From: an uncultured Flaviramulus sp.
GTDB lineage: Bacteria; Bacteroidota; Bacteroidia; Flavobacteriales; Flavobacteriaceae
Direction: 5' to 3'
DNA length: 64,000 nt
NCBI GenBank assembly: GCA_947501105.1
Contig: CANMUP010000004.1
Location: 62,001 to 126,000 of the forward strand
Position numbers and translations under genes: made by a program. The notes beneath the pieces were generated by a model. The model was not told where the DNA came from, searched no databases, and worked only from the letters and a program-made list of their open reading frames with translations. The first letter of the stretch is position 1, and each line of letters opens with the position of its first letter. Shown in pieces: positions 1-64,000 of the stretch.

Positions 1-764
1 ATTTGTTTATTTAATGATGTTTCATCTATATGTGTTTCAAATTGTAAACGATCTTCAAACTGAATTTTAGAAATTTCAATATAGTTTTCAACCATTTCTA
101 ATTCATCTTCTAAAGCGATAGAATTTACATCGCTTTTAGTTAGGGAGTAGCGTAAAGTTTCGGATAAACTTGTAAGCATGTTTCTAGCTCTGTCTACATC
201 TTCAAGCATTAATCCTCTAATGTTGTTCAAACTATTAAACATAAAGTGCGGATTTATTTGCCCCTTTAAAGTATTTAATTGAGATTCTCTCAGATTAGCT
301 TGTAATTCGGCATTTTTTATTTTCTCTTCTTTAACTTCTCTGTATAAAGCAGAAAAAGAGGATATTAAATACCAAACTATCCAGACAAACCAATTGTAAA
401 TATTTGTTGGTAATCTGCCGTATTCGGTTGCTTCTTTTCCTTGAATAGAAACATAAACAATGTCTATAATTGGCCATAAAATTAAATTAAAAAGAACTGT
501 AGCTAAAACTAAGAAACCTAAGAATTTAAATATTTTTAAGGTTAAAGTCTCATCTTTTTTAACAAATTTATCTATACAAAACTGTATTCCAGAAGTTAAG
601 AGTACAACTAAAACAAACCAGCTTAAACCTTCCAAAACAATATAAGAAAGCTCTAATCTTCCAGTTTTTACAGCCGATTGATATTTTAAAAGATAAGAAG
701 GAAGTAGCGTGATAGTCCAAACCAAATAATTTGGCAATGCCTTTTTCGAAAATAAATATTTCAT
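1..764 (-). CDS. LytS/YehU-like sensor histidine kinase, C-terminus cut by window edge
   Basis: Partial membrane histidine kinase of the His_kinase (LytS/YehU) family. It reads leftwards from an ATG at 764 and is still open at position 1, so about 254 codons are present and the ATPase domain lies outside the window. The N-terminal half has about four hydrophobic membrane segments. A short coiled linker follows, then the phosphoacceptor block QINPHFMFNSLNN with His at about residue 173. PHFxFN motifs of this kind are typical of the family, which usually pairs with a LytTR response regulator; any such partner would lie to the left, outside the window. No obvious ribosome-binding site precedes the start, as is normal in Bacteroidota. 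Family assignment is firm, the signal sensed is unknown. Confidence 0.88.
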   Translation of the reverse strand, partial: MKYLFSKKALPNYLVWTITLLPSYLLKYQSAVKTGRLELSYIVLEGLSWFVLVVLLTSGIQFCIDKFVKKDETLTLKIFKFLGFLVLATVLFNLILWPIIDIVYVSIQGKEATEYGRLPTNIYNWFVWIVWYLISSFSALYREVKEEKIKNAELQANLRESQLNTLKGQINPHFMFNSLNNIRGLMLEDVDRARNMLTSLSETLRYSLTKSDVNSIALEDELEMVENYIEISKIQFEDRLQFETHIDETSLNKQ

Positions 765-1146
765 TCTTATTTTAATATGGAATGGATTATCAAACTTACA
801 ATTTAATATTAAAAATTATTTAACTCCATTTAAATTTTTATTCAGGTGTGTTTATAAGTTTTTCCATGATGATTACTTTATTTTACCCTAAGGCAACTTG
901 AATGATTAGTTCTACTAAAGCTTTTACTAAATGGATCATAATACTGTTCGTTTTTTGATTGATGGTGTAAATATAAGTTAGGTAATGTGTTTAAAAATTT
1001 GAAATATGATGAGTGGCAATTTGACTATGATAAGCGGAAAATGAAAACCAACAATTGTTAGCTAAACCATTTCAGTTCGACAAAAACACTTAAATGACTT
1101 ATTTTTAATTTATTATCTTTAAATACTAACTAAATACTTAATTATT
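765..1146. other. Intergenic region between divergent kinase and DoxX genes
   Basis: About 380 bases separate the divergently read kinase and DoxX genes. I see no open frame with coding character, no RNA gene and no strong hairpin. A TATCTTTA stretch near 1114-1121, about 25 bases before the DoxX start, resembles the Bacteroidota -7 element TAnnTTTG with one mismatch and may be the DoxX promoter. Both promoters presumably lie in this stretch. Confidence 0.4.
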
Positions 1147-1515
1147 ATGAATTCAAAAGTTTTTATGGTCGTAAGAATACTTCTTGGCCTTTTCGTTCTA
1201 GTCTTTGGACTAAACAAATTTTTTCACTTTATTCCATTTGGAGAAATGTCTGCCGAGGCTGGAGCTTATTTTGGAGCATTATCTTCTGCAAAAGTAATTA
1301 CTTTAGTAGCTATTGTTGAAATTGTTGCTGGTATAGGTTTAATATTCAACAAATACGGTGCTTTATTAGCGTTAATTTTAATGAGTGTTTCTGTAAATGC
1401 CGTACTATTTCATGCTACTTTAGCTCCAGAAGGTATTGGACCAGCATTAGCTTTATTAGTACTTAACATTTTAGCACTTTATGGATATAAGGACAGTTAC
1501 AAATCTTTGTTATAA
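1147..1515 (+). CDS. DoxX family membrane protein
   Basis: Small inner-membrane protein of 122 residues with four predicted hydrophobic helices at roughly residues 5-25, 45-68, 70-90 and 95-113. The opening pattern VRILLGLFVLVFGLNKFFHF and the overall size match DoxX-like proteins. Members are linked in some bacteria to quinone or redox-stress functions, but the role here cannot be told from sequence. The gene stands alone, with a strong hairpin terminator 20 bases after its stop codon, so it is probably monocistronic. Alternative: a DoxX-related SURF4-like protein of unknown role. Confidence 0.8.
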   Translation: MNSKVFMVVRILLGLFVLVFGLNKFFHFIPFGEMSAEAGAYFGALSSAKVITLVAIVEIVAGIGLIFNKYGALLALILMSVSVNAVLFHATLAPEGIGPALALLVLNILALYGYKDSYKSLL

Positions 1516-1532
1516 AGGGTTATATATATAAC

Positions 1533-1560
1533 AAAAAAGAGGCTTTTAGGCCTCTTTTTT
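1533..1560 (+). terminator. Rho-independent terminator after DoxX gene
   Basis: The arms GAGGC and GCCTC (1539-1543 and 1550-1554) enclose a six-base loop. They are flanked by A6 on the left and T6 on the right, so the stem extends by A-T pairs and ends in a U-tract. It begins 17 bases after the DoxX stop codon. Confidence 0.9.
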
Positions 1561-1625
1561 GTTTAAACCAATTAATTAGTAAATTTACAGTATATAAATG
1601 CCTCACAAATTTCAATAAACAAGTC

Positions 1626-2129
1626 ATGTTGATTTACCCCAAAATCATAAATAGCTTAATTATCATTTTAGTACTTTTTTGTATTACTGCATGTACTACA
1701 GCAAAGAGCACAGTACATAATTCTAATATTGAAGAAATAAATCCAAAGCTTATTTTTTTAAATTATACAATTTCTGAAGACAATAAGGGAGAAAAAAACA
1801 TTCAATTTATTAATAAAATAATAGCTGATGGCAAGCTAAAAACAAACAGCAACAAATACATTAAAAATGGTGTTTCTGGTGATTTAATATGTAATCAGCT
1901 TGGTAAAGACTCTAGTGTATTACAAAGTGTAATAATAAAGAATCCGTTAGTAAAAACCTTTGAGTATGTTGATGATTCGAAAGCTTTTAAAACAAAAAAA
2001 GTAGAGTTAAAAGACACCGAATTTTCATTAAAACTAAAATTAGAACCTAACACAAAATACATTAGTATTTATGAAATCACAAAAATTTTAACACAAACTA
2101 AGCCATTAATTAAAACTAAAATCAACTAA
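1626..2129 (+). CDS. Putative lipoprotein of unknown function
   Basis: 167 residues. The N-terminus is a lipoprotein signal: a hydrophobic stretch at about residues 8-22 ending in the lipobox ITAC with the lipidated Cys at 23. The remainder is Lys/Asn-rich and soluble, with no motif I recognise. Only three bases separate its stop from the start of the secreted M64 peptidase gene, so the two are very likely co-transcribed and may act together at the envelope, for example as a partner or inhibitor. That link is inference from spacing alone. Confidence 0.65.
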   Translation: MLIYPKIINSLIIILVLFCITACTTAKSTVHNSNIEEINPKLIFLNYTISEDNKGEKNIQFINKIIADGKLKTNSNKYIKNGVSGDLICNQLGKDSSVLQSVIIKNPLVKTFEYVDDSKAFKTKKVELKDTEFSLKLKLEPNTKYISIYEITKILTQTKPLIKTKIN

Positions 2130-2132
2130 TTT

Positions 2133-3524
2133 ATGAAGCATTCTTTACTTTATATATTATGCCTACTAAATATAGGATTTATTAATGCTCAAATTTTTGA
2201 TGTTGAAACTATTAAAGCTTCTGGAGATAATGATAAAAGAATAAATCTTGTTATTTTAAGTGAAGGCTATCAAACGAGTGAGTTTTCAAAATTTATTACA
2301 GATGCCACAAACTTTTCAAACGAAATGTTTACACAATCTCCATTTAAAGAATATGCAGATTATTTTAATGTATACGTCATAAAAGTACCATCAAACGAAA
2401 GCGGTACAGATCATCCCGCTACAGCAACCGATGTAGTAGAACCCGTTTTTCCTGCCTCAATTAAAGACACCTATTTTAACACTTCTTTTGATACCTCTGG
2501 TTTTCACAGATTACTTTACACATATAACTCCTCTTTAGTCTATAATGTGCTAGCCAACAATTTTCCTGAATACGATCAACCTATTATTTTAGTTAATTCA
2601 TCAGAATATGGTGGTGCTGGTGGTCCTTACGCTGTTTCATCTACTGGAAGCAGTGCTAATGAAATTGCTATTCATGAGTTGGGACATTCGCTTTTTAATT
2701 TAAGAGATGAATATTATCCTGGAGATGGGAATCTTTTTGAATCTATTAATGCTACTAAAGAAACAAATTCAAGCTTGGTAAGATGGAAAAATTGGGTAGG
2801 GATTAATGCTGTTAGTATATACCCTTACGGATCTTCTGGTGAATCTGCTACTTGGAACAGACCACATCAAAGTTGTAAAATGCGTTACTTAGGAGTGCCT
2901 TTTTGTTCTGTTTGTCAAGAAGGAATTATAGAAAAAATTCACAGCTTAGTTTCACCAATAGACTCTTATTTACCAGTTTCAAACTCAATAAATACTTCAA
3001 CATATCCAATTGATTTTCAATTAAGTTTAATAAAGCCTATCCCTAATACTTTAGAAAGTGTATGGACATTAAATGCTTCAAACTTTGCAAATAATGTTGA
3101 TGATGTTTCTATTATTGAAACCGATTTAAACACCGGAACTAATAATTTAACTGCTGTAGTCAATGATGTCTCTCCGCTTTTAAAGGTTGATAATCATGAA
3201 ACCGTTCATGTTTACTCGGTTACATGGACTATAACTAAATCTGCTTTAGGCATTGACGATATTACAAGCGATGAAAATAGTTTTGAAATTACATTATACC
3301 CAAATCCATCAAATCATATTGTAAACTTAAAGGTTGAAAGTAAAAGTGTAACTAACTTAAAAGTAGACATTATTAGTTTAGATGGGAAAAAGATAAAATC
3401 GACAAAAATTTCTAGTTATGAAACTAATGAAGTTGATATTAGCCGTTTGAGTCAAGGTATTTATATTGCTAATTTTTACTCAAATAATGTACTATTAACC
3501 AGCAAACGTTTTGTAAAAAACTAA
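2133..3524 (+). CDS. Secreted M64-family (IgA-peptidase-like) metallopeptidase with T9SS C-terminal domain
   Basis: 463 residues. A signal peptide ends near residue 19 (INA before Gln). The catalytic domain carries the zinc-binding motif HELGH at 181-185, followed by RDEYY, a context typical of peptidase family M64 (named after Clostridium IgA protease). The last 80 or so residues begin with the ITLYPNPS pattern and end in a beta-strand-rich module ending in KRFVKN. That is a type A sorting domain, so the enzyme should cross the outer membrane by type IX secretion and be displayed or released. The substrate is unknown; immunoglobulin is unlikely to be the natural target in a free-living flavobacterium. 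Probably co-transcribed with the lipoprotein gene three bases upstream. Confidence 0.88.
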   Translation: MKHSLLYILCLLNIGFINAQIFDVETIKASGDNDKRINLVILSEGYQTSEFSKFITDATNFSNEMFTQSPFKEYADYFNVYVIKVPSNESGTDHPATATDVVEPVFPASIKDTYFNTSFDTSGFHRLLYTYNSSLVYNVLANNFPEYDQPIILVNSSEYGGAGGPYAVSSTGSSANEIAIHELGHSLFNLRDEYYPGDGNLFESINATKETNSSLVRWKNWVGINAVSIYPYGSSGESATWNRPHQSCKMRYLGVPFCSVCQEGIIEKIHSLVSPIDSYLPVSNSINTSTYPIDFQLSLIKPIPNTLESVWTLNASNFANNVDDVSIIETDLNTGTNNLTAVVNDVSPLLKVDNHETVHVYSVTWTITKSALGIDDITSDENSFEITLYPNPSNHIVNLKVESKSVTNLKVDIISLDGKKIKSTKISSYETNEVDISRLSQGIYIANFYSNNVLLTSKRFVKN

Positions 3525-3530
3525 GTATGC

Positions 3531-4085
3531 TTAGGGGATTCTTTTCTTTAAAAGCAAAATTTGCCCTAAATGACTTGATTGATGTTCCATAACATGATAC
3601 CAAGACCAATGATTATTCATTCTATAACCTTCGGGTACAATTGTTAGCCATTTATCATCTTTTCCTTTTAAATATTCAAGTGTATTTTTTCTAACTTCAC
3701 TATAAATATCCAAATAGTAACTAATTGGTTTTCCTTTATGTTTTTCTCTGGCTTCATCACCCATAGACATTCTTGTTTCCCAAACTTCTTTCTCTTTATC
3801 ATTAAACTCTCTGTTCTCAAAAGTATAAACTTGGTAAAACTTCTCTGTAGCAGCTAAATGCAAAACTAAAGTCCCAATGCTGTTAGCGTTTTCATCTAAC
3901 AAAAAATCTATTTCATCAACCTCTAAATCTTTTACTGTTCTTTCCACTCTATTTTTCATGTCGTTTAACATTGAAACAAGAACCCCAACATTGGGTGTAA
4001 AGCCTTCTTCAGCTTTAATAACACGTTGCGCACTGACTGTTAAAGTAACAACGAAGCACAATAGAATAAGTAAATGGTTTCTCAT
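3531..4085 (-). CDS. Secreted DinB-like four-helix protein
   Basis: 184 residues with a cleavable signal peptide (residues 1-19, ending VSA before Gln). The rest looks like a DinB/DUF664-type helical bundle. A first His lies in the stretch TLVLHLAATE and two more in HVMEHQSSHLGQ near the C-terminus, a spacing that matches the metal-binding triad of the DinB superfamily. Secreted DinB-like proteins are common in Bacteroidota but their activity is not established. It is convergent with the M64 peptidase gene (six-base gap) and lies five bases downstream of the DUF4136 gene on the same strand, suggesting a two-gene operon. Confidence 0.75.
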   Translation of the reverse strand: MRNHLLILLCFVVTLTVSAQRVIKAEEGFTPNVGVLVSMLNDMKNRVERTVKDLEVDEIDFLLDENANSIGTLVLHLAATEKFYQVYTFENREFNDKEKEVWETRMSMGDEAREKHKGKPISYYLDIYSEVRKNTLEYLKGKDDKWLTIVPEGYRMNNHWSWYHVMEHQSSHLGQILLLKKRIP

Positions 4086-4090
4086 AATTA

Positions 4091-4612
4091 TTATTTTTCG
4101 GGTGGGTAATTAACTAATATTTTATCTATAATGGCATTTAAACGTAATTCTCGATTTTCTGGTGATGCATTTGGATTAAAACTAGATTCACTTACAGCTT
4201 GCCAAAAAAGTCCTTTCCCATTCTCGTCAACAAAATCAATTATAATTTGACGATTTACATTAGCTTGACCTATTGGAATACCTAGAGATACGCCTCCGCC
4301 AACATTGCGTCCGCCTCCACCTAAACCAACACCAACAGTATTTCGCTGTACAGCTTGAAACTCGCTACTTTTAATATCAATAAAAAAATCTGGTTTCTCT
4401 GCTAAACTAAACCCTTTTGCTTGCATTTTTGTATCTAAAGCATCAAGAAAACGCTTGGTATCTAAATCACTTAAACCCGTTTTCATATTCGCATAATAAT
4501 TGTAGGTTTTGTATTTAGAAAAATCTGTGCTTTTATCAAAATCATAATTAACATGAATGGGCGCACAGGATACAATTAATAGGGTTAATACGAGTGTTTT
4601 TAAATATTTCAT
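4091..4612 (-). CDS. DUF4136 family lipoprotein
   Basis: 173 residues. The N-terminal lipoprotein signal ends in IVSC with Cys 16 as the lipidation site. The body starts with YDFDKSTDFSKYKTYNYY, a pattern typical of DUF4136 proteins, and contains a glycine-rich stretch at about residues 95-110 followed by a beta-rich C-terminal part. DUF4136 proteins are envelope lipoproteins of unknown function, widespread in Bacteroidota. It is the first gene of a likely pair with the DinB-like gene five bases downstream. Confidence 0.82.
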   Translation of the reverse strand: MKYLKTLVLTLLIVSCAPIHVNYDFDKSTDFSKYKTYNYYANMKTGLSDLDTKRFLDALDTKMQAKGFSLAEKPDFFIDIKSSEFQAVQRNTVGVGLGGGGRNVGGGVSLGIPIGQANVNRQIIIDFVDENGKGLFWQAVSESSFNPNASPENRELRLNAIIDKILVNYPPEK

Positions 4613-4731
4613 GGCATTATTTTTCTTTAAAGTTAATCAAAAAACGTTCCATTTACATAAAGAATGAAGTTAAATATTTTGACCTCTAAATTTCTATTAC
4701 GATCTTTAACAGATAATAAAACAGTACTTCT

Positions 4732-5833
4732 ATGAAACTAAAGAACGTATTTATAATGCTTTTTTTTTTGCGCGCTCTCACTAACAACTTTTTCGCAAAA
4801 TAATCGTCCGCAAGAACCTAAAGAGCCTTTTAATTATACTTCTGAAAATATTTTGTTTACAAACAATAGCTCCGATAGCATACAACTAGCAGGCACACTT
4901 ACTGTACCTAAAAACATAAAAAAACCTCCCGTAGCTATACTAATTAGCGGTTCTGGACCTCAAAACAGAAATGAAGAATTAATGGGACATAAACCTTTTT
5001 TAGTACTCTCTGATTACTTAACCAATAATGGCATTGCTGTTTTTCGTTATGATGATAGAGGCATTGGGGAATCTAAAGGAGATTTTAACACAGCTACTTC
5101 TTTTGATTTTGCAACTGATGTTGAGGCAGCGATACTTTACTTAAAAACAAGAAAAGACATTGATAATAAAAAAATTGGATTGATTGGACATAGCGAAGGC
5201 GGATTAATAGCCCCAATTATAGCATCAAAAAACAAAGATGTTGCCTTTATTGTATCGTTAGCAGGAACTGGTGTAGATGGATCTGAAATCATTAAAACTC
5301 AAAGCTGGGAAATTGCTAAACTAATGGGAGCAGTTGAAAAAACACTAAAATTCAATGATACTACAGCAACAATTTCGCATAATATCATTAAAACCAACAA
5401 CGATTCTGAATCTATTAATTTAGCTATAGAAAAAGAACTAAAAGCTTTTAAAGAAAATATTAAAGACACCCCTTATGCTACTTATTTAAACGATGCTCTA
5501 ATAAGCCAATTAAAAGGAATGGCATCAAACGTATGGTTATCAACTTTTATAAAAACAAATCCTTATGATTATTGGTCTAAAACAACTTGTCCTGTATTGG
5601 CATTAAATGGAAGTAAAGATTTACAAGTATTACCCAAACTCAATCTAAAAGCTATAGAAAATGCTCTAAAAAATGCCAATAACAAAGATTTTACCATTAA
5701 AGAATTAAAAGAGTTAAATCATTTGTTTCAAACTTCTGAAACAGGAAACCCAAATGAATATAGGACTTTAGAAGAAACATTTTCTCCAAAAGCTTTAGAA
5801 ATAATAAAAGACTGGATTTTAGAGCGCTTTTAA
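4732..5833 (+). CDS. Secreted alpha/beta hydrolase, reading frame broken at a T10 tract in the signal peptide
   Basis: Serine hydrolase of the alpha/beta fold. The frame open from about 4757 holds the oxyanion region SGSGPQNRNE, the DRGIGES block, the nucleophile elbow GHSEGG, an Asp in NGSKDLQV and the catalytic His in LNHLFQ; the enzyme class fits an esterase or acyl hydrolase. The natural start appears to be ATG 4732, encoding MKLKNVFIMLFF, the first half of a signal peptide. The second half, ALSLTTFSQ, is in the next frame. The switch lies in ten T residues at 4760-4769; nine would restore one continuous protein of about 366 residues. As sequenced, the ATG frame stops after 23 codons, and only a signal-less protein from TTG 4853 could be made. 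This is a sequencing or assembly indel, a real inactivation, or phase variation. Confidence 0.8.
4760..4769 (+). repeat. T10 homopolymer at the frameshift site
   Basis: Ten consecutive T residues inside the signal-peptide codons of the alpha/beta hydrolase. Removing one T fuses the upstream ATG frame to the hydrolase frame, so this tract decides whether a secreted enzyme is made. Such tracts are prone both to replication slippage and to read errors. Confidence 0.9.
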
Positions 5834-5840
5834 AAAAACA

Positions 5841-6839
5841 CTAATTATTCAACATTTTCCAAAGCAGATCTTTAAGTTCTGTAATACCTTGTTGTGCCAC
5901 AGAAGAAATAAATAGGTATGGAATTGGGAGTTCGTTATCTAACTCTGTTTTAAGCTCTGCTTTTAATTCATCGTCAAGCATATCGCATTTTGAAATAGCT
6001 ATAATACGCTCTTTATCCAACATTTCTGGATTGTATCTGCGTAATTCATCTAACAAAATATCGTATTGTTTTTTAATATCCTCTGCATCAGCAGGAATTA
6101 AAAATAACAAAATGGAATTACGCTCTATATGACGTAAAAAATAGTGTCCAAGTCCCTTGCCTTCAGCAGCTCCTTCAATAATTCCAGGAATATCTGCCAT
6201 AACAAAAGTTTGAAAATCGCGATACTCAACAATGCCTAAGTTGGGTTTTAAGGTAGTAAACTCGTAATCGGCAATTTTAGGTTTTGCTGAAGTAACAACA
6301 GATAATAGCGTAGATTTTCCTGCATTTGGAAAACCAACCAAACCAACATCTGCAAGTATTTTTAACTCTAAAGTAATGTGTCTTTCCTCTAATGGAAGTC
6401 CAGGTTGAGCGTACCGTGGCGTTTGATTAGTGGAAGATTTAAAGTGCCAGTTTCCTAGCCCTCCTTTTCCGCCTTCTACAACAATCTTTTCTTCGCCTTG
6501 TTCGGTAATTTCAAAAATAATATCGTTAGTTTCTGTATCTCTAACCACTGTACCTAAAGGCACATCAACATACATATCTTCACCATCCGCTCCAGAACTA
6601 CGGCTTTTACTTCCATGCAAGCCATGACCAGCTCTAATATGCTTTTTGAATTTTAAGGGCAAAAGCGTCCAAAGGTTTGAGTTTCCTCGAAGTATAACAT
6701 GTCCTCCGCGACCACCATCTCCACCATCTGGACCGCCTTTAGTTATATATTTCTCGCGATGTAAGTGTACCGAACCTTTGCCTCCGTTTCCAGAGGCTAC
6801 ATACATTTTTACGTAGTCAACAAAATTTCCTTCAGTCAT
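5841..6839 (-). CDS. obgE: Ribosome-associated GTPase Obg/CgtA
   Basis: 332 residues from the ATG giving [11 protein letters not shown]; an ATG four codons upstream (6851) is less likely because known flavobacterial Obg proteins begin at MTEGNF. The N-terminal glycine-rich Obg domain (about 1-160) contains the typical [10 protein letters not shown] and [14 protein letters not shown] stretches. The G domain follows: GFPNAGKST (G1), ADIPG (G3), SKCD in place of NKxD (G4) and SSVA (G5). There is no long C-terminal extension. Obg binds the 50S subunit and couples GTP/ppGpp state to ribosome maturation. It lies about 80 bases downstream of the hpt-adk gene on the same strand, a common Bacteroidota neighbourhood. 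Confidence 0.97.
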
Positions 6840-6921
6840 ACCTCTTGTCATTTCCGCGAAAGCGAAAATCTTATTAATTTAAACTAAATGTGTGAATTCC
6901 TGCTTTTGCAAGAATGACAAT

Positions 6922-8031
6922 CTATAACTTGTCTATAGTATTACTCAGCCTTACTGTAATATCTTCAACACTACCAACACCATCTACACCAAAATATTTG
7001 TTTTGTGCAGAGTAATAATCTTTTAAAATAGCTGTTTTATTATAATACTCAGTAATTCTATTTCTAATAATAGATTCGTCAGCATCATCTACTCTTCCAC
7101 TGGTTTCTCCTCTTTTTAACAAACGTTGAACCAAAACCTCATCATCAACTTCTAAAGCTATCATTGCATTTATTTGAGAATCTTTACTTTCCATTAACTT
7201 ATCAAGTGCATCAGCTTGTGCATTAGTACGCGGAAAACCATCAAAAATAAACCCATTTGCATCAGCATTTTTCTCAACTTCAGCTTCCAACATACCTATA
7301 GTTACTTGATCCGGAACCAGTTCGCCCTTATCCATATAAGATTTTGCCAACATCCCTAAAGCAGTTTTGTTTTTAATATTAAACCTAAAAACATCGCCAG
7401 TAGAAATATGCACTAGGCTATACTTTTCTTTTAAAAATTCTGCTTGTGTTCCTTTTCCTGCTCCTGGAGGACCAAATAGCACTAAATTTGTCATGTGTTG
7501 TGTTTCTTTTATTTGATATACTTCTGGTATGTCTCTTCCTAGCCCATCATAATCGAGCCCGTAGCCCACTATAAATTTGTTAGGTATTTCTATACCAACG
7601 TAATGTAGTTTAAAATCTTTTTTATACGCTTCAGGTTTATAAAACAAGGTCGCTATTTTAAGCGACTTTACATTTTCATTTTTAAAAATCCTGTGTACTT
7701 CTGTTAGGGTATTTCCCGTATCAATAATATCTTCTAAGATAACAACTGTTCGCCCAGACAAATCTTGAGTAAGACCTATTAAACGTTGAATATCTTCAGA
7801 TGATTTAACCCCTTCGTAAGATGCTAATTTTATAAATGTAACCTCGCATGGTTTTGGGTACTTTTTTACAAAATCGCTCACCACCATAAAAGATCCATTT
7901 AAAATACCTATAAAAACAGGTATTTCATCTCCTAAATCATTAGAGATTTCATTTACCAAACGGTCAATAGCAACATCAATTTCTTCTGCAGAAATAAATG
8001 GTTTAAAATATTTATCGTGTAGCTTTATCAC
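6922..8031 (-). CDS. Hypoxanthine phosphoribosyltransferase - adenylate kinase fusion
   Basis: One 369-residue frame encoding two purine enzymes. Residues 1 to about 178 form a type I phosphoribosyltransferase of the HPRT family, with the PRPP-binding motif VVILEDIIDTGNTL at 96-109. Residues 180-369 form a complete short-type adenylate kinase starting MTNLVLFGPPGAGKGT, with the P-loop at 187-195, the DGFPR motif and no zinc LID insertion. The second domain starts with its own Met (ATG at 7494), so internal initiation could also give free Adk. No stop or long linker lies between the parts. HPRT makes IMP/GMP from bases and PRPP; Adk balances AMP, ADP and ATP. A TTG-N18-TATCTTTG promoter sits about 20 bases upstream. 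Functions are certain; covalent fusion is what the sequence shows. Confidence 0.93.
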   Translation of the reverse strand: MIKLHDKYFKPFISAEEIDVAIDRLVNEISNDLGDEIPVFIGILNGSFMVVSDFVKKYPKPCEVTFIKLASYEGVKSSEDIQRLIGLTQDLSGRTVVILEDIIDTGNTLTEVHRIFKNENVKSLKIATLFYKPEAYKKDFKLHYVGIEIPNKFIVGYGLDYDGLGRDIPEVYQIKETQHMTNLVLFGPPGAGKGTQAEFLKEKYSLVHISTGDVFRFNIKNKTALGMLAKSYMDKGELVPDQVTIGMLEAEVEKNADANGFIFDGFPRTNAQADALDKLMESKDSQINAMIALEVDDEVLVQRLLKRGETSGRVDDADESIIRNRITEYYNKTAILKDYYSAQNKYFGVDGVGSVEDITVRLSNTIDKL

Positions 8032-8052
8032 GGTTGTTATTTTTTAAAGGTG

Positions 8053-8081
8053 CAAAGATAATCAATAGATTAACGCCCCAA
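8053..8081 (-). promoter_or_regulatory. Bacteroidota-type promoter of hpt-adk
   Basis: Read on the minus strand, TTG (8081-8079) is followed after 18 bases by TATCTTTG (8060-8053), matching the Bacteroidota -33/-7 pattern TTG...TAnnTTTG. The start codon follows about 20 bases later, giving a very short leader. Confidence 0.7.
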
Positions 8082-8137
8082 TAGCTATCGGGATTATTTT
8101 TTAATTTACTATTTAAGAAGGAATAGATTTTTAAATG

Positions 8138-8145
8138 TATTTTTG
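8138..8145 (+). promoter_or_regulatory. -7 promoter element of purK-purE
   Basis: TATTTTTG matches the Bacteroidota TAnnTTTG element, about 65 bases before the purK start. A clear -33 TTG was not found at the usual distance. Confidence 0.55.
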
Positions 8146-8210
8146 TAGTACAAAAGCAAAAAACAATATTAATTTTAATTTAAAAGGATTCACCTTTTTG
8201 GTAAATTAAC

Positions 8211-9365
8211 ATGAACTATTTCTCTTCAAATTTTAAACTCGGTATTCTTGGTGGTGGACAGTTAGGCAAAATGTTGCTTAACTGTACCCGAAAGTTTGAT
8301 ATTCATACCTGTATTTTGGATGCAAGTAACGAAGCGCCTTGCAAAATTGCTAGTAACGAATTTTATTTAGGCGATTTAATGGATTATAATACAGTGCACA
8401 ATTTTGGGAAACAAGTTGATGTATTGACCATAGAAATTGAGAATGTTAATGTTGACGCTCTTGAAACGCTTGAAAAGGAAGGAACAAAAGTATACCCATC
8501 GTCAAAAACATTACGTACCATTCAAAACAAAGCCACACAGAAATTGTTTTATGTAGACAACAATTTACCAACGGCTCCATTTACTCGTTTTGCTTATACT
8601 TCTGAAATTGATGACGCCATTGATAATGGTGGTTTAACACTTCCTTTTGTGTGGAAATGTGCACAGTTTGGGTATGATGGAACAGGTGTAAAAATTGTAA
8701 GAACGCTTTCAGATTTAAAAGACTTGCCAAATGTTGAGTGTATTGCAGAAACATTGGTCCCTTTTAAAAATGAGTTAGCAGTAATTGTTGCCCGAAACTC
8801 ATCAGGCGAAACTAAAACATTTCCTGTGGTAGAAATGGAATTCCACCCAGAAGCAAACCAAGTTGAATATGTTATTTGTCCTGCAAGAATTGATGATGAA
8901 GTTGCTAAAAAAGTTACTGAAGTTGCATTAAATGTATCAAAAGCTTTTAATCATGTAGGTCTTTTAGCTGTTGAAATGTTTCAGACAGAAAATGATGATA
9001 TTTTAATTAATGAAGTTGCCCCAAGACCGCATAATTCTGGGCATCAAACTATTGAAGCAAGCTATACTTCTCAATTTGAACAACACCTTAGGGCAGTTTT
9101 AGATTTACCGTTAGGACGAACCGATAGTAAAGTAGGAGGTGTTATGGTAAATTTAGTAGGCGCTGAAGGTTATACTGGTAATGTGGTTTATGAAAATATT
9201 GATGCCATTATGAAAATGGAAGGTGTTACACCTCATATTTATGGCAAAAAACAAACCAGACCATTTAGAAAAATGGGGCATGTAACTATTGTAAATGAAG
9301 ATTTAAGCAAAGCCCGTAAAGTTGCTGAAGAAGTAAAAAAGACGATTAAAGTAATAAGTAAATAA
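8211..9365 (+). CDS. purK: N5-carboxyaminoimidazole ribonucleotide synthase
   Basis: 384-residue ATP-grasp enzyme that carboxylates aminoimidazole ribonucleotide with bicarbonate and ATP in de novo purine synthesis. The N-terminal preATP-grasp domain begins with LGILGGGQLGKML. The ATP-grasp part includes the stretch FVWKCAQFGYDGTGVKI and the metal-binding segment LINEVAPRPHNSGHQTIEA, both hallmarks of PurK. Only two bases separate its stop from the purE start, so the two are translated from one message and catalyse consecutive steps. Length is normal for the family. Confidence 0.97.
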   Translation: MNYFSSNFKLGILGGGQLGKMLLNCTRKFDIHTCILDASNEAPCKIASNEFYLGDLMDYNTVHNFGKQVDVLTIEIENVNVDALETLEKEGTKVYPSSKTLRTIQNKATQKLFYVDNNLPTAPFTRFAYTSEIDDAIDNGGLTLPFVWKCAQFGYDGTGVKIVRTLSDLKDLPNVECIAETLVPFKNELAVIVARNSSGETKTFPVVEMEFHPEANQVEYVICPARIDDEVAKKVTEVALNVSKAFNHVGLLAVEMFQTENDDILINEVAPRPHNSGHQTIEASYTSQFEQHLRAVLDLPLGRTDSKVGGVMVNLVGAEGYTGNVVYENIDAIMKMEGVTPHIYGKKQTRPFRKMGHVTIVNEDLSKARKVAEEVKKTIKVISK

Positions 9366-9367
9366 TT

Positions 9368-9850
9368 ATGAATAAAGTAGGAATAATTATGGGAAGCAAA
9401 AGCGACCTTCCTGTTATGAAACAAGCCATCGAAATCTTAAAAGGTTTTGATATTGAAGTTGAAGTTGACATTGTTTCGGCACATCGCACACCTGAAAAAC
9501 TATTTGACTATGGTAAACATGCACATACTCGCGGGTTTGCTGTAATAATTGCTGGTGCTGGTGGAGCCGCACATTTACCAGGAATGATAGCCTCTTTATC
9601 TCCGCTTCCTATTATTGGTGTTCCTATAAAAAGTAGTAATTCTATAGATGGCTGGGACTCTGTTTTATCTATTCTTCAAATGCCTGGTGGTGTACCTGTT
9701 GCTACTGTTGCTTTAAATGGTGCAAAAAACGCAGGTATTTTAGCAGCTCAAATTATTGGAGCATCAGATAAATGTGTCTTAGATAAAGTTATTATTTATA
9801 AACAAGGATTAGAACAAATGGTTCACGAATCTGCTAAAGATTTAAAATAA
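9368..9850 (+). CDS. purE: N5-carboxyaminoimidazole ribonucleotide mutase
   Basis: 160-residue class I PurE, which isomerises N5-CAIR made by PurK to CAIR. The N-terminal MGSKSDLPVM motif and the VSAHRTPEKLFDY segment form the nucleotide-binding and active site (the SAHRTP His is catalytic in the family). GAGGAAHLPGM and the GGVPVATVA stretch are also present. It is the second gene of the purK-purE operon, with a terminator starting directly at its end. Confidence 0.97.
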   Translation: MNKVGIIMGSKSDLPVMKQAIEILKGFDIEVEVDIVSAHRTPEKLFDYGKHAHTRGFAVIIAGAGGAAHLPGMIASLSPLPIIGVPIKSSNSIDGWDSVLSILQMPGGVPVATVALNGAKNAGILAAQIIGASDKCVLDKVIIYKQGLEQMVHESAKDLK

Positions 9851-9878
9851 AAAAACCTCGAATAAATCCGAGGTTTTT
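9851..9878 (+). terminator. Terminator of purK-purE operon
   Basis: The arms CCTCG (9856-9860) and CGAGG (9869-9873) enclose an eight-base loop. They are flanked by A5 before and T5 after, which lengthens the stem with A-T pairs. It begins immediately after the purE stop codon. Confidence 0.88.
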
Positions 9879-10052
9879 ACAGCTATTAACAATAATTCTT
9901 ACGAGTTAAAAGATAACTCTCTGAAAAATCTTGTGCCAAAATAGAAAAAAAAGTCTGATTAACTAATTTTTATTTTACATATTCGATTAACTACCTATAT
10001 TCATTATTTATTTAGATTTTATTTTTTTTAAAACAATTACAATTTCACATTC

Positions 10053-12083
10053 ATGCCTATCTTAAATAAACATTTTAATACACCATATAACACTGCTCCT
10101 TTTTCACAAATAAAAAACGAAGATTTTCTTCCTGCTTTTAAAGAAGCCATTAAAAATGCTAAAGTTGAAATTGATGAAATTATTGAGAATACTGAGTCTC
10201 CAACTTTTAAAAACACTATAGAAACTCTAGATTTTTCAGGTGAGCAATTAGATAGAATATCGAGTGTTTTTTTTAATTTGAATTCTGCAGAAACTAATAC
10301 CAAAATTCAAAAAATAGCTCAAGAAGTATCTCCTTTATTATCAGAATTCAGTAATGATATTACCTTAAATGAAGATTTGTTTAAACGCGTTAAAGCTGTT
10401 TATGATAAAAAAGACGAGCTCGATTTAAGTATTGAACAAGAAACTCTTTTAGATAAAAAATATAAAAGCTTTTCGCGTAATGGCGCTAATTTATCTGAAG
10501 ACAAAAAAGAAAAGCTTCGAGAAATTGATAAGCAATTAAGTCAATTAAAGCTCAAATTTGGTGAAAATATATTATCCGAAACCAATACCTTTGAAATGCT
10601 AATTACAGATAAAAAAGAGTTATCCGGTTTACCTGAAGGTGCAAAAGAAGCAGCATATCAATTAGCAGAATCAAAAAACAAAAAAGGTTGGTTATTTACA
10701 CTTGACTACCCAAGCTACATTCCTTTTGTTACTTATGCTGATAATCGTGAATTACGCAAAAAAATATCTTTAGCAGCTGGAGCTAAAGGATTTAAAAACG
10801 ACAAATTAGATAATCAAGATAATGTTATAAAAATTGCAAAACTTAGGTATGAGCGTGCTAACCTTTTAGGTTATCCAACCCATGCACATTTTGTTTTAGA
10901 AGAACGTATGGCTAAAACGCCAGAAACAGTTCAAAACTTTTTAAATGAACTATTAGAAAAAGCAAAACCAGCGGCTCAAATTGAATTTAAGAATCTTGAA
11001 CATTTTGCTAAAGAATTAGATAACATTAACCGGCTTGAAAAATGGGATTCAGCTTATTATTCAGAAAAGCTAAAACAAAAATTGTTCAGTTTGGATGACG
11101 AGCAATTAAAACCTTATTTCAAACTAGAAAATGTTATAAACGGTGCTTTTACTGTTGCAAACAAATTATTCGATTTACATTTTGAAGAAATTCATAATAT
11201 CGATAAATATCATAACGATGTTTTAACTTATAAAGTAACCAATAATAATGGCGATTTAGTATCCATTTTTTATGCCGATTTCTTCCCAAGAAAAGGAAAA
11301 CGAAATGGTGCGTGGATGACCTCTTTTAAACCGCAATACATAAAAGATGGCACTAATGAAAGACCACATGTTTCTATAGTTTGCAACTTTACAAAGCCTA
11401 CTAAAACAAAACCTTCGCTTTTAACTTTTAACGAAGTAACTACCCTATTTCATGAGTTTGGTCATGCGCTTCATGGTATGCTTGCAAATACTACGTACCC
11501 AAGTTTATCGGGGACTAGTGTGTATTGGGATTTTGTTGAATTACCAAGTCAGGTTTTAGAAAATTGGTGTTATCAAAAAGAGGCTTTAGAGTTATTTGCA
11601 AAACATTATGAAACCGGTGAAGTTATTCCGATGGATTTGGTTGATAAAATAAAGGAATCAGCAACTTTTCATGAAGGTATGCAAACCTTACGTCAAATTA
11701 GCTTTGGTTTATTAGATATGTCTTGGCATGGACAAGATCCATCAAAAATAACAAATGTAAAGGCACATGAAGTTGATGCTTTCAAAAACACCAATCTTTT
11801 CCCTGAAGTTGTAGAAAATTGCATGAGCACTGCATTTTCACATATTTTTCAAGGTGGATATTCTTCAGGTTATTACAGTTACAAATGGGCAGAAGTTTTA
11901 GATGCTGATGCTTTCGAATATTTTGAAGAAACTGGTATTTTCAATAAAGAAGTTGCTACTAAGTTTAAAGATAACGTATTGAGCAAAGGTGGAACTGAAA
12001 ACCCAATGACGCTTTACAAACGCTTTCGCGGAAAAGAACCTCAACCAGAAGCCTTATTAAGACGAGCTGGATTATTAAAATAA
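10053..12083 (+). CDS. M3 family metallopeptidase, peptidyl-dipeptidase Dcp-like
   Basis: 676-residue zinc oligopeptidase of family M3. The all-helical N-terminal region (about 1-450) is followed by the zinc motif HEFGH at 467-471 in the context FHEFGHALHGML. The third ligand Glu lies in the downstream WDFVELPSQVLENW segment. The substrate-side stretch FQGGYSSGYYSYKWAEVLDADAF is typical of Dcp rather than of oligopeptidase F. There is no signal peptide, so a cytoplasmic role in degrading short peptides is likely. About 170 bases of non-coding sequence precede it. A membrane protein gene follows 27 bases downstream in the same direction. Confidence 0.93.
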   Translation: MPILNKHFNTPYNTAPFSQIKNEDFLPAFKEAIKNAKVEIDEIIENTESPTFKNTIETLDFSGEQLDRISSVFFNLNSAETNTKIQKIAQEVSPLLSEFSNDITLNEDLFKRVKAVYDKKDELDLSIEQETLLDKKYKSFSRNGANLSEDKKEKLREIDKQLSQLKLKFGENILSETNTFEMLITDKKELSGLPEGAKEAAYQLAESKNKKGWLFTLDYPSYIPFVTYADNRELRKKISLAAGAKGFKNDKLDNQDNVIKIAKLRYERANLLGYPTHAHFVLEERMAKTPETVQNFLNELLEKAKPAAQIEFKNLEHFAKELDNINRLEKWDSAYYSEKLKQKLFSLDDEQLKPYFKLENVINGAFTVANKLFDLHFEEIHNIDKYHNDVLTYKVTNNNGDLVSIFYADFFPRKGKRNGAWMTSFKPQYIKDGTNERPHVSIVCNFTKPTKTKPSLLTFNEVTTLFHEFGHALHGMLANTTYPSLSGTSVYWDFVELPSQVLENWCYQKEALELFAKHYETGEVIPMDLVDKIKESATFHEGMQTLRQISFGLLDMSWHGQDPSKITNVKAHEVDAFKNTNLFPEVVENCMSTAFSHIFQGGYSSGYYSYKWAEVLDADAFEYFEETGIFNKEVATKFKDNVLSKGGTENPMTLYKRFRGKEPQPEALLRRAGLLK

Positions 12084-12110
12084 GTTGTTTTGATTTTCGT
12101 TTAGTTATTT

Positions 12111-12890
12111 ATGAGGTTTCTAAAACTTTTTGGGCATCTAATAATTATTTTACTTTTAACTGTATTAACTCAAATAGGTGGTTTAATATGGCTATTTGCT
12201 TTGCTTGTTTCAATAAAATTAAAAAAGAAAAAACGGTTTATTTTTCCAATCTTTTATTTGATTTTTAATCTTTTAATTATTCCTCCTATTGCTAAATCTT
12301 TTGGAAGAGAACAGTTACCTGTTTTTAATGACCATTTAAAGCCAAGAAATTGGGTTTATCCCTTGTTGTTTAGAAATTATGTGATACCTGATTTAAAAGA
12401 TTTATTAGAAAGCTCAGCAAAAAATTTAAAGCATTCCAACATTTCAATCACTTATTTAGATGCTAATTTTCCTTTTATTAATGGTTTTCCATTATTACCT
12501 CATTTAAGTCATAATAATGGAAAAAAAATAGACATTTCATTTATGTATTTAGACAAAAATGGAAAAACAACAAATAAGAAACCTTCTGTTTCTGGTTACG
12601 GTGCTTTTACTAATTCAAAAAACACAACAGCAGAAAATTGCATAAATAAAGGCTATTGGCAATACGACTATACTAAGTATGTCACTTTCGGAATAACCAA
12701 TGATTTAAAATTTGATAAAGCAAAGACAAAACTTTTAATTCAAGAATTATTGAACTCAAAACTAACCGAAAAGATTTTCATTGAGCCTTATTTAAAAACT
12801 GAATTAGGCTTAAACAACTATACTAAAATCCGCTTTCATGGTTGCGGAGCGGTTAGACATGACGATCATATTCATTTACAGATAAGGTAA
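12111..12890 (+). CDS. Membrane-anchored MepA-like (LAS-type) peptidase candidate
   Basis: 259 residues. Two hydrophobic segments (about 8-36 and 42-60) separated by a Lys-rich turn put the remaining 200 residues on one side of the membrane, probably the periplasm. In that domain His131, His134 and Asp141 sit in HLSHNNGKKID, and His250, His253 and His255 sit in RHDDHIHLQIR. This H-x2-H-x6-D plus H-x2-H-x-H spacing is the zinc and active-site layout of MepA-type murein endopeptidases (M74, LAS group), though the rest of the sequence is unlike MepA. I infer a cell-wall peptide hydrolase; the family is not certain. It lies between the M3 peptidase and GbsR genes and could be co-transcribed with the former. 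Confidence 0.6.
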   Translation: MRFLKLFGHLIIILLLTVLTQIGGLIWLFALLVSIKLKKKKRFIFPIFYLIFNLLIIPPIAKSFGREQLPVFNDHLKPRNWVYPLLFRNYVIPDLKDLLESSAKNLKHSNISITYLDANFPFINGFPLLPHLSHNNGKKIDISFMYLDKNGKTTNKKPSVSGYGAFTNSKNTTAENCINKGYWQYDYTKYVTFGITNDLKFDKAKTKLLIQELLNSKLTEKIFIEPYLKTELGLNNYTKIRFHGCGAVRHDDHIHLQIR

Positions 12891-12908
12891 TTTACTCTCA
12901 CAAATAAA

Positions 12909-12936
12909 TAAACTTTCAATAATTATTGAAAGTTTA
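12909..12936. promoter_or_regulatory. 28-bp perfect palindrome, operator of the GbsR-type regulator gene
   Basis: A perfect 28-base palindrome built from the half-site CTTTCAATAA and its complement, ending 23 bases before the regulator start codon. It covers the -33 region of the regulator promoter. A near-copy (20 of the central 22 bases) lies just after the gene at 13479-13500. An operator next to a MarR/GbsR-type gene most likely binds that protein and gives autoregulation; this is inference from position and symmetry. Confidence 0.75.
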
Positions 12937-12955
12937 GAAATTATTTATATCTTTG
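12926..12955 (+). promoter_or_regulatory. Promoter of the GbsR-type regulator, near-leaderless
   Basis: TTG (12926-12928), a 19-base spacer and TATCTTTG (12948-12955) match the Bacteroidota -33/-7 consensus exactly. The start codon begins at 12960, so transcription should begin at or very near the ATG. The -33 element lies inside the palindromic operator. Confidence 0.8.
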
Positions 12956-12959
12956 TGCC

Positions 12960-13463
12960 ATGGAATATCAAGAAGCAAAAGAAAAGTTTATCAGTACATG
13001 GGGGAGTCTAGGTACACTTTGGGGTATAAACAAAGCCATGGCTCAAATACAATCGCTTCTTTTTATATCTACAAAAGCATTGTCTATGGAAGAAATCATG
13101 GATGAGCTTAAAATTTCTCGTGGCAATACAAGCATGAATTTACGACAGTTAATGGATTGGGGTATTGTTACAAAAGAGCTCATTCCTGGCGAACGTAAAG
13201 AGTATTTTACTACCGAAAAAGATGTACAAGAATTAGCAAGACACATTGCCAAAGAACGTAGCCGAAGAGAAATAAAACCTGTTATTAAAATATTAAAAGA
13301 TGTGTCTTCTATTAAAGATGACGGTACAGCAAAAACTAAAGAACTTATTAAACAAACCAAAGCATTGCACGATTTAGCAGAAACAGCAGATGCTATGATG
13401 AACAAAATTGTAAATCAAGAACAAAACTGGATTACTAAATCTTTATTAAAACTAATCAAATAA
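12960..13463 (+). CDS. GbsR/MarR family transcriptional regulator
   Basis: 167 residues. A winged helix-turn-helix occupies about residues 18-85 (LSMEEIMDELKISRGNTSMNL, recognition helix, then a basic wing with ELIPGERKEYF). A long charged helical C-terminal region follows, as in GbsR-type proteins. GbsR controls osmolyte uptake in Bacillus, but flavobacterial members act on unknown targets. The palindrome before the gene and its near-copy before the next gene point to control of itself and of the membrane-protein/epimerase pair downstream. Confidence 0.88.
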   Translation: MEYQEAKEKFISTWGSLGTLWGINKAMAQIQSLLFISTKALSMEEIMDELKISRGNTSMNLRQLMDWGIVTKELIPGERKEYFTTEKDVQELARHIAKERSRREIKPVIKILKDVSSIKDDGTAKTKELIKQTKALHDLAETADAMMNKIVNQEQNWITKSLLKLIK

Positions 13464-13478
13464 AAAAATTTAAATCAT

Positions 13479-13500
13479 ACTTTCAATAATTTCTGAAAGT
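13479..13500. promoter_or_regulatory. Second copy of the GbsR-type operator
   Basis: This imperfect palindrome shares the left half-site CTTTCAATAAT and ends in CTGAAAGT. It differs from the upstream operator at only two central positions. It lies 17 bases before the start of the 115-residue membrane protein gene. Twin sites on both sides of the regulator gene are the basis for calling the three genes one regulated module. Confidence 0.7.
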
Positions 13501-13516
13501 TTTAAAATAATTAAAA

Positions 13517-13864
13517 ATGAAAATACTACATTACATAAACTGCTTTTTTTATTTAATTACCATAACTCCATATGTAACTATATACTATTTCTTTTTTGGT
13601 ATGTATGCTCAATTTATCCTTGGCATTGTTCAAATATTAATAGCAATTATATTATTACTTTATATGAAAAGGCATAGTGAGATTATTAAAAAGCACATTT
13701 CTAGTTATTGGGTATTTACCTTAATTAATCTATTAATTATCCTGATACTTTATAAAACCAATGTTATGAATGACGATATTATTCAAATAACATTTGTATT
13801 TGTTACACCGATGCTAATTGCTAGCTACTTTATATATATAACTTATTTAATTCAGAAACAATGA
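13517..13864 (+). CDS. Small four-helix membrane protein, unknown function
   Basis: 115 residues, almost entirely hydrophobic, with about four membrane segments (roughly 5-27, 30-48, 60-80 and 86-110) separated by short basic or charged loops. I do not recognise a family. It overlaps the epimerase gene by four bases (ATGA), so the two are translationally coupled, and the GbsR-type operator copy lies immediately upstream. Confidence 0.7.
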   Translation: MKILHYINCFFYLITITPYVTIYYFFFGMYAQFILGIVQILIAIILLLYMKRHSEIIKKHISSYWVFTLINLLIILILYKTNVMNDDIIQITFVFVTPMLIASYFIYITYLIQKQ

Positions 13865-14763
13865 AAACAATTATTATTGCGGGCGGAAGTGGTTTCTTAG
13901 GGCAGGTTTTAGAAAACTATTTCAACAGAAAAGGATATAAAATTAAAGTTCTTACAAGAAACCCAAGAAAATACAACAATATCTTTTGGAATGGGAAAGA
14001 CTTAGGTAATTGGACAAATGAACTTGAAGAAGCAGAAATTTTAATAAACCTTACAGGAAAATCTGTTGATTGCAGATATAATGAAAAGAATAAAAAGCTT
14101 ATTTATAATTCAAGAATCAATTCTACAAACATTCTTGGATTAGCAATTAACCTTTGTGAAAATCCACCAAATATCTGGATTAATTCTTCAACTGCAACAA
14201 TATACAAACACGCTTTAAAGAAAGAAATGACAGAAGAAAAAGGAGAAATTGGTGATGATTTTTCTATGAATATAGCTAAATCTTGGGAAGAAGCATTTTA
14301 TAGTATTACAAACTCTAAAACTCGGAAAATCGTATTAAGAACATCTATTGTGATGGGTAAAAATGGAGGTGCTCTAATTCCTCTTAAAAGTTTAACCAAA
14401 TTTGGACTAGGTGGAAAACAAGGAAATGGTAATCAAAAAGTAAGCTGGATTCATGAATTAGATTTTGCAAGAGCGATTGAATTTTTAATTAAAAATAAAA
14501 AACTTCAAGGAAATTTTAATTTATCTGTACCAAAGCCAACAGATAATAAAACACTAATGAAAACAATAAGAGGTGTTTTAAAAATGCCGTTTGGAGTTTC
14601 ACACCCAAAATGGTTACTCGATTTTGGAGCAAAATTAATAGGTACAGAAACCGAATTGGTTTTAAAAAGTAGAAATGTAATTCCTAAAAGATTATTGGAT
14701 GCTGGTTTTACTTATAAGTACGCAAACATAAAAAATGCGCTACAAGATTTAATAAAAAATTAG
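13861..14763 (+). CDS. TIGR01777-type epimerase (SDR superfamily)
   Basis: 300-residue atypical short-chain dehydrogenase. The N-terminal GGSGFLG (8-14) is the NAD(P)-binding loop. Later segments ILINLTGKSVDCRY, INSSTATIYKH, LRTSIVMGKNGGAL and SWIHELDFARAI follow the pattern of the TIGR01777/YfcH group. The usual active-site Tyr-x3-Lys is replaced in this group; here the Tyr of TIYKHALKK is present, with Lys two residues later. The substrate is unknown. It is coupled by a four-base overlap to the small membrane protein gene and sits in the GbsR-type module. Confidence 0.85.
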   Translation: MKTIIIAGGSGFLGQVLENYFNRKGYKIKVLTRNPRKYNNIFWNGKDLGNWTNELEEAEILINLTGKSVDCRYNEKNKKLIYNSRINSTNILGLAINLCENPPNIWINSSTATIYKHALKKEMTEEKGEIGDDFSMNIAKSWEEAFYSITNSKTRKIVLRTSIVMGKNGGALIPLKSLTKFGLGGKQGNGNQKVSWIHELDFARAIEFLIKNKKLQGNFNLSVPKPTDNKTLMKTIRGVLKMPFGVSHPKWLLDFGAKLIGTETELVLKSRNVIPKRLLDAGFTYKYANIKNALQDLIKN

Positions 14764-14781
14764 ATATTCATTTTTTTACCT

Positions 14782-14789
14782 TATTTTTG
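14782..14789 (+). promoter_or_regulatory. -7 promoter element of ECF sigma gene
   Basis: TATTTTTG matches TAnnTTTG, 28 bases before the preferred ATG of the sigma factor gene. No clear -33 TTG at 19 bases. If used, the transcript would start after the TTG codon at 14787, which rules out initiation there. Confidence 0.55.
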
Positions 14790-14816
14790 GAATTCAAAAA
14801 AACAATTGCATCAATA

Positions 14817-15371
14817 ATGCCCAACCATCAAATAGATCCAAATAAGTGGATTGATTTATATTCAGACTACTTATTTAACTACACAATTACTAGAGTTAGC
14901 GACAGAGAAATTGCGCAAGACTTAGTACAAGATACATTTTTGGCAGGCTTAAAATCGATGAAGAATTTTAAAGGTGAAGCTAGCGAACGTACGTGGTTAA
15001 TTTCTATTTTAAAACGAAAAATTATTGATCATTATCGTAAAATAAACTCCAAAAAAGGAAAAGCTGAAGTAAGAATCACTTACAACGATGATGCTGAAAC
15101 CGAAGGAGATTGGCTAGAAGAACGCGTAGCAGATCCTTACGATAAAACAGCAGAAGACACCCTGCAAAATGCCGAATTAGGTAATGCAATACATAATTGT
15201 TTGGGCAAGCTGCCAGAAAAACAAGCTGAAGTTTTTAAAATGAAAACCATACAAGGTTTTGAAACTGAAGTTATTTGTAATGAATTAAATATTACAGCGT
15301 CTAACCTTTGGGTAATCATCCATAGAGCGCGTACAGCCATGGTAGATTGCTTAAAAGAAAATTGGTTTTAA
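14817..15371 (+). CDS. ECF-type RNA polymerase sigma factor
   Basis: 184 residues. Region 2 (about 8-75) includes DLYSDYLFNYTITRVSD, the core-binding DLVQDTFLAGLKS segment and the TWLISILKRKIIDHYRK stretch that reads the -10 region. Region 4 (about 125-180) has LPEKQAEVFKMKTIQGFETEVICNEL followed by a helix-turn-helix. An acidic linker of about 40 residues joins them. I chose the ATG over an upstream TTG because the TTG overlaps the probable promoter. The next gene, two bases downstream, encodes a small protein with an anti-sigma zinc motif, so the pair is probably a sigma/anti-sigma unit. Confidence 0.9.
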   Translation: MPNHQIDPNKWIDLYSDYLFNYTITRVSDREIAQDLVQDTFLAGLKSMKNFKGEASERTWLISILKRKIIDHYRKINSKKGKAEVRITYNDDAETEGDWLEERVADPYDKTAEDTLQNAELGNAIHNCLGKLPEKQAEVFKMKTIQGFETEVICNELNITASNLWVIIHRARTAMVDCLKENWF

Positions 15372-15373
15372 TT

Positions 15374-15637
15374 ATGAGTACGAAGATAAAGGTTGTGATT
15401 CCTTGTGATGAAGCAAATCATGTGTGTGATAAAACGCAATACAAAGACGCTACACTATGGGAAAAGATAAAACTAAATATCCATTTAATATACTGTAGAG
15501 CTTGTAGAAAATATACAAAAAACAATACTAAGCTTACTAAAGAAATAAAAAAGTCTAAAGTTGAGTGCTTAGATAAAAAGTGCAAAGAATCTATGAAAAA
15601 AGATTTAGACCATGCTATAAGCGAATATTCAAATTAA
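15374..15637 (+). CDS. Small zinc-type anti-sigma candidate
   Basis: 87 residues starting two bases after the sigma factor stop. It carries His37-x3-Cys41-x2-Cys44 in HLIYCRACRKY, with further Cys at 11 and 18, matching the zinc-binding anti-sigma (ZAS) pattern of ECF anti-sigma factors. There is no transmembrane segment and no sensor domain; the last 35 residues are highly charged and Lys-rich, with two more Cys. It would therefore be a soluble, minimal anti-sigma factor, perhaps redox- or metal-responsive through the Cys cluster. Function is inferred from the motif and operon position. Its last four bases overlap the end of the convergent gene. Confidence 0.7.
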   Translation: MSTKIKVVIPCDEANHVCDKTQYKDATLWEKIKLNIHLIYCRACRKYTKNNTKLTKEIKKSKVECLDKKCKESMKKDLDHAISEYSN

Positions 15638-16467
15638 AGACTTAAAAGCATTAAAATTAGCCATAAAACAGGCACACCTTCTACCCAAAACGAGCTATAA
15701 TAATTTCCTTGATTAATTTTAGAAAAGACAAGCAAAAGCATTGTTACTAAAGTTATGACTAATAATTGTACAATACCTCCAGTATTAGTATCATCTTTAA
15801 AAAATTCTAAAAAGAAAAACAATATTAATAACAAAGTTCCTATTACTTTTGTTTGTTTTACCCCTATTCTTTGAGGAATTGTTGAGAGCTTTAAACTATC
15901 ATATTGCAGGTCTCTAATTTCAAAAGGAAACATTAAAACAATAACAAAAAGGTATCGCTGTAATCCTGTTAAGATAACATCAATATTTATATCATATTGC
16001 ATATTTATTAAAGGCAGAAAAACAGTAACTCCGCTCCATACCAAAGCAATTAAATAAATTTTCAAACCACTTATACTTCTTAAATTGTGATGTTTATCTA
16101 AAAATAAATGCTTAGGTAAAAAAGGAATAGCGTACAAAAAAGTAATCACTCCTAAAACAGCTATACATAATAGAGTGTTTTTTTCTAATTGAAACCCATA
16201 ATAGCACATTAAAATAAAACAGATTAACGAAAATATTTGAATCGCTTTTAGCCAAGTAGCTAATCTTCTGTGATGAAATTTTGCAATTCCAAAATACTTA
16301 ACAAAATTATATCCTGTAATAGTAGCATAAAACACAAAATATAACACATTTTCGTCGTACAAAAGATTATACTCAATTAACGTTATCCATGTTAATGAAA
16401 ATACCGACAATGCTACATGAATGCTACTATTAATATAAAAGTTAAAAATTTGTTTTAAAAGCGTCAT
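15634..16467 (-). CDS. UbiA-like integral membrane protein
   Basis: 277 residues with about eight hydrophobic helices. The segment RDLQYDSLKLSTIPQRIG resembles the second Asp-rich motif (DxxxD followed by TIPxxxG) of UbiA-type prenyltransferases. The first Asp-rich motif, expected in an early cytoplasmic loop, is replaced by a Tyr/Phe/His-rich stretch (YNFVKYFGIAKFHHRR). It may therefore be an inactive or divergent UbiA relative; prenyl transfer should not be assumed. Its 3' end overlaps that of the anti-sigma candidate gene by four bases. Confidence 0.65.
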   Translation of the reverse strand: MTLLKQIFNFYINSSIHVALSVFSLTWITLIEYNLLYDENVLYFVFYATITGYNFVKYFGIAKFHHRRLATWLKAIQIFSLICFILMCYYGFQLEKNTLLCIAVLGVITFLYAIPFLPKHLFLDKHHNLRSISGLKIYLIALVWSGVTVFLPLINMQYDINIDVILTGLQRYLFVIVLMFPFEIRDLQYDSLKLSTIPQRIGVKQTKVIGTLLLILFFFLEFFKDDTNTGGIVQLLVITLVTMLLLVFSKINQGNYYSSFWVEGVPVLWLILMLLSL

Positions 16468-16538
16468 TTTACAAAAATAAGCAAACTGTTAATAACGTTT
16501 TCAAATGGTTAAAAACTTTACGTTTTATGCATTTATTC

Positions 16539-16572
16539 GCGAATTATATTATGTATTTTTGCGAATTATATA
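16539..16572 (+). promoter_or_regulatory. gcvP promoter with paired direct repeat
   Basis: A TATTTTTG element (16554-16561) matches TAnnTTTG 27 bases before the gcvP start. It is bracketed by two copies of GCGAATTATAT at 16539 and 16561, exactly 22 bases apart or about two helical turns. The repeats could be a regulator binding site on one face of the DNA. No glycine-riboswitch structure is visible in this short leader. Confidence 0.5.
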
Positions 16573-16587
16573 AAATTTTGATTTTTA

Positions 16588-19437
16588 ATGAACACAAAAG
16601 CTTTTGCATTACGTCATATTGGTCCTAGAGAAGGTGACCAAGATCTTATGTTGAAAACCCTAGGCATAGACTCTTTAGATCAGTTAATTCACGAAACTGT
16701 TCCAGATGATATTCGTTTAAAAAACGGATTAAATTTAGATGAACCAATGACAGAGCATGAGTATTTGCTTCATATTCATGATTTATCTAAATTAAATAAA
16801 GCTCGTAAAACATATATAGGGCTTGGGTATCATCCTACTATAATGCCAGCTGTTATTCAACGAAATATTCTTGAAAACCCAGGTTGGTATACGGCTTATA
16901 CTCCTTATCAGGCTGAAATTGCACAAGGTAGATTAGAAGCCCTTTTAAATTTTCAAACCATGGTTATTGATTTAACAGGAATGGAAATTGCTAATGCTTC
17001 TTTACTAGACGAAAGTACAGCTGCAGCTGAAGCCATGAGTTTATTATTCTCTGTTCGTGAGCGTAGTCAGAAAAAAGCAGGTATAAACAAGTTTTTTGTT
17101 TCTGAAAATATTTTACCACAAACTCTATCTCTTCTACAAACAAGAGCAAATCCCATTGGTATAGAATTAGTACTTGGAAAAGAAGATACTTTTAATTTTT
17201 CTGATGAATTTTTTGGAGCTTTATTACAATACCCAGGAAAAGATGGTCAAGTTACCGATATTAAATCTTTTATTAGTAAAGCTAATGATGCTAAAATTAA
17301 AGTAGCAGTTGCTGCCGATATTTTAAGCCTAGTTAAATTAGAAGCTCCAGGTAAATTTGGAGCAGATGTAGTAGTTGGAACAACACAACGCTTCGGGATT
17401 CCTATGGGTTACGGTGGGCCACACGCCGCCTTTTTTGCAACTAAAGAAGCATACAAACGAGATATCCCTGGACGAATTATAGGAGTAACAAAAGATGCTA
17501 ACGACAATAGAGCATTACGCATGGCGTTACAAACACGCGAACAACATATAAAACGAGACAAAGCCACATCAAACATTTGTACAGCACAAGTGCTTTTAGC
17601 AGTCATGGCTGGTATGTACGCTGTGTATCATGGACCAAAAGGGTTAAATTTTATTGCTAGCAAAGTACATGATAAAACAGTAACTTTAGCTAATGCTTTA
17701 ACAAAACTAGGCTACGAGCAAATAAACACATCTTTCTTTGACACCATTCAAATTAAAACAAAAGCAAAAAAAATAAAGAAAGTTGCTACAGATAAAAAGG
17801 TGAATTTATATTACCCAAATAAAGAAACCATTACTATTTCAATTAACGAAACCACATCCATTAGAGATATTAATTATTTGATTTCTATATTTGCTGAAGC
17901 TGCTCAAAAAGTAACTATTGAAGTTACTGAAATAAAACAAGCAAATAATATTGATGAGTCTTTACAAAGAACATCAGATTTTTTAACCGATACTGTTTTT
18001 AATACTTATCATTCTGAAACAGAATTGATGCGTTATATAAAATCGTTAGAGCGTAAAGATTTATCATTAAATCATTCAATGATTTCTTTAGGATCATGTA
18101 CCATGAAGCTAAATGCAGCAGCAGAAATGCTACCATTAAGCTGGTTTAAATGGGGCAATATTCATCCGTTCGCTCCACTTAAACAAGCTAAAGGGTACGC
18201 AACTATTTTAAAAGAATTAGAAGATCAATTAACCGAAATAACAGGTTTTGCAGCAACTTCATTACAACCAAATTCTGGTGCTCAAGGTGAATTTGCAGGG
18301 TTAATGGTTATTAAAGCATATCATGAATCAAGAGAAGATCATCATAGAAACATTTGTTTGATTCCGTCTTCTGCACATGGTACAAACCCTGCCAGTGCAG
18401 TTATGGCTGGCATGAAGGTAGTAGTAACAAAATCTACCGAAGAAGGTAATATTGATGTAAACGATTTACGCGAAAAAGCAGAATTGCATAAAGATAATTT
18501 AGCAGCTTTAATGGTAACCTATCCATCCACACATGGGGTTTATGAATCGGCTATTAAGGAAGTTACTCAGATTATCCACGATAACGGAGGTCAAGTTTAT
18601 ATGGACGGAGCAAACATGAACGCCCAAGTTGGGTTAACTAATCCAGGTAATATTGGAGCAGACGTTTGCCATTTAAACTTGCATAAAACCTTTGCGATAC
18701 CGCACGGTGGTGGCGGTCCAGGTATTGGTCCAATTTGTGTTGCAAAACAACTCGTTCCATTTTTACCAGGAAACCCTATAATAAAAACTGGTGGAGACAA
18801 AGCCATTACAGCAATTTCTGCAGCTCCTTTTGGTTCTGCCTTAGCCTGCTTAATTTCATATGGCTATATTAAAATGCTAGGCGCAGAAGGTTTAACACAA
18901 TCTACTAAAATTGCTATTTTAAACGCAAATTATATAAAACATCGATTACAAGGTAGTTTCGATACATTGTATTCTGGAGAACGTGGTCGTGCAGCACACG
19001 AAATGATTGTAGACTGCAGAGTTTTTAAAACACATGGTATTGAAGTTACTGATATTGCTAAACGATTAATGGACTATGGTTTTCATGCACCAACAGTATC
19101 GTTTCCTGTTGCTGGCACATTAATGATTGAACCTACGGAGAGTGAAAGTAAAGCAGAAATGGACCGTTTTTGTGATGCTATGATTTCAATCAAAAAAGAA
19201 ATCGATCAATCTTCAAAAGAGGACACCAATAATGTACTTAAAAATGCACCACATACATTAGATATGATTACTAATGATGAATGGCAGTTTCCATACTCAA
19301 GGCAAGAAGCGGCTTTTCCTTTGGAATATGTAAAGGACAATAAATTTTGGCCTAGTGTAAGACGTGTTGATGACGCTTATGGAGACAGAAACTTAATTTG
19401 CTCTTGTACGCCAATTGAGGCGTATGCCGAAGCTTAA
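16588..19437 (+). CDS. gcvP: Glycine dehydrogenase (decarboxylating), P protein of the glycine cleavage system
   Basis: 949 residues, the single-chain form with both halves of the P protein in one polypeptide. It decarboxylates glycine with pyridoxal phosphate and passes the aminomethyl group to the lipoyl H protein. The N-terminal half starts AFALRHIGPREGDQDLML and includes YTPYQAEIAQGRLEALLNFQ. The PLP-binding Lys is residue 700 in HLNLHKTFAIPHGGGGPG, and the C-terminal half carries SCTMKLNAAAEM and SSAHGTNPASA. gcvT and gcvH are not nearby, as is common in Bacteroidota. Full length; no anomaly seen. Confidence 0.98.
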   Translation: MNTKAFALRHIGPREGDQDLMLKTLGIDSLDQLIHETVPDDIRLKNGLNLDEPMTEHEYLLHIHDLSKLNKARKTYIGLGYHPTIMPAVIQRNILENPGWYTAYTPYQAEIAQGRLEALLNFQTMVIDLTGMEIANASLLDESTAAAEAMSLLFSVRERSQKKAGINKFFVSENILPQTLSLLQTRANPIGIELVLGKEDTFNFSDEFFGALLQYPGKDGQVTDIKSFISKANDAKIKVAVAADILSLVKLEAPGKFGADVVVGTTQRFGIPMGYGGPHAAFFATKEAYKRDIPGRIIGVTKDANDNRALRMALQTREQHIKRDKATSNICTAQVLLAVMAGMYAVYHGPKGLNFIASKVHDKTVTLANALTKLGYEQINTSFFDTIQIKTKAKKIKKVATDKKVNLYYPNKETITISINETTSIRDINYLISIFAEAAQKVTIEVTEIKQANNIDESLQRTSDFLTDTVFNTYHSETELMRYIKSLERKDLSLNHSMISLGSCTMKLNAAAEMLPLSWFKWGNIHPFAPLKQAKGYATILKELEDQLTEITGFAATSLQPNSGAQGEFAGLMVIKAYHESREDHHRNICLIPSSAHGTNPASAVMAGMKVVVTKSTEEGNIDVNDLREKAELHKDNLAALMVTYPSTHGVYESAIKEVTQIIHDNGGQVYMDGANMNAQVGLTNPGNIGADVCHLNLHKTFAIPHGGGGPGIGPICVAKQLVPFLPGNPIIKTGGDKAITAISAAPFGSALACLISYGYIKMLGAEGLTQSTKIAILNANYIKHRLQGSFDTLYSGERGRAAHEMIVDCRVFKTHGIEVTDIAKRLMDYGFHAPTVSFPVAGTLMIEPTESESKAEMDRFCDAMISIKKEIDQSSKEDTNNVLKNAPHTLDMITNDEWQFPYSRQEAAFPLEYVKDNKFWPSVRRVDDAYGDRNLICSCTPIEAYAEA

Positions 19438-19540
19438 TTAGGCTTTTGAACATCGTAAATTAAAACAAAACTAAACTTGCCTTTAATTATAAACTATTAT
19501 ATTGGGTTTTAGTTTTTAACTAAGGGCAATTTTTTATTTT

Positions 19541-20599
19541 ATGACTATAAAAATTACAGGTACTGGAAGTTACATTCCAAATAATGTTGAAAAGAATGAA
19601 GACTTTTACCAGCATCAATTTTTAAATAGTGATGGCTCTGCTATAAATGCTCCAAATGAAGTTATTGTAGAAAAATTTAAAGCCATTACAGGAATTGGTG
19701 AACGTAGGTATACAAAGAAATCTTTAAACACTTCGGATATTGCTTTTTTTGCAGCTGAGAAAGCTATTAATAATGCCAATATTAATCGTGAAGACATAGA
19801 TTATATTATTGTTGCTCATAATTATGGTGATGTAAAACATAGCACAGAACAGAGTGATACCGTACCAAGCATCGCATCAAGAGTTAAACATCTTTTAAAA
19901 ATTGAAAACCCAAAATGTGTTGGTTACGATGTACTTTTTGGCTGCCCAGGTTGGATCGAAGGTGTAATTCAAGCTAATGCTTTTATTAAATCTGGGATTG
20001 CAAAAAAATGTTTAGTCATAGGTGCAGAAACATTGTCTCGTGTTATTGACCCACATGATAGAGACTCAATGATATATAGCGATGGTGCTGGTGCAGTTAT
20101 TGTAGAATCTACCAATGAAGAAGGTGGTATAATAGCTCACGAAACAGCTACTTTTGCTTTTGATGAAGCTCATTTTATATTTTTTGGTGAAACTAATAAT
20201 CAAAACATAAATGATAAACGTCGATACATAAAAATGTATGGCAGAAAAATTTACGAATTCGCTATTAGCAATGTTCCAAAAGCAATGAAATCTTGCTTAG
20301 ATAAAAGTGGTGTGGATATTAAAGACATAAAAAAGATTCTTATACATCAAGCTAACGAAAAAATGGATGAAGCTATTGTAAAACGTTTTTATAAATTATA
20401 CGATTTAGAAATGCCTGAAGACATTATGCCAATGACTATTGGTAAATTAGGAAATTCAAGTGTTGCAACTGTTCCTACATTATATGATATGATATTGAAA
20501 GGAGAGATGGAAAATCAGCAAATAAATAAAGGGGACACCATTATGTTTGCTAGTGTTGGTGCTGGCATGAATATTAATGCTATTATTTATAAACATTAA
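19541..20599 (+). CDS. 3-oxoacyl-ACP synthase III family protein
   Basis: 352-residue thiolase-fold enzyme of the KASIII group. The catalytic triad is visible: Cys135 in GCPGWIEG, His269 in IHQANEKM and Asn305 in GKLGNSS. FabH makes acetoacetyl-ACP from acetyl-CoA and malonyl-ACP, but stand-alone relatives like this one, outside the fab operon, often use other acyl substrates. It is directly followed by a methyltransferase and a glycosyltransferase gene, so a role in making a modified lipid or envelope component is possible. That is inference from context. Confidence 0.87.
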   Translation: MTIKITGTGSYIPNNVEKNEDFYQHQFLNSDGSAINAPNEVIVEKFKAITGIGERRYTKKSLNTSDIAFFAAEKAINNANINREDIDYIIVAHNYGDVKHSTEQSDTVPSIASRVKHLLKIENPKCVGYDVLFGCPGWIEGVIQANAFIKSGIAKKCLVIGAETLSRVIDPHDRDSMIYSDGAGAVIVESTNEEGGIIAHETATFAFDEAHFIFFGETNNQNINDKRRYIKMYGRKIYEFAISNVPKAMKSCLDKSGVDIKDIKKILIHQANEKMDEAIVKRFYKLYDLEMPEDIMPMTIGKLGNSSVATVPTLYDMILKGEMENQQINKGDTIMFASVGAGMNINAIIYKH

Positions 20600-20600
20600 A

Positions 20601-21125
20601 ATGTACGAGAAAAGTTATCCTAATAAACGCTTTAAACATACCATTCAATTTTTAAATAAACACGTTTCGACTTCCAAAACTATTCTAGATTTAGGTGTTA
20701 TTAATCCATTTACTAAAATCATGAAAGAACATGGTTATAAAGTTGATAACACTAAAGGTGAAGATTTAGATATCGACACTTCAACCATTACAAATTCTGA
20801 AGCTGATGTTGTTACTGCTTTTGAGATATTTGAACATTTACTCTCACCTTTTACCGTATTGAAATCTATAAAAGCAGATAAATTGGTTGCTAGTGTCCCT
20901 CTTAAATTATGGTTTTCTTCAGCGTATAGAAGTAAAACAGATATGCTTGACAGACATTATCACGAGTTTGAAGATTGGCAATTTGATTGGTTATTAGAAA
21001 AAGCAGGGTGGAAAATTTTAGATAAAGAAAAATGGACAAATCCAACTAAAAAAATTGGTATCAGACCCATTTTTAGATGGTTTACACCAAGGTATTACAT
21101 TGTTTATGCAGAGCGTATAAAATAA
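20601..21125 (+). CDS. SAM-dependent methyltransferase-like protein
   Basis: 174 residues from the ATG one base after the KASIII stop. ILDLGVINPF is a degenerate motif I (a canonical GxGxG is not complete). ADVVTAFEIFEHLLSP matches the D-x-E-H-L motif II region of class I methyltransferases, with a Trp-rich C-terminal part (DWQFDWLLEKAGWKI). The incomplete glycine motif means SAM binding should be tested. Spacing couples it to the KASIII gene. Confidence 0.75.
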   Translation: MYEKSYPNKRFKHTIQFLNKHVSTSKTILDLGVINPFTKIMKEHGYKVDNTKGEDLDIDTSTITNSEADVVTAFEIFEHLLSPFTVLKSIKADKLVASVPLKLWFSSAYRSKTDMLDRHYHEFEDWQFDWLLEKAGWKILDKEKWTNPTKKIGIRPIFRWFTPRYYIVYAERIK

Positions 21126-21216
21126 GAAAGAAATTTAAAAAATGAAGGGTGAACCAACCTTTAGGTCACTTTCAGAAATTAGAAATATCTTAACTTTGAA
21201 TATTAAACTTTAAACT

Positions 21217-22065
21217 TTGAATTTCTACATTATTATTCCTGCACATAACGAAGAGCACTCTATAGGACTTACTTTAGATTCGTTAGTAAATCAAACGCAT
21301 TTGCCTAAAAAAGTTATTGTAGTTAATGATAATTCCACTGATAAAACACAAGATATTGTTGAAGCTTTCGCTAAAAAATATACTTGGATTTCATTAATGA
21401 ATTCAAAATCTTCGAATGAGCATATCCCAGGATCAAAAATCATAAATGCTTTTTACAAAGGTTTTGAAACTTTAGATGATACTTATGATGTAATCTGCAA
21501 GTTTGATGCAGATTTAATTTTTCCACCGAATTATTTAGAACAATTGACACACCATTTTAATAATAATGAAAAATTAGGTATGGCTGCTGGTTTTTGTTAT
21601 ATAGAAAAAAATAATGAATGGGTTTTAGAAAACTTAACGAACAAAGATCATATTCGTGGTGCATTAAAAGCTTATAGAAAATCTTGCTTTACTGATATTG
21701 GAAAACTAAAACCATCCATGGGTTGGGATACTGTTGATGAGTTATTGGCACAGTTTTATGGTTGGACAATTTTAACAGATGAAAACCTTAAAGTGAAACA
21801 CCTAAAACCAACTGGTATTAGTTATAATAAAGCTTCAAAATATTTACAAGGTGAAGCCATGTATAAAATGCGTTATGGCTTTTTAATTACTTTTATTTCG
21901 GCATTAAAACTGGCTTATAAAAAAAGAAGTTTTATTTTATTTAAAAACTATTTAGCTGGTTATTTTAAAGCAAAAAAACAAAAAATGGATTATTTAGTTT
22001 CTAAAAAAGAAGGTAAGTTTATTAGAGATTTACGTTGGAAAGGAATGCTAAAAAAGATTAGTTAA
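21217..22065 (+). CDS. Family 2 glycosyltransferase, TTG start
   Basis: 282 residues. The GT-A fold begins at once with FYIIIPAHNEEHSIGLTL, then VVNDNSTDKTQ, the donor/metal motif KFDADLIFP and a later GWDTVDELLAQFYGW segment. There is no C-terminal membrane pair. The only workable start is TTG 21217: an in-frame stop lies two codons upstream, and the first ATG downstream is deep inside the fold. The sugar and acceptor are unknown. It follows the KASIII and methyltransferase genes after a 91-base gap. Its last eight bases overlap the convergent nuclease gene. Confidence 0.85.
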   Translation: MNFYIIIPAHNEEHSIGLTLDSLVNQTHLPKKVIVVNDNSTDKTQDIVEAFAKKYTWISLMNSKSSNEHIPGSKIINAFYKGFETLDDTYDVICKFDADLIFPPNYLEQLTHHFNNNEKLGMAAGFCYIEKNNEWVLENLTNKDHIRGALKAYRKSCFTDIGKLKPSMGWDTVDELLAQFYGWTILTDENLKVKHLKPTGISYNKASKYLQGEAMYKMRYGFLITFISALKLAYKKRSFILFKNYLAGYFKAKKQKMDYLVSKKEGKFIRDLRWKGMLKKIS

Positions 22066-22873
22066 AACTCCAGTTTTTATAATTACTGGAGGCTTCTAAT
22101 TTATCTTCAATATTATTATCTAACTGGGGAAAGAAATCAATTCCTGTCAATTCTTCTATGTCATCGACAGTAACTACAAATTCATATAAAGGTTTATTAG
22201 AATTTTTATGTGGTATTAAAAATGCAATTATTTTTGTTTTATCTGTGTTATTATCAATTAATATTTTATAAAATTGTTTGGGTACTGAAACCTCTTCGTC
22301 TCCAATGGTTTCCATTTCCCCACTTAAAACACCTCCCGTAACTACAAAAACACCATCATACTTACTTGCCCAATAACGCACTTTTTGTTCCAAGGTATTC
22401 CAAATACCTGAATTAAATTTATGTTCCTGTGGGCTAATATTGCTAGTTAAAAAAGTTTCATCATGTGTAAGTTGACTATAACGCCTATCTCCCGCAGGGC
22501 ACAAATGTCCACGATCATAACCAGACTTTTTATAATTACGCCAATTAGCAGCTCCCGTTTTTACTGCTTTGTCAATTTCAAAATACGGACGTTTAAAGTT
22601 TGTATTAGAAAGATGTGATTTCTTCAATTCGTATGCCACCCATTCAGCTTGTTCATGTAATTCACTATATGATAATGAATACCCTTTGTGGTGAACTATT
22701 TGTCCCGTTGTACTTGTTGGTAAGAAATATTCGTTTGTATCTTCTTTCGTTGATTTACCTTCAGAAATAATTTCAGCTTTTTCATCTTCATTTAAAAAGT
22801 GCTCATACCCATAAACACCTAATAGTATTAAAATTGCTAATAACGAATAAACTGTTTTCTTATTCAAGTACAA
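22058..22873 (-). CDS. DNA/RNA non-specific endonuclease (NucA/EndoG type), membrane-anchored
   Basis: 271 residues. An N-terminal hydrophobic segment (about 7-23) anchors or exports the protein, followed by a charged linker to about residue 50. The beta-beta-alpha-metal nuclease domain carries DRGH at 120-123 with the general-base His123, and the metal-ligand Asn region LTSNISPQEHKFN. These are the signatures of the Serratia nuclease/EndoG family. Probable job: degradation of extracellular or periplasmic nucleic acid. Lies six bases downstream of pafA on the same strand. Confidence 0.9.
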   Translation of the reverse strand: MYLNKKTVYSLLAILILLGVYGYEHFLNEDEKAEIISEGKSTKEDTNEYFLPTSTTGQIVHHKGYSLSYSELHEQAEWVAYELKKSHLSNTNFKRPYFEIDKAVKTGAANWRNYKKSGYDRGHLCPAGDRRYSQLTHDETFLTSNISPQEHKFNSGIWNTLEQKVRYWASKYDGVFVVTGGVLSGEMETIGDEEVSVPKQFYKILIDNNTDKTKIIAFLIPHKNSNKPLYEFVVTVDDIEELTGIDFFPQLDNNIEDKLEASSNYKNWSFN

Positions 22874-22878
22874 ATAAT

Positions 22879-24546
22879 TTAATCTAACACAAAATCTAAT
22901 GGCGTCCCAATAGCTCCATTGGGGAAACTAATTCCTAATAAAGCAGACACAGTAGGCGCAATATCGGTTATTTCTGTTTTTTGAAGTGTATGCCCAGATT
23001 TAATTCCTTTACCAAAGAATAACAATGGAACATGTGTATCGTAGTTTAGACCGCTACCATGTGTAGATCCTGTTCTATGATAACTTATGTATGCAGGATC
23101 ATTTACCAAAATAACATCACCAGAACGTTTTTGGTTAAACCCTTTTTGTAATAATGTTTCAATACCAGTTGTAAAATTAGTAGAATTCATAGTATGAGCT
23201 GTATACGCTTTTGAAATATGTTTATAGCTAATTTGCTCATTAACTATGGCTTCTTGCACTTCTTTAAGGTTCAATCCTAATGCTTTAACCTTATCTCTAT
23301 TTAAGAAGATTTGATTGTTACTAATATTTTCAACAATATCTTTAGTTCCATAAGTATCTATTAGGAATTTTTGAAACTTTTCCTTTCTCTGTGAATTATC
23401 TACATATCCTGATGGTATTTTTAAAGTCTGCAAATAAGACGGAACATCTATCGCTCCATGGTCAGCAGTTAAAAACACAGTATAATCGCCTTTGCCTACT
23501 TTTTCATCCAAAGCATTAAATAAACGCTCTAAGTCTTTATCTAACCTAAGATAGGTGTCTTCTACTTCTTTTGAATTAACACCAAAATTATGGCCCACAT
23601 AATCTGTTGATGAAAAGCTTACTGTCAATACATCGGTAATATTATCTTTACCTAATTGTTCGCCATCTAGGGCAGCTATTGCAAAATCTGCTGTCAAGCT
23701 ATTTCCATAAGCTGTTGATTTTAAAATATCGAAACCATTATTATCTTTCTTTAAAACAGCTAAATTATAAGGAAATGTCGCCGTTTCTTTTCCTATAAAT
23801 CCACCTTCAAAGTTATTCAAATCACTTCCGCTTTCAATATATGTATCAATATCATATAAAGTATTCCAAACTTTAAAGTAAGACTCGGCTATATCCGAAG
23901 CGTTAAAATCGTTAACCCATTTTGGCAAACTATTCATATAATATGTACTTGAAATCCAAGAACCTTCTTTTTCTCCATGAAACCAAAAAGCAGCATTGGC
24001 AGAATGACCTGCTGGCAAAATAGCTCCTCTATCTTTAATTGAAATACCAATTGTTTTTCCTCTCAATTGAGTAAATAACCTATTCTCGTCAGCAAATGTT
24101 GTTGTTTTCATTCTGTGTGGAGACATTTGTCCAGATTTTTCTGCAGTACCAACTGATTGCACAGTAGTATCTCCCGCACAATAAACCCAATCTTTCAATT
24201 CTTTATCATACCAATTGTTACTAATGATACCATGATATTTTGGTGTTGTTCCTGTATATACAGATGTATGACCTGGACCTGTATATGTTGGCACATAATT
24301 AAAATGATTGTTTTTACAATTAAAACCTTCATTCATCATACGTTTAAATCCGCCATCTCCATATTTATTTTCAAAACGTGTTAAATAGTCATACCTCATT
24401 TGATCTACTACAATTCCCACTACCAATTTAGGTTTAGAATCAATTATTTCTACTGTAGTTTTCTGTTTTTTTACTCTGGGTCTTTGCGCTAAACTAGAGT
24501 TATATAAAAAAATAATTAAAAAAAAGGGTACTACGTTTTTAAACAT
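22879..24546 (-). CDS. pafA: PafA-type alkaline phosphatase
   Basis: 555 residues from ATG 24546; an ATG ten codons upstream would place residues before an otherwise good signal peptide (MFKNVV to about residue 20, ending SLA). The mature enzyme has the alkaline phosphatase superfamily core: VVGIVVDQMRYDYL (metal Asp), the Thr nucleophile region TYTGPGHTSVYTG at 87-99, SFSSTDYVGHNFG and LTADHGAID. A Thr nucleophile is characteristic of the PafA group of Bacteroidota, a phosphate-insensitive periplasmic phosphomonoesterase that releases phosphate from organic compounds. First gene of a probable pair with the nuclease: both could free phosphate from extracellular nucleic acids. Confidence 0.92.
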   Translation of the reverse strand: MFKNVVPFFLIIFLYNSSLAQRPRVKKQKTTVEIIDSKPKLVVGIVVDQMRYDYLTRFENKYGDGGFKRMMNEGFNCKNNHFNYVPTYTGPGHTSVYTGTTPKYHGIISNNWYDKELKDWVYCAGDTTVQSVGTAEKSGQMSPHRMKTTTFADENRLFTQLRGKTIGISIKDRGAILPAGHSANAAFWFHGEKEGSWISSTYYMNSLPKWVNDFNASDIAESYFKVWNTLYDIDTYIESGSDLNNFEGGFIGKETATFPYNLAVLKKDNNGFDILKSTAYGNSLTADFAIAALDGEQLGKDNITDVLTVSFSSTDYVGHNFGVNSKEVEDTYLRLDKDLERLFNALDEKVGKGDYTVFLTADHGAIDVPSYLQTLKIPSGYVDNSQRKEKFQKFLIDTYGTKDIVENISNNQIFLNRDKVKALGLNLKEVQEAIVNEQISYKHISKAYTAHTMNSTNFTTGIETLLQKGFNQKRSGDVILVNDPAYISYHRTGSTHGSGLNYDTHVPLLFFGKGIKSGHTLQKTEITDIAPTVSALLGISFPNGAIGTPLDFVLD

Positions 24547-24651
24547 GGTTATAAATTTATAAGACCAAAAATACATATTTTAAAATATGATATTTTAAAA
24601 TTAAGGCAAAATTCTATAACTTTTTTTACTTTAGCATTTACAAATTTTCAT

Positions 24652-25392
24652 ATGACATACCTTCATAATATTGGATCTTATTTTTTAATGATTGCAGAAA
24701 TGTTTCGCAAGCCCACTAAATGGTCTGTAATGAAAACATTAATCTTAAAAGATATTGACGATTTAATTATTGGCTCATTAGGTATTATTGCATTTATATC
24801 GTTTTTTGTAGGTGGAGTAATTACTATTCAAACGGCATTAAATATTAGCAATCCGCTAATCCCAAAATACTTAGTTGGTTTTGCTACAAGACAATCAGTT
24901 ATTTTAGAGTTTGCGCCAACATTTACCTCTATTATTATGGCTGGTAAAGTGGGTTCGTTTATTACTTCCAGTATAGGAACCATGCGGGTTACGGAGCAAA
25001 TTGACGCTTTAGAGGTTATGGGAATCAATTCTTTAAATTATCTTGTTTTCCCTAAAGCTGTGGCATTAATGTTATATCCTTTTGCTATTGCTATTGGTAT
25101 GTTTTTAGGCATTTTGGGTGGTATGGCTGCTTGTGTTTTTGGTGGCTACACCTCGTTAGCAGATTATATTCTTGGGTTGCAAACCGATTTTAACGCCTTT
25201 CATGTCGCATATTCGTTTGTTAAAACCTTCATTTTTGCGTTTATTTTAGCAACCATTCCATCGTTTCATGGTTACTATATGAAAGGTGGCGCATTAGAAG
25301 TTGGTAAAGCTAGTACAACCTCTTTTGTATGGACATCGGTGGTTATTATTTTATTGAATTACATATTAACAGATATGATGTTAGGGCAATGA
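24652..25392 (+). CDS. mlaE: MlaE-type ABC transporter permease
   Basis: 246-residue permease of the MlaE family with five or six membrane helices. The FAPTFTSIIMAGKVGSFITS and GTMRVTEQIDALEVMGINSL blocks are the conserved coupling-helix region of the family. MlaE works with an ATPase and an MCE-domain protein to move phospholipids between the membranes. The ATPase gene overlaps its stop by four bases. The MCE protein gene is not in the immediate neighbourhood. Confidence 0.9.
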   Translation: MTYLHNIGSYFLMIAEMFRKPTKWSVMKTLILKDIDDLIIGSLGIIAFISFFVGGVITIQTALNISNPLIPKYLVGFATRQSVILEFAPTFTSIIMAGKVGSFITSSIGTMRVTEQIDALEVMGINSLNYLVFPKAVALMLYPFAIAIGMFLGILGGMAACVFGGYTSLADYILGLQTDFNAFHVAYSFVKTFIFAFILATIPSFHGYYMKGGALEVGKASTTSFVWTSVVIILLNYILTDMMLGQ

Positions 25393-26156
25393 TAGAGGTT
25401 AAAAATTTACATAAATCGTTTAGTGGTGTTGAAGTTTTAAAAGGCATTAGCACCTCTTTTGAAAAAGGCAAAACTAACCTCATTATTGGGCAAAGTGGTT
25501 CTGGTAAAACAGTTTTTTTAAAGTGTTTATTAGGTTTATTTGATTATGAAGAAGGTGCAATAGCATACGATGGGAAAGTATTTTCGCAATTAACCGAAGA
25601 TCAAAAACGTGATTTACGTGCAGAAATTGGCATGGTTTTTCAAGGTAGTGCCTTATTTGATTCTATGACAATTGCTCAAAATGTTATGTTTCCGTTACAA
25701 ATGTTTACCAACCTGAGTAAAAGTGAAATGGAAGACCGCGTAGATTTTGTCTTAAAACGTGTAAATCTTGATGATGCGCATAGCAAAATGCCTAGCGAAG
25801 CTTCCGGTGGGATGCAAAAACGTGTAGCGATTGCACGCGCTATTGTAAATAACCCTAAATATTTATTTTGTGACGAACCCAATTCTGGATTAGACCCAAA
25901 AACTGCCATTGTTATTGATAATTTAATTCAGGAGATTACAGATGAATACCAAATAACTACGGTTATTAATTCGCACGATATGAATTCGGTAATGGAAATT
26001 GGTGAAAAAATTGTGTTTTTAAAAGATGGCCTTAAGGCTTGGGAAGGCTCTAAAGAAACTATTTTTAAAACCGATAACGAAGTGGTAACCGATTTTGTGT
26101 ACTCTTCAAACTTATTTAAAAAAGTACGTAAAATGTATATTGAAGAGAATCAATGA
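25389..26156 (+). CDS. mlaF: MlaF-type ABC transporter ATP-binding protein
   Basis: 255 residues from the ATG that overlaps the permease stop (ATGA). All ABC motifs are visible: Walker A GQSGSGKT, Q-loop MVFQGSALFDSMT, signature ASGGMQKRVAIARA, Walker B YLFCDEPNSGLDP and H-loop INSHDM. SGGM instead of SGGQ in the signature is usual for Mla ATPases. It powers lipid transport with the adjacent MlaE permease. Translational coupling by overlap suggests fixed stoichiometry. Confidence 0.92.
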   Translation: MIEVKNLHKSFSGVEVLKGISTSFEKGKTNLIIGQSGSGKTVFLKCLLGLFDYEEGAIAYDGKVFSQLTEDQKRDLRAEIGMVFQGSALFDSMTIAQNVMFPLQMFTNLSKSEMEDRVDFVLKRVNLDDAHSKMPSEASGGMQKRVAIARAIVNNPKYLFCDEPNSGLDPKTAIVIDNLIQEITDEYQITTVINSHDMNSVMEIGEKIVFLKDGLKAWEGSKETIFKTDNEVVTDFVYSSNLFKKVRKMYIEENQ

Positions 26157-26205
26157 TTCTAATATATTTTTTTAGCTAATTTAAAAAGCTTCAACATCAC
26201 ATAGA

Positions 26206-27072
26206 TTATTCCGATAAAACTTCTTCTAATTTTTTCTCTTTCCAAAGTTTATTTTCTTTAATAAACAACTCTATCATTGCGGCATGACTTGCTCCAACCA
26301 AAACCATAATCCTTTCATCTGATTCTTCTGTATGTTTTTGTATTAGAGACCACATGTATAAATTCCTTTTATACCATTCAGCGGTTAACAACGGCCCTGT
26401 AAAGTCATTTGGAGAACCAGCCAGCAACATTAAATCATTATGAAAATAATTAGAAAAAGAACGCATTTCTGCACTGTTCAAAAAAGTAGTAAGTTCTGTA
26501 AGCGATGTTCCTGATTCAATTTTACTGTCAAACTCTTGAGTAAACCTTGAAATACCCTTTTCAATCTTTGCTTCAAGCTCAGATTGATTATTCATTATAA
26601 CATCACTCATAACGTCATCAAATGGAAAATTTGTCCCTGTATAATCAATACCGTAAACCTTTTCTAAATTGTTTTCTTTTGCTGTTCTAAATGCTAATTG
26701 GAATATTTCATTCTTAAGGTAAAAACCTGAAAAATTATCATTAGTAAAATATTGGTCATTAATATATAGTTGATATAATGAATCCAATTCTTTTTGTTCT
26801 TTATATGACCACTCTACAAATATTTTAGTTGGATTATAATTTTTTATACTTGAACTTATTTCATCCAACTCGCTTTGAGATTTTTCACTAAGGATATTGA
26901 ATGATTTTGTTTTTACAACATCAGCCCCAGGGTTATTATAATGGAATGTTCCTATTAGTAAGACTTCTTTGCTGTTTGTAACGTCGTTAAGTTCTGTCTC
27001 CTTTTTTTCTTGCTTTTTACTACAGCTAAAAATTAAAAAAGTGATTAGTATTAAGAAGATATTGTTTTTCAT
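26206..27072 (-). CDS. DUF5694 (TraB/ChaN-like fold) lipoprotein
   Basis: 288 residues from the ATG giving MKNNIFLILITF; an upstream ATG would add 11 polar residues before the signal. The lipobox ends LIFSC with Cys17. The mature part has LIGTFHYNNPGAD near the start, EWSYKEQ in the middle and VLVGASHAAMI near the end. These paired GTFH and GASH motifs mark the DUF5694 / erythromycin-esterase-TraB-like group. A hydrolase or metal-binding role is possible but untested. Monocistronic by position. Confidence 0.78.
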   Translation of the reverse strand: MKNNIFLILITFLIFSCSKKQEKKETELNDVTNSKEVLLIGTFHYNNPGADVVKTKSFNILSEKSQSELDEISSSIKNYNPTKIFVEWSYKEQKELDSLYQLYINDQYFTNDNFSGFYLKNEIFQLAFRTAKENNLEKVYGIDYTGTNFPFDDVMSDVIMNNQSELEAKIEKGISRFTQEFDSKIESGTSLTELTTFLNSAEMRSFSNYFHNDLMLLAGSPNDFTGPLLTAEWYKRNLYMWSLIQKHTEESDERIMVLVGASHAAMIELFIKENKLWKEKKLEEVLSE

Positions 27073-27251
27073 GATAAATTGATTGTTGGAATTCAATTGG
27101 TTCAAAAGTTTAATAAGTTTGGCTTCTATTTATTAAGACGCTTAAACTTATTAAATAGTTGCCTAATATGTCTTTTTAATTTTTAATTACTAGTACGTTA
27201 AAATAAGATTTAATTAATTTACCCTAAAAGCTCTGTTATATTTAACAACCT

Positions 27252-28724
27252 CTAATTTGCTCGTTTAACAACCAAAGTATCTAGCTTTAATCTTTGCTTT
27301 AACCAATCTTTTAATTCCCTTTCCTTTACAACCTTCAAGCTGTCTTTTAAAGAAGATCTCCATTTTATATTTGCTACTGTAATAGTATCAATTTTTATAA
27401 AATCTTTAGATTCCAGCATTTTAGCATAACCAAAATATTGCAGATCACTAAATCTTACTTTAGCGTCTCGAGACAAATTAGTAAAAGAAACTGTTGTGTT
27501 TTGGTTGTTATTGCTTTCTATTATTTTATTTAGATCAGTAATCTCAACTTGTAATCCTGCAATCTGTTTTTGGAGGCCAGAAATTATATTTTCTTTTTTA
27601 TCTAAATCGGTAATGGCTCTATCGTAAGCATCAGATATTTTATCGAAACTTCTATTTTTATTACCATTTACAATTAAATCAAACTCTTTAAAACTATCAT
27701 AATTCTTTAGCTCATTTCGTAAATCGGCTTCAGTAGCATCTGTAATTTCTCCATTAAAAAACAAGGTGACTTTATTAGTTTCATCACTCCAAGTTCCTTT
27801 TTGAAACCAAAGTTCTGTGTTCGATTTCACTTCAGTTTCAATAAAATTATTATAATCTAATTCAAAGCCACTTTTCTTTAATACATTTAAAAAAGTCATA
27901 GTAGCAGGAATCATAGCCACTATAGCTAACAATGATGCGAACCTAGCAATGCGCTTTCGCTTCGCTGAATTTGCATACTTAAGCATAGGAAAACGCAATA
28001 GTTTTAAAACCAAAAATGTAGCTAAACCTATAAACGTTGTATTAATACCAAACAAATACATGGCACCTCCAAAGTAATCCCAATTTCCAACAGCAAGCCC
28101 ATAACCTGCTGTGCATAATGGAGGCATTAATGCCGTAGCAATGGCTACGCCAAAAATAACAGATGCTATTGTTCCCTTTTTAGTGCGAGCTATTATTAGT
28201 GCTAAACCACCAAAAAATGCAATAAGTACATCTCTTATATCAGGTTTTACTCGGCCTAGTAGTTCTGAAGTTTCAACATTTAATGGAAATAAGTAAAAGA
28301 ATAAAAAAGCAGTTAATAAACTCAAAACAATCATAGTTGCTAAGTTTATTAAAGATCTCCTTAAAGTATCAATATCATTAATAGCAATCGACATTCCTAC
28401 TCCTAAAATAGGTCCCATTAATGGAGAAATTAACATCGCACCAATAACAACCGCAGTAGAATTTGCATTCAAACCTACAGAAGCCACAAATATGGAACAT
28501 ATTAAAATCCAAGCCGTAGCACCTTTAAAAGCAACGTCGCCTTTAATGGCCTCAATAGTAGCATCTCTATCTGTATCATCACGAAAATCAAGCAGCTCGA
28601 CCATAAAGGTTTTAATGCTTTGCAATAAACCTTTGGCATCTTTTTTAACAGCCTCTTTAGATTCCTCTACTGCTTTGTCTTTAATGTTTTCTTCTTCTGA
28701 AAAATTAAACTTATTTTCTTCCAT
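27252..28724 (-). CDS. DUF389 membrane protein with coiled-coil tail
   Basis: 490 residues. After a 60-residue soluble N-terminus there are six or so membrane helices (about 65-285). They contain the family-typical GLNANSTAVVIGAMLISPLMG, TKKGTIASVIFGVAIATALMPP and ALMPPLCTAGYGLA segments of the DUF389/TIGR00341 group. The last 200 residues are soluble and include a predicted coiled coil (about 370-405). Function is unknown; transport of a hydrophobic or anionic solute has been guessed for the family. It stands between the DUF5694 and mannose-1-phosphate guanylyltransferase genes. Confidence 0.87.
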   Translation of the reverse strand: MEENKFNFSEEENIKDKAVEESKEAVKKDAKGLLQSIKTFMVELLDFRDDTDRDATIEAIKGDVAFKGATAWILICSIFVASVGLNANSTAVVIGAMLISPLMGPILGVGMSIAINDIDTLRRSLINLATMIVLSLLTAFLFFYLFPLNVETSELLGRVKPDIRDVLIAFFGGLALIIARTKKGTIASVIFGVAIATALMPPLCTAGYGLAVGNWDYFGGAMYLFGINTTFIGLATFLVLKLLRFPMLKYANSAKRKRIARFASLLAIVAMIPATMTFLNVLKKSGFELDYNNFIETEVKSNTELWFQKGTWSDETNKVTLFFNGEITDATEADLRNELKNYDSFKEFDLIVNGNKNRSFDKISDAYDRAITDLDKKENIISGLQKQIAGLQVEITDLNKIIESNNNQNTTVSFTNLSRDAKVRFSDLQYFGYAKMLESKDFIKIDTITVANIKWRSSLKDSLKVVKERELKDWLKQRLKLDTLVVKRAN

Positions 28725-28817
28725 CTATATAATTTTAACCATCAATACACGAATATAAAAAATAAATTTGAGGCCCCTATTTATATAATCACTGTAAGTA
28801 ATACTATTTAGACCATT

Positions 28818-29900
28818 TTATCCTAAATGGTCACCATAAGTGGTTTTAACTTTTTGAAGTACTTTTTTAATATCTTGTTCTTTTGACTTTGGATAAATGA
28901 GTAAAACCTCATCTTTATCAACTATAATATAATCCTGCAAACCATCAACCACAACAACTTTATCGTTTCTGGTACGTATCATATTTCCCGAAGCATCTTC
29001 AGTTAAAGTTCTAGAATTTACTACAGCATTTCCTGAGTGGTCTTTATCTAATTTATCATATAAACTTCCCCAAGTGCCTAAATCATTCCAATCAAATTCG
29101 GCAGCAATTACAAACACATTCTTAGATTTTTCCATAATAGCATAATCAACCGATATGTTTTCTGCTTTACCATAATTATCTCGAATAAAATCATCTTCAA
29201 AATCGGTATTATATGAATCTATTCCTATTTCAAATAAAGTATATAAATCAGGTTGATTATTTTTAAATGCTTGCACTACACTTTTAACACTCCACATAAA
29301 AATACCTGCATTCCACAAAAAATTTCCTTGTTCAATAAAGGTTTTAGCGGTTTCATAATCTGGTTTTTCTCTAAATTGATTAACCGATTTTATCACTTCC
29401 GCGGAAGCCTTATCAAATTCGATATAACCGTAGCCAGTGTTTGGGAATGTTGGCGTAATGCCAAGTGTCATTAAAGCATCCTTTTCTGCACAAAAATCAA
29501 ACGCTTGTTGTACGTTTTTAGAAAACGCATTCTCATCTTCAATCCAATGGTCGCTTGGTGCAACAATCATGACCGCATCTGGGTTTTCTTTTTGGATTTT
29601 TAACGATGCGTATAAAATACAAGGTGCCGTATTTTTCATAGCTGGTTCTAAAACCACTTGGCGCTTTGTTACTTCTGGTAATTGTTCAAAAACCAAGTCA
29701 TTATAACGTTCATTTGTTAATATGAAAATGTTTTCCTTTGGAATTAAATGTGCTAAACGGTTGAATGTTTTTTGAATGAGTGTGTCTCCGGTACCCAGCA
29801 TATCATGAAATTGTTTAGGAAACTCTTCAGTACTAACTGGCCAAAATCTTGAACCTACACCTCCAGCCATTAATATGGCATAATAATTTTTATTCTTCAT
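28818..29900 (-). CDS. manC: Mannose-1-phosphate guanylyltransferase
   Basis: 360 residues from the ATG giving MKNKNYYAILMAGGVGS; an ATG nine codons upstream adds unlikely sequence. The enzyme makes GDP-mannose from GTP and mannose-1-phosphate. The nucleotide-binding signature GGVGSRFWPVSTEEFPKQF is at about 13-31, and VAPSDHWI, PNTGYGYIEF and NQFREKPD are further core motifs of the family. It lacks the C-terminal isomerase domain of bifunctional ManC proteins. GDP-mannose feeds envelope polysaccharide; the glycan genes at 30.6-33.6 kb could be users. Confidence 0.93.
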   Translation of the reverse strand: MKNKNYYAILMAGGVGSRFWPVSTEEFPKQFHDMLGTGDTLIQKTFNRLAHLIPKENIFILTNERYNDLVFEQLPEVTKRQVVLEPAMKNTAPCILYASLKIQKENPDAVMIVAPSDHWIEDENAFSKNVQQAFDFCAEKDALMTLGITPTFPNTGYGYIEFDKASAEVIKSVNQFREKPDYETAKTFIEQGNFLWNAGIFMWSVKSVVQAFKNNQPDLYTLFEIGIDSYNTDFEDDFIRDNYGKAENISVDYAIMEKSKNVFVIAAEFDWNDLGTWGSLYDKLDKDHSGNAVVNSRTLTEDASGNMIRTRNDKVVVVDGLQDYIIVDKDEVLLIYPKSKEQDIKKVLQKVKTTYGDHLG

Positions 29901-29959
29901 ATTATGTCTTTTGTAACAAATTTTCAAATGCCACTTTTTAATAATAACCCTTTATATTT

Positions 29960-30556
29960 TTAACTTAATAATTCTACCTCTGCATTTGGGTTGAAAAGAT
30001 ACAACTTTCCTGTTTTAAGCTCAATACATTCGTACCGTTTTACTCGCTTATTTCCTTTTTTAAATATTTTACCATTATACAGTTTAAAATCCTGTCCCAA
30101 TGGCACTTGAAAAATATAGGTTTTATTATTAGGTGCGTCAAATTGTTTTAAAGCTAAAGCTAATTTAACATCGGTATCGCTTGATGCTTTAGGGTTTTTA
30201 AAATGATTTGCTAAAAGAGGTAATAAACTATTCGGAAAAACATTAGGGTTTAAAAACGGTAGCATTAAATGCTGAAAACTGTGCTTCCACTCTAAACCAT
30301 GCGGTTTAATAAACTTGCCATAAGTTCTAAAAGCTTCAAAATGTGCGATTTCATGTATTAATGTGATTAAAAATCGGTATTCATTTAAATTAGCATTTAT
30401 TGTAATTTGATGCTTTTTATTTGGCAATTGTTTATAATCGCCATGACGAGTTTTACGCTCGTTCTTAACTTTAACTGTTAGATTATCGTGCTCTAAAAGT
30501 TTTAAAACATGTGGTATTGCCTCTTGCGGAATATAATCTTGTAACAGATTTTGCAT
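29960..30556 (-). CDS. SprT-like zinc metalloprotease domain protein
   Basis: 198 residues. The zinc motif HEIAH at 68-72 (LITLIHEIAHFEAF) with a downstream His in KPHGLEWKHSF matches SprT-like proteins. The C-terminal part (KRVKRYECIELKTGKLYLFNP) takes the place of the zinc ribbon of larger SprT/Spartan proteins but has only one Cys, so no ribbon is likely. Role unknown in bacteria. It is upstream of manC on the same strand with a 59-base gap. Confidence 0.82.
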   Translation of the reverse strand: MQNLLQDYIPQEAIPHVLKLLEHDNLTVKVKNERKTRHGDYKQLPNKKHQITINANLNEYRFLITLIHEIAHFEAFRTYGKFIKPHGLEWKHSFQHLMLPFLNPNVFPNSLLPLLANHFKNPKASSDTDVKLALALKQFDAPNNKTYIFQVPLGQDFKLYNGKIFKKGNKRVKRYECIELKTGKLYLFNPNAEVELLS

Positions 30557-30655
30557 GAGGTAAAAATAATGTAATTCTTTAAAGAAAGGTAATTGTCTTG
30601 TTCAAAAAATCAATAAATTAGCTAACAACACAACAACTTAATTTTAAAATATAGC

Positions 30656-32158
30656 TTGATATCAATCAAAATTAAATCTATAATAAAAAGGAAACCAATT
30701 CTATCATATAGTATTATATCTTTAATAGGATGTTTGCTTTTAAATATTGGCATCTTCAACGATTATGCTTTTTTAGATGCTAATGAGTATATATGGACAG
30801 CATATAGAGATGTCAACTTTCAAAATGAATTTATTCAGGGGGGAAGACCTTTGCTTGGTGTAATCTGCGAATTTCTGTACGGTACTATTTGTAATACCAT
30901 AACAGATTTAAAATGGGTGAGGCTCTTTTCAGTAATAGGTAGTGTACTTTTTTCTGTACAAATATTTTCTTTTTTATTGAAATTAAAGATGAAAATTTAT
31001 GAATCGGCATTGTTCTCATTTCTAATTTTAACTATTCCTTCTTTCTCTGTGTATTATAGCTGGAGTGCAACCTCAGAAATCCCAATTATATTAAATCTCA
31101 ACTTTTTTGCAGGCGTTATTTTAATACAAGCTCTTGAAAAAAACAAAAAAACAGTATTGAAATTTTTCGGTTCACTAATAATAGTTATTGTTTCTCTTTG
31201 TATTTATCAATCAGCAGTAACGGTATTTCTTATCCCTTTTGTTTTTTCTTTTGTGTTAACTAAGAATTTTTCTGTTAAAAAAGCTATTTCAATATTAATT
31301 TTCATTGGCATATCTTTTAGCATCTATTTTATTATTTTCAAACTTTCTATAGAATTATATGGGCTGAAACCTTCTAATAGAACTAATGTTAATTTAATTA
31401 AATTACCTGTAAGAGTTATTTTATTTTACTTTAGAGAAGTAAGAATGCTTCTTAAGTCAAGTGGTATTTTAATATGGCCCATAGCATTTATGCTCATAGG
31501 CACTTTTAGCTTTTTAGGTTTTTTTTATTCAATCTATCAAAAAAGAAAAGAAACAACTCAATTCTTCTTTTTTATTTCGTGGCTAATATTAGTTTTGCCT
31601 TTAACTTATTTACCAAATCTAATATCAAGTGACAATTATGTTTGTAGTAGAACTATCGCTCCAGCAGCAATATTAATATTATTTTACCAATTCAATTTCT
31701 GGCAAAACCTAAGTGCGAAAAATAAAAAAATTAAACGATTATCATTAATTCTAGGTGTTCTTGTAATAGCTTTAAGCTCAATAAACTTAAATTTTTATAT
31801 GACACGAATTCACAGTAAAGAACATCGTGCTCTAAAAAGCGCTTTTAATAAAATCCCCATCGATAATACAAAAAGAATAATTTTCATTAAACCAAAAAAT
31901 GAATTTCTTCAAGAGTTTAATTTCTATAAGCAAGAGTCTGCCGATGAGTTTGGGCACATATCTTCTTCTAGAGTTTGGGTTCCAAAACCTTTATTTAATC
32001 AACTATTAAAAGAGAGGTTAGATTCTTTAGGTCTAAATAGTTTACCATTTCCAACTAATAAAATTGAAGTATACGATTTAGAAGCTGAATATAATGATGA
32101 TAACTCTATTGTTATTAATCTAATCGATATTTTAAAGGATGAATTCTCTGAAGATTAA
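30656..32158 (+). CDS. Polytopic membrane glycosyltransferase-like protein (GT-C/GtrII type), TTG start
   Basis: 500 residues with about ten to eleven hydrophobic helices and a C-terminal soluble tail of about 110 residues. An early loop between helices 1 and 2 holds an Asp and an Arg (YAFLDANEYIW, GGRPLLGV), as in lipid-linked-sugar GT-C enzymes such as GtrII. No in-frame ATG exists before the helices, and TTG 30656 is the first plausible start. The assignment to glucosyltransferases is tentative. It is convergent with the methyltransferase gene (eight-base gap). Confidence 0.65.
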   Translation: MISIKIKSIIKRKPILSYSIISLIGCLLLNIGIFNDYAFLDANEYIWTAYRDVNFQNEFIQGGRPLLGVICEFLYGTICNTITDLKWVRLFSVIGSVLFSVQIFSFLLKLKMKIYESALFSFLILTIPSFSVYYSWSATSEIPIILNLNFFAGVILIQALEKNKKTVLKFFGSLIIVIVSLCIYQSAVTVFLIPFVFSFVLTKNFSVKKAISILIFIGISFSIYFIIFKLSIELYGLKPSNRTNVNLIKLPVRVILFYFREVRMLLKSSGILIWPIAFMLIGTFSFLGFFYSIYQKRKETTQFFFFISWLILVLPLTYLPNLISSDNYVCSRTIAPAAILILFYQFNFWQNLSAKNKKIKRLSLILGVLVIALSSINLNFYMTRIHSKEHRALKSAFNKIPIDNTKRIIFIKPKNEFLQEFNFYKQESADEFGHISSSRVWVPKPLFNQLLKERLDSLGLNSLPFPTNKIEVYDLEAEYNDDNSIVINLIDILKDEFSED

Positions 32159-32166
32159 CAAAAAAA

Positions 32167-32868
32167 TTAGCATATTTGATTTTCATAATAAACCCAATCA
32201 TTTTGAATACAAAAACAAGAACCTCTATTGTTCATCAAACTTAAAACTGAGTATTTATAAGGAAAGAAGTGAACGTGGAGATCAAAAGTAAACTTATAGT
32301 TTCTTTGTTTTGGTAAAACAATTATTAGTTTCTTTTTACAAACACGCCTAAGTTCACTAATTGCCAAATTAACATCTATAACATGCTCTAATGTATGAGT
32401 GCTTATTACAGTATCAAAATGATTATCTGGAAACGGAATTTTCTCAATTGAGGATTCAATAAATTTAGGATTTATTGAATCTCTTATTTCATCTGATATA
32501 ATGAAATCTATTCCAACTACATTTATATTATGTTTATTAACAATCTCCTTAGCTAAAAAACCACTTCCGCTAGAAATATCTAAAACAAATTCTCCTTCAA
32601 TATTATTTAATATAAAGTTAATTGATCCCTTATTTAAATCTGTTTTTCGATTTATATGATACGCCGATAGCTCCTTATAATATTCAATAACACCTTTAGA
32701 ATCAAGATGCAATACATTCTCTTTGAAACCCATAAAACGACGATATTTTTTTCTAAAAAGCAATAGAAAAAAAGGAGTCATAATAATTCTAGAATCTCTA
32801 AAAAAAGGTGGCACTAAATTATCTAGTATCCAATTAAAAATATTTGTAAAATTTCTAGATAGTTTCAT
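32167..32868 (-). CDS. Class I SAM-dependent methyltransferase
   Basis: 233 residues. Motif I is LDISSGSGFLAKEI (about 95-108), followed by VVGIDF (acidic end of strand 2) and DTVISTHTLEHVID (motif II). This is the Methyltransf_11 layout. The first 60 residues are hydrophobic and basic and may lie on the membrane. Substrate unknown. The upstream glycosyltransferase gene on the same strand is four bases away, so both are likely one operon, perhaps acting on an envelope glycan or lipid carrier. Confidence 0.82.
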   Translation of the reverse strand: MKLSRNFTNIFNWILDNLVPPFFRDSRIIMTPFFLLLFRKKYRRFMGFKENVLHLDSKGVIEYYKELSAYHINRKTDLNKGSINFILNNIEGEFVLDISSGSGFLAKEIVNKHNINVVGIDFIISDEIRDSINPKFIESSIEKIPFPDNHFDTVISTHTLEHVIDVNLAISELRRVCKKKLIIVLPKQRNYKFTFDLHVHFFPYKYSVLSLMNNRGSCFCIQNDWVYYENQIC

Positions 32869-32872
32869 GATA

Positions 32873-33601
32873 TCAATATTTTTTCAATACATGGTATCTT
32901 ATTGGCAAACTTATTACATCCCAAAGCATTTGTATCGAATCGCTAAACAAACTGATTGTTGATATACTATTTCCTTGAAATTTAACAGGTATTCGTTTTA
33001 TGTCGAACTCGTATTTATAACACAAATATAATGTCTCAACATCAAAAGCAAAACCATTTACTTGAAGCTTAGAAAATATTTTATCTGCAATTTCAGCTTT
33101 GAACCCTTTTAACCCGCATTGCGTATCACCAACTCCTGTAACAACATACCTTGATATTAGCATTGTAAATATATTGCTTAATAATTTTCGAAGAAAACTC
33201 ATTTTTATAAAATACTTAGAATGTATCGACTTTCTGTTGCCAATACATATATCAAATTCCTTAAAATCAAGATAATATAGAATTTTATCAAACTCAATGA
33301 ACCCGTATGGAATATCTGCATCAGTAAATATTCTAAATTCACCTGAAGCAGCCATCATTCCAGTTTTTACCGCGTGTCCTTTTCCTTTATTATTATTATA
33401 TGAGATTAATTTTAAATCAACGTCCTTTTTACAAAAATCTTCTATAATTGACATTGAATCGTCTGTACTACCATCATTAACAAAAATAACTTCAACTGGG
33501 TATTTAAGACTCTTCTTCCAATCTAGTATTCGAATAAGTGTATTAAGAATAAACGATTCTGCATTATAAACTGGAATAATAAGGCTTAGTTTTATATTCA
33601 T
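32873..33601 (-). CDS. Family 2 glycosyltransferase, polyprenyl-phosphate hexose synthase-like
   Basis: 242 residues of GT-A fold: LSLIIPVYNAESFIL, VIFVNDGSTDDSM, the metal motif TDADIPYGFIEF and VVTGVGDTQCGLKGFKA. The last is the pattern seen in dolichyl/undecaprenyl-phosphate glucosyl- or mannosyltransferases (DPG synthase group). No C-terminal membrane helices. It may supply a lipid-linked sugar to the polytopic GT-C-type protein encoded on the other strand at 30.6-32.2 kb. That pairing is inference from family logic. Confidence 0.85.
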   Translation of the reverse strand: MNIKLSLIIPVYNAESFILNTLIRILDWKKSLKYPVEVIFVNDGSTDDSMSIIEDFCKKDVDLKLISYNNNKGKGHAVKTGMMAASGEFRIFTDADIPYGFIEFDKILYYLDFKEFDICIGNRKSIHSKYFIKMSFLRKLLSNIFTMLISRYVVTGVGDTQCGLKGFKAEIADKIFSKLQVNGFAFDVETLYLCYKYEFDIKRIPVKFQGNSISTISLFSDSIQMLWDVISLPIRYHVLKKY

Positions 33602-33671
33602 TCTTTTTATATGCTATTGCCAGAATTAGTATAAATCATACTATCTTGACTATGGTTATATTAAAACAACC

Positions 33672-35456
33672 TTACATTCTCTCAGGAACTTGAATTCCTA
33701 AAACATGAAATGCATTTTTAATTGTTGAAGCCACTTTATTAGAAAGTTGAACTCTAAATACTTTATCCAAATCATTATCTGCCCCTAAAATTGATACGTT
33801 TTGGTAAAATGAATTAAATTCTTTAACCAACTCATAAGTATAATTGGCAATTAAAGCTGGACTATGTTGAGTCGCTCCATTTTGAATAACTTCTGGAAAT
33901 AATTGAAGTTGTTTTATTAACTCTTTTTCTTTACTATGTAAAGGTCTTCCTAGATTATTTACTGGTTTTGAATAATCAAAATCTGCTTTTCTTATAATAG
34001 ATTGAATTCTTGCATAAGTATATTGAATAAAAGGTCCTGTATTACCTTGAAAATCTATAGACTCTTTTGGGTCGAATAAAATACGCTTTTTAGGGTCTAC
34101 TTTTAATATGTAATACTTTAAAGCACCTAAACCAATAGTTTTATAGAGCTCTTGCTTTTCAGTATCAGAATAGCCCTCGAGTTTTCCTAACTCCTCAGAA
34201 ATCTCACCAGCAGTTTTAGCCATTTCGTCAACTAAATCGTCGGCATCAACAACTGTCCCTTCTCTACTTTTCATTTTTCCACTAGGTAAATCTACCATTC
34301 CGTAACTTAAATGGTATAGATTTTTTGCCCAATCGAATCCTAACTTTTTTAGTATTAAAAACAATACTTTAAAATGATAATCTTGCTCGTTACCAACGGT
34401 ATAAACCATACCGCCAACATCTGGAAAATCTTTAATACGTTGTATTGCCGTACCAATATCTTGCGTCATATAAACCGCAGTACCATCGGCACGTTGTACT
34501 ATTTTTTTATCTAATCCTTCATCGGTTAAATCACACCAAATAGACCCGTCTTCTTCTTTAACAAAAACACCAGTTTTTAAACCTTGATCTACAAATTCTT
34601 TCCCTAACAAGTAGGTCTTACTTTCGTAATATAGGGTATCAAAATCTACGCCTAAATTTTTATATGTAATATCAAAACCTTTGTAAACCCAACTGTTCAT
34701 TTTTTTCCAAAGCGCAACAGTTTCTTCATCACCAGCTTCCCATTTTAAAAGCATATTTTGTGCTTCCAACAAAATAGGTGCTTGCTTTTTAGCTTCATCT
34801 TCAGTTTTTCCTTCGGCAATTAAATCAGCTATTTCCTTCTTATATTCTTGATCGAACTTTACATAATAATTCCCTACCAGTTTATCGCCTTTTAATCCTG
34901 TACTCTCTGGTGTCTCTCCATTACCAAAACGCTCCCAAGCCAACATACTTTTGCAAATATGAATCCCTCTATCGTTTATAATTTGTGTTTTGTAAACTTT
35001 TTTACCTGAAGCTTTTAAAATTTCGGCAACACTATAACCTAGCAAATTGTTTCTTACGTGACCTAAGTGCAAGGGTTTATTGGTATTTGGTGAAGAATAC
35101 TCGACCATTACAGCTTTTCCATCATTGTTTATAGATGAAAACCCGTAGGTGCTATCTTCAAGAATATCATTAAAAAAATGTGTAAAATAAACGTCGCTTA
35201 TTTCGATATTTAAAAAGCCTTTAACAACATTAAATGCTTTAACATTTTCTACATGTTCAACTAAATAATTACCTATTTCTTCCCCAATCTGAACTGGATT
35301 CCCTTTAATAAAGCGTAACATAGGAAAAACCACTACCGTAATATCTCCTGCAAACTCTTTTCTGGTTGCCTGAAATTCTACAGTATCAATTTCTAAATTA
35401 TACGAAGTTTGTATAGCTTGTTTTACGTGGTTAGATAATATCTCCTGAAGGCTCAT
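33672..35456 (-). CDS. argS: Arginyl-tRNA synthetase
   Basis: 594-residue class I synthetase. The N-terminal Add1 domain (1-110) is followed by SSPNTNKPLHLGHVRNN with HLGH as the HIGH signature, and GKMKSREGTVV near the KMSKS position. The C-terminal DALR-type anticodon-binding domain ends in VLGIQVPERM, the typical ArgS end. A TATCTTTG element lies 23-30 bases before the start on this strand. Confidence 0.97.
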   Translation of the reverse strand: MSLQEILSNHVKQAIQTSYNLEIDTVEFQATRKEFAGDITVVVFPMLRFIKGNPVQIGEEIGNYLVEHVENVKAFNVVKGFLNIEISDVYFTHFFNDILEDSTYGFSSINNDGKAVMVEYSSPNTNKPLHLGHVRNNLLGYSVAEILKASGKKVYKTQIINDRGIHICKSMLAWERFGNGETPESTGLKGDKLVGNYYVKFDQEYKKEIADLIAEGKTEDEAKKQAPILLEAQNMLLKWEAGDEETVALWKKMNSWVYKGFDITYKNLGVDFDTLYYESKTYLLGKEFVDQGLKTGVFVKEEDGSIWCDLTDEGLDKKIVQRADGTAVYMTQDIGTAIQRIKDFPDVGGMVYTVGNEQDYHFKVLFLILKKLGFDWAKNLYHLSYGMVDLPSGKMKSREGTVVDADDLVDEMAKTAGEISEELGKLEGYSDTEKQELYKTIGLGALKYYILKVDPKKRILFDPKESIDFQGNTGPFIQYTYARIQSIIRKADFDYSKPVNNLGRPLHSKEKELIKQLQLFPEVIQNGATQHSPALIANYTYELVKEFNSFYQNVSILGADNDLDKVFRVQLSNKVASTIKNAFHVLGIQVPERM

Positions 35457-35478
35457 TTACTTTAACTTTTTAAGTGAG

Positions 35479-35486
35479 CAAAGATA
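35479..35486 (-). promoter_or_regulatory. -7 promoter element of argS
   Basis: TATCTTTG on the minus strand (CAAAGATA as written), matching TAnnTTTG, ends 23 bases before the argS ATG. No TTG is seen at the usual -33 spacing. Confidence 0.5.
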
Positions 35487-35586
35487 GGATATTTATTAAT
35501 TTTTAGAGTTTAATTAATTCCAATATTCAAAAAGTCTAACTGCATATAAAGCAATCAAACTTAAATCTAATCATTTACAATAACTT

Positions 35587-35787
35587 TTACTTTTTTCCTC
35601 CTAAAAAATTTAGGGCTATTGCTACTAAACCTAAAGCAATAGTAATATACGAGTTAGTGTTATCTTGAGCCTCTACACTCAAGCCTCCAATACTAACAGC
35701 TGCTTCAGGAGCAACTAAGGTGTAAATTCCGTAACCTACCAGTACAACGCCTACGACTAAAAGAATCATTTTTACATTTTTATTCAT
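35587..35787 (-). CDS. Small DUF3185-like membrane protein
   Basis: 66 residues with two membrane helices (about 5-25 and 46-62) joined by a short loop. The pattern VGVVLVGYGIYTLVAPE and the final LNFLGGKK suit the DUF3185 group of two-helix proteins of unknown function. Monocistronic by position, upstream of argS on the same strand. Confidence 0.68.
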   Translation of the reverse strand: MNKNVKMILLVVGVVLVGYGIYTLVAPEAAVSIGGLSVEAQDNTNSYITIALGLVAIALNFLGGKK

Positions 35788-36186
35788 AATAGAATAGTTT
35801 AATTTTTTATTAAGATAATAAATATTCTATTATAGTATAAATTTAACTTTTACTACCTGTTTAAGTGCACTAAAAAAACTCAAAAAACAAAAGGTGCATT
35901 TCGTCGATAAAAGTGTCGTTTTTCTATGTTTTTTGCCGTTAATCTATTCGTCGATTTTTTCATAAATATTTAGTGTTCTTTTTATCTAATTTTTTGGTAT
36001 TAAAACGCAGAAATTAGCTTTATGCATGTCTTTTTACAACTTTTGTTTGGTAAAGCTATTAGTATTCAACATTTGAAGGCTATTAAAAACTAACAAATAT
36101 TACAGCTTAATAGAGTAATCTTTATTTCCCTCAGAATAAGGCATCTTTATATCATTGCTTTGTTATTGGTGTAATTTAGATATTGT
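35788..36186. other. 399-bp intergenic region with TTCGTCGAT repeats
   Basis: This is the divergent spacer between the small membrane protein and the TPR histidine kinase genes. No coding frame is visible. It contains two copies of TTCGTCGAT at 35900-35908 and 35947-35955, 47 bases apart, the first followed by a related GTGTCG. The repeats are more GC-rich than the surroundings. A TAATTTAG stretch about 12 bases before the kinase start may be a weak -7 element. Confidence 0.5.
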
Positions 36187-38262
36187 ATGAGGAAAATAAT
36201 TACGTTAATTATATTTTTATCTGTATGCTCTGGGTTTGCTCAAACTGAAGAGATAGATAGTCTTTCCATACAATTAGCTTATGAGAACCAAGATAGCTTA
36301 AAAGTAGATACTTCTCTTAAACTCATAAAATCCCTTTACGAGTTAAATGATTATGATAAAGCGATAAAATATATCATACTAAGTGAAAAACTCTCAACTG
36401 ATCTTAACTACCATAAAGGCATTGCCGAAGTAGCATATTATAAAGCCCTAATTTATGCTCAAAAAAATGATTATATAAATGCTGTTAGTGGATACGAAAA
36501 GGCTAAAGCTTTATTTCGTCAATTAAACGATGCGCTTGGGATAGCAAAAGTTAACAATAGCATTGGGTTATTAGAAATTAAACGTGGAAATTATGCTAAA
36601 GGGTTACAATACTCTTTATCTGCAATAGAAGAATTAGAAAAACGTAATTTCACGAACGAGCTTAAACTTTCATACAGTAATTTAGCCAAAGCTTATTACA
36701 ACATTAATGCTTTTGATAAAGCCGTTGAATACTACCTAAAAGCTTTAGAAATACAAGAACAGTTAAATGATGTAGCTGGTATAAATGAATCTAATAGCTA
36801 TTTAGCTGAATTATATTCTACAAAAAAAGAGCACAGAAAAGCTATTGAATATTATGAAAAAGTGCTAAATAGTGTCGGTACAAATAACGATTCTATTCGT
36901 GGAAGTGTTTTTCCGAAATTAGGAGGTGAATATTTAAAGTTTAATGATTATGAACAGGCCACTAAATATTTAATACAAGGTTATAATTTAAACATAAGAA
37001 GCAAAAATAAGCCTAGTTTATTAACAGTTTTAAACAATCTTGGAGATCTAAACTTACAACAAAGAAGGTTAATTTTAGCCGAAAAACAGCTATTAGAAGC
37101 AGGAGCTATTGCAAAAGAACTTAATAACAAAAATGAGTTATTAAGGCATTATAAATTAATGAAAGCCCTAGACTCGACTAAAAGAAGGTGGGATAGAGTT
37201 GTTGTTTGGCAACGCGAGTATTTTAAATTAAAAAATGAGCTAAACAAAAATAGTATAAGTGTAGATTTAAGCACCAATGAAATTCCTAAACTTGAGTTAG
37301 ATCCTAATTTTGATAAAGAAGTAACAAAGCCCGATAATACTGAAACTGAAACTACAAATACTGTTACTGTTACAGAAAACAAGCAAAAATTTGATAGACT
37401 TAAGTTGATTTTTTATGCACTATTAGCTGCACTAGCTATAGTATCTACTTTTTTAATAATGATTTACTTAAAACGAAACAGTAGTATAAAATACACTCAA
37501 GAGCTTGAGGAAAAAAATATAAAAATTCAATTACAAAATGAAGCTTTTCAAGAACAAACAAAACATCTTGAAAACGTTAATAATGTAAAAGACAAGTTAT
37601 TCTCTATTGTATCTCACGATTTAAAAGATTCGTTATCCTCAATTAATGGTTTTATAGATTTACTAAAAGATGGCTCTCTCTCTCGAGAAGAATTTGATAA
37701 TTTAATTCCTGAGTTAAGCGAAAATGCAAATAGTGCGTCTTTGCTATTGTTTAATTTACTAAACTGGTCTAAATCTCAAATGCATTCGCTAGAGCCTAAA
37801 CCAAGTTTGTTTGATGTACAAGAAGTTTTTGAAGATAAAGTTAAGTTAGTCGAGCAACGTATGGAAAACAAAGGCATTACACTCGTAGATCGTTCGTTAC
37901 GCGATTTTGCATATGCCGATAGAAGTATGTTTGAAATTGTTATCCAAAACTTACTAGCAAATGCCTTGAAGTTTAGTAAAAATGGAGACACCATTACCAT
38001 TTCTAATCATATAAGTAATGGCAGTTGTATTATTAGTGTTGCCGATACTGGTGTTGGTATTTCTAAGCAAAATATAGAAAAGCTTTTTAAGAACAATACT
38101 TTTACTACTATGGGCACAAATAATGAAAAAGGAACAGGGTTGGGTCTTTCTATTTGTAAAGAGTTAATCGAGCTTAACAATGGTAAAATTTGGGTAGAAA
38201 GTACTCAAAATGTTGGTAGTACGTTTTATGTCCAATTACCAAAATCTAAACCATCTACATAG
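36187..38262 (+). CDS. TPR-containing sensor histidine kinase
   Basis: 691 residues. A signal peptide (1-18, ending SGFA) is followed by about seven tetratricopeptide repeats (roughly 40-350; for example AYYNINAFDKAVEYYLKAL) in the periplasm. A Thr/Glu-rich linker and one membrane helix at about 408-430 come next. The cytoplasmic part has a coiled coil, the HisKA box SIVSHDLKDSLSS with His477, and an HATPase domain with NLLANALKF (N box), ADTGVGIS (G1) and GTGLGLSICKEL (G2). No receiver domain and no adjacent response regulator, so its partner is elsewhere. TPR kinases of this type are frequent in Flavobacteriia; the signal is unknown. Confidence 0.93.
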   Translation: MRKIITLIIFLSVCSGFAQTEEIDSLSIQLAYENQDSLKVDTSLKLIKSLYELNDYDKAIKYIILSEKLSTDLNYHKGIAEVAYYKALIYAQKNDYINAVSGYEKAKALFRQLNDALGIAKVNNSIGLLEIKRGNYAKGLQYSLSAIEELEKRNFTNELKLSYSNLAKAYYNINAFDKAVEYYLKALEIQEQLNDVAGINESNSYLAELYSTKKEHRKAIEYYEKVLNSVGTNNDSIRGSVFPKLGGEYLKFNDYEQATKYLIQGYNLNIRSKNKPSLLTVLNNLGDLNLQQRRLILAEKQLLEAGAIAKELNNKNELLRHYKLMKALDSTKRRWDRVVVWQREYFKLKNELNKNSISVDLSTNEIPKLELDPNFDKEVTKPDNTETETTNTVTVTENKQKFDRLKLIFYALLAALAIVSTFLIMIYLKRNSSIKYTQELEEKNIKIQLQNEAFQEQTKHLENVNNVKDKLFSIVSHDLKDSLSSINGFIDLLKDGSLSREEFDNLIPELSENANSASLLLFNLLNWSKSQMHSLEPKPSLFDVQEVFEDKVKLVEQRMENKGITLVDRSLRDFAYADRSMFEIVIQNLLANALKFSKNGDTITISNHISNGSCIISVADTGVGISKQNIEKLFKNNTFTTMGTNNEKGTGLGLSICKELIELNNGKIWVESTQNVGSTFYVQLPKSKPST

Positions 38263-38291
38263 AGTTTTAAGTTAAGCCTTTTTATGTATTT

Positions 38292-38375
38292 GGGCGTTAC
38301 CTAAAGGTCGGGCTTTCCGTTACAATCTTTTTGCTCGTGCCTCACAAAAAGGATTTCCTCTGCAATCCCTAACGC
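38292..38375. repeat. REP-like palindromic intergenic element
   Basis: An 84-base element of distinctly higher GC than its flanks, in the convergent gap between the TPR kinase and ctlX. Outer arms GGGCGTTA (38292-38299) and TAACGC (38370-38375) are complementary over six pairs. Inner arms CTTTTTG (38327-38333) and CAAAAAG (38345-38351) close an 11-base loop. Elements of very similar sequence are, from memory, scattered through flavobacterial intergenic regions. It could serve as a bidirectional terminator. It contains no coding frame. Confidence 0.65.
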
Positions 38376-38389
38376 AACCTATTTGCAAG

Positions 38390-39325
38390 TTAATTTTTAG
38401 TCAAAAACACTTCAGCCATCATACAACGGGCACTACCTCCACCACAAGCCTCAATAGTATCTAAAGAACTAGACAGTATTTTAGAGTGCTTTTCTAGCCT
38501 TTCAATTTGAGATGTAGTTAACGAATCGTATGCAGCCTGACTCATTATTAAATACAATTCATCATTAATTCCTTTTACCTGTAGCATATTACCAGCAAAA
38601 TTGTTAACCTGAGCTTCGGTAATGTCTATAACCTCTTTATGGTTTTCTTTTAAATGATTGATAACATTTTTACGTTCTTTTTTATCATCAATGCTATCTA
38701 AACAAATAACTGCAAAAGTTTCACCTAAACACATCATAACATTAGTATGATAAATAGCCATACGATCACCATTGACTGTTTGATTCGCCGTAAAAACAAC
38801 TGGTGTATATTCAAAATCTTCGCAAAATTCGATAAATAAATCTTCATCAGCACGAGGTGATAGAGCACAATATGCTTTTCTGTTTACTCGATCTAACAAC
38901 AAACTTCCTGTGCCCTCTAGAAACACACCTTCATCTTCAGCACTTGTATAATCGACTATTAGGTTAATTAAAAAGCCTTCTTCTTCTAACTGAATCAAAA
39001 TGTCTTCACGCCGTTCTAAACGTCTGTTTTCAGCAAACATAGGATATAAACCAACATTTCCATTTTCGTGAAACGATATCCAGTTGTTAGGAAAAATAGA
39101 ATCTGGTGTATCAAATTCTTTAGTATCATTTACAACCACCACATTTACACCAATACTCCGTAGTTTTTCAACATATGCATCAAACTCTTGTTGTGCTTTT
39201 GTGTTAACCGTTTCTGGCAATAAATTATCAATTACTTTTTGGTAATAATTGTTTACAGCTGTTTGCTCATTCATCCTAAAGTTTATAGGGCGAATCATTA
39301 ATATGGTATTTGTTGTTTGTTGCAT
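38390..39325 (-). CDS. ctlX: Citrulline hydrolase CtlX (guanidine-modifying superfamily)
   Basis: 311 residues. The N-terminus ILMIRPINFRMNEQTAVNN, the PDSIFPNNWISFH block with the substrate Asp, and the C-terminal GGGSARCMMAEVFL with the catalytic Cys301 follow the CtlX family, relatives of arginine deiminase described from Francisella. It would hydrolyse citrulline or a similar ureido or guanidino compound. A second amidinotransferase-fold gene lies 1.6 kb upstream on the same strand, separated by a sulfatase gene. Confidence 0.88.
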   Translation of the reverse strand: MQQTTNTILMIRPINFRMNEQTAVNNYYQKVIDNLLPETVNTKAQQEFDAYVEKLRSIGVNVVVVNDTKEFDTPDSIFPNNWISFHENGNVGLYPMFAENRRLERREDILIQLEEEGFLINLIVDYTSAEDEGVFLEGTGSLLLDRVNRKAYCALSPRADEDLFIEFCEDFEYTPVVFTANQTVNGDRMAIYHTNVMMCLGETFAVICLDSIDDKKERKNVINHLKENHKEVIDITEAQVNNFAGNMLQVKGINDELYLIMSQAAYDSLTTSQIERLEKHSKILSSSLDTIEACGGGSARCMMAEVFLTKN

Positions 39326-39344
39326 TTGTTAAAAAATTTCGTTA

Positions 39345-39352
39345 CAAAAGTA
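39345..39352 (-). promoter_or_regulatory. -7 promoter element of ctlX
   Basis: TACTTTTG on the minus strand fits TAnnTTTG and ends 20 bases before the ctlX ATG. No -33 TTG is apparent. Confidence 0.45.
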
Positions 39353-39469
39353 TAACTATTTCTAGTTAAAATATAGTTTCAAAATTCATTTTTTAAGATT
39401 CAAAATAAACTTTATAAAAAAAAAGATAACTTAGCTTCATAACTAATACTATCAAACATTTAGCATATT

Positions 39470-40933
39470 ATGTTAAAGCCTTTATCATTCCTTTTCAAAA
39501 CAAATACTATAAACAATTTAATAAGGCTTTTACTTATTTTTATGTTAATAGTTGTAGTGACTTCTTGTAGTAAGACTCCTAAAAGCCCAAATATTATACT
39601 AATCATGACAGATGATCAAGGTTGGTATGATGTTGGTTTTAATGGTAATACAGAAATAAAAACCCCTTGGTTAGATTCATTAGCGTCAAATGGAGTTGTT
39701 TTTGATAGGTTTTATTCTGCTTCGGCAGTGTGCTCTCCAACTAGAGCTAGTTTAATTACGGGAAGAAACCCATTAAGAATGAATATCCCATATGCCAATT
39801 CTGGGCACATGAAAAGTGAGGAAATTACAATCCCAGAAATTCTAAAAAAGCAAGGATACACAACGGGGCATTTTGGTAAATGGCACTTAGGAACATTAAC
39901 AAAAGATGAGCTTGATGCTAACAGAGGAGGAAAAGAACAGTTTATAAGTGATTATACTATCCCATCTGAACACGGTTATGATAATTTCTTTTGTACCGAA
40001 TCTAAAGTCCCAACGTTTGACCCTATGATTTATCCAACTTCATTTATTAATGGAGAAAGCAAACGCTATGGATGGAGAGCTATAAAAGACAATGATTCAG
40101 TAAGCCTATACGGTACTTCATATTGGAAAGATTTAAATCAAAAAGAAACTACCAACTTAAAAGGTGATGATTCTCGCATTATAATGGATAGAGTTGTTCC
40201 TTTCATAAAAAAAGCTAATCAAAAAAAACAACCATTTTTTACAACAATTTGGTTTCACACACCTCATTTACCAGTGGTTAGCGATAGTCTTCATCGTTCT
40301 TATTATAATGGTATGGATTTAACTAAACAAATTTATTATGGAACTCTTACTGCTTTAGATAAACAAATTGGAAGGTTATGGGAAACATTAGAAAATTCTG
40401 GTATCGATGAAGAAACCATCATATTTTTCTGTAGCGATAATGGTCCCGAAAATAAAACTCCTGGGAGTGCTGGAATCTTTAGAAATCGAAAAAGAAGTCT
40501 TTACGAAGGTGGTGTTAGAGTACCTGCGTTTGTAATATGGAAGAATACAATTGAAGGAGGCAAAAGAATAGATTTCCCATCTGTTACAAGTGATTATCTT
40601 CCCACAATACTTGATATTTTAAATATTGAATATTCAAATGACAGACCTATTGATGGTATTAGTTTATTTAATGCTATTAAAGGAATTGATAAAGAAAGAA
40701 CAAAGCCTATTGGATTTATATGTGATCCAAAAATATCTTGGGTAACTAATCAATATAAATTGATTGGCGATAAAAAAGGGGAGGAATTTGAGCTTTATGA
40801 TTTAATAAATGACAAATCAGAAAAAAAGGATATAAGTAAAAAACACCCTGAGTTAGTAAATAAATTAAAAACAGATTTAAATATATGGCGAAAATCGGTT
40901 GAAAACAGTAATGCTGGAACAGATTATAATTAA
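39470..40933 (+). CDS. Arylsulfatase, formylglycine-type, lipoprotein
   Basis: 487 residues. A long N-terminus ends in a lipoprotein signal with VVTSC and Cys33 as the acylation site, placing the enzyme at the envelope. The sulfatase domain has NIILIMTDDQGWYDVGF (metal Asp pair), CSPTRASLITGR at 88-99 with Cys88 as the formylglycine precursor, GKWHLG, and FFCSDNGPE with further metal ligands. Activity needs a maturase encoded elsewhere. The substrate is unknown, perhaps a sulfated polysaccharide. The gene sits on the opposite strand between two citrulline/arginine-type hydrolase genes and overlaps the 3' end of one by four bases. Confidence 0.92.
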   Translation: MLKPLSFLFKTNTINNLIRLLLIFMLIVVVTSCSKTPKSPNIILIMTDDQGWYDVGFNGNTEIKTPWLDSLASNGVVFDRFYSASAVCSPTRASLITGRNPLRMNIPYANSGHMKSEEITIPEILKKQGYTTGHFGKWHLGTLTKDELDANRGGKEQFISDYTIPSEHGYDNFFCTESKVPTFDPMIYPTSFINGESKRYGWRAIKDNDSVSLYGTSYWKDLNQKETTNLKGDDSRIIMDRVVPFIKKANQKKQPFFTTIWFHTPHLPVVSDSLHRSYYNGMDLTKQIYYGTLTALDKQIGRLWETLENSGIDEETIIFFCSDNGPENKTPGSAGIFRNRKRSLYEGGVRVPAFVIWKNTIEGGKRIDFPSVTSDYLPTILDILNIEYSNDRPIDGISLFNAIKGIDKERTKPIGFICDPKISWVTNQYKLIGDKKGEEFELYDLINDKSEKKDISKKHPELVNKLKTDLNIWRKSVENSNAGTDYN

Positions 40934-41844
40934 TCTCTAATTAAAGGCATAGTCGAGCACCTTAACAACCCTTCTTGCTTAGCTATTTCAGCATAAGGCA
41001 CTTCTTCAACTATAAATCCTTGTTCGCGCAACCATGTATTTAAGCGTGTAAAGTTTTGTTCGGAAATAATAACATCTTCAGAAATTGAAAACACATTACT
41101 ATTCATATTATACATTTCGTCTTTTGTAATTTCAAAAACATTGTCTTTCCCGAAAAAGTTAAGCAACCATTGATATTCACTTTCTACTAAAAATCCGTTT
41201 TTATGAAGTATTGCTTTATCTTTACCTATAGGTTGAAAACAACAATCTAGATGTAGTGCATTATCTTTAGCCTTAGTATTAGATTTTCTTAACTCAAAAG
41301 CTTTAACTATTTTTTCTGGAAACAATTCTTGTATAGCTATTACTGCATCTGTATTTGTTCGAGCTGTTATATAATCTGGGTAATCATCCCCTGAATAGGT
41401 ACCAATAAAAATATAATTGTTCCAAGGCATAACATCTCCACCTTCAACATGGCACTCTTCTGGTAAAATGATTCTGTTATTGGTTTCAACTTGATTCCAA
41501 ATATAATTTATAGCTTCAACCTCTTCTTCTCTGTTAGGAAGAATATTAGCTCTAATCATTTTATCTTCAATAACAAAAGCTATATCTCGCGAAAATATTT
41601 GATTACAATCTTTTATAACTTCAGGTCTATATACCTTAACATCATACTTTTTAAAAACCGCAGCAACAGCTTCCATTTCTTGCATCATATCTTCTTCATT
41701 AGGATATGTTCCTGCTATAACATGCTCAATGCTTTTAGGGTCGTAACAATCTTCTACTTTTGGTGTTGGACCATTACTTTCTGCTGTACCTAAAACAACC
41801 GCCCTTAAGCGAGAGGTTTCATTTTTAATATTTAATTTTAACAT
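40930..41844 (-). CDS. DDAH/arginine-deiminase-like amidinotransferase-fold hydrolase
   Basis: 304 residues of the guanidine-modifying superfamily. The segment QIFSRDIAFVIEDKMI (substrate-binding Asp), EECHVEGGDVMPW, the central His in LHLDCCFQPIGKDKAI and the C-terminal LLRCSTMPLIRD with Cys296 form the usual Cys-His-Glu triad. Likely substrates are dimethylarginine or arginine; the choice cannot be read from sequence. With ctlX it would turn arginine-type compounds into ornithine through citrulline. gltA is upstream with its own terminator between. Confidence 0.85.
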   Translation of the reverse strand: MLKLNIKNETSRLRAVVLGTAESNGPTPKVEDCYDPKSIEHVIAGTYPNEEDMMQEMEAVAAVFKKYDVKVYRPEVIKDCNQIFSRDIAFVIEDKMIRANILPNREEEVEAINYIWNQVETNNRIILPEECHVEGGDVMPWNNYIFIGTYSGDDYPDYITARTNTDAVIAIQELFPEKIVKAFELRKSNTKAKDNALHLDCCFQPIGKDKAILHKNGFLVESEYQWLLNFFGKDNVFEITKDEMYNMNSNVFSISEDVIISEQNFTRLNTWLREQGFIVEEVPYAEIAKQEGLLRCSTMPLIRD

Positions 41845-41940
41845 GCGACAAACGTAAAAAATATATTCTTTTTTTTAGAAATTATTAATAATAATATTTA
41901 ATTACCATTAATTCATTAAAAACGAGCAAATATAAAATAA

Positions 41941-41967
41941 AAAAGCTTCATAAAATATGAAGCTTTT
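41941..41967 (-). terminator. Terminator of gltA
   Basis: A perfect 11-bp stem (AAAAGCTTCAT paired with ATGAAGCTTTT) around a five-base loop, 22 bases after the gltA stop. The A/T-flanked stem can end transcription in either direction. Confidence 0.88.
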
Positions 41968-41988
41968 GATTTGTTAGATAATTAAATA

Positions 41989-43275
41989 CTATCTTTTTTC
42001 TATCTTTTTAAAAGGTCTTAACGTTTCTCCAACATATAACTGTCTTGGTCTACCAATTGGCTCTTTTCTTAATCTCATTTCACGCCATTGTGCTATCCAA
42101 CCTGGTAATCGTCCTAATGCAAACATTACAGTAAACATATCCGTTGGAATGCCCATAGCTCTATAAATTATACCTGAATAAAAATCTACGTTAGGGTATA
42201 ATTTACGCTTTACAAAATAATCGTCGTTTAATGCTTCTTGCTCTAACCCTTTTGCAATTTCTAAAATTGGGTCATCTACACCTAAATCGGCTAATACTTC
42301 ATCTGCAGCTTTTTTAATAATTCTTGCACGAGGATCGAAGTTTTTATATACACGATGACCAAAGCCCATTAATCTAAACGGATCGTTTTTATCTTTAGCT
42401 TTTGCCATATATTTTTTAGTATCTCCTCCATCTTCTCTTATGGCTTCAAGCATTTCTAATACAGCTTGATTTGCACCACCGTGAAGTGGACCCCAAAGTG
42501 CAGAGATTCCAGCAGATAATGAAGCAAATAATCCTGCATGAGACGATCCTACAATTCTAACTGTAGAAGTAGAGCAGTTTTGTTCATGGTCTGCGTGAAG
42601 AATCAGTAACTTATCTAAAGCATCTACTATTATTTTATTTTGGACATAATCCTCATTAGGTTGCTTAAACATCATTTTTAAAACGTTTTCTACATAACCA
42701 AGAGAATTAGATCCATAATCTAAAGGAAGCCCTTGTTTCTTACGCATAGTCCAAGCGACTAACACAGGGAATTTTCCTAGTATTTTTACAACAGAATTGT
42801 ACATGTCTGCCTCAGAGTCAACATTTACTGATGAAGGGTTAAAAGCAGTTAAAGCACTTGTAAGTGATGATAAGACTCCCATTGGGTGAGCCGACTTAGG
42901 AAATGCATCAATAATTTTTCTTACATCATCATCTACAATAGATTTTGACTTAATGTCTGCATGAAATTTATCGTGCTGCTCTTTTGTAGGTAGCTCCCCA
43001 AATATTAATAAATAAGCAACTTCTAAAAAATCTGCTTTTTCTGCTAATTCTTCAATGCTATAACCTCTATATCTTAAAATACCTTTTTCACCATCTAAGA
43101 ACGTAATTTCGCTTTCACAAGAACCCGTATTTTTATAACCAGCATCTATAGTTGTAACACCGCCTGTAACACCTCTTAATGATTTAATATCTATTGCAAC
43201 TTCATTTTCTGTTCCAACAATTATTGGAAAATCGTGCTTGTTACCGTTAACTTCTAACGTAGCTTTATCTGACAT
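41989..43275 (-). CDS. gltA: Citrate synthase
   Basis: 428 residues, the large hexameric bacterial type. An N-terminal beta domain (1-60) precedes the helical body. Catalytic His residues are in LHADHEQNCSTSTVR and GPLHGGANQAVLEML, and the catalytic Asp is near the C-terminus in NVDFYSGIIYRAMGIP. The GFGHRVYKNFDPRA stretch binds citrate. It condenses acetyl-CoA and oxaloacetate, the entry step of the TCA cycle. Own terminator, so probably monocistronic. Confidence 0.97.
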   Translation of the reverse strand: MSDKATLEVNGNKHDFPIIVGTENEVAIDIKSLRGVTGGVTTIDAGYKNTGSCESEITFLDGEKGILRYRGYSIEELAEKADFLEVAYLLIFGELPTKEQHDKFHADIKSKSIVDDDVRKIIDAFPKSAHPMGVLSSLTSALTAFNPSSVNVDSEADMYNSVVKILGKFPVLVAWTMRKKQGLPLDYGSNSLGYVENVLKMMFKQPNEDYVQNKIIVDALDKLLILHADHEQNCSTSTVRIVGSSHAGLFASLSAGISALWGPLHGGANQAVLEMLEAIREDGGDTKKYMAKAKDKNDPFRLMGFGHRVYKNFDPRARIIKKAADEVLADLGVDDPILEIAKGLEQEALNDDYFVKRKLYPNVDFYSGIIYRAMGIPTDMFTVMFALGRLPGWIAQWREMRLRKEPIGRPRQLYVGETLRPFKKIEKR

Positions 43276-43401
43276 ATAGTAAAATTTTCATTTTGATTTT
43301 TTGTCGAAATCGACCTTACGAATTTACAAAATATCTTACTATTTCTAAAGCTTATAGCTAATGATTTATCTAATTTAAATATTAAAAAAATTGATAGTAT
43401 A

Positions 43402-43438
43402 AAAAAGAGCGATTATTAAAATAATAACCGCTCTTTTT
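43402..43438 (-). terminator. Terminator of eno
   Basis: The arms AAAAAGAGCG and CGCTCTTTTT pair over ten bases, with a partly paired AT-rich inner part. The hairpin starts 19 bases after the enolase stop codon on the minus strand. Confidence 0.87.
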
Positions 43439-43457
43439 ACAAAATTTTAAAATTCAC

Positions 43458-44771
<1,314 letters not shown>

Positions 44772-44781
44772 TTAATTACTT

Positions 44782-44789
44782 CAAATTTA
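44782..44789 (-). promoter_or_regulatory. -7 promoter element of eno
   Basis: TAAATTTG on the minus strand fits TAnnTTTG and ends 31 bases before the enolase ATG. No good -33 TTG at the usual spacing. Confidence 0.45.
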
Positions 44790-44859
44790 CGGCTAAATAT
44801 CGTTTTATTTTAGATGTTTTTGCAGAATTTTATTAAATCACACCTACAACGTTTTAGTA

Positions 44860-44901
44860 AAAATAAACCCAAAAATAGAAATCTATTTTTGGGTTTATTT
44901 T
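44860..44901 (-). terminator. Very long perfect hairpin terminator of carA
   Basis: Two perfectly complementary 20-base arms (44860-44879 and 44882-44901) separated by only two bases, with CCC/GGG in the middle and A/T runs at both ends. It lies four bases beyond the carA stop. Symmetry makes it usable from either strand. Confidence 0.85.
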
Positions 44902-44905
44902 AGTT

Positions 44906-46009
44906 TTATTTTTTTATGTTTTCAATAAACTGATCGAAAAGATACGATGAATCGTGTGGACCAGGGCTTGCTTCTGGGTGATATTGTACCGAAAAGCAAT
45001 TCTTATTTTTCATGGCTAATCCAGCAACTGTATGATCGTTTAAATGCACATGTGTAATCTCTAAATCTGGATGTAATTCAGACTCTTCTCTATTCACAGC
45101 AAAGCCATGGTTTTGTGAAGTAATTTCTCCTTTTCCAGTTTTAAGGTTTTTTACAGGGTGATTAATACCTCTATGTCCATTATGCATTTTATAGGTTGAT
45201 ACACCGTTTGCTAGTGCAATAACTTGGTGTCCTAAACAGATTCCAAATAATGGCAAATCTCTTTTAATAATTTCTTTTGCGACTTCTTGAGCTTCTAACA
45301 AAGGCTCAGGGTCTCCAGGTCCGTTAGACAGGAAATAACCGTCTGGCTTAAAGGCTTCTAAGTCTTCAAATTTTGAGTTGTACGGAAACACTTTTATATA
45401 TGCATCTCTTTGTGCAATATTTCTAAGAATGTTCTTTTTAATTCCTATATCTAAAGCAGCTACTTTATAAGTAGCATTTTCATTCCCAAAATAATATGGT
45501 TTTTTAGTTGATACTTTTGATGCCAACTCTAATCCGTTCATTTCTGGAACCTCACTCAATTGTTTCTTTAAGGCTTCAATATTATCAACATCAGTAGAAA
45601 TAACAGCATTCATAGCACCATGATCTCTTATATAACTTACTAAAGCTCGTGTATCAACATCTGAAATTGCTAGTAGATTATTATCTTCTAAAAAGTCTTC
45701 TAATGATTTATCTGCAATTTCTCTAGAATATTCATAGCTAAAGTTTTTTACTATAAGGCCTGCAATTTTAATCGAATCCGACTCAACTTCATCTTTATTA
45801 GTTCCATAGTTACCAATATGAGCATTGGTAGCTACCATAAGTTGCCCGTAGTATGAAGGATCAGTAAAAATTTCTTGGTAACCTGTCATTCCTGTATTAA
45901 AACATACTTCGCCAAATGCAGTTCCTTGTTTATTACCAACTGCTTTTCCGTAAAAAATAGTGCCATCTGCTAAAAGAACAATGGCTTTTTGTCGTTTTTG
46001 ATATTTCAT
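44906..46009 (-). CDS. carA: Carbamoyl-phosphate synthase small subunit
   Basis: 367 residues. The N-terminal domain starts KAIVLLADGTIFYGKAVG and holds GEVCFNTGMTGYQEI. The class I glutamine amidotransferase domain has LSNGPGDPEP, the nucleophile Cys in FGICLGHQVIALA and the His-Glu pair in VQYHPEASPGPHD. It feeds ammonia to CarB for arginine and pyrimidine synthesis. carB is not next to it. The upstream gap contains a structured stretch, and a terminator separates it from rplQ. Confidence 0.97.
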   Translation of the reverse strand: MKYQKRQKAIVLLADGTIFYGKAVGNKQGTAFGEVCFNTGMTGYQEIFTDPSYYGQLMVATNAHIGNYGTNKDEVESDSIKIAGLIVKNFSYEYSREIADKSLEDFLEDNNLLAISDVDTRALVSYIRDHGAMNAVISTDVDNIEALKKQLSEVPEMNGLELASKVSTKKPYYFGNENATYKVAALDIGIKKNILRNIAQRDAYIKVFPYNSKFEDLEAFKPDGYFLSNGPGDPEPLLEAQEVAKEIIKRDLPLFGICLGHQVIALANGVSTYKMHNGHRGINHPVKNLKTGKGEITSQNHGFAVNREESELHPDLEITHVHLNDHTVAGLAMKNKNCFSVQYHPEASPGPHDSSYLFDQFIENIKK

Positions 46010-46046
46010 GTGTTCATTTATATTCTTATAATATCGTCACATGTAG

Positions 46047-46096
46047 CATCCATATCTTGTTAGTAAATAACTACAAGTATACGTACGTTATGGATG
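46047..46096 (-). promoter_or_regulatory. Structured region upstream of carA
   Basis: Outer arms CATCCATA (46047-46054) and TATGGATG (46089-46096) are fully complementary. A second inner hairpin is formed by CTTG...CAAG and TAGT...ACTA (46056-46077) around a five-base loop. The palindrome ACGTACGT lies next to it. It sits 38 bases before the carA start and may be a leader structure or operator. Confidence 0.45.
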
Positions 46097-46140
46097 TTTC
46101 ATGTTTTCCCTAAAAAAAGTTTCACAAAATTGCATAAAAA

Positions 46141-46169
46141 AAAGGATAAACTAAAATAGTTTATCCTTT
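46141..46169 (-). terminator. Terminator of the ribosomal protein supercluster
   Basis: A perfect 13-bp stem (AAAGGATAAACTA with its complement) around a three-base loop, 24 bases after the rplQ stop codon, with an A/T-rich flank. It ends the minus-strand ribosomal operon and insulates carA. Confidence 0.88.
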
Positions 46170-46192
46170 ATATTTTAAATGCTTATTAACAT

Positions 46193-46663
46193 TTATTCTT
46201 CTTCGTTTGATGCTTGAGTTTCAACTGGAGCAGCAGCAGGCTTACTTCCACCTCTTCTACTTCTTCTTGTAGTTTTCTTCTCTTTCTTACCAGCGTTATA
46301 AATCTCGTTGTAATCAACAAGCTCTATCATTGCCATATCTGCATTATCACCTAAACGATTACCAAGTTTAATGATTCTTGTATAACCTCCTGGTCTATCG
46401 CCAATCTTAGTTGCTACATCTCTAAACAATTCTGTTACCGCATCTTTTTGTCTTAACTTAGCCATAACGATACGTCTGTTATGAGTTGTATCTTCTTTAG
46501 ATTTTGTAATCATTGGCTCAACAAATTGCTTTAATGCTTTTGCTTTAGCTACTGTTGTATTAATACGCTTGTGTTCAATTAAAGAACAAGCCATATTTGC
46601 CAACATTGATTTTCTGTGAGCAGTTTTTCTGCCTAAGTGATTGAATTTTTTTCCGTGTCTCAT
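46193..46663 (-). CDS. rplQ: 50S ribosomal protein L17
   Basis: 156 residues. The first 120 match the L17 core, beginning [21 protein letters not shown] and including [18 protein letters not shown] tail of about 30 residues, first basic then Ala/Pro/Glu-rich, extends beyond the length of E. coli L17 and is common in Bacteroidota. L17 lines the peptide exit tunnel outlet. Last gene of the cluster, 59 bases after rpoA. Confidence 0.97.
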
Positions 46664-46681
46664 GACATTTGTTTTATCATC

Positions 46682-46711
46682 TTGCTACCAAACTCGACTT
46701 GCGAGGAGCAA
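46682..46711 (-). other. Imperfect hairpin in the rpoA-rplQ gap
   Basis: The pairs TTGCT/AGCAA (46682-46686 with 46707-46711) and CTCG/CGAG (46693-46696 with 46702-46705) form a two-part stem with an asymmetric internal loop. It fills much of the 59-base gap. It may be an RNA processing or translational control site; no U-tract follows. Confidence 0.4.
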
Positions 46712-46722
46712 AATATGATTAA

Positions 46723-47715
46723 TTAATCTTTATCTAATTTATATTTACTTAAATCCATTCCGAAATTTAATCCTTTAACATTAACAAGCTCTTCAAGCTC
46801 TGTTAAAGACTTCTTACCAAAGTTTCTGAATTTCATTAAATCATTTTTATTGAATGATACTAAATCTCCTAAAGTATCTACTTCTGCTGCTTTTAAACAA
46901 TTTAATGCACGTACAGATAAGTCCATGTCAATTAATTTTGTTTTAAGTAACTGACGCATGTGAAGCGATTCTTCATCATAAGTTTCAGTTTGAGCAATTT
47001 CATCAGCTTCTAATGTAATACGCTCATCTGAGAATAACATGAAGTGGTGAATTAATGTTTTAGCAGCTTCTGTTAAAGCATCTTGAGGTGTAATTGAGCC
47101 ATCTGTAATGATTTCGAAAACTAATTTTTCGTAATCGGTTTTTTGCTCAACACGATAATTCTCAATGCTGTATTTTACATTTTTTATTGGTGTGTAAATT
47201 GAATCTGTAAAAATTGTACCTATTGGTGCAGCAGTCTTTTTGTTTTCTTCTGCTGGTACATAACCTCTACCTTTTTCAATTGTAATTTCCATGTTAAAGT
47301 TAACCTTAGGATCTAAGTTACAGATTACTAATTCTGTATTTAACACTTGGAATCCTGAGATGAATTTTTGGAAATCACCAGCTGTAATTTGTTCTTGCCC
47401 AGAAATTGAAATTGAAATTGATTCGTTATCAATATCTTCAATTTGTCTTTTAAAACGAATTTGTTTTAAATTTAAAATGATTTCTGTAACATCTTCTACA
47501 ACACCAGCAATTGCAGAAAACTCATGATCTACACCTTCAATTCTAACTGAAGTGATTGCAAATCCTTCTAAAGAAGAAAGTAAAACTCTTCTTAATGCGT
47601 TACCTACAGTTAATCCGTAACCAGGTTCTAATGGTCTGAATTCGAACTTTCCTTCGAAATCAGTAGAATCAATCATGATTACTTTGTCGGGCTTTTGAAA
47701 ATTAAATACTGCCAT
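46723..47715 (-). CDS. rpoA: RNA polymerase subunit alpha
   Basis: 330 residues. The N-terminal dimerisation domain (about 1-230) holds [20 protein letters not shown], the assembly signature. After an acidic linker the C-terminal domain (about 250-330) contains the helix-hairpin-helix region [18 protein letters not shown] and [14 protein letters not shown], used for contacts with DNA and activators. Located between rpsD and rplQ, the standard alpha-operon position. Confidence 0.98.
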
Positions 47716-47809
47716 ATTTTCTTCGTTTTAATTGTTATTTAGTTGCGCGGTTTATAAGTTTGAAGAAGACCAATAAACCCTTTTGCTAAATACCAATATG
47801 ATTAATTTA

Positions 47810-48415
47810 TTATTTAGAATATAATTCTACTATGAATTGTTCGTTTATGTTTTCTGGAATTTGAATTCTAGCAGGAACAGAAACATATGTTCCAGACTTA
47901 GTATCATTATTCCAAGTAATCCATTCGTAAACGTGACTTGAATTTGAAAGTGATCTTTCAATAGCTTCAAGTGATTTAGACTTTTCTCTTACTGCAACTA
48001 CATCTCCAGCTTTTAATTGGTAAGATGGTATGTTTACCAACTCTCCATTTACTGTAATGTGTCTATGAGATACTAATTGTCTCGCACCACTTCTAGAAGG
48101 AGAAATTCCCATTCTGAAAACTACATTGTCTAATCTAGACTCGCAAAGTTGTAATAAAACTTCACCTGTAATTCCTTGTGATGCTCTTGCTTTTTTAAAT
48201 AAACCTCTAAATTGACGCTCTAAAACACCGTAAGTGTATTTAGCTTTTTGTTTCTCCATTAACTGGATTGCGTATTCAGATTTTTTTCCACGTCTTCTTG
48301 CATTTCCGTGTTGACCTGGAGGATAATTTCTTTTTTCAAAAGATTTATCATCTCCAAAAATAGCTTCACCAAATTTTCGAGCTATTTTAGTTTTAGGACC
48401 AGTATATCTTGCCAT
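47810..48415 (-). CDS. rpsD: 30S ribosomal protein S4
   Basis: 201 residues. The N-terminal part lacks the four-cysteine zinc cluster, so it is the zinc-free form. The S4 RNA-binding domain is clear in [28 protein letters not shown]4 nucleates 16S rRNA folding and in other bacteria represses the alpha operon. A 229-base gap with a hairpin separates it from rpsK. Confidence 0.97.
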
Positions 48416-48533
48416 TTTAAATTGTTTTTAAGAGTGATTATGAATTAAGGTCTTAATCTTATCCTTCGATAATCATTTTATCTCTTGTTGATACTTGTTA
48501 ATTAATTATTTTTCAGTTTGCAAATTTATGCAA

Positions 48534-48605
48534 AAAATTAACACCATCTGTTAAACAGATGATATTAATTTTATTGACGATTTTTGATTTATGATTTACG
48601 ATTTA
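48534..48605 (-). other. Hairpin and heptamer repeats in the rpsK-rpsD gap
   Basis: Two features fill the 229-base gap. A symmetric hairpin at 48534-48572 has outer arms AAAATTAA/TTAATTTT, a 3x3 internal loop and inner arms CATCTG/CAGATG with a five-base loop. Next to it, 48579-48605 holds four near-copies of a seven-base unit (GATTTTT, GATTTAT, GATTTAC, GATTTA). No coding frame is present. Confidence 0.6.
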
Positions 48606-48644
48606 AAACAATCTAAAAACTCACAAATCTATCATCATAATTTG

Positions 48645-49028
48645 TTAAACTCTTCTACGTTTTGGAGGACGACAACCATTGTGTGGTAATGGAGTAACAT
48701 CAATAATTTCTGTTACTTCGATACCTGCATTATGGATTGAACGAATAGCAGATTCTCTACCATTTCCTGGTCCTTTAACATATACCTTTACTTTCTTTAA
48801 ACCAGCTTCTTGTGCTACTCCTGCAGCATCTTCAGCAGCTAATTGAGCAGCATAAGGCGTGTTTTTCTTAGATCCTCTAAATCCCATTTTACCAGCTGAA
48901 GACCATGAAATTACATCGCCTTTTTTATTAGTAAGTGAAATAATAATGTTGTTAAAAGATGCTGTAACATGAGCTTCTCCAACAGCGTCTACAATAACTT
49001 TGCGTTTTTTTGTGCTTGTTTTTGCCAT
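48645..49028 (-). CDS. rpsK: 30S ribosomal protein S11
   Basis: 127 residues. Characteristic stretches are [41 protein letters not shown] and the C-terminal [16 protein letters not shown]11 forms the 30S platform with S18 and S6. It lies 100 bases after rpsM with no obvious structure in that gap. Confidence 0.97.
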
Positions 49029-49128
49029 ATTGTTTTAGTTCTTAGTTTTAGTTGATAGTCGCTAGAATCCTAAACCTTAATAATTTCAAACAGATTCCTT
49101 CCAACGTCTAATACTAAAGACTAATTAA

Positions 49129-49503
49129 TTATTTAGTTGCTTTTTTCTTGTTAGCAACTGTTTTTCTTCTACCTTTTCTAGTTCTAGAGTTATTTTTTGT
49201 ACGTTGCCCTCTTAATGGAAGACTCGCTCTGTGACGAATACCTCTATAACATCCAATATCCATTAATCGCTTAATGTTTAATTGTGTTTCAGAACGTAAT
49301 TCACCTTCAATTGTAAATGTACCAACAGCTTCACGAATGCCAGCTATTTGATCATCTGTCCAATCTTGAACTTTAATACTTTCATCAACTTTAGCTGAAG
49401 CTAAAATTTCTTTTGCTCTACTTCTACCTACTCCGTAGATATAAGTTAAAGAGATAACTCCTCTTTTTTGTTTTGGTATGTCTACACCTGCAATTCTTGC
49501 CAT
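49129..49503 (-). CDS. rpsM: 30S ribosomal protein S13
   Basis: 124 residues. The N-terminus [19 protein letters not shown] with its H2TH fold ([15 protein letters not shown]) and the basic tail [18 protein letters not shown] are typical. S13 contacts the P-site tRNA and bridges to the 50S head. Three bases separate it from rpmJ. Confidence 0.97.
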
Positions 49504-49506
49504 AGC

Positions 49507-49623
49507 TTATCCTTGTCTTTGTTTGAATCTAGGATTCTTTTTGTTTATTACGTAAAGTCTACCTTTTCTGCGCACGATTTTACAATCTGCACTTCTTTTT
49601 TTAACTGATGCTCTTACTTTCAT
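49507..49623 (-). CDS. rpmJ: 50S ribosomal protein L36, zinc-free form
   Basis: 38 residues, [20 protein letters not shown] through FKQRQG. The zinc ligands of canonical L36 (Cys11, Cys14, Cys27, His32) are Ser11, Cys14, Asn27 and Arg32, so zinc cannot be held: this is the C-minus form. Ends three bases before rpsM, in the conserved infA-rpmJ-rpsM order. Confidence 0.95.
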
Positions 49624-49679
49624 CTTAATTAAGTTTTATCAACTTATTGGTTTCGACTACGCTCAACCAACAAATTAAT

Positions 49680-49895
49680 TTAATATCTATAAGTTATTCG
49701 AGCCTTTGATAAATCATAAGGGCTCATTTCTAATTTAACTTTATCTCCTGGTAATAATTTAATATAATGCATACGCATTTTACCAGAGATGTGTGCCGTC
49801 ACAATGTGACCATTTTCTAATTCAACACGAAACATAGCATTTGATAATGCTTCTATTATTGTTCCGTCTTGCTCTATTGCTGCTTGTTTTGCCAT
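49680..49895 (-). CDS. infA: Translation initiation factor IF-1
   Basis: 71 residues with the single OB-fold of IF-1. The pattern [40 protein letters not shown] and [20 protein letters not shown] matches throughout. It blocks the A site during initiation. Starts 11 bases after secY. Confidence 0.97.
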
Positions 49896-49906
49896 AGTTT
49901 ATAATA

Positions 49907-51268
49907 TTAAGCTACTGCCTTTCTATTTTTACCTGTTTTCATCAAGCCATCATAATGTCTATTTAACAGATAAGAATTTATCTGTTGCATAGTATCAATT
50001 GCAACTCCAACCATAATTAATAGTGAGGTTCCTCCAAAAAACAAAGCCCATCCTTGACTTACTCCCATAAGCTTAACAATAAATGCTGGGAACACAGCAA
50101 TAAGCGCTAAAAATATAGAACCTGGTAAGGTTATTTGAGACATTATTTTATCGAGATACTCTGAAGTTTCAGAACCTGGACGAATACCAGGTATAAAACC
50201 ACCACTACGTTTTAAGTCGTCTGCCATCTTATTAGTAGGCACTGTGATCGCTGTATAAAAATATGTAAATACTATAATTAATAAAGCAAATGTAACGTTG
50301 TATGCAAATCCGAAAATATCAGAAAATTCAGTTTGCATCCATGTACCAAAACTTGTTTCTTTTAAGAAAGATGATCCTCCTATTAAACTTGGTACAAACA
50401 TAATAGCTTGTGCAAATATAATTGGCATTACTCCAGAAGCATTAAGCTTTAAAGGAATATATTGCCTTGAACCAGCCATAGCACTTTTCTCATAACCTCC
50501 AGAAGCTGTTCTTCTAGCATATTGAACTGCAATTTTTCTAACCCCCATTACTAACATAATTGAAGCTAAGATAATTACAAACCAAACCACTAATTCAAAA
50601 AGAATTAACATCACGTTATTACCTTCTAGTCTAGTTGCTGCATTTTGTAAAAAAGCCTGCGGTAAAGTAGCAATAATACCTACCATAATTAATAATGAAA
50701 TACCATTACCAATTCCTTTATCAGTGATTTTTTCACCTAACCACATAGCAAAAACACATCCTGTTACTAATATAGTTACAGAAGAGAACATAAAAGTTGT
50801 AGTTGAAGCTCCTTCAACTAAAAGCGCACTTAAAGATCCTACTCCTGATAGTGATGGCAATCCTGCTAAATAAGCGGGTGCTTGTAATAAACAGATAGCA
50901 ATTGTTAACCAACGTGTAATCTGAGTTATTTTCTTTTGTCCACTAGCTCCTTCTTTTTGTAATTTTTGAAGGTAAGGAATAGCAATACCCATTAACTGTA
51001 CAACAATAGAAGCAGAAATGTATGGCATGATACCTAATGCAAATACTGAAGCATTAGAAAAACCTCCACCAGTAAACGCATTAATTAACCAAATAAGGCC
51101 TCCTTCATCTGCGTTACCTTTAAGTGAAGATATTTTTTCAAAATCTATAAGAGGTAAGACTACTTGTGCCCCAAAACGATAGACTAATAAGATACCTAAA
51201 GTAACTGTGATTCTATCTCTCAGTTCCTCTATTTTCCAAACATTTTTTAATGATTCTATAATCTTCAT
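49907..51268 (-). CDS. secY: Preprotein translocase subunit SecY
   Basis: 453 residues with ten membrane helices, the channel of the Sec translocon. RITVTLGILLVYRFGAQVVLP starts helix 1. The plug and gate region and the conserved cytoplasmic loop RRTASGGYEKSAMAGSRQYIP, where SecA and ribosomes dock, are present, as is the loop segment RPGSETSEYLDKIM. Placed between rplO and infA; adk and map, often found here, are absent. Confidence 0.97.
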   Translation of the reverse strand: MKIIESLKNVWKIEELRDRITVTLGILLVYRFGAQVVLPLIDFEKISSLKGNADEGGLIWLINAFTGGGFSNASVFALGIMPYISASIVVQLMGIAIPYLQKLQKEGASGQKKITQITRWLTIAICLLQAPAYLAGLPSLSGVGSLSALLVEGASTTTFMFSSVTILVTGCVFAMWLGEKITDKGIGNGISLLIMVGIIATLPQAFLQNAATRLEGNNVMLILFELVVWFVIILASIMLVMGVRKIAVQYARRTASGGYEKSAMAGSRQYIPLKLNASGVMPIIFAQAIMFVPSLIGGSSFLKETSFGTWMQTEFSDIFGFAYNVTFALLIIVFTYFYTAITVPTNKMADDLKRSGGFIPGIRPGSETSEYLDKIMSQITLPGSIFLALIAVFPAFIVKLMGVSQGWALFFGGTSLLIMVGVAIDTMQQINSYLLNRHYDGLMKTGKNRKAVA

Positions 51269-51283
51269 ACTTATAATAAAATA

Positions 51284-51736
51284 TTATAATGTTATTGCTT
51301 CTCCTCCAGCAGCTTCTATAGCAGCCTTTGCTGAAGCAGTAAATTTATGAGCAGATACTTTTAATTTTGCTTTTAACTCGCCTCTTCCTAAAATTTTAAC
51401 TAGGTCGTTTTTCCCAGCTAATCGGTTAGCGAATAATGTTTCAAAATCTACTGTACCTTTTATTTTCTTATCATCAACCAATTGTTGTAAGGTATCTAGA
51501 TTTACACCTTGATACTCTACTCGGTTAATGTTAGTAAAACCAAACTTAGGTACACGTCTTTGAAGTGGCATTTGCCCTCCTTCAAATCCTAGTTTCTTAG
51601 AATAACCAGAACGAGACTTAGCTCCTTTGTGACCACGAGTTGCCGTACCACCTTTTCCAGAACCTTGTCCTCTACCTATTCTTTTACCTTGGTTTTTTAC
51701 TGAACCTTCTGCAGGTTTTAAATTACTTAAATCCAT
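51284..51736 (-). CDS. rplO: 50S ribosomal protein L15
   Basis: 150 residues. The glycine-rich N-terminus GRGQGSGKGGTATRGHKGAK and the later GFEGGQMPLQRRVPKFGF are signature stretches of L15, a late-assembling 50S protein. 15 bases before secY in reading direction and 15 bases after rpmD. Confidence 0.97.
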   Translation of the reverse strand: MDLSNLKPAEGSVKNQGKRIGRGQGSGKGGTATRGHKGAKSRSGYSKKLGFEGGQMPLQRRVPKFGFTNINRVEYQGVNLDTLQQLVDDKKIKGTVDFETLFANRLAGKNDLVKILGRGELKAKLKVSAHKFTASAKAAIEAAGGEAITL

Positions 51737-51751
51737 TTTCAGTTTATATTT

Positions 51752-51931
51752 TTAAGCTTCTTCAACAGAAACTAAATGTGAAACTTTAGCAACCATACCA
51801 AGTATATTTGGTGTAGCTTCGTGCTCTTTTACTTGACCAATCTTTTTAAGACCTAGAGCTTCTAAAGTTCTTTTTTGTCTTAGCGTACGATTGATTGCGC
51901 TTTTAACTTTTGTTACTTTAATCTTTGCCAT
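51752..51931 (-). CDS. rpmD: 50S ribosomal protein L30
   Basis: 59 residues, starting MAKIKVTKVKSAINRTLRQK and ending HLVSVEEA. The ferredoxin-like core of L30 is recognised by TLEALGLKKIGQVKEHEATP and the final Val-rich strand. Sits in the standard slot between rpsE and rplO, 12 bases after rpsE. Confidence 0.95.
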   Translation of the reverse strand: MAKIKVTKVKSAINRTLRQKRTLEALGLKKIGQVKEHEATPNILGMVAKVSHLVSVEEA

Positions 51932-51943
51932 TTCTGTCTTTTA

Positions 51944-52468
51944 TTAAGCGTTAAAAACTTGTTCAAGTGAAATACCTCTGTCTCTTGCAATAGCGTTAGC
52001 ATCTCTTAATTGTAATAAAGCATCAAAAGTTGCTTTCACTACATTATGAGGGTTTGAAGATCCTTGAGATTTTGATAATACATCATGTACTCCAACTGCC
52101 TCTAAAACCGTTCTAACTGCTCCACCAGCAATAACTCCTGTACCAGGAGCAGCAGGAATAATGTTTACTCTTGCTCCACCGTATTTACCTTTTTGTTCAT
52201 GTGGTAATGTTCCTTTAATAATAGGAATACGAACTAGATTTTTCTTAGCATCTTCAACAGCTTTTGCAATTGCACTAGCAACGTCTTTAGATTTTCCTAA
52301 ACCTTGTCCTACAACACCAGCTTCATCACCAACTACAACAATTGCTGAAAAGCCAAATGCTCTACCACCTTTAGTTACTTTTGTAACTCTTTGTACACCA
52401 ACTAAACGATCTTTAAGATCTAATCCACCTGGTTTTACTAATTCTGCACTTTTATATTTTTTAAACAT
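51944..52468 (-). CDS. rpsE: 30S ribosomal protein S5
   Basis: 174 residues. The double-stranded RNA-binding half has [20 protein letters not shown] and [20 protein letters not shown]; the C-terminal half has [21 protein letters not shown]5 shapes the mRNA entry and decoding accuracy. Six bases after rplR. Confidence 0.97.
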
Positions 52469-52474
52469 AATTTC

Positions 52475-52831
52475 TTAGAATTTAAGTCCTGCTTCTCTAG
52501 CGCCTTCGGCTAATGATTTTACTCTACCGTGATATAAATAACCACCTCTATCGAAAGCAATAGTTTCAACGCCTGCTTTTAAAGCCTTTTCAGCAACAGC
52601 TTTACCAACTAAGGTAGCTACTTCTGATTTATTTCCTTTTGCAGAACTAATATCTTTATCTCTTGAAGATGCAGCGCTAATGGTTTTACCGTTAACATCA
52701 TCAACTATTTGAGCATAAATTTCTTTATTACTTCTAAAAACAGTTAGTCTTGGTCTAGCTTCTGTACCAGAAACTACCTTACGAATTCTGTTTTTTATTC
52801 TTGTCCTTCTTTGGTTCTTTGTTAATGCCAT
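52475..52831 (-). CDS. rplR: 50S ribosomal protein L18
   Basis: 118 residues. The basic N-terminus ([20 protein letters not shown]) and the [18 protein letters not shown] and [20 protein letters not shown] blocks identify L18, which binds 5S rRNA. Eleven bases after rplF. Confidence 0.97.
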
Positions 52832-52841
52832 AACTTAATTA

Positions 52842-53384
52842 TTAAGCTGATTTACCTGCTTTTCTTCTTAATTCTTCGCCAACAAACTTAATTCCTTTTC
52901 CTTTGTAAGGTTCTGGTTTTCTAAAACCACGAATCTTTGCAGCAACTTGTCCTACAAGTTGTTTATCGTGAGAAGTAAGTTTAATGATTGGGTTTTTCCC
53001 TTTTTCACTTATTGTTTCTACTTTAACTTCTGGAGCTAAGTTCAATACAATATTATGAGAAAAACCTAAAGCTAAATCTAATTTTTGTCCTTGGTTTGAT
53101 GCTCTATAACCTACACCAACCAATTCTAATTCTTTAGTCCATCCTTTAGATACACCCGCAATCATGTTATTCATTAACGATCTGTATAAACCGTGTTTTG
53201 CTTTTTGCTCTTTAGAATCTGAAGAACGTGTAACTAAAATATTTCCGTCTTCAACTTTAATTTCAACAGCATCAAAACTTTGTACTAATTCTCCTAATTT
53301 TCCTTTTACAGTTACTACGTTATCCTTAACGTCTACTGTTACACCTTCTGGAATGGCTACTGGATTATTTCCTATTCTTGACAT
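52842..53384 (-). CDS. rplF: 50S ribosomal protein L6
   Basis: 180 residues with the two repeated L6 domains. MSRIGNNPVAIPEGVTVDV begins the first; the second ends in GFRKPEPYKGKGIKFVGEEL, the L6 signature near the sarcin-ricin loop. 18 bases after rpsH. Confidence 0.97.
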   Translation of the reverse strand: MSRIGNNPVAIPEGVTVDVKDNVVTVKGKLGELVQSFDAVEIKVEDGNILVTRSSDSKEQKAKHGLYRSLMNNMIAGVSKGWTKELELVGVGYRASNQGQKLDLALGFSHNIVLNLAPEVKVETISEKGKNPIIKLTSHDKQLVGQVAAKIRGFRKPEPYKGKGIKFVGEELRRKAGKSA

Positions 53385-53402
53385 TTCTTTCTGGTATTAA
53401 AA

Positions 53403-53801
53403 TTAGTAAACGTAACATAAAACTTCACCACCAACATTATCTCTTTTGGCTTGCTTGCCTGTCATCACTCCGTGAGAAGTTGAGATGATAGCAATACCAA
53501 GACCGTTTAAGATACGTGGTAATTCGTTAGACCCTGCATACTTACGTAAACCTGGTGTACTAATACGTTGAAGTTTCTTAATTACTGGTTCTTTTGTTTC
53601 TTTATTATACTTAAGAGCAATTTTAATTGTTCCTTGTACAGTTGAATCATCAAATTTATAACTTAAAATATATCCTTGTTCGAATAAAATTTTAGTTATG
53701 TCTTTTTTTAAATTAGAAGCAGGAATCTCAACCACTCTGTGGTTAGCACGCACTGCATTTCTAATTCTTGTCAAATAATCCGCTATTGGATCTGAGTACA
53801 T
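53403..53801 (-). CDS. rpsH: 30S ribosomal protein S8
   Basis: 132 residues. DPIADYLTRIRNAVRANHRV at the start and GIAIISTSHGVMTGKQAKRD before the final GGEVLCYVY are diagnostic. S8 binds helix 21 of 16S rRNA and in E. coli represses the spc operon. 68 bases after rpsN, one of the longer gaps in this block. Confidence 0.97.
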   Translation of the reverse strand: MYSDPIADYLTRIRNAVRANHRVVEIPASNLKKDITKILFEQGYILSYKFDDSTVQGTIKIALKYNKETKEPVIKKLQRISTPGLRKYAGSNELPRILNGLGIAIISTSHGVMTGKQAKRDNVGGEVLCYVY

Positions 53802-53869
53802 AATGAATTGATTTTGTGGTCTTGGTTTTCAAACTATTTTGAACCTTAAACCTGATTATTTTAATAATA

Positions 53870-54139
53870 TTACCAACTTGCTTTTTTAACACCAGGTATT
53901 AAACCTTGGTTAGCCATTTCTCTAAATGTTACACGAGATATTCCAAATGTTCTCATATATCCTTTAGGTCTTCCTGTTAATTTACATCTATTATGCATAC
54001 GAACTGGAGAAGCATTTTTTGGTAACTTTTGTAATGCTTCATAATCTCCAGCTTCTTTTAAAGCTTTACGTTTTTCAGCATATTTAGCTACTGTTTTTGC
54101 TCTTTTTACCTCACGGGCTTTCATTGATTCTTTAGCCAT
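53870..54139 (-). CDS. rpsN: 30S ribosomal protein S14, long zinc-free type
   Basis: 89 residues, the longer S14 without a CxxC zinc knuckle; only one Cys (in [20 protein letters not shown]) is present. The C-terminal [11 protein letters not shown] is conserved. Three bases after rplE. Zinc independence matches the S4 and L36 of this cluster. Confidence 0.96.
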
Positions 54140-54142
54140 AAC

Positions 54143-54694
54143 TTAGTTCTTTTTAAAAGGTAACCCTAGTTCTGTTAATAATGATTTTGCTTCTTTATCA
54201 GTATCTGCAGTCGTTACAAATGTAATATCCATACCAGAAATTTTGTTCACTTTATCAATGTTAATTTCTGGGAATATAATTTGTTCCGTAACTCCTAAAT
54301 TGTAGTTACCACGTCCGTCAAATCCTGTAGCTTTAATACCGCTAAAATCTCTAACACGTGGAAGTGCTGAAGTTACTAAACGGTCTAAAAACTCATACAT
54401 TCTCTCACCACGCAAAGTTACTTTTACCCCAATTGGCATTCCTTTACGTAATTTAAATGATGCAACATCCTTTTTTGATAATGTAGATATTGCTTTTTGT
54501 CCAGATATAGTTGTTACTTCTTCTACTGCGTAGTCGATTAACTTTTTGTCTGCAACTGCCGCTCCAACACCTTTAGATATTACTATCTTGGTAAGTTTAG
54601 GAACTTGCATTACATTCTTATATCCAAATTCGTCTGTAAGAGCTGCAATTACTCTGCTTTTATACTCTTCTTTAAGTCTTGGTGAATATGCCAT
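54143..54694 (-). CDS. rplE: 50S ribosomal protein L5
   Basis: 183 residues. [34 protein letters not shown] and the IPGSM-like [17 protein letters not shown] near the end mark L5, which carries 5S rRNA to the central protuberance. Two bases after rplX. Confidence 0.97.
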
Positions 54695-54696
54695 AA

Positions 54697-55008
54697 CTAT
54701 ATTGCTTCATTAGATTTTAATGAAAATCTTACTTTTTTATCGCCTTCTACTCTATAACCAACTCTTGTTGTTTCTCCTTTTGAAGTTAACAATGATAAGT
54801 TAGATATATGAATAGCTGCTTCTTTCTCTACGATTCCGCCTTGAGGGTTTTGTGCACTTGGTTTAGTATGTTTCTTAACCATGTTTACTCCTTCAATAAT
54901 CGCTTTGTTCTTTGCTATAAATACTTTTTGTACTTTACCTTCTGATCCTTTATGGTCTCCAGCAATTACTTTTACAGTATCTCCAGTTTTTATTTTAAGC
55001 TTTCCCAT
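54697..55008 (-). CDS. rplX: 50S ribosomal protein L24
   Basis: 103 residues. The KOW motif [20 protein letters not shown] occupies residues 7-26, and [20 protein letters not shown] follows. L24 initiates 50S assembly and lines the tunnel exit. 15 bases after rplN. Confidence 0.97.
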
Positions 55009-55023
55009 CTTAATTATTCTGTA

Positions 55024-55392
55024 TTAAAGCACTTCTGGTGCTAATGATACAATCTTCATGAATTGTTTATCACGAAGTTCTCTAGCAACAGGACCAAATA
55101 CACGTGTTCCTCTCATTTCACCCGTTGGGTTTAATAAAACACAAGCGTTATCGTCAAATCTTATATAAGATCCGTCTGGTCTTCTTACTTCTTTCTTAGT
55201 ACGAACAACTACTGCTGTAGAAACTGCTTTTTTCTTAATGTTTCCATTAGGAGTTGCATCTTTAACAGAAACAACTATCTTATCTCCTACAGAAGCATAT
55301 CTCCTTTTAGTTCCTCCTAAAACACGGATAACTAAAACTTCTTTTGCTCCAGTATTGTCTGCTACTTTTATTCTTGATTCTTGTTGTAACAT
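55024..55392 (-). CDS. rplN: 50S ribosomal protein L14
   Basis: 122 residues starting [20 protein letters not shown], with the L14 signature in [15 protein letters not shown] and [13 protein letters not shown]14 forms an intersubunit bridge. Two bases after rpsQ. Confidence 0.97.
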
Positions 55393-55394
55393 AA

Positions 55395-55652
55395 TTATTT
55401 AGCTCTTTCTAATATTTCAACTAATCTCCAACATTTAGATTTACTTAAAGGTCGTGTTTCCATGATTCTTACAGTATCACCTTCGTTGCAATCGTTTTGT
55501 TCGTCGTGTGCTACGTACTTTTTCGTTTTTAAAACGAATTTTCCATACATAGGATGTTTTACTTTTTTAACTTCAGCAACCACAATTGATTTCTGCATTT
55601 TGTTACTAGTAACAACTCCTATACGTTCTTTTCTTAAATTTCTTGTTTCCAT
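55395..55652 (-). CDS. rpsQ: 30S ribosomal protein S17
   Basis: 85 residues of OB-fold. [40 protein letters not shown] and [20 protein letters not shown] are standard S17 stretches. 12 bases after rpmC. Confidence 0.97.
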
Positions 55653-55664
55653 CTTTCAGCAGAA

Positions 55665-55856
55665 TTATTGTAATTCTCTTTTAGTTAATTCAGTCGCAAT
55701 TCTAGCTACAGTACGTCTTATTGAACGTAGTTGAATTGGATTTTCTAAAGGAGATATTGCATGCGCTAATTTTAGGTCTGAATAACTCTTTTTTGTTTCA
55801 CCAAGTTTCTCTTGTAACTCAGCTACAGATAATTCTTTAATTTCTGATTGTTTCAT
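55665..55856 (-). CDS. rpmC: 50S ribosomal protein L29
   Basis: 63 residues, two helices: IKELSVAELQEKLGETKKSY and LRSIRRTVARIATELTKREL. L29 sits at the tunnel exit, near the docking sites for trigger factor and SRP. 13 bases after rplP. Confidence 0.96.
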   Translation of the reverse strand: MKQSEIKELSVAELQEKLGETKKSYSDLKLAHAISPLENPIQLRSIRRTVARIATELTKRELQ

Positions 55857-55869
55857 AATATCAAATAAA

Positions 55870-56289
55870 TTATGCTTCGTAATCTCTAGCGATTAAAAAC
55901 TTAGTTTTAACTGGTAGCTTTTGTGCTGCTAAACGCAATGCTTCTTTTGCAACGTCTAATGGCACACCACCAATTTCAAATAAAACTCTTCCTGGCTTAA
56001 CAACAGCTACCCAATATTCAACAGCACCTTTACCTTTACCCATACGTACTTCAAGAGGCTTTTTTGTAATAGGCTTGTCTGGAAATATTTTAATCCAAAG
56101 TTGTCCTTCTCTTTTCATGTAACGTGTAGCGGCAATACGAGCTGCTTCAATTTGACGCGATGTTAAAAAATTCGAGTCTAACGATTTTATTCCAAAAGTT
56201 CCGCTTGAAAGTTGATGACCTCTTCCAGAGATACCTTTCATACGTCCTTTTTGTTGCTTACGAAATTTTGTTCTTTTAGGCTGTAACAT
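55870..56289 (-). CDS. rplP: 50S ribosomal protein L16
   Basis: 139 residues. [20 protein letters not shown], the Arg-rich [20 protein letters not shown] and [20 protein letters not shown] are L16 hallmarks. L16 contacts A- and P-site tRNA elbows. 21 bases after rpsC. Confidence 0.97.
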
Positions 56290-56310
56290 TTTTCTTTACT
56301 TTATAAAAAA

Positions 56311-57033
56311 TTACTTTCTACGACGAGGTCCTTTATTTCCACCACGTCCTCCGGCTCCACCTTTTCCTTGCTTCTTAGATAATCCAACAAGCGGAGAAAG
56401 TTCTCTTTTACCATATACTTCACCTTTCATAATCCATACTTTAACACCCAATCTACCATAAGTAGTGTGTGCCTCAACTAAAGCATAATCAATATCGGCT
56501 CTAAAGGTTGATAAAGGAATACGTCCATCTTTGTAGTGTTCAGATCGTGCCATTTCAGCACCATTTAAACGTCCACTAATTTGAATTTTAATTCCTTCAG
56601 CATTCATACGCATTGTAGCAGCAATAGCCATCTTTATTGCACGTCTGTATGAAATTCTGTTTTCAATTTGACGAGCGATGCTTGATCCTACTAAAAATGC
56701 ATCAAGTTCAGGTCTTTTAATTTCAAAGATGTTAATCTGAACTTCTTTTCCAGTAATTTTCTTAAGCTCTTCTTTTAACTTGTCTACCTCTTGACCGCCT
56801 TTTCCGATAATAATACCAGGTCTTGCAGTAGTGATAGTAACGGTTACAAGTTTTAAAGTTCTCTCAATAATTACTCTACTTACACTTGCTTTAGATAAAC
56901 GCGCGTGAACGTATTTTCTAATCTTATCGTCTTCGGCAAGTTTGTCACCATAATCGTTTCCTCCGTACCAGTTAGATTCCCATCCTCTGATAATTCCTAA
57001 GCGATTTCCGATTGGATTTGTCTTTTGTCCCAT
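56311..57033 (-). CDS. rpsC: 30S ribosomal protein S3
   Basis: 240 residues. An N-terminal KH domain has [20 protein letters not shown]; the C-terminal domain has [12 protein letters not shown]-like and [20 protein letters not shown] stretches. A Gly/Arg/Lys-rich tail of 15 residues ends the protein. S3 shapes the mRNA entry tunnel. Eight bases after rplV. Confidence 0.97.
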
Positions 57034-57041
57034 ATCTTTAT

Positions 57042-57449
57042 TTAAGCTTGTGTGTTATTATTAGCTCCAACTACGATTGTTACGTGGTTAGAACGTTTTC
57101 TAATTCTGTGTGCACGACCTTGAGGAGCTGGACGTAATCTTTTTAACATAGATCCGCTATCAACTTTAATCTCTTTTACTATCAATTCAGCCTCTTCAAT
57201 ATTAGCTTCTTCGTTTTTAGATTGCCAGTTTGCAATTGCAGACAATAACAATTTTTCTAAACGACCAGATGCCTCCTTTTGGTTGAATTTTAAGATATTA
57301 AGTGCATGTTCTACTTTTTCGCCTCTTACTAAATCGGCTACTAAACGCATTTTTCTCGGTGATGTAGGACAGTTATTAAGTTTAGCAAAAGCAACGTGCT
57401 TTTTTGCTTCCTTAATAGCGTCTGCCATTTGTTTTTTACGACTTCCCAT
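57042..57449 (-). CDS. rplV: 50S ribosomal protein L22
   Basis: 135 residues. [20 protein letters not shown] is the L22 start of the globular domain and [20 protein letters not shown] the long beta hairpin that reaches into the exit tunnel and affects macrolide binding. The hairpin looks wild type. An N-terminal extension of about 20 residues ([17 protein letters not shown]) is present. Six bases after rpsS. Confidence 0.97.
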
Positions 57450-57455
57450 AGCTTA

Positions 57456-57734
57456 CTACTTTTTACCTTTATTTTTAGCACCTGCATGTCCACGGAATGA
57501 ACGTGTTGGTGAAAATTCTCCTAATTTATGACCTACCATGTTTTCAGTAACATATACTGGAACAAATTGACGGCCATTGTGTACAGCTATTGTTTGTCCA
57601 ACAAAATCAGGTGTAATCATACTTGCTCTAGACCAAGTTTTAATTACCGTCTTTTTGTTAGCTTCAACGTTTGTAGCTACTTTTCTTTCTAATTTATAAT
57701 GAACGTAAGGTCCTTTTTTTAATGATCTTGCCAT
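57456..57734 (-). CDS. rpsS: 30S ribosomal protein S19
   Basis: 92 residues. [20 protein letters not shown] and the block [20 protein letters not shown] plus [16 protein letters not shown] define S19, the head partner of S13. Three bases after rplB. Confidence 0.97.
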
Positions 57735-57737
57735 GTC

Positions 57738-58565
57738 TTATTTCTTTCTACGTTCTACAATATATTTATTACTTGCTTTTGTCTTAGAACGGGTTCTGTA
57801 ACCTTTAGCTGGAATACCGTTTCTAGAACGAGGATGTCCACCTGAAGATTTACCTTCACCACCACCCATTGGGTGATCAACTGGATTCATAACTACTGGT
57901 CTAGTACGTGGTCTTCTTCCTAACCATCTTGTTCTACCTGCTTTACCACCAACTAATAATTGATGATCTGAGTTAGAAACTACACCTATTGTAGCCATAC
58001 AGTTAGCAAGAACTAATCTTGTTTCTCCTGAAGGTAATTTAACCGTAGCAAATTTACCATCTCTTGCCATTAACTGAGCAAATGCTCCAGCACTACGAGC
58101 CATTACAGCTCCCTGTCCTGGGCGTAACTCTAAACAAGAAATAATAGTTCCTAATGGAATTTCACTAAGCGGCATTGCGTTTCCAATTTCTGGAGCTACA
58201 CCATCTTTACCAGATACTACATTTTGCCCAACCTGAAGTCCATTTTGAGCAATAATATATCTTTTTTCACCATCTTGATAATTCAATAATGCGATAAAAG
58301 CTGTTCTGTTTGGATCGTATTGAATTGAAGCTACTTCACCAGGAATCCCTGATTTGTCTCTTTTAAAATCGATAATACGATACTTTTTCTTATGACCTCC
58401 ACCAATATAGCGCATGGTCATTTTTCCTCGATTGTTTCTACCACCAGACCTTTTATTCGGAACGAGTAAACTCTTCTCCGGCTTATCAGTAGTAATGGCA
58501 TCATAGCCGTTTACTACTCTAAATCGCTGTCCTGGTGTGATTGGTTTTAATTTTCTTACTGACAT
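57738..58565 (-). CDS. rplB: 50S ribosomal protein L2
   Basis: 275 residues. The core includes [20 protein letters not shown] and the C-terminal [20 protein letters not shown], whose His is close to the peptidyl-transferase centre. Ends in a basic tail. Ten bases after rplW. Confidence 0.98.
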
Positions 58566-58575
58566 TTGTCTTTAA

Positions 58576-58866
58576 TTACATGTTACTGTATAAATCAATC
58601 ATTTCACCTTCCGCCAGTTGTACAATTGCTTTTTTAACAGCATTTGTTTTACCATGTTGAATACCAGTTTTTGTAAACTTAGTACTTCTATCTGGACGGA
58701 CATTTATAGTACGAACTTTTTCAACAGAAACGCCATAAGCAGCTTCCACCGCTTTTTTGATTTCTACCTTGTTCGCCTTTGTATTCACCGCGAAAGTATA
58801 GCAGTTTCTTAACTCGCTATTAGCAGTCGCTTTTTCTGTGATTATAGGTTTAATTAAGATACTCAT
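58576..58866 (-). CDS. rplW: 50S ribosomal protein L23
   Basis: 96 residues. IKPIITEKATANSELRNCYT and the VNTKANKVEIKKAVEAAYGV block are typical of L23, the docking site for SRP and trigger factor. Seven bases after rplD. Confidence 0.96.
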   Translation of the reverse strand: MSILIKPIITEKATANSELRNCYTFAVNTKANKVEIKKAVEAAYGVSVEKVRTINVRPDRSTKFTKTGIQHGKTNAVKKAIVQLAEGEMIDLYSNM

Positions 58867-58873
58867 CTGTTTC

Positions 58874-59503
58874 TTATTTACTTAAGTTTGTTTCAATTCC
58901 TTCTAAAGCACCTTCTAAAAGCACGACTTGATTTGCATTTAAAATCTTGTAAGTGCTTAATTCTGAAGCCATTATAACTTCAGAGCCTTTTAAATTGCGC
59001 GATGACAAATATACGTTATTATTTGACCCACCCAACACAAACAGAGATTTTTTGTTTTCAAGCTCTAAAGCCTTTAAAACTGCTGTAAAGTTTTTAGTTT
59101 TTGGAGTGTCAAAATTAAAGTCTTCTAAAACAGTAATTGACTTTTCTCCAGCTTTGATACTTAAGGCAGATTTACGCGCTAAACGCTTTAAGTTTTTATT
59201 AAGTTTGAAGCTGTAATTTCTAGGTCTTGGACCAAACATACGTCCACCACCTTTAAATACACCAGACTTAATACTACCTGCTCTTGCTGTACCAGTTCCT
59301 TTTTGCTTTTTAATCTTACGTGTACTTCCAGTAATCTCAGCTCTTTCTTTAGCTTTATGAGTTCCTTGACGTTGGTTTGCTAAATATTGTTTAACATCCA
59401 AATATACAGCGTGATTATTAGGCTCAATAGCAAACACATCTTTAGAAAGGTCTGCCTTTCTACCTGTGTCTTTTCCGTTTATATCTAAAACTGCTACTTT
59501 CAT
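58874..59503 (-). CDS. rplD: 50S ribosomal protein L4
   Basis: 209 residues. The tunnel-loop segment KKQKGTGTARAGSIKSGVFK is intact, followed by GGRMFGPRPRNYSFKLNK. In E. coli L4 represses the S10 operon at its leader; here an unexplained hairpin lies after rpsJ. The start codon overlaps the rplC stop by one base. Confidence 0.97.
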   Translation of the reverse strand: MKVAVLDINGKDTGRKADLSKDVFAIEPNNHAVYLDVKQYLANQRQGTHKAKERAEITGSTRKIKKQKGTGTARAGSIKSGVFKGGGRMFGPRPRNYSFKLNKNLKRLARKSALSIKAGEKSITVLEDFNFDTPKTKNFTAVLKALELENKKSLFVLGGSNNNVYLSSRNLKGSEVIMASELSTYKILNANQVVLLEGALEGIETNLSK

Positions 59504-60120
59504 TATTTTCTAATAATTACATAAGCGTTTTTGTGTCCAGGTACACACCCTTTAACAACAAGTAAGTTCTTTTCAGCAACTACTTTTAAAACTCTTAAAT
59601 TTTGAACTTTCACTTTTTCGCCTCCCATACGTCCTGCCATTTTCATGCCTTTAAAAACACGAGCAGGGTAAGATGCAGCTCCAATAGATCCTGGCGCTCT
59701 TAAACGGTTATGTTGACCGTGAGTAGCTTGACCTACACCACCGAAACCATGACGTTTTACAACACCTTGAAATCCTTTACCTTTAGATGTTCCTGCTACA
59801 TCAACGAATTCTCCTTCGTTAAAATGCTCAACAGTGATTGCATCTCCTAATTTGTACTCCTCATCAAAACCTTGAAATTCTACGATTTTGCGTTTTACAG
59901 AAGTTCCTGCTTTTTTAGCATGACCTAAGTCAGCTTTAGTAGCACTTTTTTCTGTCGCGTCATCGAAACCAAGTTGAACAGCTTCATAACCATCAACTTC
60001 TTCGGTTCTGACTTGGGTAACGATACATGGTCCAGCTTCGATTACTGTACAAGGAATATTCTTCCCGTTTTCATCAAAGATGCTGGTCATACCGATTTTT
60101 TTTCCAATTAACCCAGACAT
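59503..60120 (-). CDS. rplC: 50S ribosomal protein L3
   Basis: 205 residues. [20 protein letters not shown], the [20 protein letters not shown] stretch and [20 protein letters not shown] (with the Gln that PrmB methylates in E. coli) identify L3. A 122-base gap with a strong hairpin precedes it, unlike the tight spacing of its neighbours. Confidence 0.97.
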
Positions 60121-60155
60121 AATTATTTATTTAATTTATTACTATTTGTTATTAA

Positions 60156-60190
60156 AATTCAAGGCTGAAAATACGTTTCAGCCTTGAATT
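60156..60190 (-). other. Perfect 15-bp hairpin between rpsJ and rplC
   Basis: The arms AATTCAAGGCTGAAA (60156-60170) and their exact complement (60176-60190) enclose a five-base loop. On the coding (minus) strand it is followed by UUUU with A interruptions, so it resembles a weak terminator or attenuator inside the S10 operon. On the plus strand a T5 follows within ten bases. Confidence 0.7.
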
Positions 60191-60242
60191 GTATTTTTAC
60201 CGTTTTTCCCTCGCTCGCAGCTTAGGACATGTAAGTTTATTA

Positions 60243-60548
60243 CTAAACTTTGATTTCTACTTCAACACCACTTGGTAATTCAAGTTTCATTAACGCATCA
60301 ATTGTTTTTGATGACGAAGAGTAAATATCTAATAATCTCTTATAAGAGCTTAATTGAAATTGTTCTCTTGATTTCTTGTTTACGTGTGGAGAACGTAATA
60401 CAGTGAAAATTTTCTTGTGAGTTGGTAAAGGAATTGGTCCTGTTACAACTGCACCAGTACTTTTTACTGTTTTTACAATCTTATCAGCAGACTTATCTAC
60501 TAAGTTATGATCGTAAGACTTTAATTTTATTCTGATTTTTTGACTCAT
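60243..60548 (-). CDS. rpsJ: 30S ribosomal protein S10
   Basis: 101 residues. [20 protein letters not shown] and the [20 protein letters not shown] loop, which contacts 16S rRNA and takes part in NusB/NusE antitermination, are clear. 11 bases after fusA. The following gap holds a strong hairpin. Confidence 0.97.
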
Positions 60549-60559
60549 TTTCTTAACTT

Positions 60560-62686
60560 TTAAGATTGCTCCCCTTTAGCTGCTTTAATCACTTCTTCAG
60601 ATATATTTGAAGGAGTTTCAGCGTAGTGTGAAAATTCCATTGTTGATGTTGCTCTACCCGATGACAATGTTCTTAATGTTGTTACATATCCAAACATTTC
60701 TGATAATGGCACAGTTGCTTTTACAGTTTTTGCTCCAGCTCTATCACCCATATCGCTTACCTGTCCTCTTCTTCTATTTAAGTCACCTACAATATCACCC
60801 ATGTTTTCTTCAGGAGTAATAACTTCTAACTTCATAATAGGTTCCATGATTACAGCTTTTGCTGCTTTTGCACAGTTTTTAAATCCTAACTTAGCAGCTA
60901 ATTCGAAAGATAATTGATCCGAATCCACATCGTGATAAGATCCATCTTTTAAAGTAACTTTCATAGCATCGATTTCGTAACCTGCTAATGGACCATTTAC
61001 CATAGCCATTTTGAATCCTTTTTCAATTGAAGGTATAAATTCTTTAGGAACATTACCACCTTTAATTACAGATTCAAACTGAAGTCCTGTTGCACCTTCT
61101 TCTGCAGGTTCAACAGTAAATACAATATCAGCAAATTTACCACGACCACCAGATTGTTTTTTATAAACTTCTCTATGATCAGCAGATTGTGTAATTGCTT
61201 CTTTATATTCAACTTGTGGTTGACCTTGATTTACTTCAACTTTAAACTCACGCTTTAAACGATCAACAATTACATCTAAGTGAAGCTCACCCATCCCAGA
61301 AATAATAGTCTGTCCTGAAGCCTCATCTGAACGTACTGTAAACGTAGGATCTTCTTCAGCTAATTTAGCTAAGCCCATACCTAATTTATCAACGTCTGCT
61401 TTAGTTTTTGGCTCAACCGCAATACCAATTACTGGATCTGGGAAGTCCATAGACTCTAAAACTATAGGATGTTTTTCAGCCGAAAGTGTATCTCCTGTTT
61501 TGATAGATTTAAATCCAACAGCAGCTCCAATATCTCCAGCTTCAATATGATCAATTGCGTTTTGCTTATTAGCATGCATTTGGTAGATACGTGAAATACG
61601 CTCTTTTTTACCTGAGCGATTATTTAACACATAAGAACCTGCATCTAAACGACCAGAATAGGCGCGGAAAAATGCTAAACGACCTACGAAAGGATCAGTA
61701 GCAATTTTAAATGCTAGAGCAGCAAATGGCTCATTTACATCTGGCTTACGTAAAATTTCTTCTCCAGAATCTGGATCTGTACCTACAATACCTTCTTTAT
61801 CTGTTGGAGAAGGCAAATAACGACATACAGCATCTAATAAGAATTGTACCCCTTTATTTTTAAATGCAGAACCACAAATCATTGGAATGATAGCCATATC
61901 CATAACAGCAGCTCTAAGTGCAGCGTGCACTTCTTCTTCTGTAATAGAATCTTCATCTTCCATGAATTTTTCTAAAAGATCCTCATCGTAACCTGCAACT
62001 TCTTCAATAAGTAGTGCACGATATTTACGAGCTTCTTCTTTAAGTTCTTCTGGAATCTCAACAACATCAAAAGTCGCCCCTTGAGTTTCATCATGCCATA
62101 TAATAGCACGATTTTTTACTAAATCGATAATTCCTTTAAAATCTTCTTCGTCACCAATATTTAAAACGATTGGCACCGCGTTAGATTTCAACATATCTTT
62201 TACTTGTTGACAAACACCTAAAAAGTCAGATCCTTGACGGTCCATTTTATTTACGAAACCAATTCTAGGAACTTTATAGTTATCTGCTAGTCTCCAGTTA
62301 GTTTCAGATTGTGGCTCAACACCATCAACTGCACTAAATAAGAATACTAAACCATCAAGTACACGTAAAGAACGATTTACTTCAACTGTAAAATCTACGT
62401 GACCCGGTGTGTCAATTATATTAAAATGATATCCTTTAGTATCTGGTGTTGGCTCTCCATTTTCAATTGGAAATTTCCACTCACAAGTTGTAGCAGCAGA
62501 AGTAATTGTAATACCTCTTTCTTGCTCTTGTTCCATCCAGTCCATTGTAGCTGCACCATCATGCACTTCTCCAATTTTATGAGATACACCTGTATAATAA
62601 AGAATACGCTCTGTAGTAGTAGTTTTTCCTGCATCAATATGTGCAGCAATACCTATATTTCTAGTGAATTTTAAATCTCTTGCCAT
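60560..62686 (-). CDS. fusA: Elongation factor G
   Basis: 708 residues. The GTPase domain has [17 protein letters not shown] (G1), RGITITSAA (G2), IDTPGHVDF (G3), NKMDRQG (G4) and GSAFKN (G5). Domains II-V follow with the usual [18 protein letters not shown] and final [11 protein letters not shown]. It drives translocation on the ribosome. Six bases after rpsG; no tuf gene follows it, unlike E. coli. Confidence 0.98.
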
Positions 62687-62692
62687 TTCCTA

Positions 62693-63169
62693 TTAAAATC
62701 TAAAGTGAGAGAATGCTTTATTTGCTTCTGCCATTTTGTGAGTATCAACTCTTTTCTTAACAGCAGCACCTTCTTCTTTAGCTGCAGCTAAAACTTCTGC
62801 TGCTAAACGGTTAGCCATAGATTTTTCGTTTCTTTTACGCGAATAGCTAATAAGCCATTTCATAGCTGTTGAAACTTTACGGTCTGGACGGATTTGCATT
62901 GGAATTTGGAATGTTGCACCACCAACTCTACGACTACGTACTTCTACGTGAGGCATAACGTTTGATAAAGCATCTTTCCAGATTTCTAAAGCTGTTTTTT
63001 CTTCGTCAGTTTTCTTTTCTTCTACAATATCAATAGCATCATAGAATACTTTAAAAGCTACAGACTTTTTACCATCCCACATCATCATGTTAACGAAACG
63101 AGTTACTAACTGGTCGTTAAAACGTGGATCCGGTAAAAGCGGTCTCTTTTTTGCTGCTCTTTTTCTCAT
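62693..63169 (-). CDS. rpsG: 30S ribosomal protein S7
   Basis: 158 residues. [40 protein letters not shown] and [20 protein letters not shown] mark S7, which organises the 30S head. 21 bases after rpsL. Confidence 0.98.
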
Positions 63170-63190
63170 GTCTTCTTCTTAAAGTTTTAA

Positions 63191-63565
63191 TTACTTCTTA
63201 GGGCGTTTTGCACCATACTTAGATCTACGTTGCGTTCTACCTGAAACACCTGCTGTGTCTAAAGCACCACGTACAATGTGATATCTAACTCCTGGTAAAT
63301 CTTTTACCCTTCCACCTCTAACCAATACTATCGAGTGCTCTTGTAGATTATGTCCTTCACCACCGATGTATGCATTAACCTCGTTTCCGTTTGTTAAACG
63401 AACCCTTGCTACCTTACGCATTGCTGAGTTAGGTTTTTTAGGAGTCGTTGTGTAAACACGAGTACACACACCACGTCTTTGCGGACAAGAATCTAAAGCA
63501 GCCGATTTACTCTTCTTGGTTATTTTGGCTCTTCCTTTTCTTACTAATTGCGAAATTGTTGGCAT
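63191..63565 (-). CDS. rpsL: 30S ribosomal protein S12
   Basis: 124 residues, first gene of the supercluster. The decoding loop [18 protein letters not shown] and [17 protein letters not shown] carry the wild-type Lys residues at the two places where streptomycin resistance changes arise. A classical promoter and a short hairpin lie just upstream. Confidence 0.98.
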
Positions 63566-63590
63566 ATATATTATATATAAATTTTATTAT

Positions 63591-63604
63591 CCTCTTCTAA
63601 GAGG
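63591..63604 (-). promoter_or_regulatory. Small hairpin at the 5' end of the rpsL transcript
   Basis: CCTCTT and AAGAGG pair perfectly around a two-base loop. The position, 5 to 18 bases beyond the -7 element, places it at the very 5' end of the message; it may protect the RNA or respond to a ribosomal protein. Confidence 0.5.
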
Positions 63605-63608
63605 GCTG

Positions 63609-63639
63609 CAAAGGTAGAAATTAAAATGAATAATTCAAA
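63609..63639 (-). promoter_or_regulatory. Promoter of the str-S10-spc-alpha supercluster
   Basis: On the minus strand TTTG (63639-63636), a 19-base spacer and TACCTTTG (63616-63609) are a perfect match to the Bacteroidota consensus TTTG-N19-TAnnTTTG. The rpsL ATG follows 43 bases later. Confidence 0.85.
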
Positions 63640-63726
63640 CCCTAATTCATTAATTTTTAAGAGTTTTCAAAAATTATATCATTACCTATATTATAAGCGT
63701 AGATTTTCCGTTAGATTTACATCGAA

Positions 63727-63764
63727 AAGTTAGAAGCTAGAAGTTAGAAGACTGAAGCCTAAAA
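63727..63764. repeat. Degenerate heptamer repeat
   Basis: About five near-copies of a seven-base unit (AGTTAGA and variants, including AAGCTAG, AAGTTAG and AAGACTG). It lies between the divergent rpsL gene and the last gene of the window. A similar seven-base array with a different unit lies at 48579-48605. Confidence 0.55.
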
Positions 63765-63797
63765 CCATTTATTAAATTATTTTAGCAATCTTTACCC

Positions 63798-64000
63798 GTG
63801 CAAAAAACTTCTTTTTTACTCCTTATTATATATATACTTTTTTCTCTTGAGCTATATTCTCAAAATTTAAATTTAGAAGTTACAGGAAACAATGAGGCTG
63901 AAACTAAAGCAATAGACTCATTAAACTACCTGAAATTTCACAAAGATTATGCATCAATTACATCTGAAGTTGACTCCATTCAAAATGCTCTTTATAAAAT
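63798..64000 (+). CDS. Secreted protein, N-terminus only, probable outer-membrane assembly-type protein
   Basis: First 67 codons, running off the window. The start is GTG at 63798: an in-frame stop lies five codons upstream and no ATG is available. The signal peptide (KTSFLLLIIYILFSLELYSQ) is cut at about residue 23. The next 45 residues, NLEVTGNNEAETKAIDSLNY then HKDYASITSEVDSIQNALYK, resemble the start of BamA/TamA-type proteins with POTRA-like repeats, but too little is visible to be sure. Divergent from rpsL. Confidence 0.6.
   Translation, partial: MQKTSFLLLIIYILFSLELYSQNLNLEVTGNNEAETKAIDSLNYLKFHKDYASITSEVDSIQNALYK

Follow-up and report, generated by a model that had tools for sequence, protein, structure and literature searches.

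The Element between Two Convergent Genes

The window, as we call the whole 64,000-nt stretch of DNA analyzed here (from an uncultured Flaviramulus sp., genome G000), contains a short palindromic element in the spacer between two genes. The ORFs on either side run toward each other, which agrees with the convergent setting given in a first-pass annotation of the sequence. The nested inverted repeats described in that annotation are present as well, GCGTTA pairing with TAACGC on the outside (the P1 arms of Table 1) and CTTTTTG (38327–38333) with CAAAAAG (38345–38351) on the inside. The GC content of the element (46% at 38294–38377) is likewise higher than that of its flanks, with 30–33% on the left (38000–38293) and 29–42% in windows on the right. 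The Rfam model RF01705 (Flavo-1) matched the minus strand at 38302–38384 with 53.5 bits and an E-value of 8.9e-09, which is above its gathering score of 42 bits. The element is already known, as Flavo-1. The annotation had stated that such sequences lack an agreed name or function; the name exists, and no function is agreed. Elsewhere in the window an S4-Flavobacteria ribosomal protein leader (RF03141) was matched at 48436–48474 on the minus strand with 51.5 bits.

Table 1. Features at the window locus, core motifs, and sites compared between genomes. Plain positions are those of the window; other positions carry their genome, contig or locus.
Feature	Position	Strand	Basis or remark
Flanking gene, reads as TPR-type sensor histidine kinase	36187..38262	+	ORF; named from the protein, without search
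Complete shell element, P1 to P1	38294..38375	Flavo-1 strand = minus	sequence; shell scan (100293-100375 of G000:C4); RF01705
P1 3' arm, TAACGC on Flavo-1 strand (GCGTTA on plus)	38294..38299	-	pairs with 38370-38375
P3, small variable hairpin CCTTTAGG	38300..38307	-	sequence
P2 3' arm, CCC	38310..38312	-	sequence
Core I (Flavo-1 core), part replaced at other sites	38313..38366	-	site comparisons
Apical stem-loop CTTTTTG ... CAAAAAG, GAGGYACGAG-type loop	38327..38351	-	sequence
P2 5' arm, GGG	38367..38369	-	sequence
P1 5' arm on Flavo-1 strand, GCGTTA	38370..38375	-	sequence
Flanking gene, reads as amidinotransferase / arginine deiminase-like	38390..39325	-	ORF; named from the protein, without search
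Core II, GTTGRAGCTC ... GCGACT			
Core III, TGTTTGAGCTC ... AGCGAGTAG			
Core IV, GCTTTTGGCGAG ... GAGCCAAAAC	L049, L055		similar one in L042
Core replaced, G000 vs G002	G000:C1:548498, C1:722471		
Apical loop replaced, G000 vs G002	about C1:786130, C1:801545, C1:828442, C4:174989		
P3 replaced, G000 vs G002	C1:931020, C4:381471		
Core I subtype and its loop replaced, G000 vs G002	window site		
146-bp palindromic repeat, arms	L058 27/144, 910/1027, 2556/2673		

Copy Number and Distribution

The recurrence in flavobacterial intergenic regions that the first-pass annotation had described was borne out. RF01705 gave 56 matches in the host genome at E ≤ 0.001, 45 of which, including the window copy, lie above the gathering cut-off, and it gave 17 to 75 matches in each of the related genomes G001, G002, G003, G019, G035, and G040. 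A single copy without relatives, the outcome that would have spoken against the annotation, did not occur. With stricter filters the distribution was patchy, with 1 to 65 matches each in 32 of 60 genomes covering the host, its genus, family, and order. A pattern scan of named genomes, with a pattern that fixes part of the 5' arm, returned at least 119 stretches with a Flavo-1-type element; the 80 of these that were listed come mostly from Flavobacteriales, and a few from metagenome-assembled genomes (MAGs) labelled Treponema, Spirochaetaceae, and Pseudopedobacter.

The MAG labelled Treponema (G060; the label was taken as given) held at least 150 RF01705 matches, 150 of its 770 candidates having been scored and all of them matching. 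The MAG labelled Spirochaetaceae had nine. From the former, a sample of 20 contigs picked for having matches plus four earlier loci (L393–L412, L203, L214, L248, and L255; 310,587 bases, 55.4% GC) contained 36 starts of the Flavo-1 core and 48 starts of the surrounding helices, hereafter the shell, 46 of the latter with a 3' arm. The P3 hairpins at these 48 starts were hypervariable and mostly self-complementary, several core types were found, and another palindrome often lay immediately upstream. Several RF01705 matches of this MAG were near contig ends. The Flavo-1 core was also matched on four contigs of a viral collection (L413–L416), and a Paraclostridium plasmid was hit once, weakly (70 of 100 bases at 77.5%, E 5e-4).

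Fold and Preferred Strand

Copies read on the Flavo-1 strand can be folded by eye into a three-way junction of P1, P2, an inner helix, an apical stem, and P3. P1 is GCGTTA/TAACGC, and P2 consists of three pairs and one A-T pair beyond a mismatch. The inner helix has two pairs with A.G mismatches on its flanks, the apical stem is CTTTTT/AAAAAG, and P3 is a separate hairpin on the 3' side of the element. The three P2 pairs of the window copy are replaced in other copies by GCG/CGC, AGG/CCT, or GTG/CAC. The inner helix of the window copy contains one A.A mismatch; its P3 is the hairpin also found at the window site in the congener G002, and other copies hold long hairpins at that position. The fold energy of the window copy was unremarkable relative to shuffled sequences, with z-scores on the Flavo-1 strand of −0.17 (RNA) and −1.22 (DNA) and on the opposite strand of −0.87 (RNA) and −0.57 (DNA). 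As DNA, the single copy was matched by 20 of 200 shuffles that folded equally well, which is not significant.

Pairing across copies was close to perfect. A set of 89 distinct copies from the host and its relatives, defined by both arms fitting a regular expression, had 518 Watson-Crick pairs among 534 in P2 and the inner helix, compared with 329 on average and never more than 354 when partners were shuffled 1000 times. G-C and C-G, and T-A and A-T, are all common at the same pair, and such switches bypass a single G-U intermediate. The A-T pair of P2 in the 46 complete shells of the Treponema-labelled MAG was T-A in 32 and A-T in 14, and was never broken. The cells that are not Watson-Crick on the Flavo-1 strand were G-T in 19 cases and A-C in two (7:0 in the 89 copies above and 12:2 in a further set, which left out 19 of 122 starts as having no 3' arm by the expression). 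This 19:2 ratio makes the Flavo-1 strand the probable folding strand. G-T pairs were rare, making up 19 of 1152 cells; in 15 tRNAs from the stretches analyzed, an imperfect yardstick, they made up 20 of 322.

The covarying pairs were compared between the two strands in 65 copies that were complete and simple. They had the higher probability on the Flavo-1 strand in 62 copies with DNA parameters and in 52 with RNA parameters. The unpaired bases of the core are strongly conserved across copies, 14 of 81 starts being set aside in one of the sets examined because the expression gave them no 3' arm. Since related copies are not independent, the probabilities given here are indicative only.

A Common Shell around Several Cores

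The shell was searched for by itself, with no constraint on the core, in 800 kb of the host genome and 1.1 Mb of two congeners, and the same P1, P2, and P3 were found around different cores. Because shuffled stretches also gave chance hits, 1 to 10 each compared with 7 to 20 in the real stretches, only copies with a P1 of a recurring kind were used. The repeat is wider than Flavo-1, its most frequent core: one shell (P1, P2, and a variable P3) is combined with at least four cores, labelled I (Flavo-1) to IV in Table 1. Exact patterns detected eight copies of core II and two of core III in the host genome. Core II occurred in 10 and core III in 4 of 37 genomes, and reversed control patterns occurred in none. 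Core IV copies were detected weakly by RF01705 (L042, 46.8 bits; L049, 39.0 bits; L055, 32.0 bits). Cores II and III had no Rfam match at gathering score in three 20-kb stretches (L113, L305, and L348), and a single 1.4-kb slice containing core III was without a match even at E-values up to 1.

The length of the element ranges from 82 nt at the window to about 180 nt in other copies. Several of the inserts in apical loops and in P3 are palindromic repeats in their own right, found again at other sites. The 47 of 56 host copies that could be parsed fell into groups of 10, 17, 9, and 11 when P2 (GGG or other) was tabulated against the loop (GAGG or other), indicating free assortment. A second shell, type B (TAGCCC ... 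GGGAAATAGC), has five copies in the host genome.

The Same Sites in Related Genomes

Sites of the host genome were aligned with those of its congener G002. Of the 22 sites tried, two (G000:C4:34939 and 53518) lacked a flank in the portion of G002 used. The remaining 20 were comparable: 18 occupied and one empty in one comparison, with flanks 85–97% identical, and one more, by separate alignment, giving 19 sites occupied in both genomes. The comparison started from host sites, omitting the RF01705 match at C4:5303, which the shell scan had missed; elements present only in G002 are uncounted, as at G002:C21:458040, where the host genome is too diverged. Judged by eye on the printed sequences, the modules were the same at ten of the 19 shared sites and differed at nine by a whole module, with shell and flanks retained. 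Cores, apical loops, P3 hairpins, and a core I subtype were all among the modules replaced (Table 1).

The more distant congener G003 allowed six of 11 host sites to be compared. One was empty, two retained type B copies, one (C1:722471) had core I plus an insert, one was decayed, and the sixth (C1:828442) had core IV and another P3. Because G003 shares core I plus the insert with G000 at C1:722471, the change to core II at this site went toward G002. The window site has four versions in four congeners. G000 and G002 hold two subtypes of core I, the apical loop in G003 contains an insert of 70 nt, and the version in G001 resembles core IV. Genomes of three other genera (G019, G008, and G016) have the same gene pair with only a short spacer and no element.

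The two type B copies retained in G002 and G003 (L002 and L003; G000:C1:657159 and 683817) lie ∼26 kb apart in opposite orientation. One is flanked by apparent sufD and sufS genes and the other by genes for apparent tyrosine-degradation enzymes, all named from their proteins without a search. A type B-like pair in G019 was matched by similar spacing and scores only. Copies that keep their place in this way may have been put to use. Two pairs of sites with and without an element were aligned within the genus, and these strongly diverged pairs gave no clear target-site duplication or clean junction; the G002 gap in one of them holds another palindrome.

Gene Context, Terminators, and Replication

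Both neighboring genes were in view for 112 of 123 copies, those from named genomes being drawn from 80 of at least 119 loci. These copies lie between genes of the same direction (67), convergent genes (24), or divergent genes (21), and 111 are outside ORFs, with one inside an ORF. Their orientation relative to genes is near random, the right-hand gene being directed toward the element in 66 and the left-hand gene away from it in 63. A cis-regulatory leader RNA would occupy a fixed sense position upstream of genes, a placement that these 112 copies do not have. Where the right-hand gene ends at the element, the median distance behind it is 27 nt (host) and 52 nt (named genomes) for type A and 10 and 35 nt for type B.

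A bidirectional terminator had been suggested for the window copy at the outset. No terminator-like site was found in 37900–38700, where 0.5 was expected from shuffles. A terminator-like neighbor was detected by script for 7 of 54 host copies, 5 of 12 in G035, 2 of 11 in G040, and 3 of 7 in G048; the counts for G040 and G048 are unreliable because the boundary finder performs poorly on type B copies. Inspection by eye of G035, G040, and G048 had suggested insertion behind terminator T-tracts, an explanation that was abandoned as not general. Four G035 copies (L151, L166, L177, and L178) start, by eye, directly after an apparent terminator T-tract.

The copies showed no significant bias toward one replication strand (44 of 72, p 0.076), with the origin placed from dnaA, the terminus assumed to lie opposite, genome sizes rounded, and only contig C1 of G040 included. 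A link to replication forks is thus unproved.

Relation to RAYT-type Transposases

The first-pass annotation had further proposed a REP element moved by a RAYT. Its REP-like part stands, as the element is dispersed, intergenic, palindromic, multicopy, and patchy. Mobilization by a RAYT found no support. Across eight genomes, none of 28 Y1_Tnp matches lay within 1 kb of a listed Flavo-1 copy and two lay within 3 kb; 20 had such a copy on the same contig and eight had none on the contig. These distances refer to listed RF01705 positions, with cores II and III excluded. No Y1_Tnp match was present in G002 (44 Flavo-1 matches) or G019 (24 matches), or in 9 of the 20 genomes with at least five Flavo-1 copies. 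Copy numbers of Flavo-1 and Y1_Tnp were weakly correlated over 60 genomes (Spearman 0.37, p 0.003) and not significantly so in the 44 genomes of at least 2.5 Mb (Spearman 0.23, p 0.14).

The host genome has two Y1_Tnp matches, one of which is a RAYT-like protein of 190 amino acids. Its gene (L058:1414–1986) sits among three copies of a different palindromic repeat of 146 bp (Table 1), and the shell motifs sought in the 3.2-kb locus (L058:1–3200) were absent. The tags GTAG, GGAG, and CGTC, sought on either strand, were found close to the 5' end of only two and close to the 3' end of only one of 46 host copies. With co-occurrence, distance, and the RAYT-like locus of the host tested, RAYT was rejected as a general explanation.

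Discussion

We regard the window element as a copy of a dispersed intergenic DNA repeat built of nested hairpins with exchangeable modules, rather than as primarily a gene-regulating RNA, and assign this reading a probability of roughly 0.6. Its support comes from the number of copies, their compensatory pairing and single preferred strand, the near-random gene orientation, the patchy occurrence in related genomes, and the in-place replacement of inner hairpins. The shell of P1, P2, and P3 would enclose an exchangeable core, and the apical loop and P3 could each accommodate other palindromic repeats. When exposed during replication or repair, the Flavo-1 strand would fold as single-stranded DNA. 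The stems shared between copies may allow ectopic gene conversion or template switching among them; this could replace an inner hairpin and keep both of its arms matched. Such events would explain the matched arms, the scarcity of half-way pairs, the free assortment of modules, and the constancy of the sites. The copies themselves may have been spread by an older amplification. The conserved unpaired bases of the core count against a DNA repeat, because pure DNA mechanics has no need for them, and the place-keeping of type B copies could mean function. The two aligned pairs without a clear duplication or clean junction, the replication-strand count that misses significance, and the non-significant DNA fold of the single copy weigh on the same side.

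The two type B copies kept in three congeners and the conserved unpaired bases would suit a true structured RNA that is merely multicopy, be it a trans-acting sRNA or a 3' or intercistronic element of mRNAs. The Rfam type of RF01705 is sRNA, and the strong compensatory pairing, with G-T exceeding A-C on one strand, points the same way; this much of an early structured-RNA reading of the window copy holds, in that one strand folds. The near-random orientation to genes and the replacement of whole inner hairpins do not fit it, and on these two grounds a DNA-level element is favored. G-T pairs are also rare by the imperfect tRNA yardstick, and the RNA fold of the window copy is no better than that of shuffles. 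In Flavobacterium psychrophilum, Flavo-1 hits are reported to occur in sense as well as antisense orientation, and many of them fall outside the transcribed regions (PMC9723704). A structured RNA is on balance unlikely. Less credible still is a REP element mobilized on single-stranded DNA by a RAYT (Y1/HUH) transposase, which we judge improbable: the palindromic, dispersed copies, the one folding strand, and the weak correlation with Y1_Tnp counts would fit it, but the distances to Y1_Tnp matches, the genomes rich in copies and free of Y1_Tnp, the loss of significance in the larger genomes, the other repeat around the RAYT-like gene, and the scarcity of end tags speak against it.

Core exchange might instead be a site-specific cassette reaction in which a candidate recombinase recognizes the shell. 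The exchange boundaries at G000:C1:548498 and 722471 fall, by eye, at P1/P2, one shell is common to at least four classes of core, and the Treponema-labelled MAG has the same multi-core design. Against this, loops, P3, and core I subtypes change as well, as expected of ordinary conversion, and Y1_Tnp, the one enzyme class sought, yielded no candidate for it; we think such a reaction very improbable. The position of many copies close behind a right-hand gene and the terminator-like neighbors in the four genomes counted could point to a bidirectional transcription terminator or a stabilizer of mRNA 3' ends. This has the least to recommend it and is highly improbable, as the window copy has no terminator-like site around it and the copies are placed between divergent genes nearly as often as between convergent ones (21 and 24 of 112).

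The DNA repeat with exchangeable hairpins has a broader version, which we put forward only as a speculation with a modest chance of being correct. Flavo-1 would then be the most frequent insert in a platform of hairpin cassettes common to Bacteroidota and Spirochaetota, with a conserved shell of single-stranded DNA whose inner hairpins would be replaced as units at fixed sites, by a candidate enzyme or by hairpin-templated conversion. The near-perfect, RNA-like covariation would in that case be the product of a DNA process. If the DNA repeat is the correct reading, covariation by itself would be unreliable evidence that a multicopy palindrome works as an RNA, and the sRNA label of Flavo-1 misleads transcriptome work. 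The replacement of modules site by site between close species would make the copying and exchange of hairpins in bacteria directly testable.

Comparison with Known Systems

Flavo-1 has been classified in three columns that we take to be RNA, cis-regulatory, and switch. Its row in the table section of PMC2864571 reads "y n n", and a review places it under the most abundant sRNA families (PMC9029176). Several 5' transcribed regions of F. psychrophilum coincide with Flavo-1, with no real functional clue in the corresponding part of PMC9723704. According to PMC8040213, an RNA candidate that is palindromic may be a REP or a terminator. The window element has the strand and the inner structure of Flavo-1 RNA (RF01705; Weinberg et al. 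2010). The model covers core I, and core IV weakly, but neither cores II and III nor the position in the shell at which they are exchanged. RF01705 is listed for Bacteroidetes; the present matches extend to the Treponema- and Spirochaetaceae-labelled MAGs. A search of the open-access literature found neither a 12-base string of the shell nor the phrase "Flavo-1 RNA", and for flavobacterial palindromic repeats nothing fitting was among the matches listed. In the same literature we found no earlier description of the wider shell, of the in-place replacement of modules between species, or of the abundance in spirochaete-labelled MAGs.

MITEs and ERIC-like repeats are non-coding, palindromic, and patchy and carry internal insertions. 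The element shares all of these properties, and no target-site duplication was seen in the two aligned pairs. Its likeness to intrinsic terminators lies in hairpins behind genes, but the window copy lacks a GC-rich stem followed by a U tract. A likeness to attC sites, weighed by eye, was not adopted. REPs, as described in the sections of PMC3733652 concerned with them, are likewise short intergenic palindromes with many copies and variable loops; they measure 20–40 nt, whereas the window element has 82 nt and other copies reach about 180 nt. Unlike REP/RAYT systems, the element carries no end tag, no linkage to a RAYT was found for it, and its nested modules are replaced in place.
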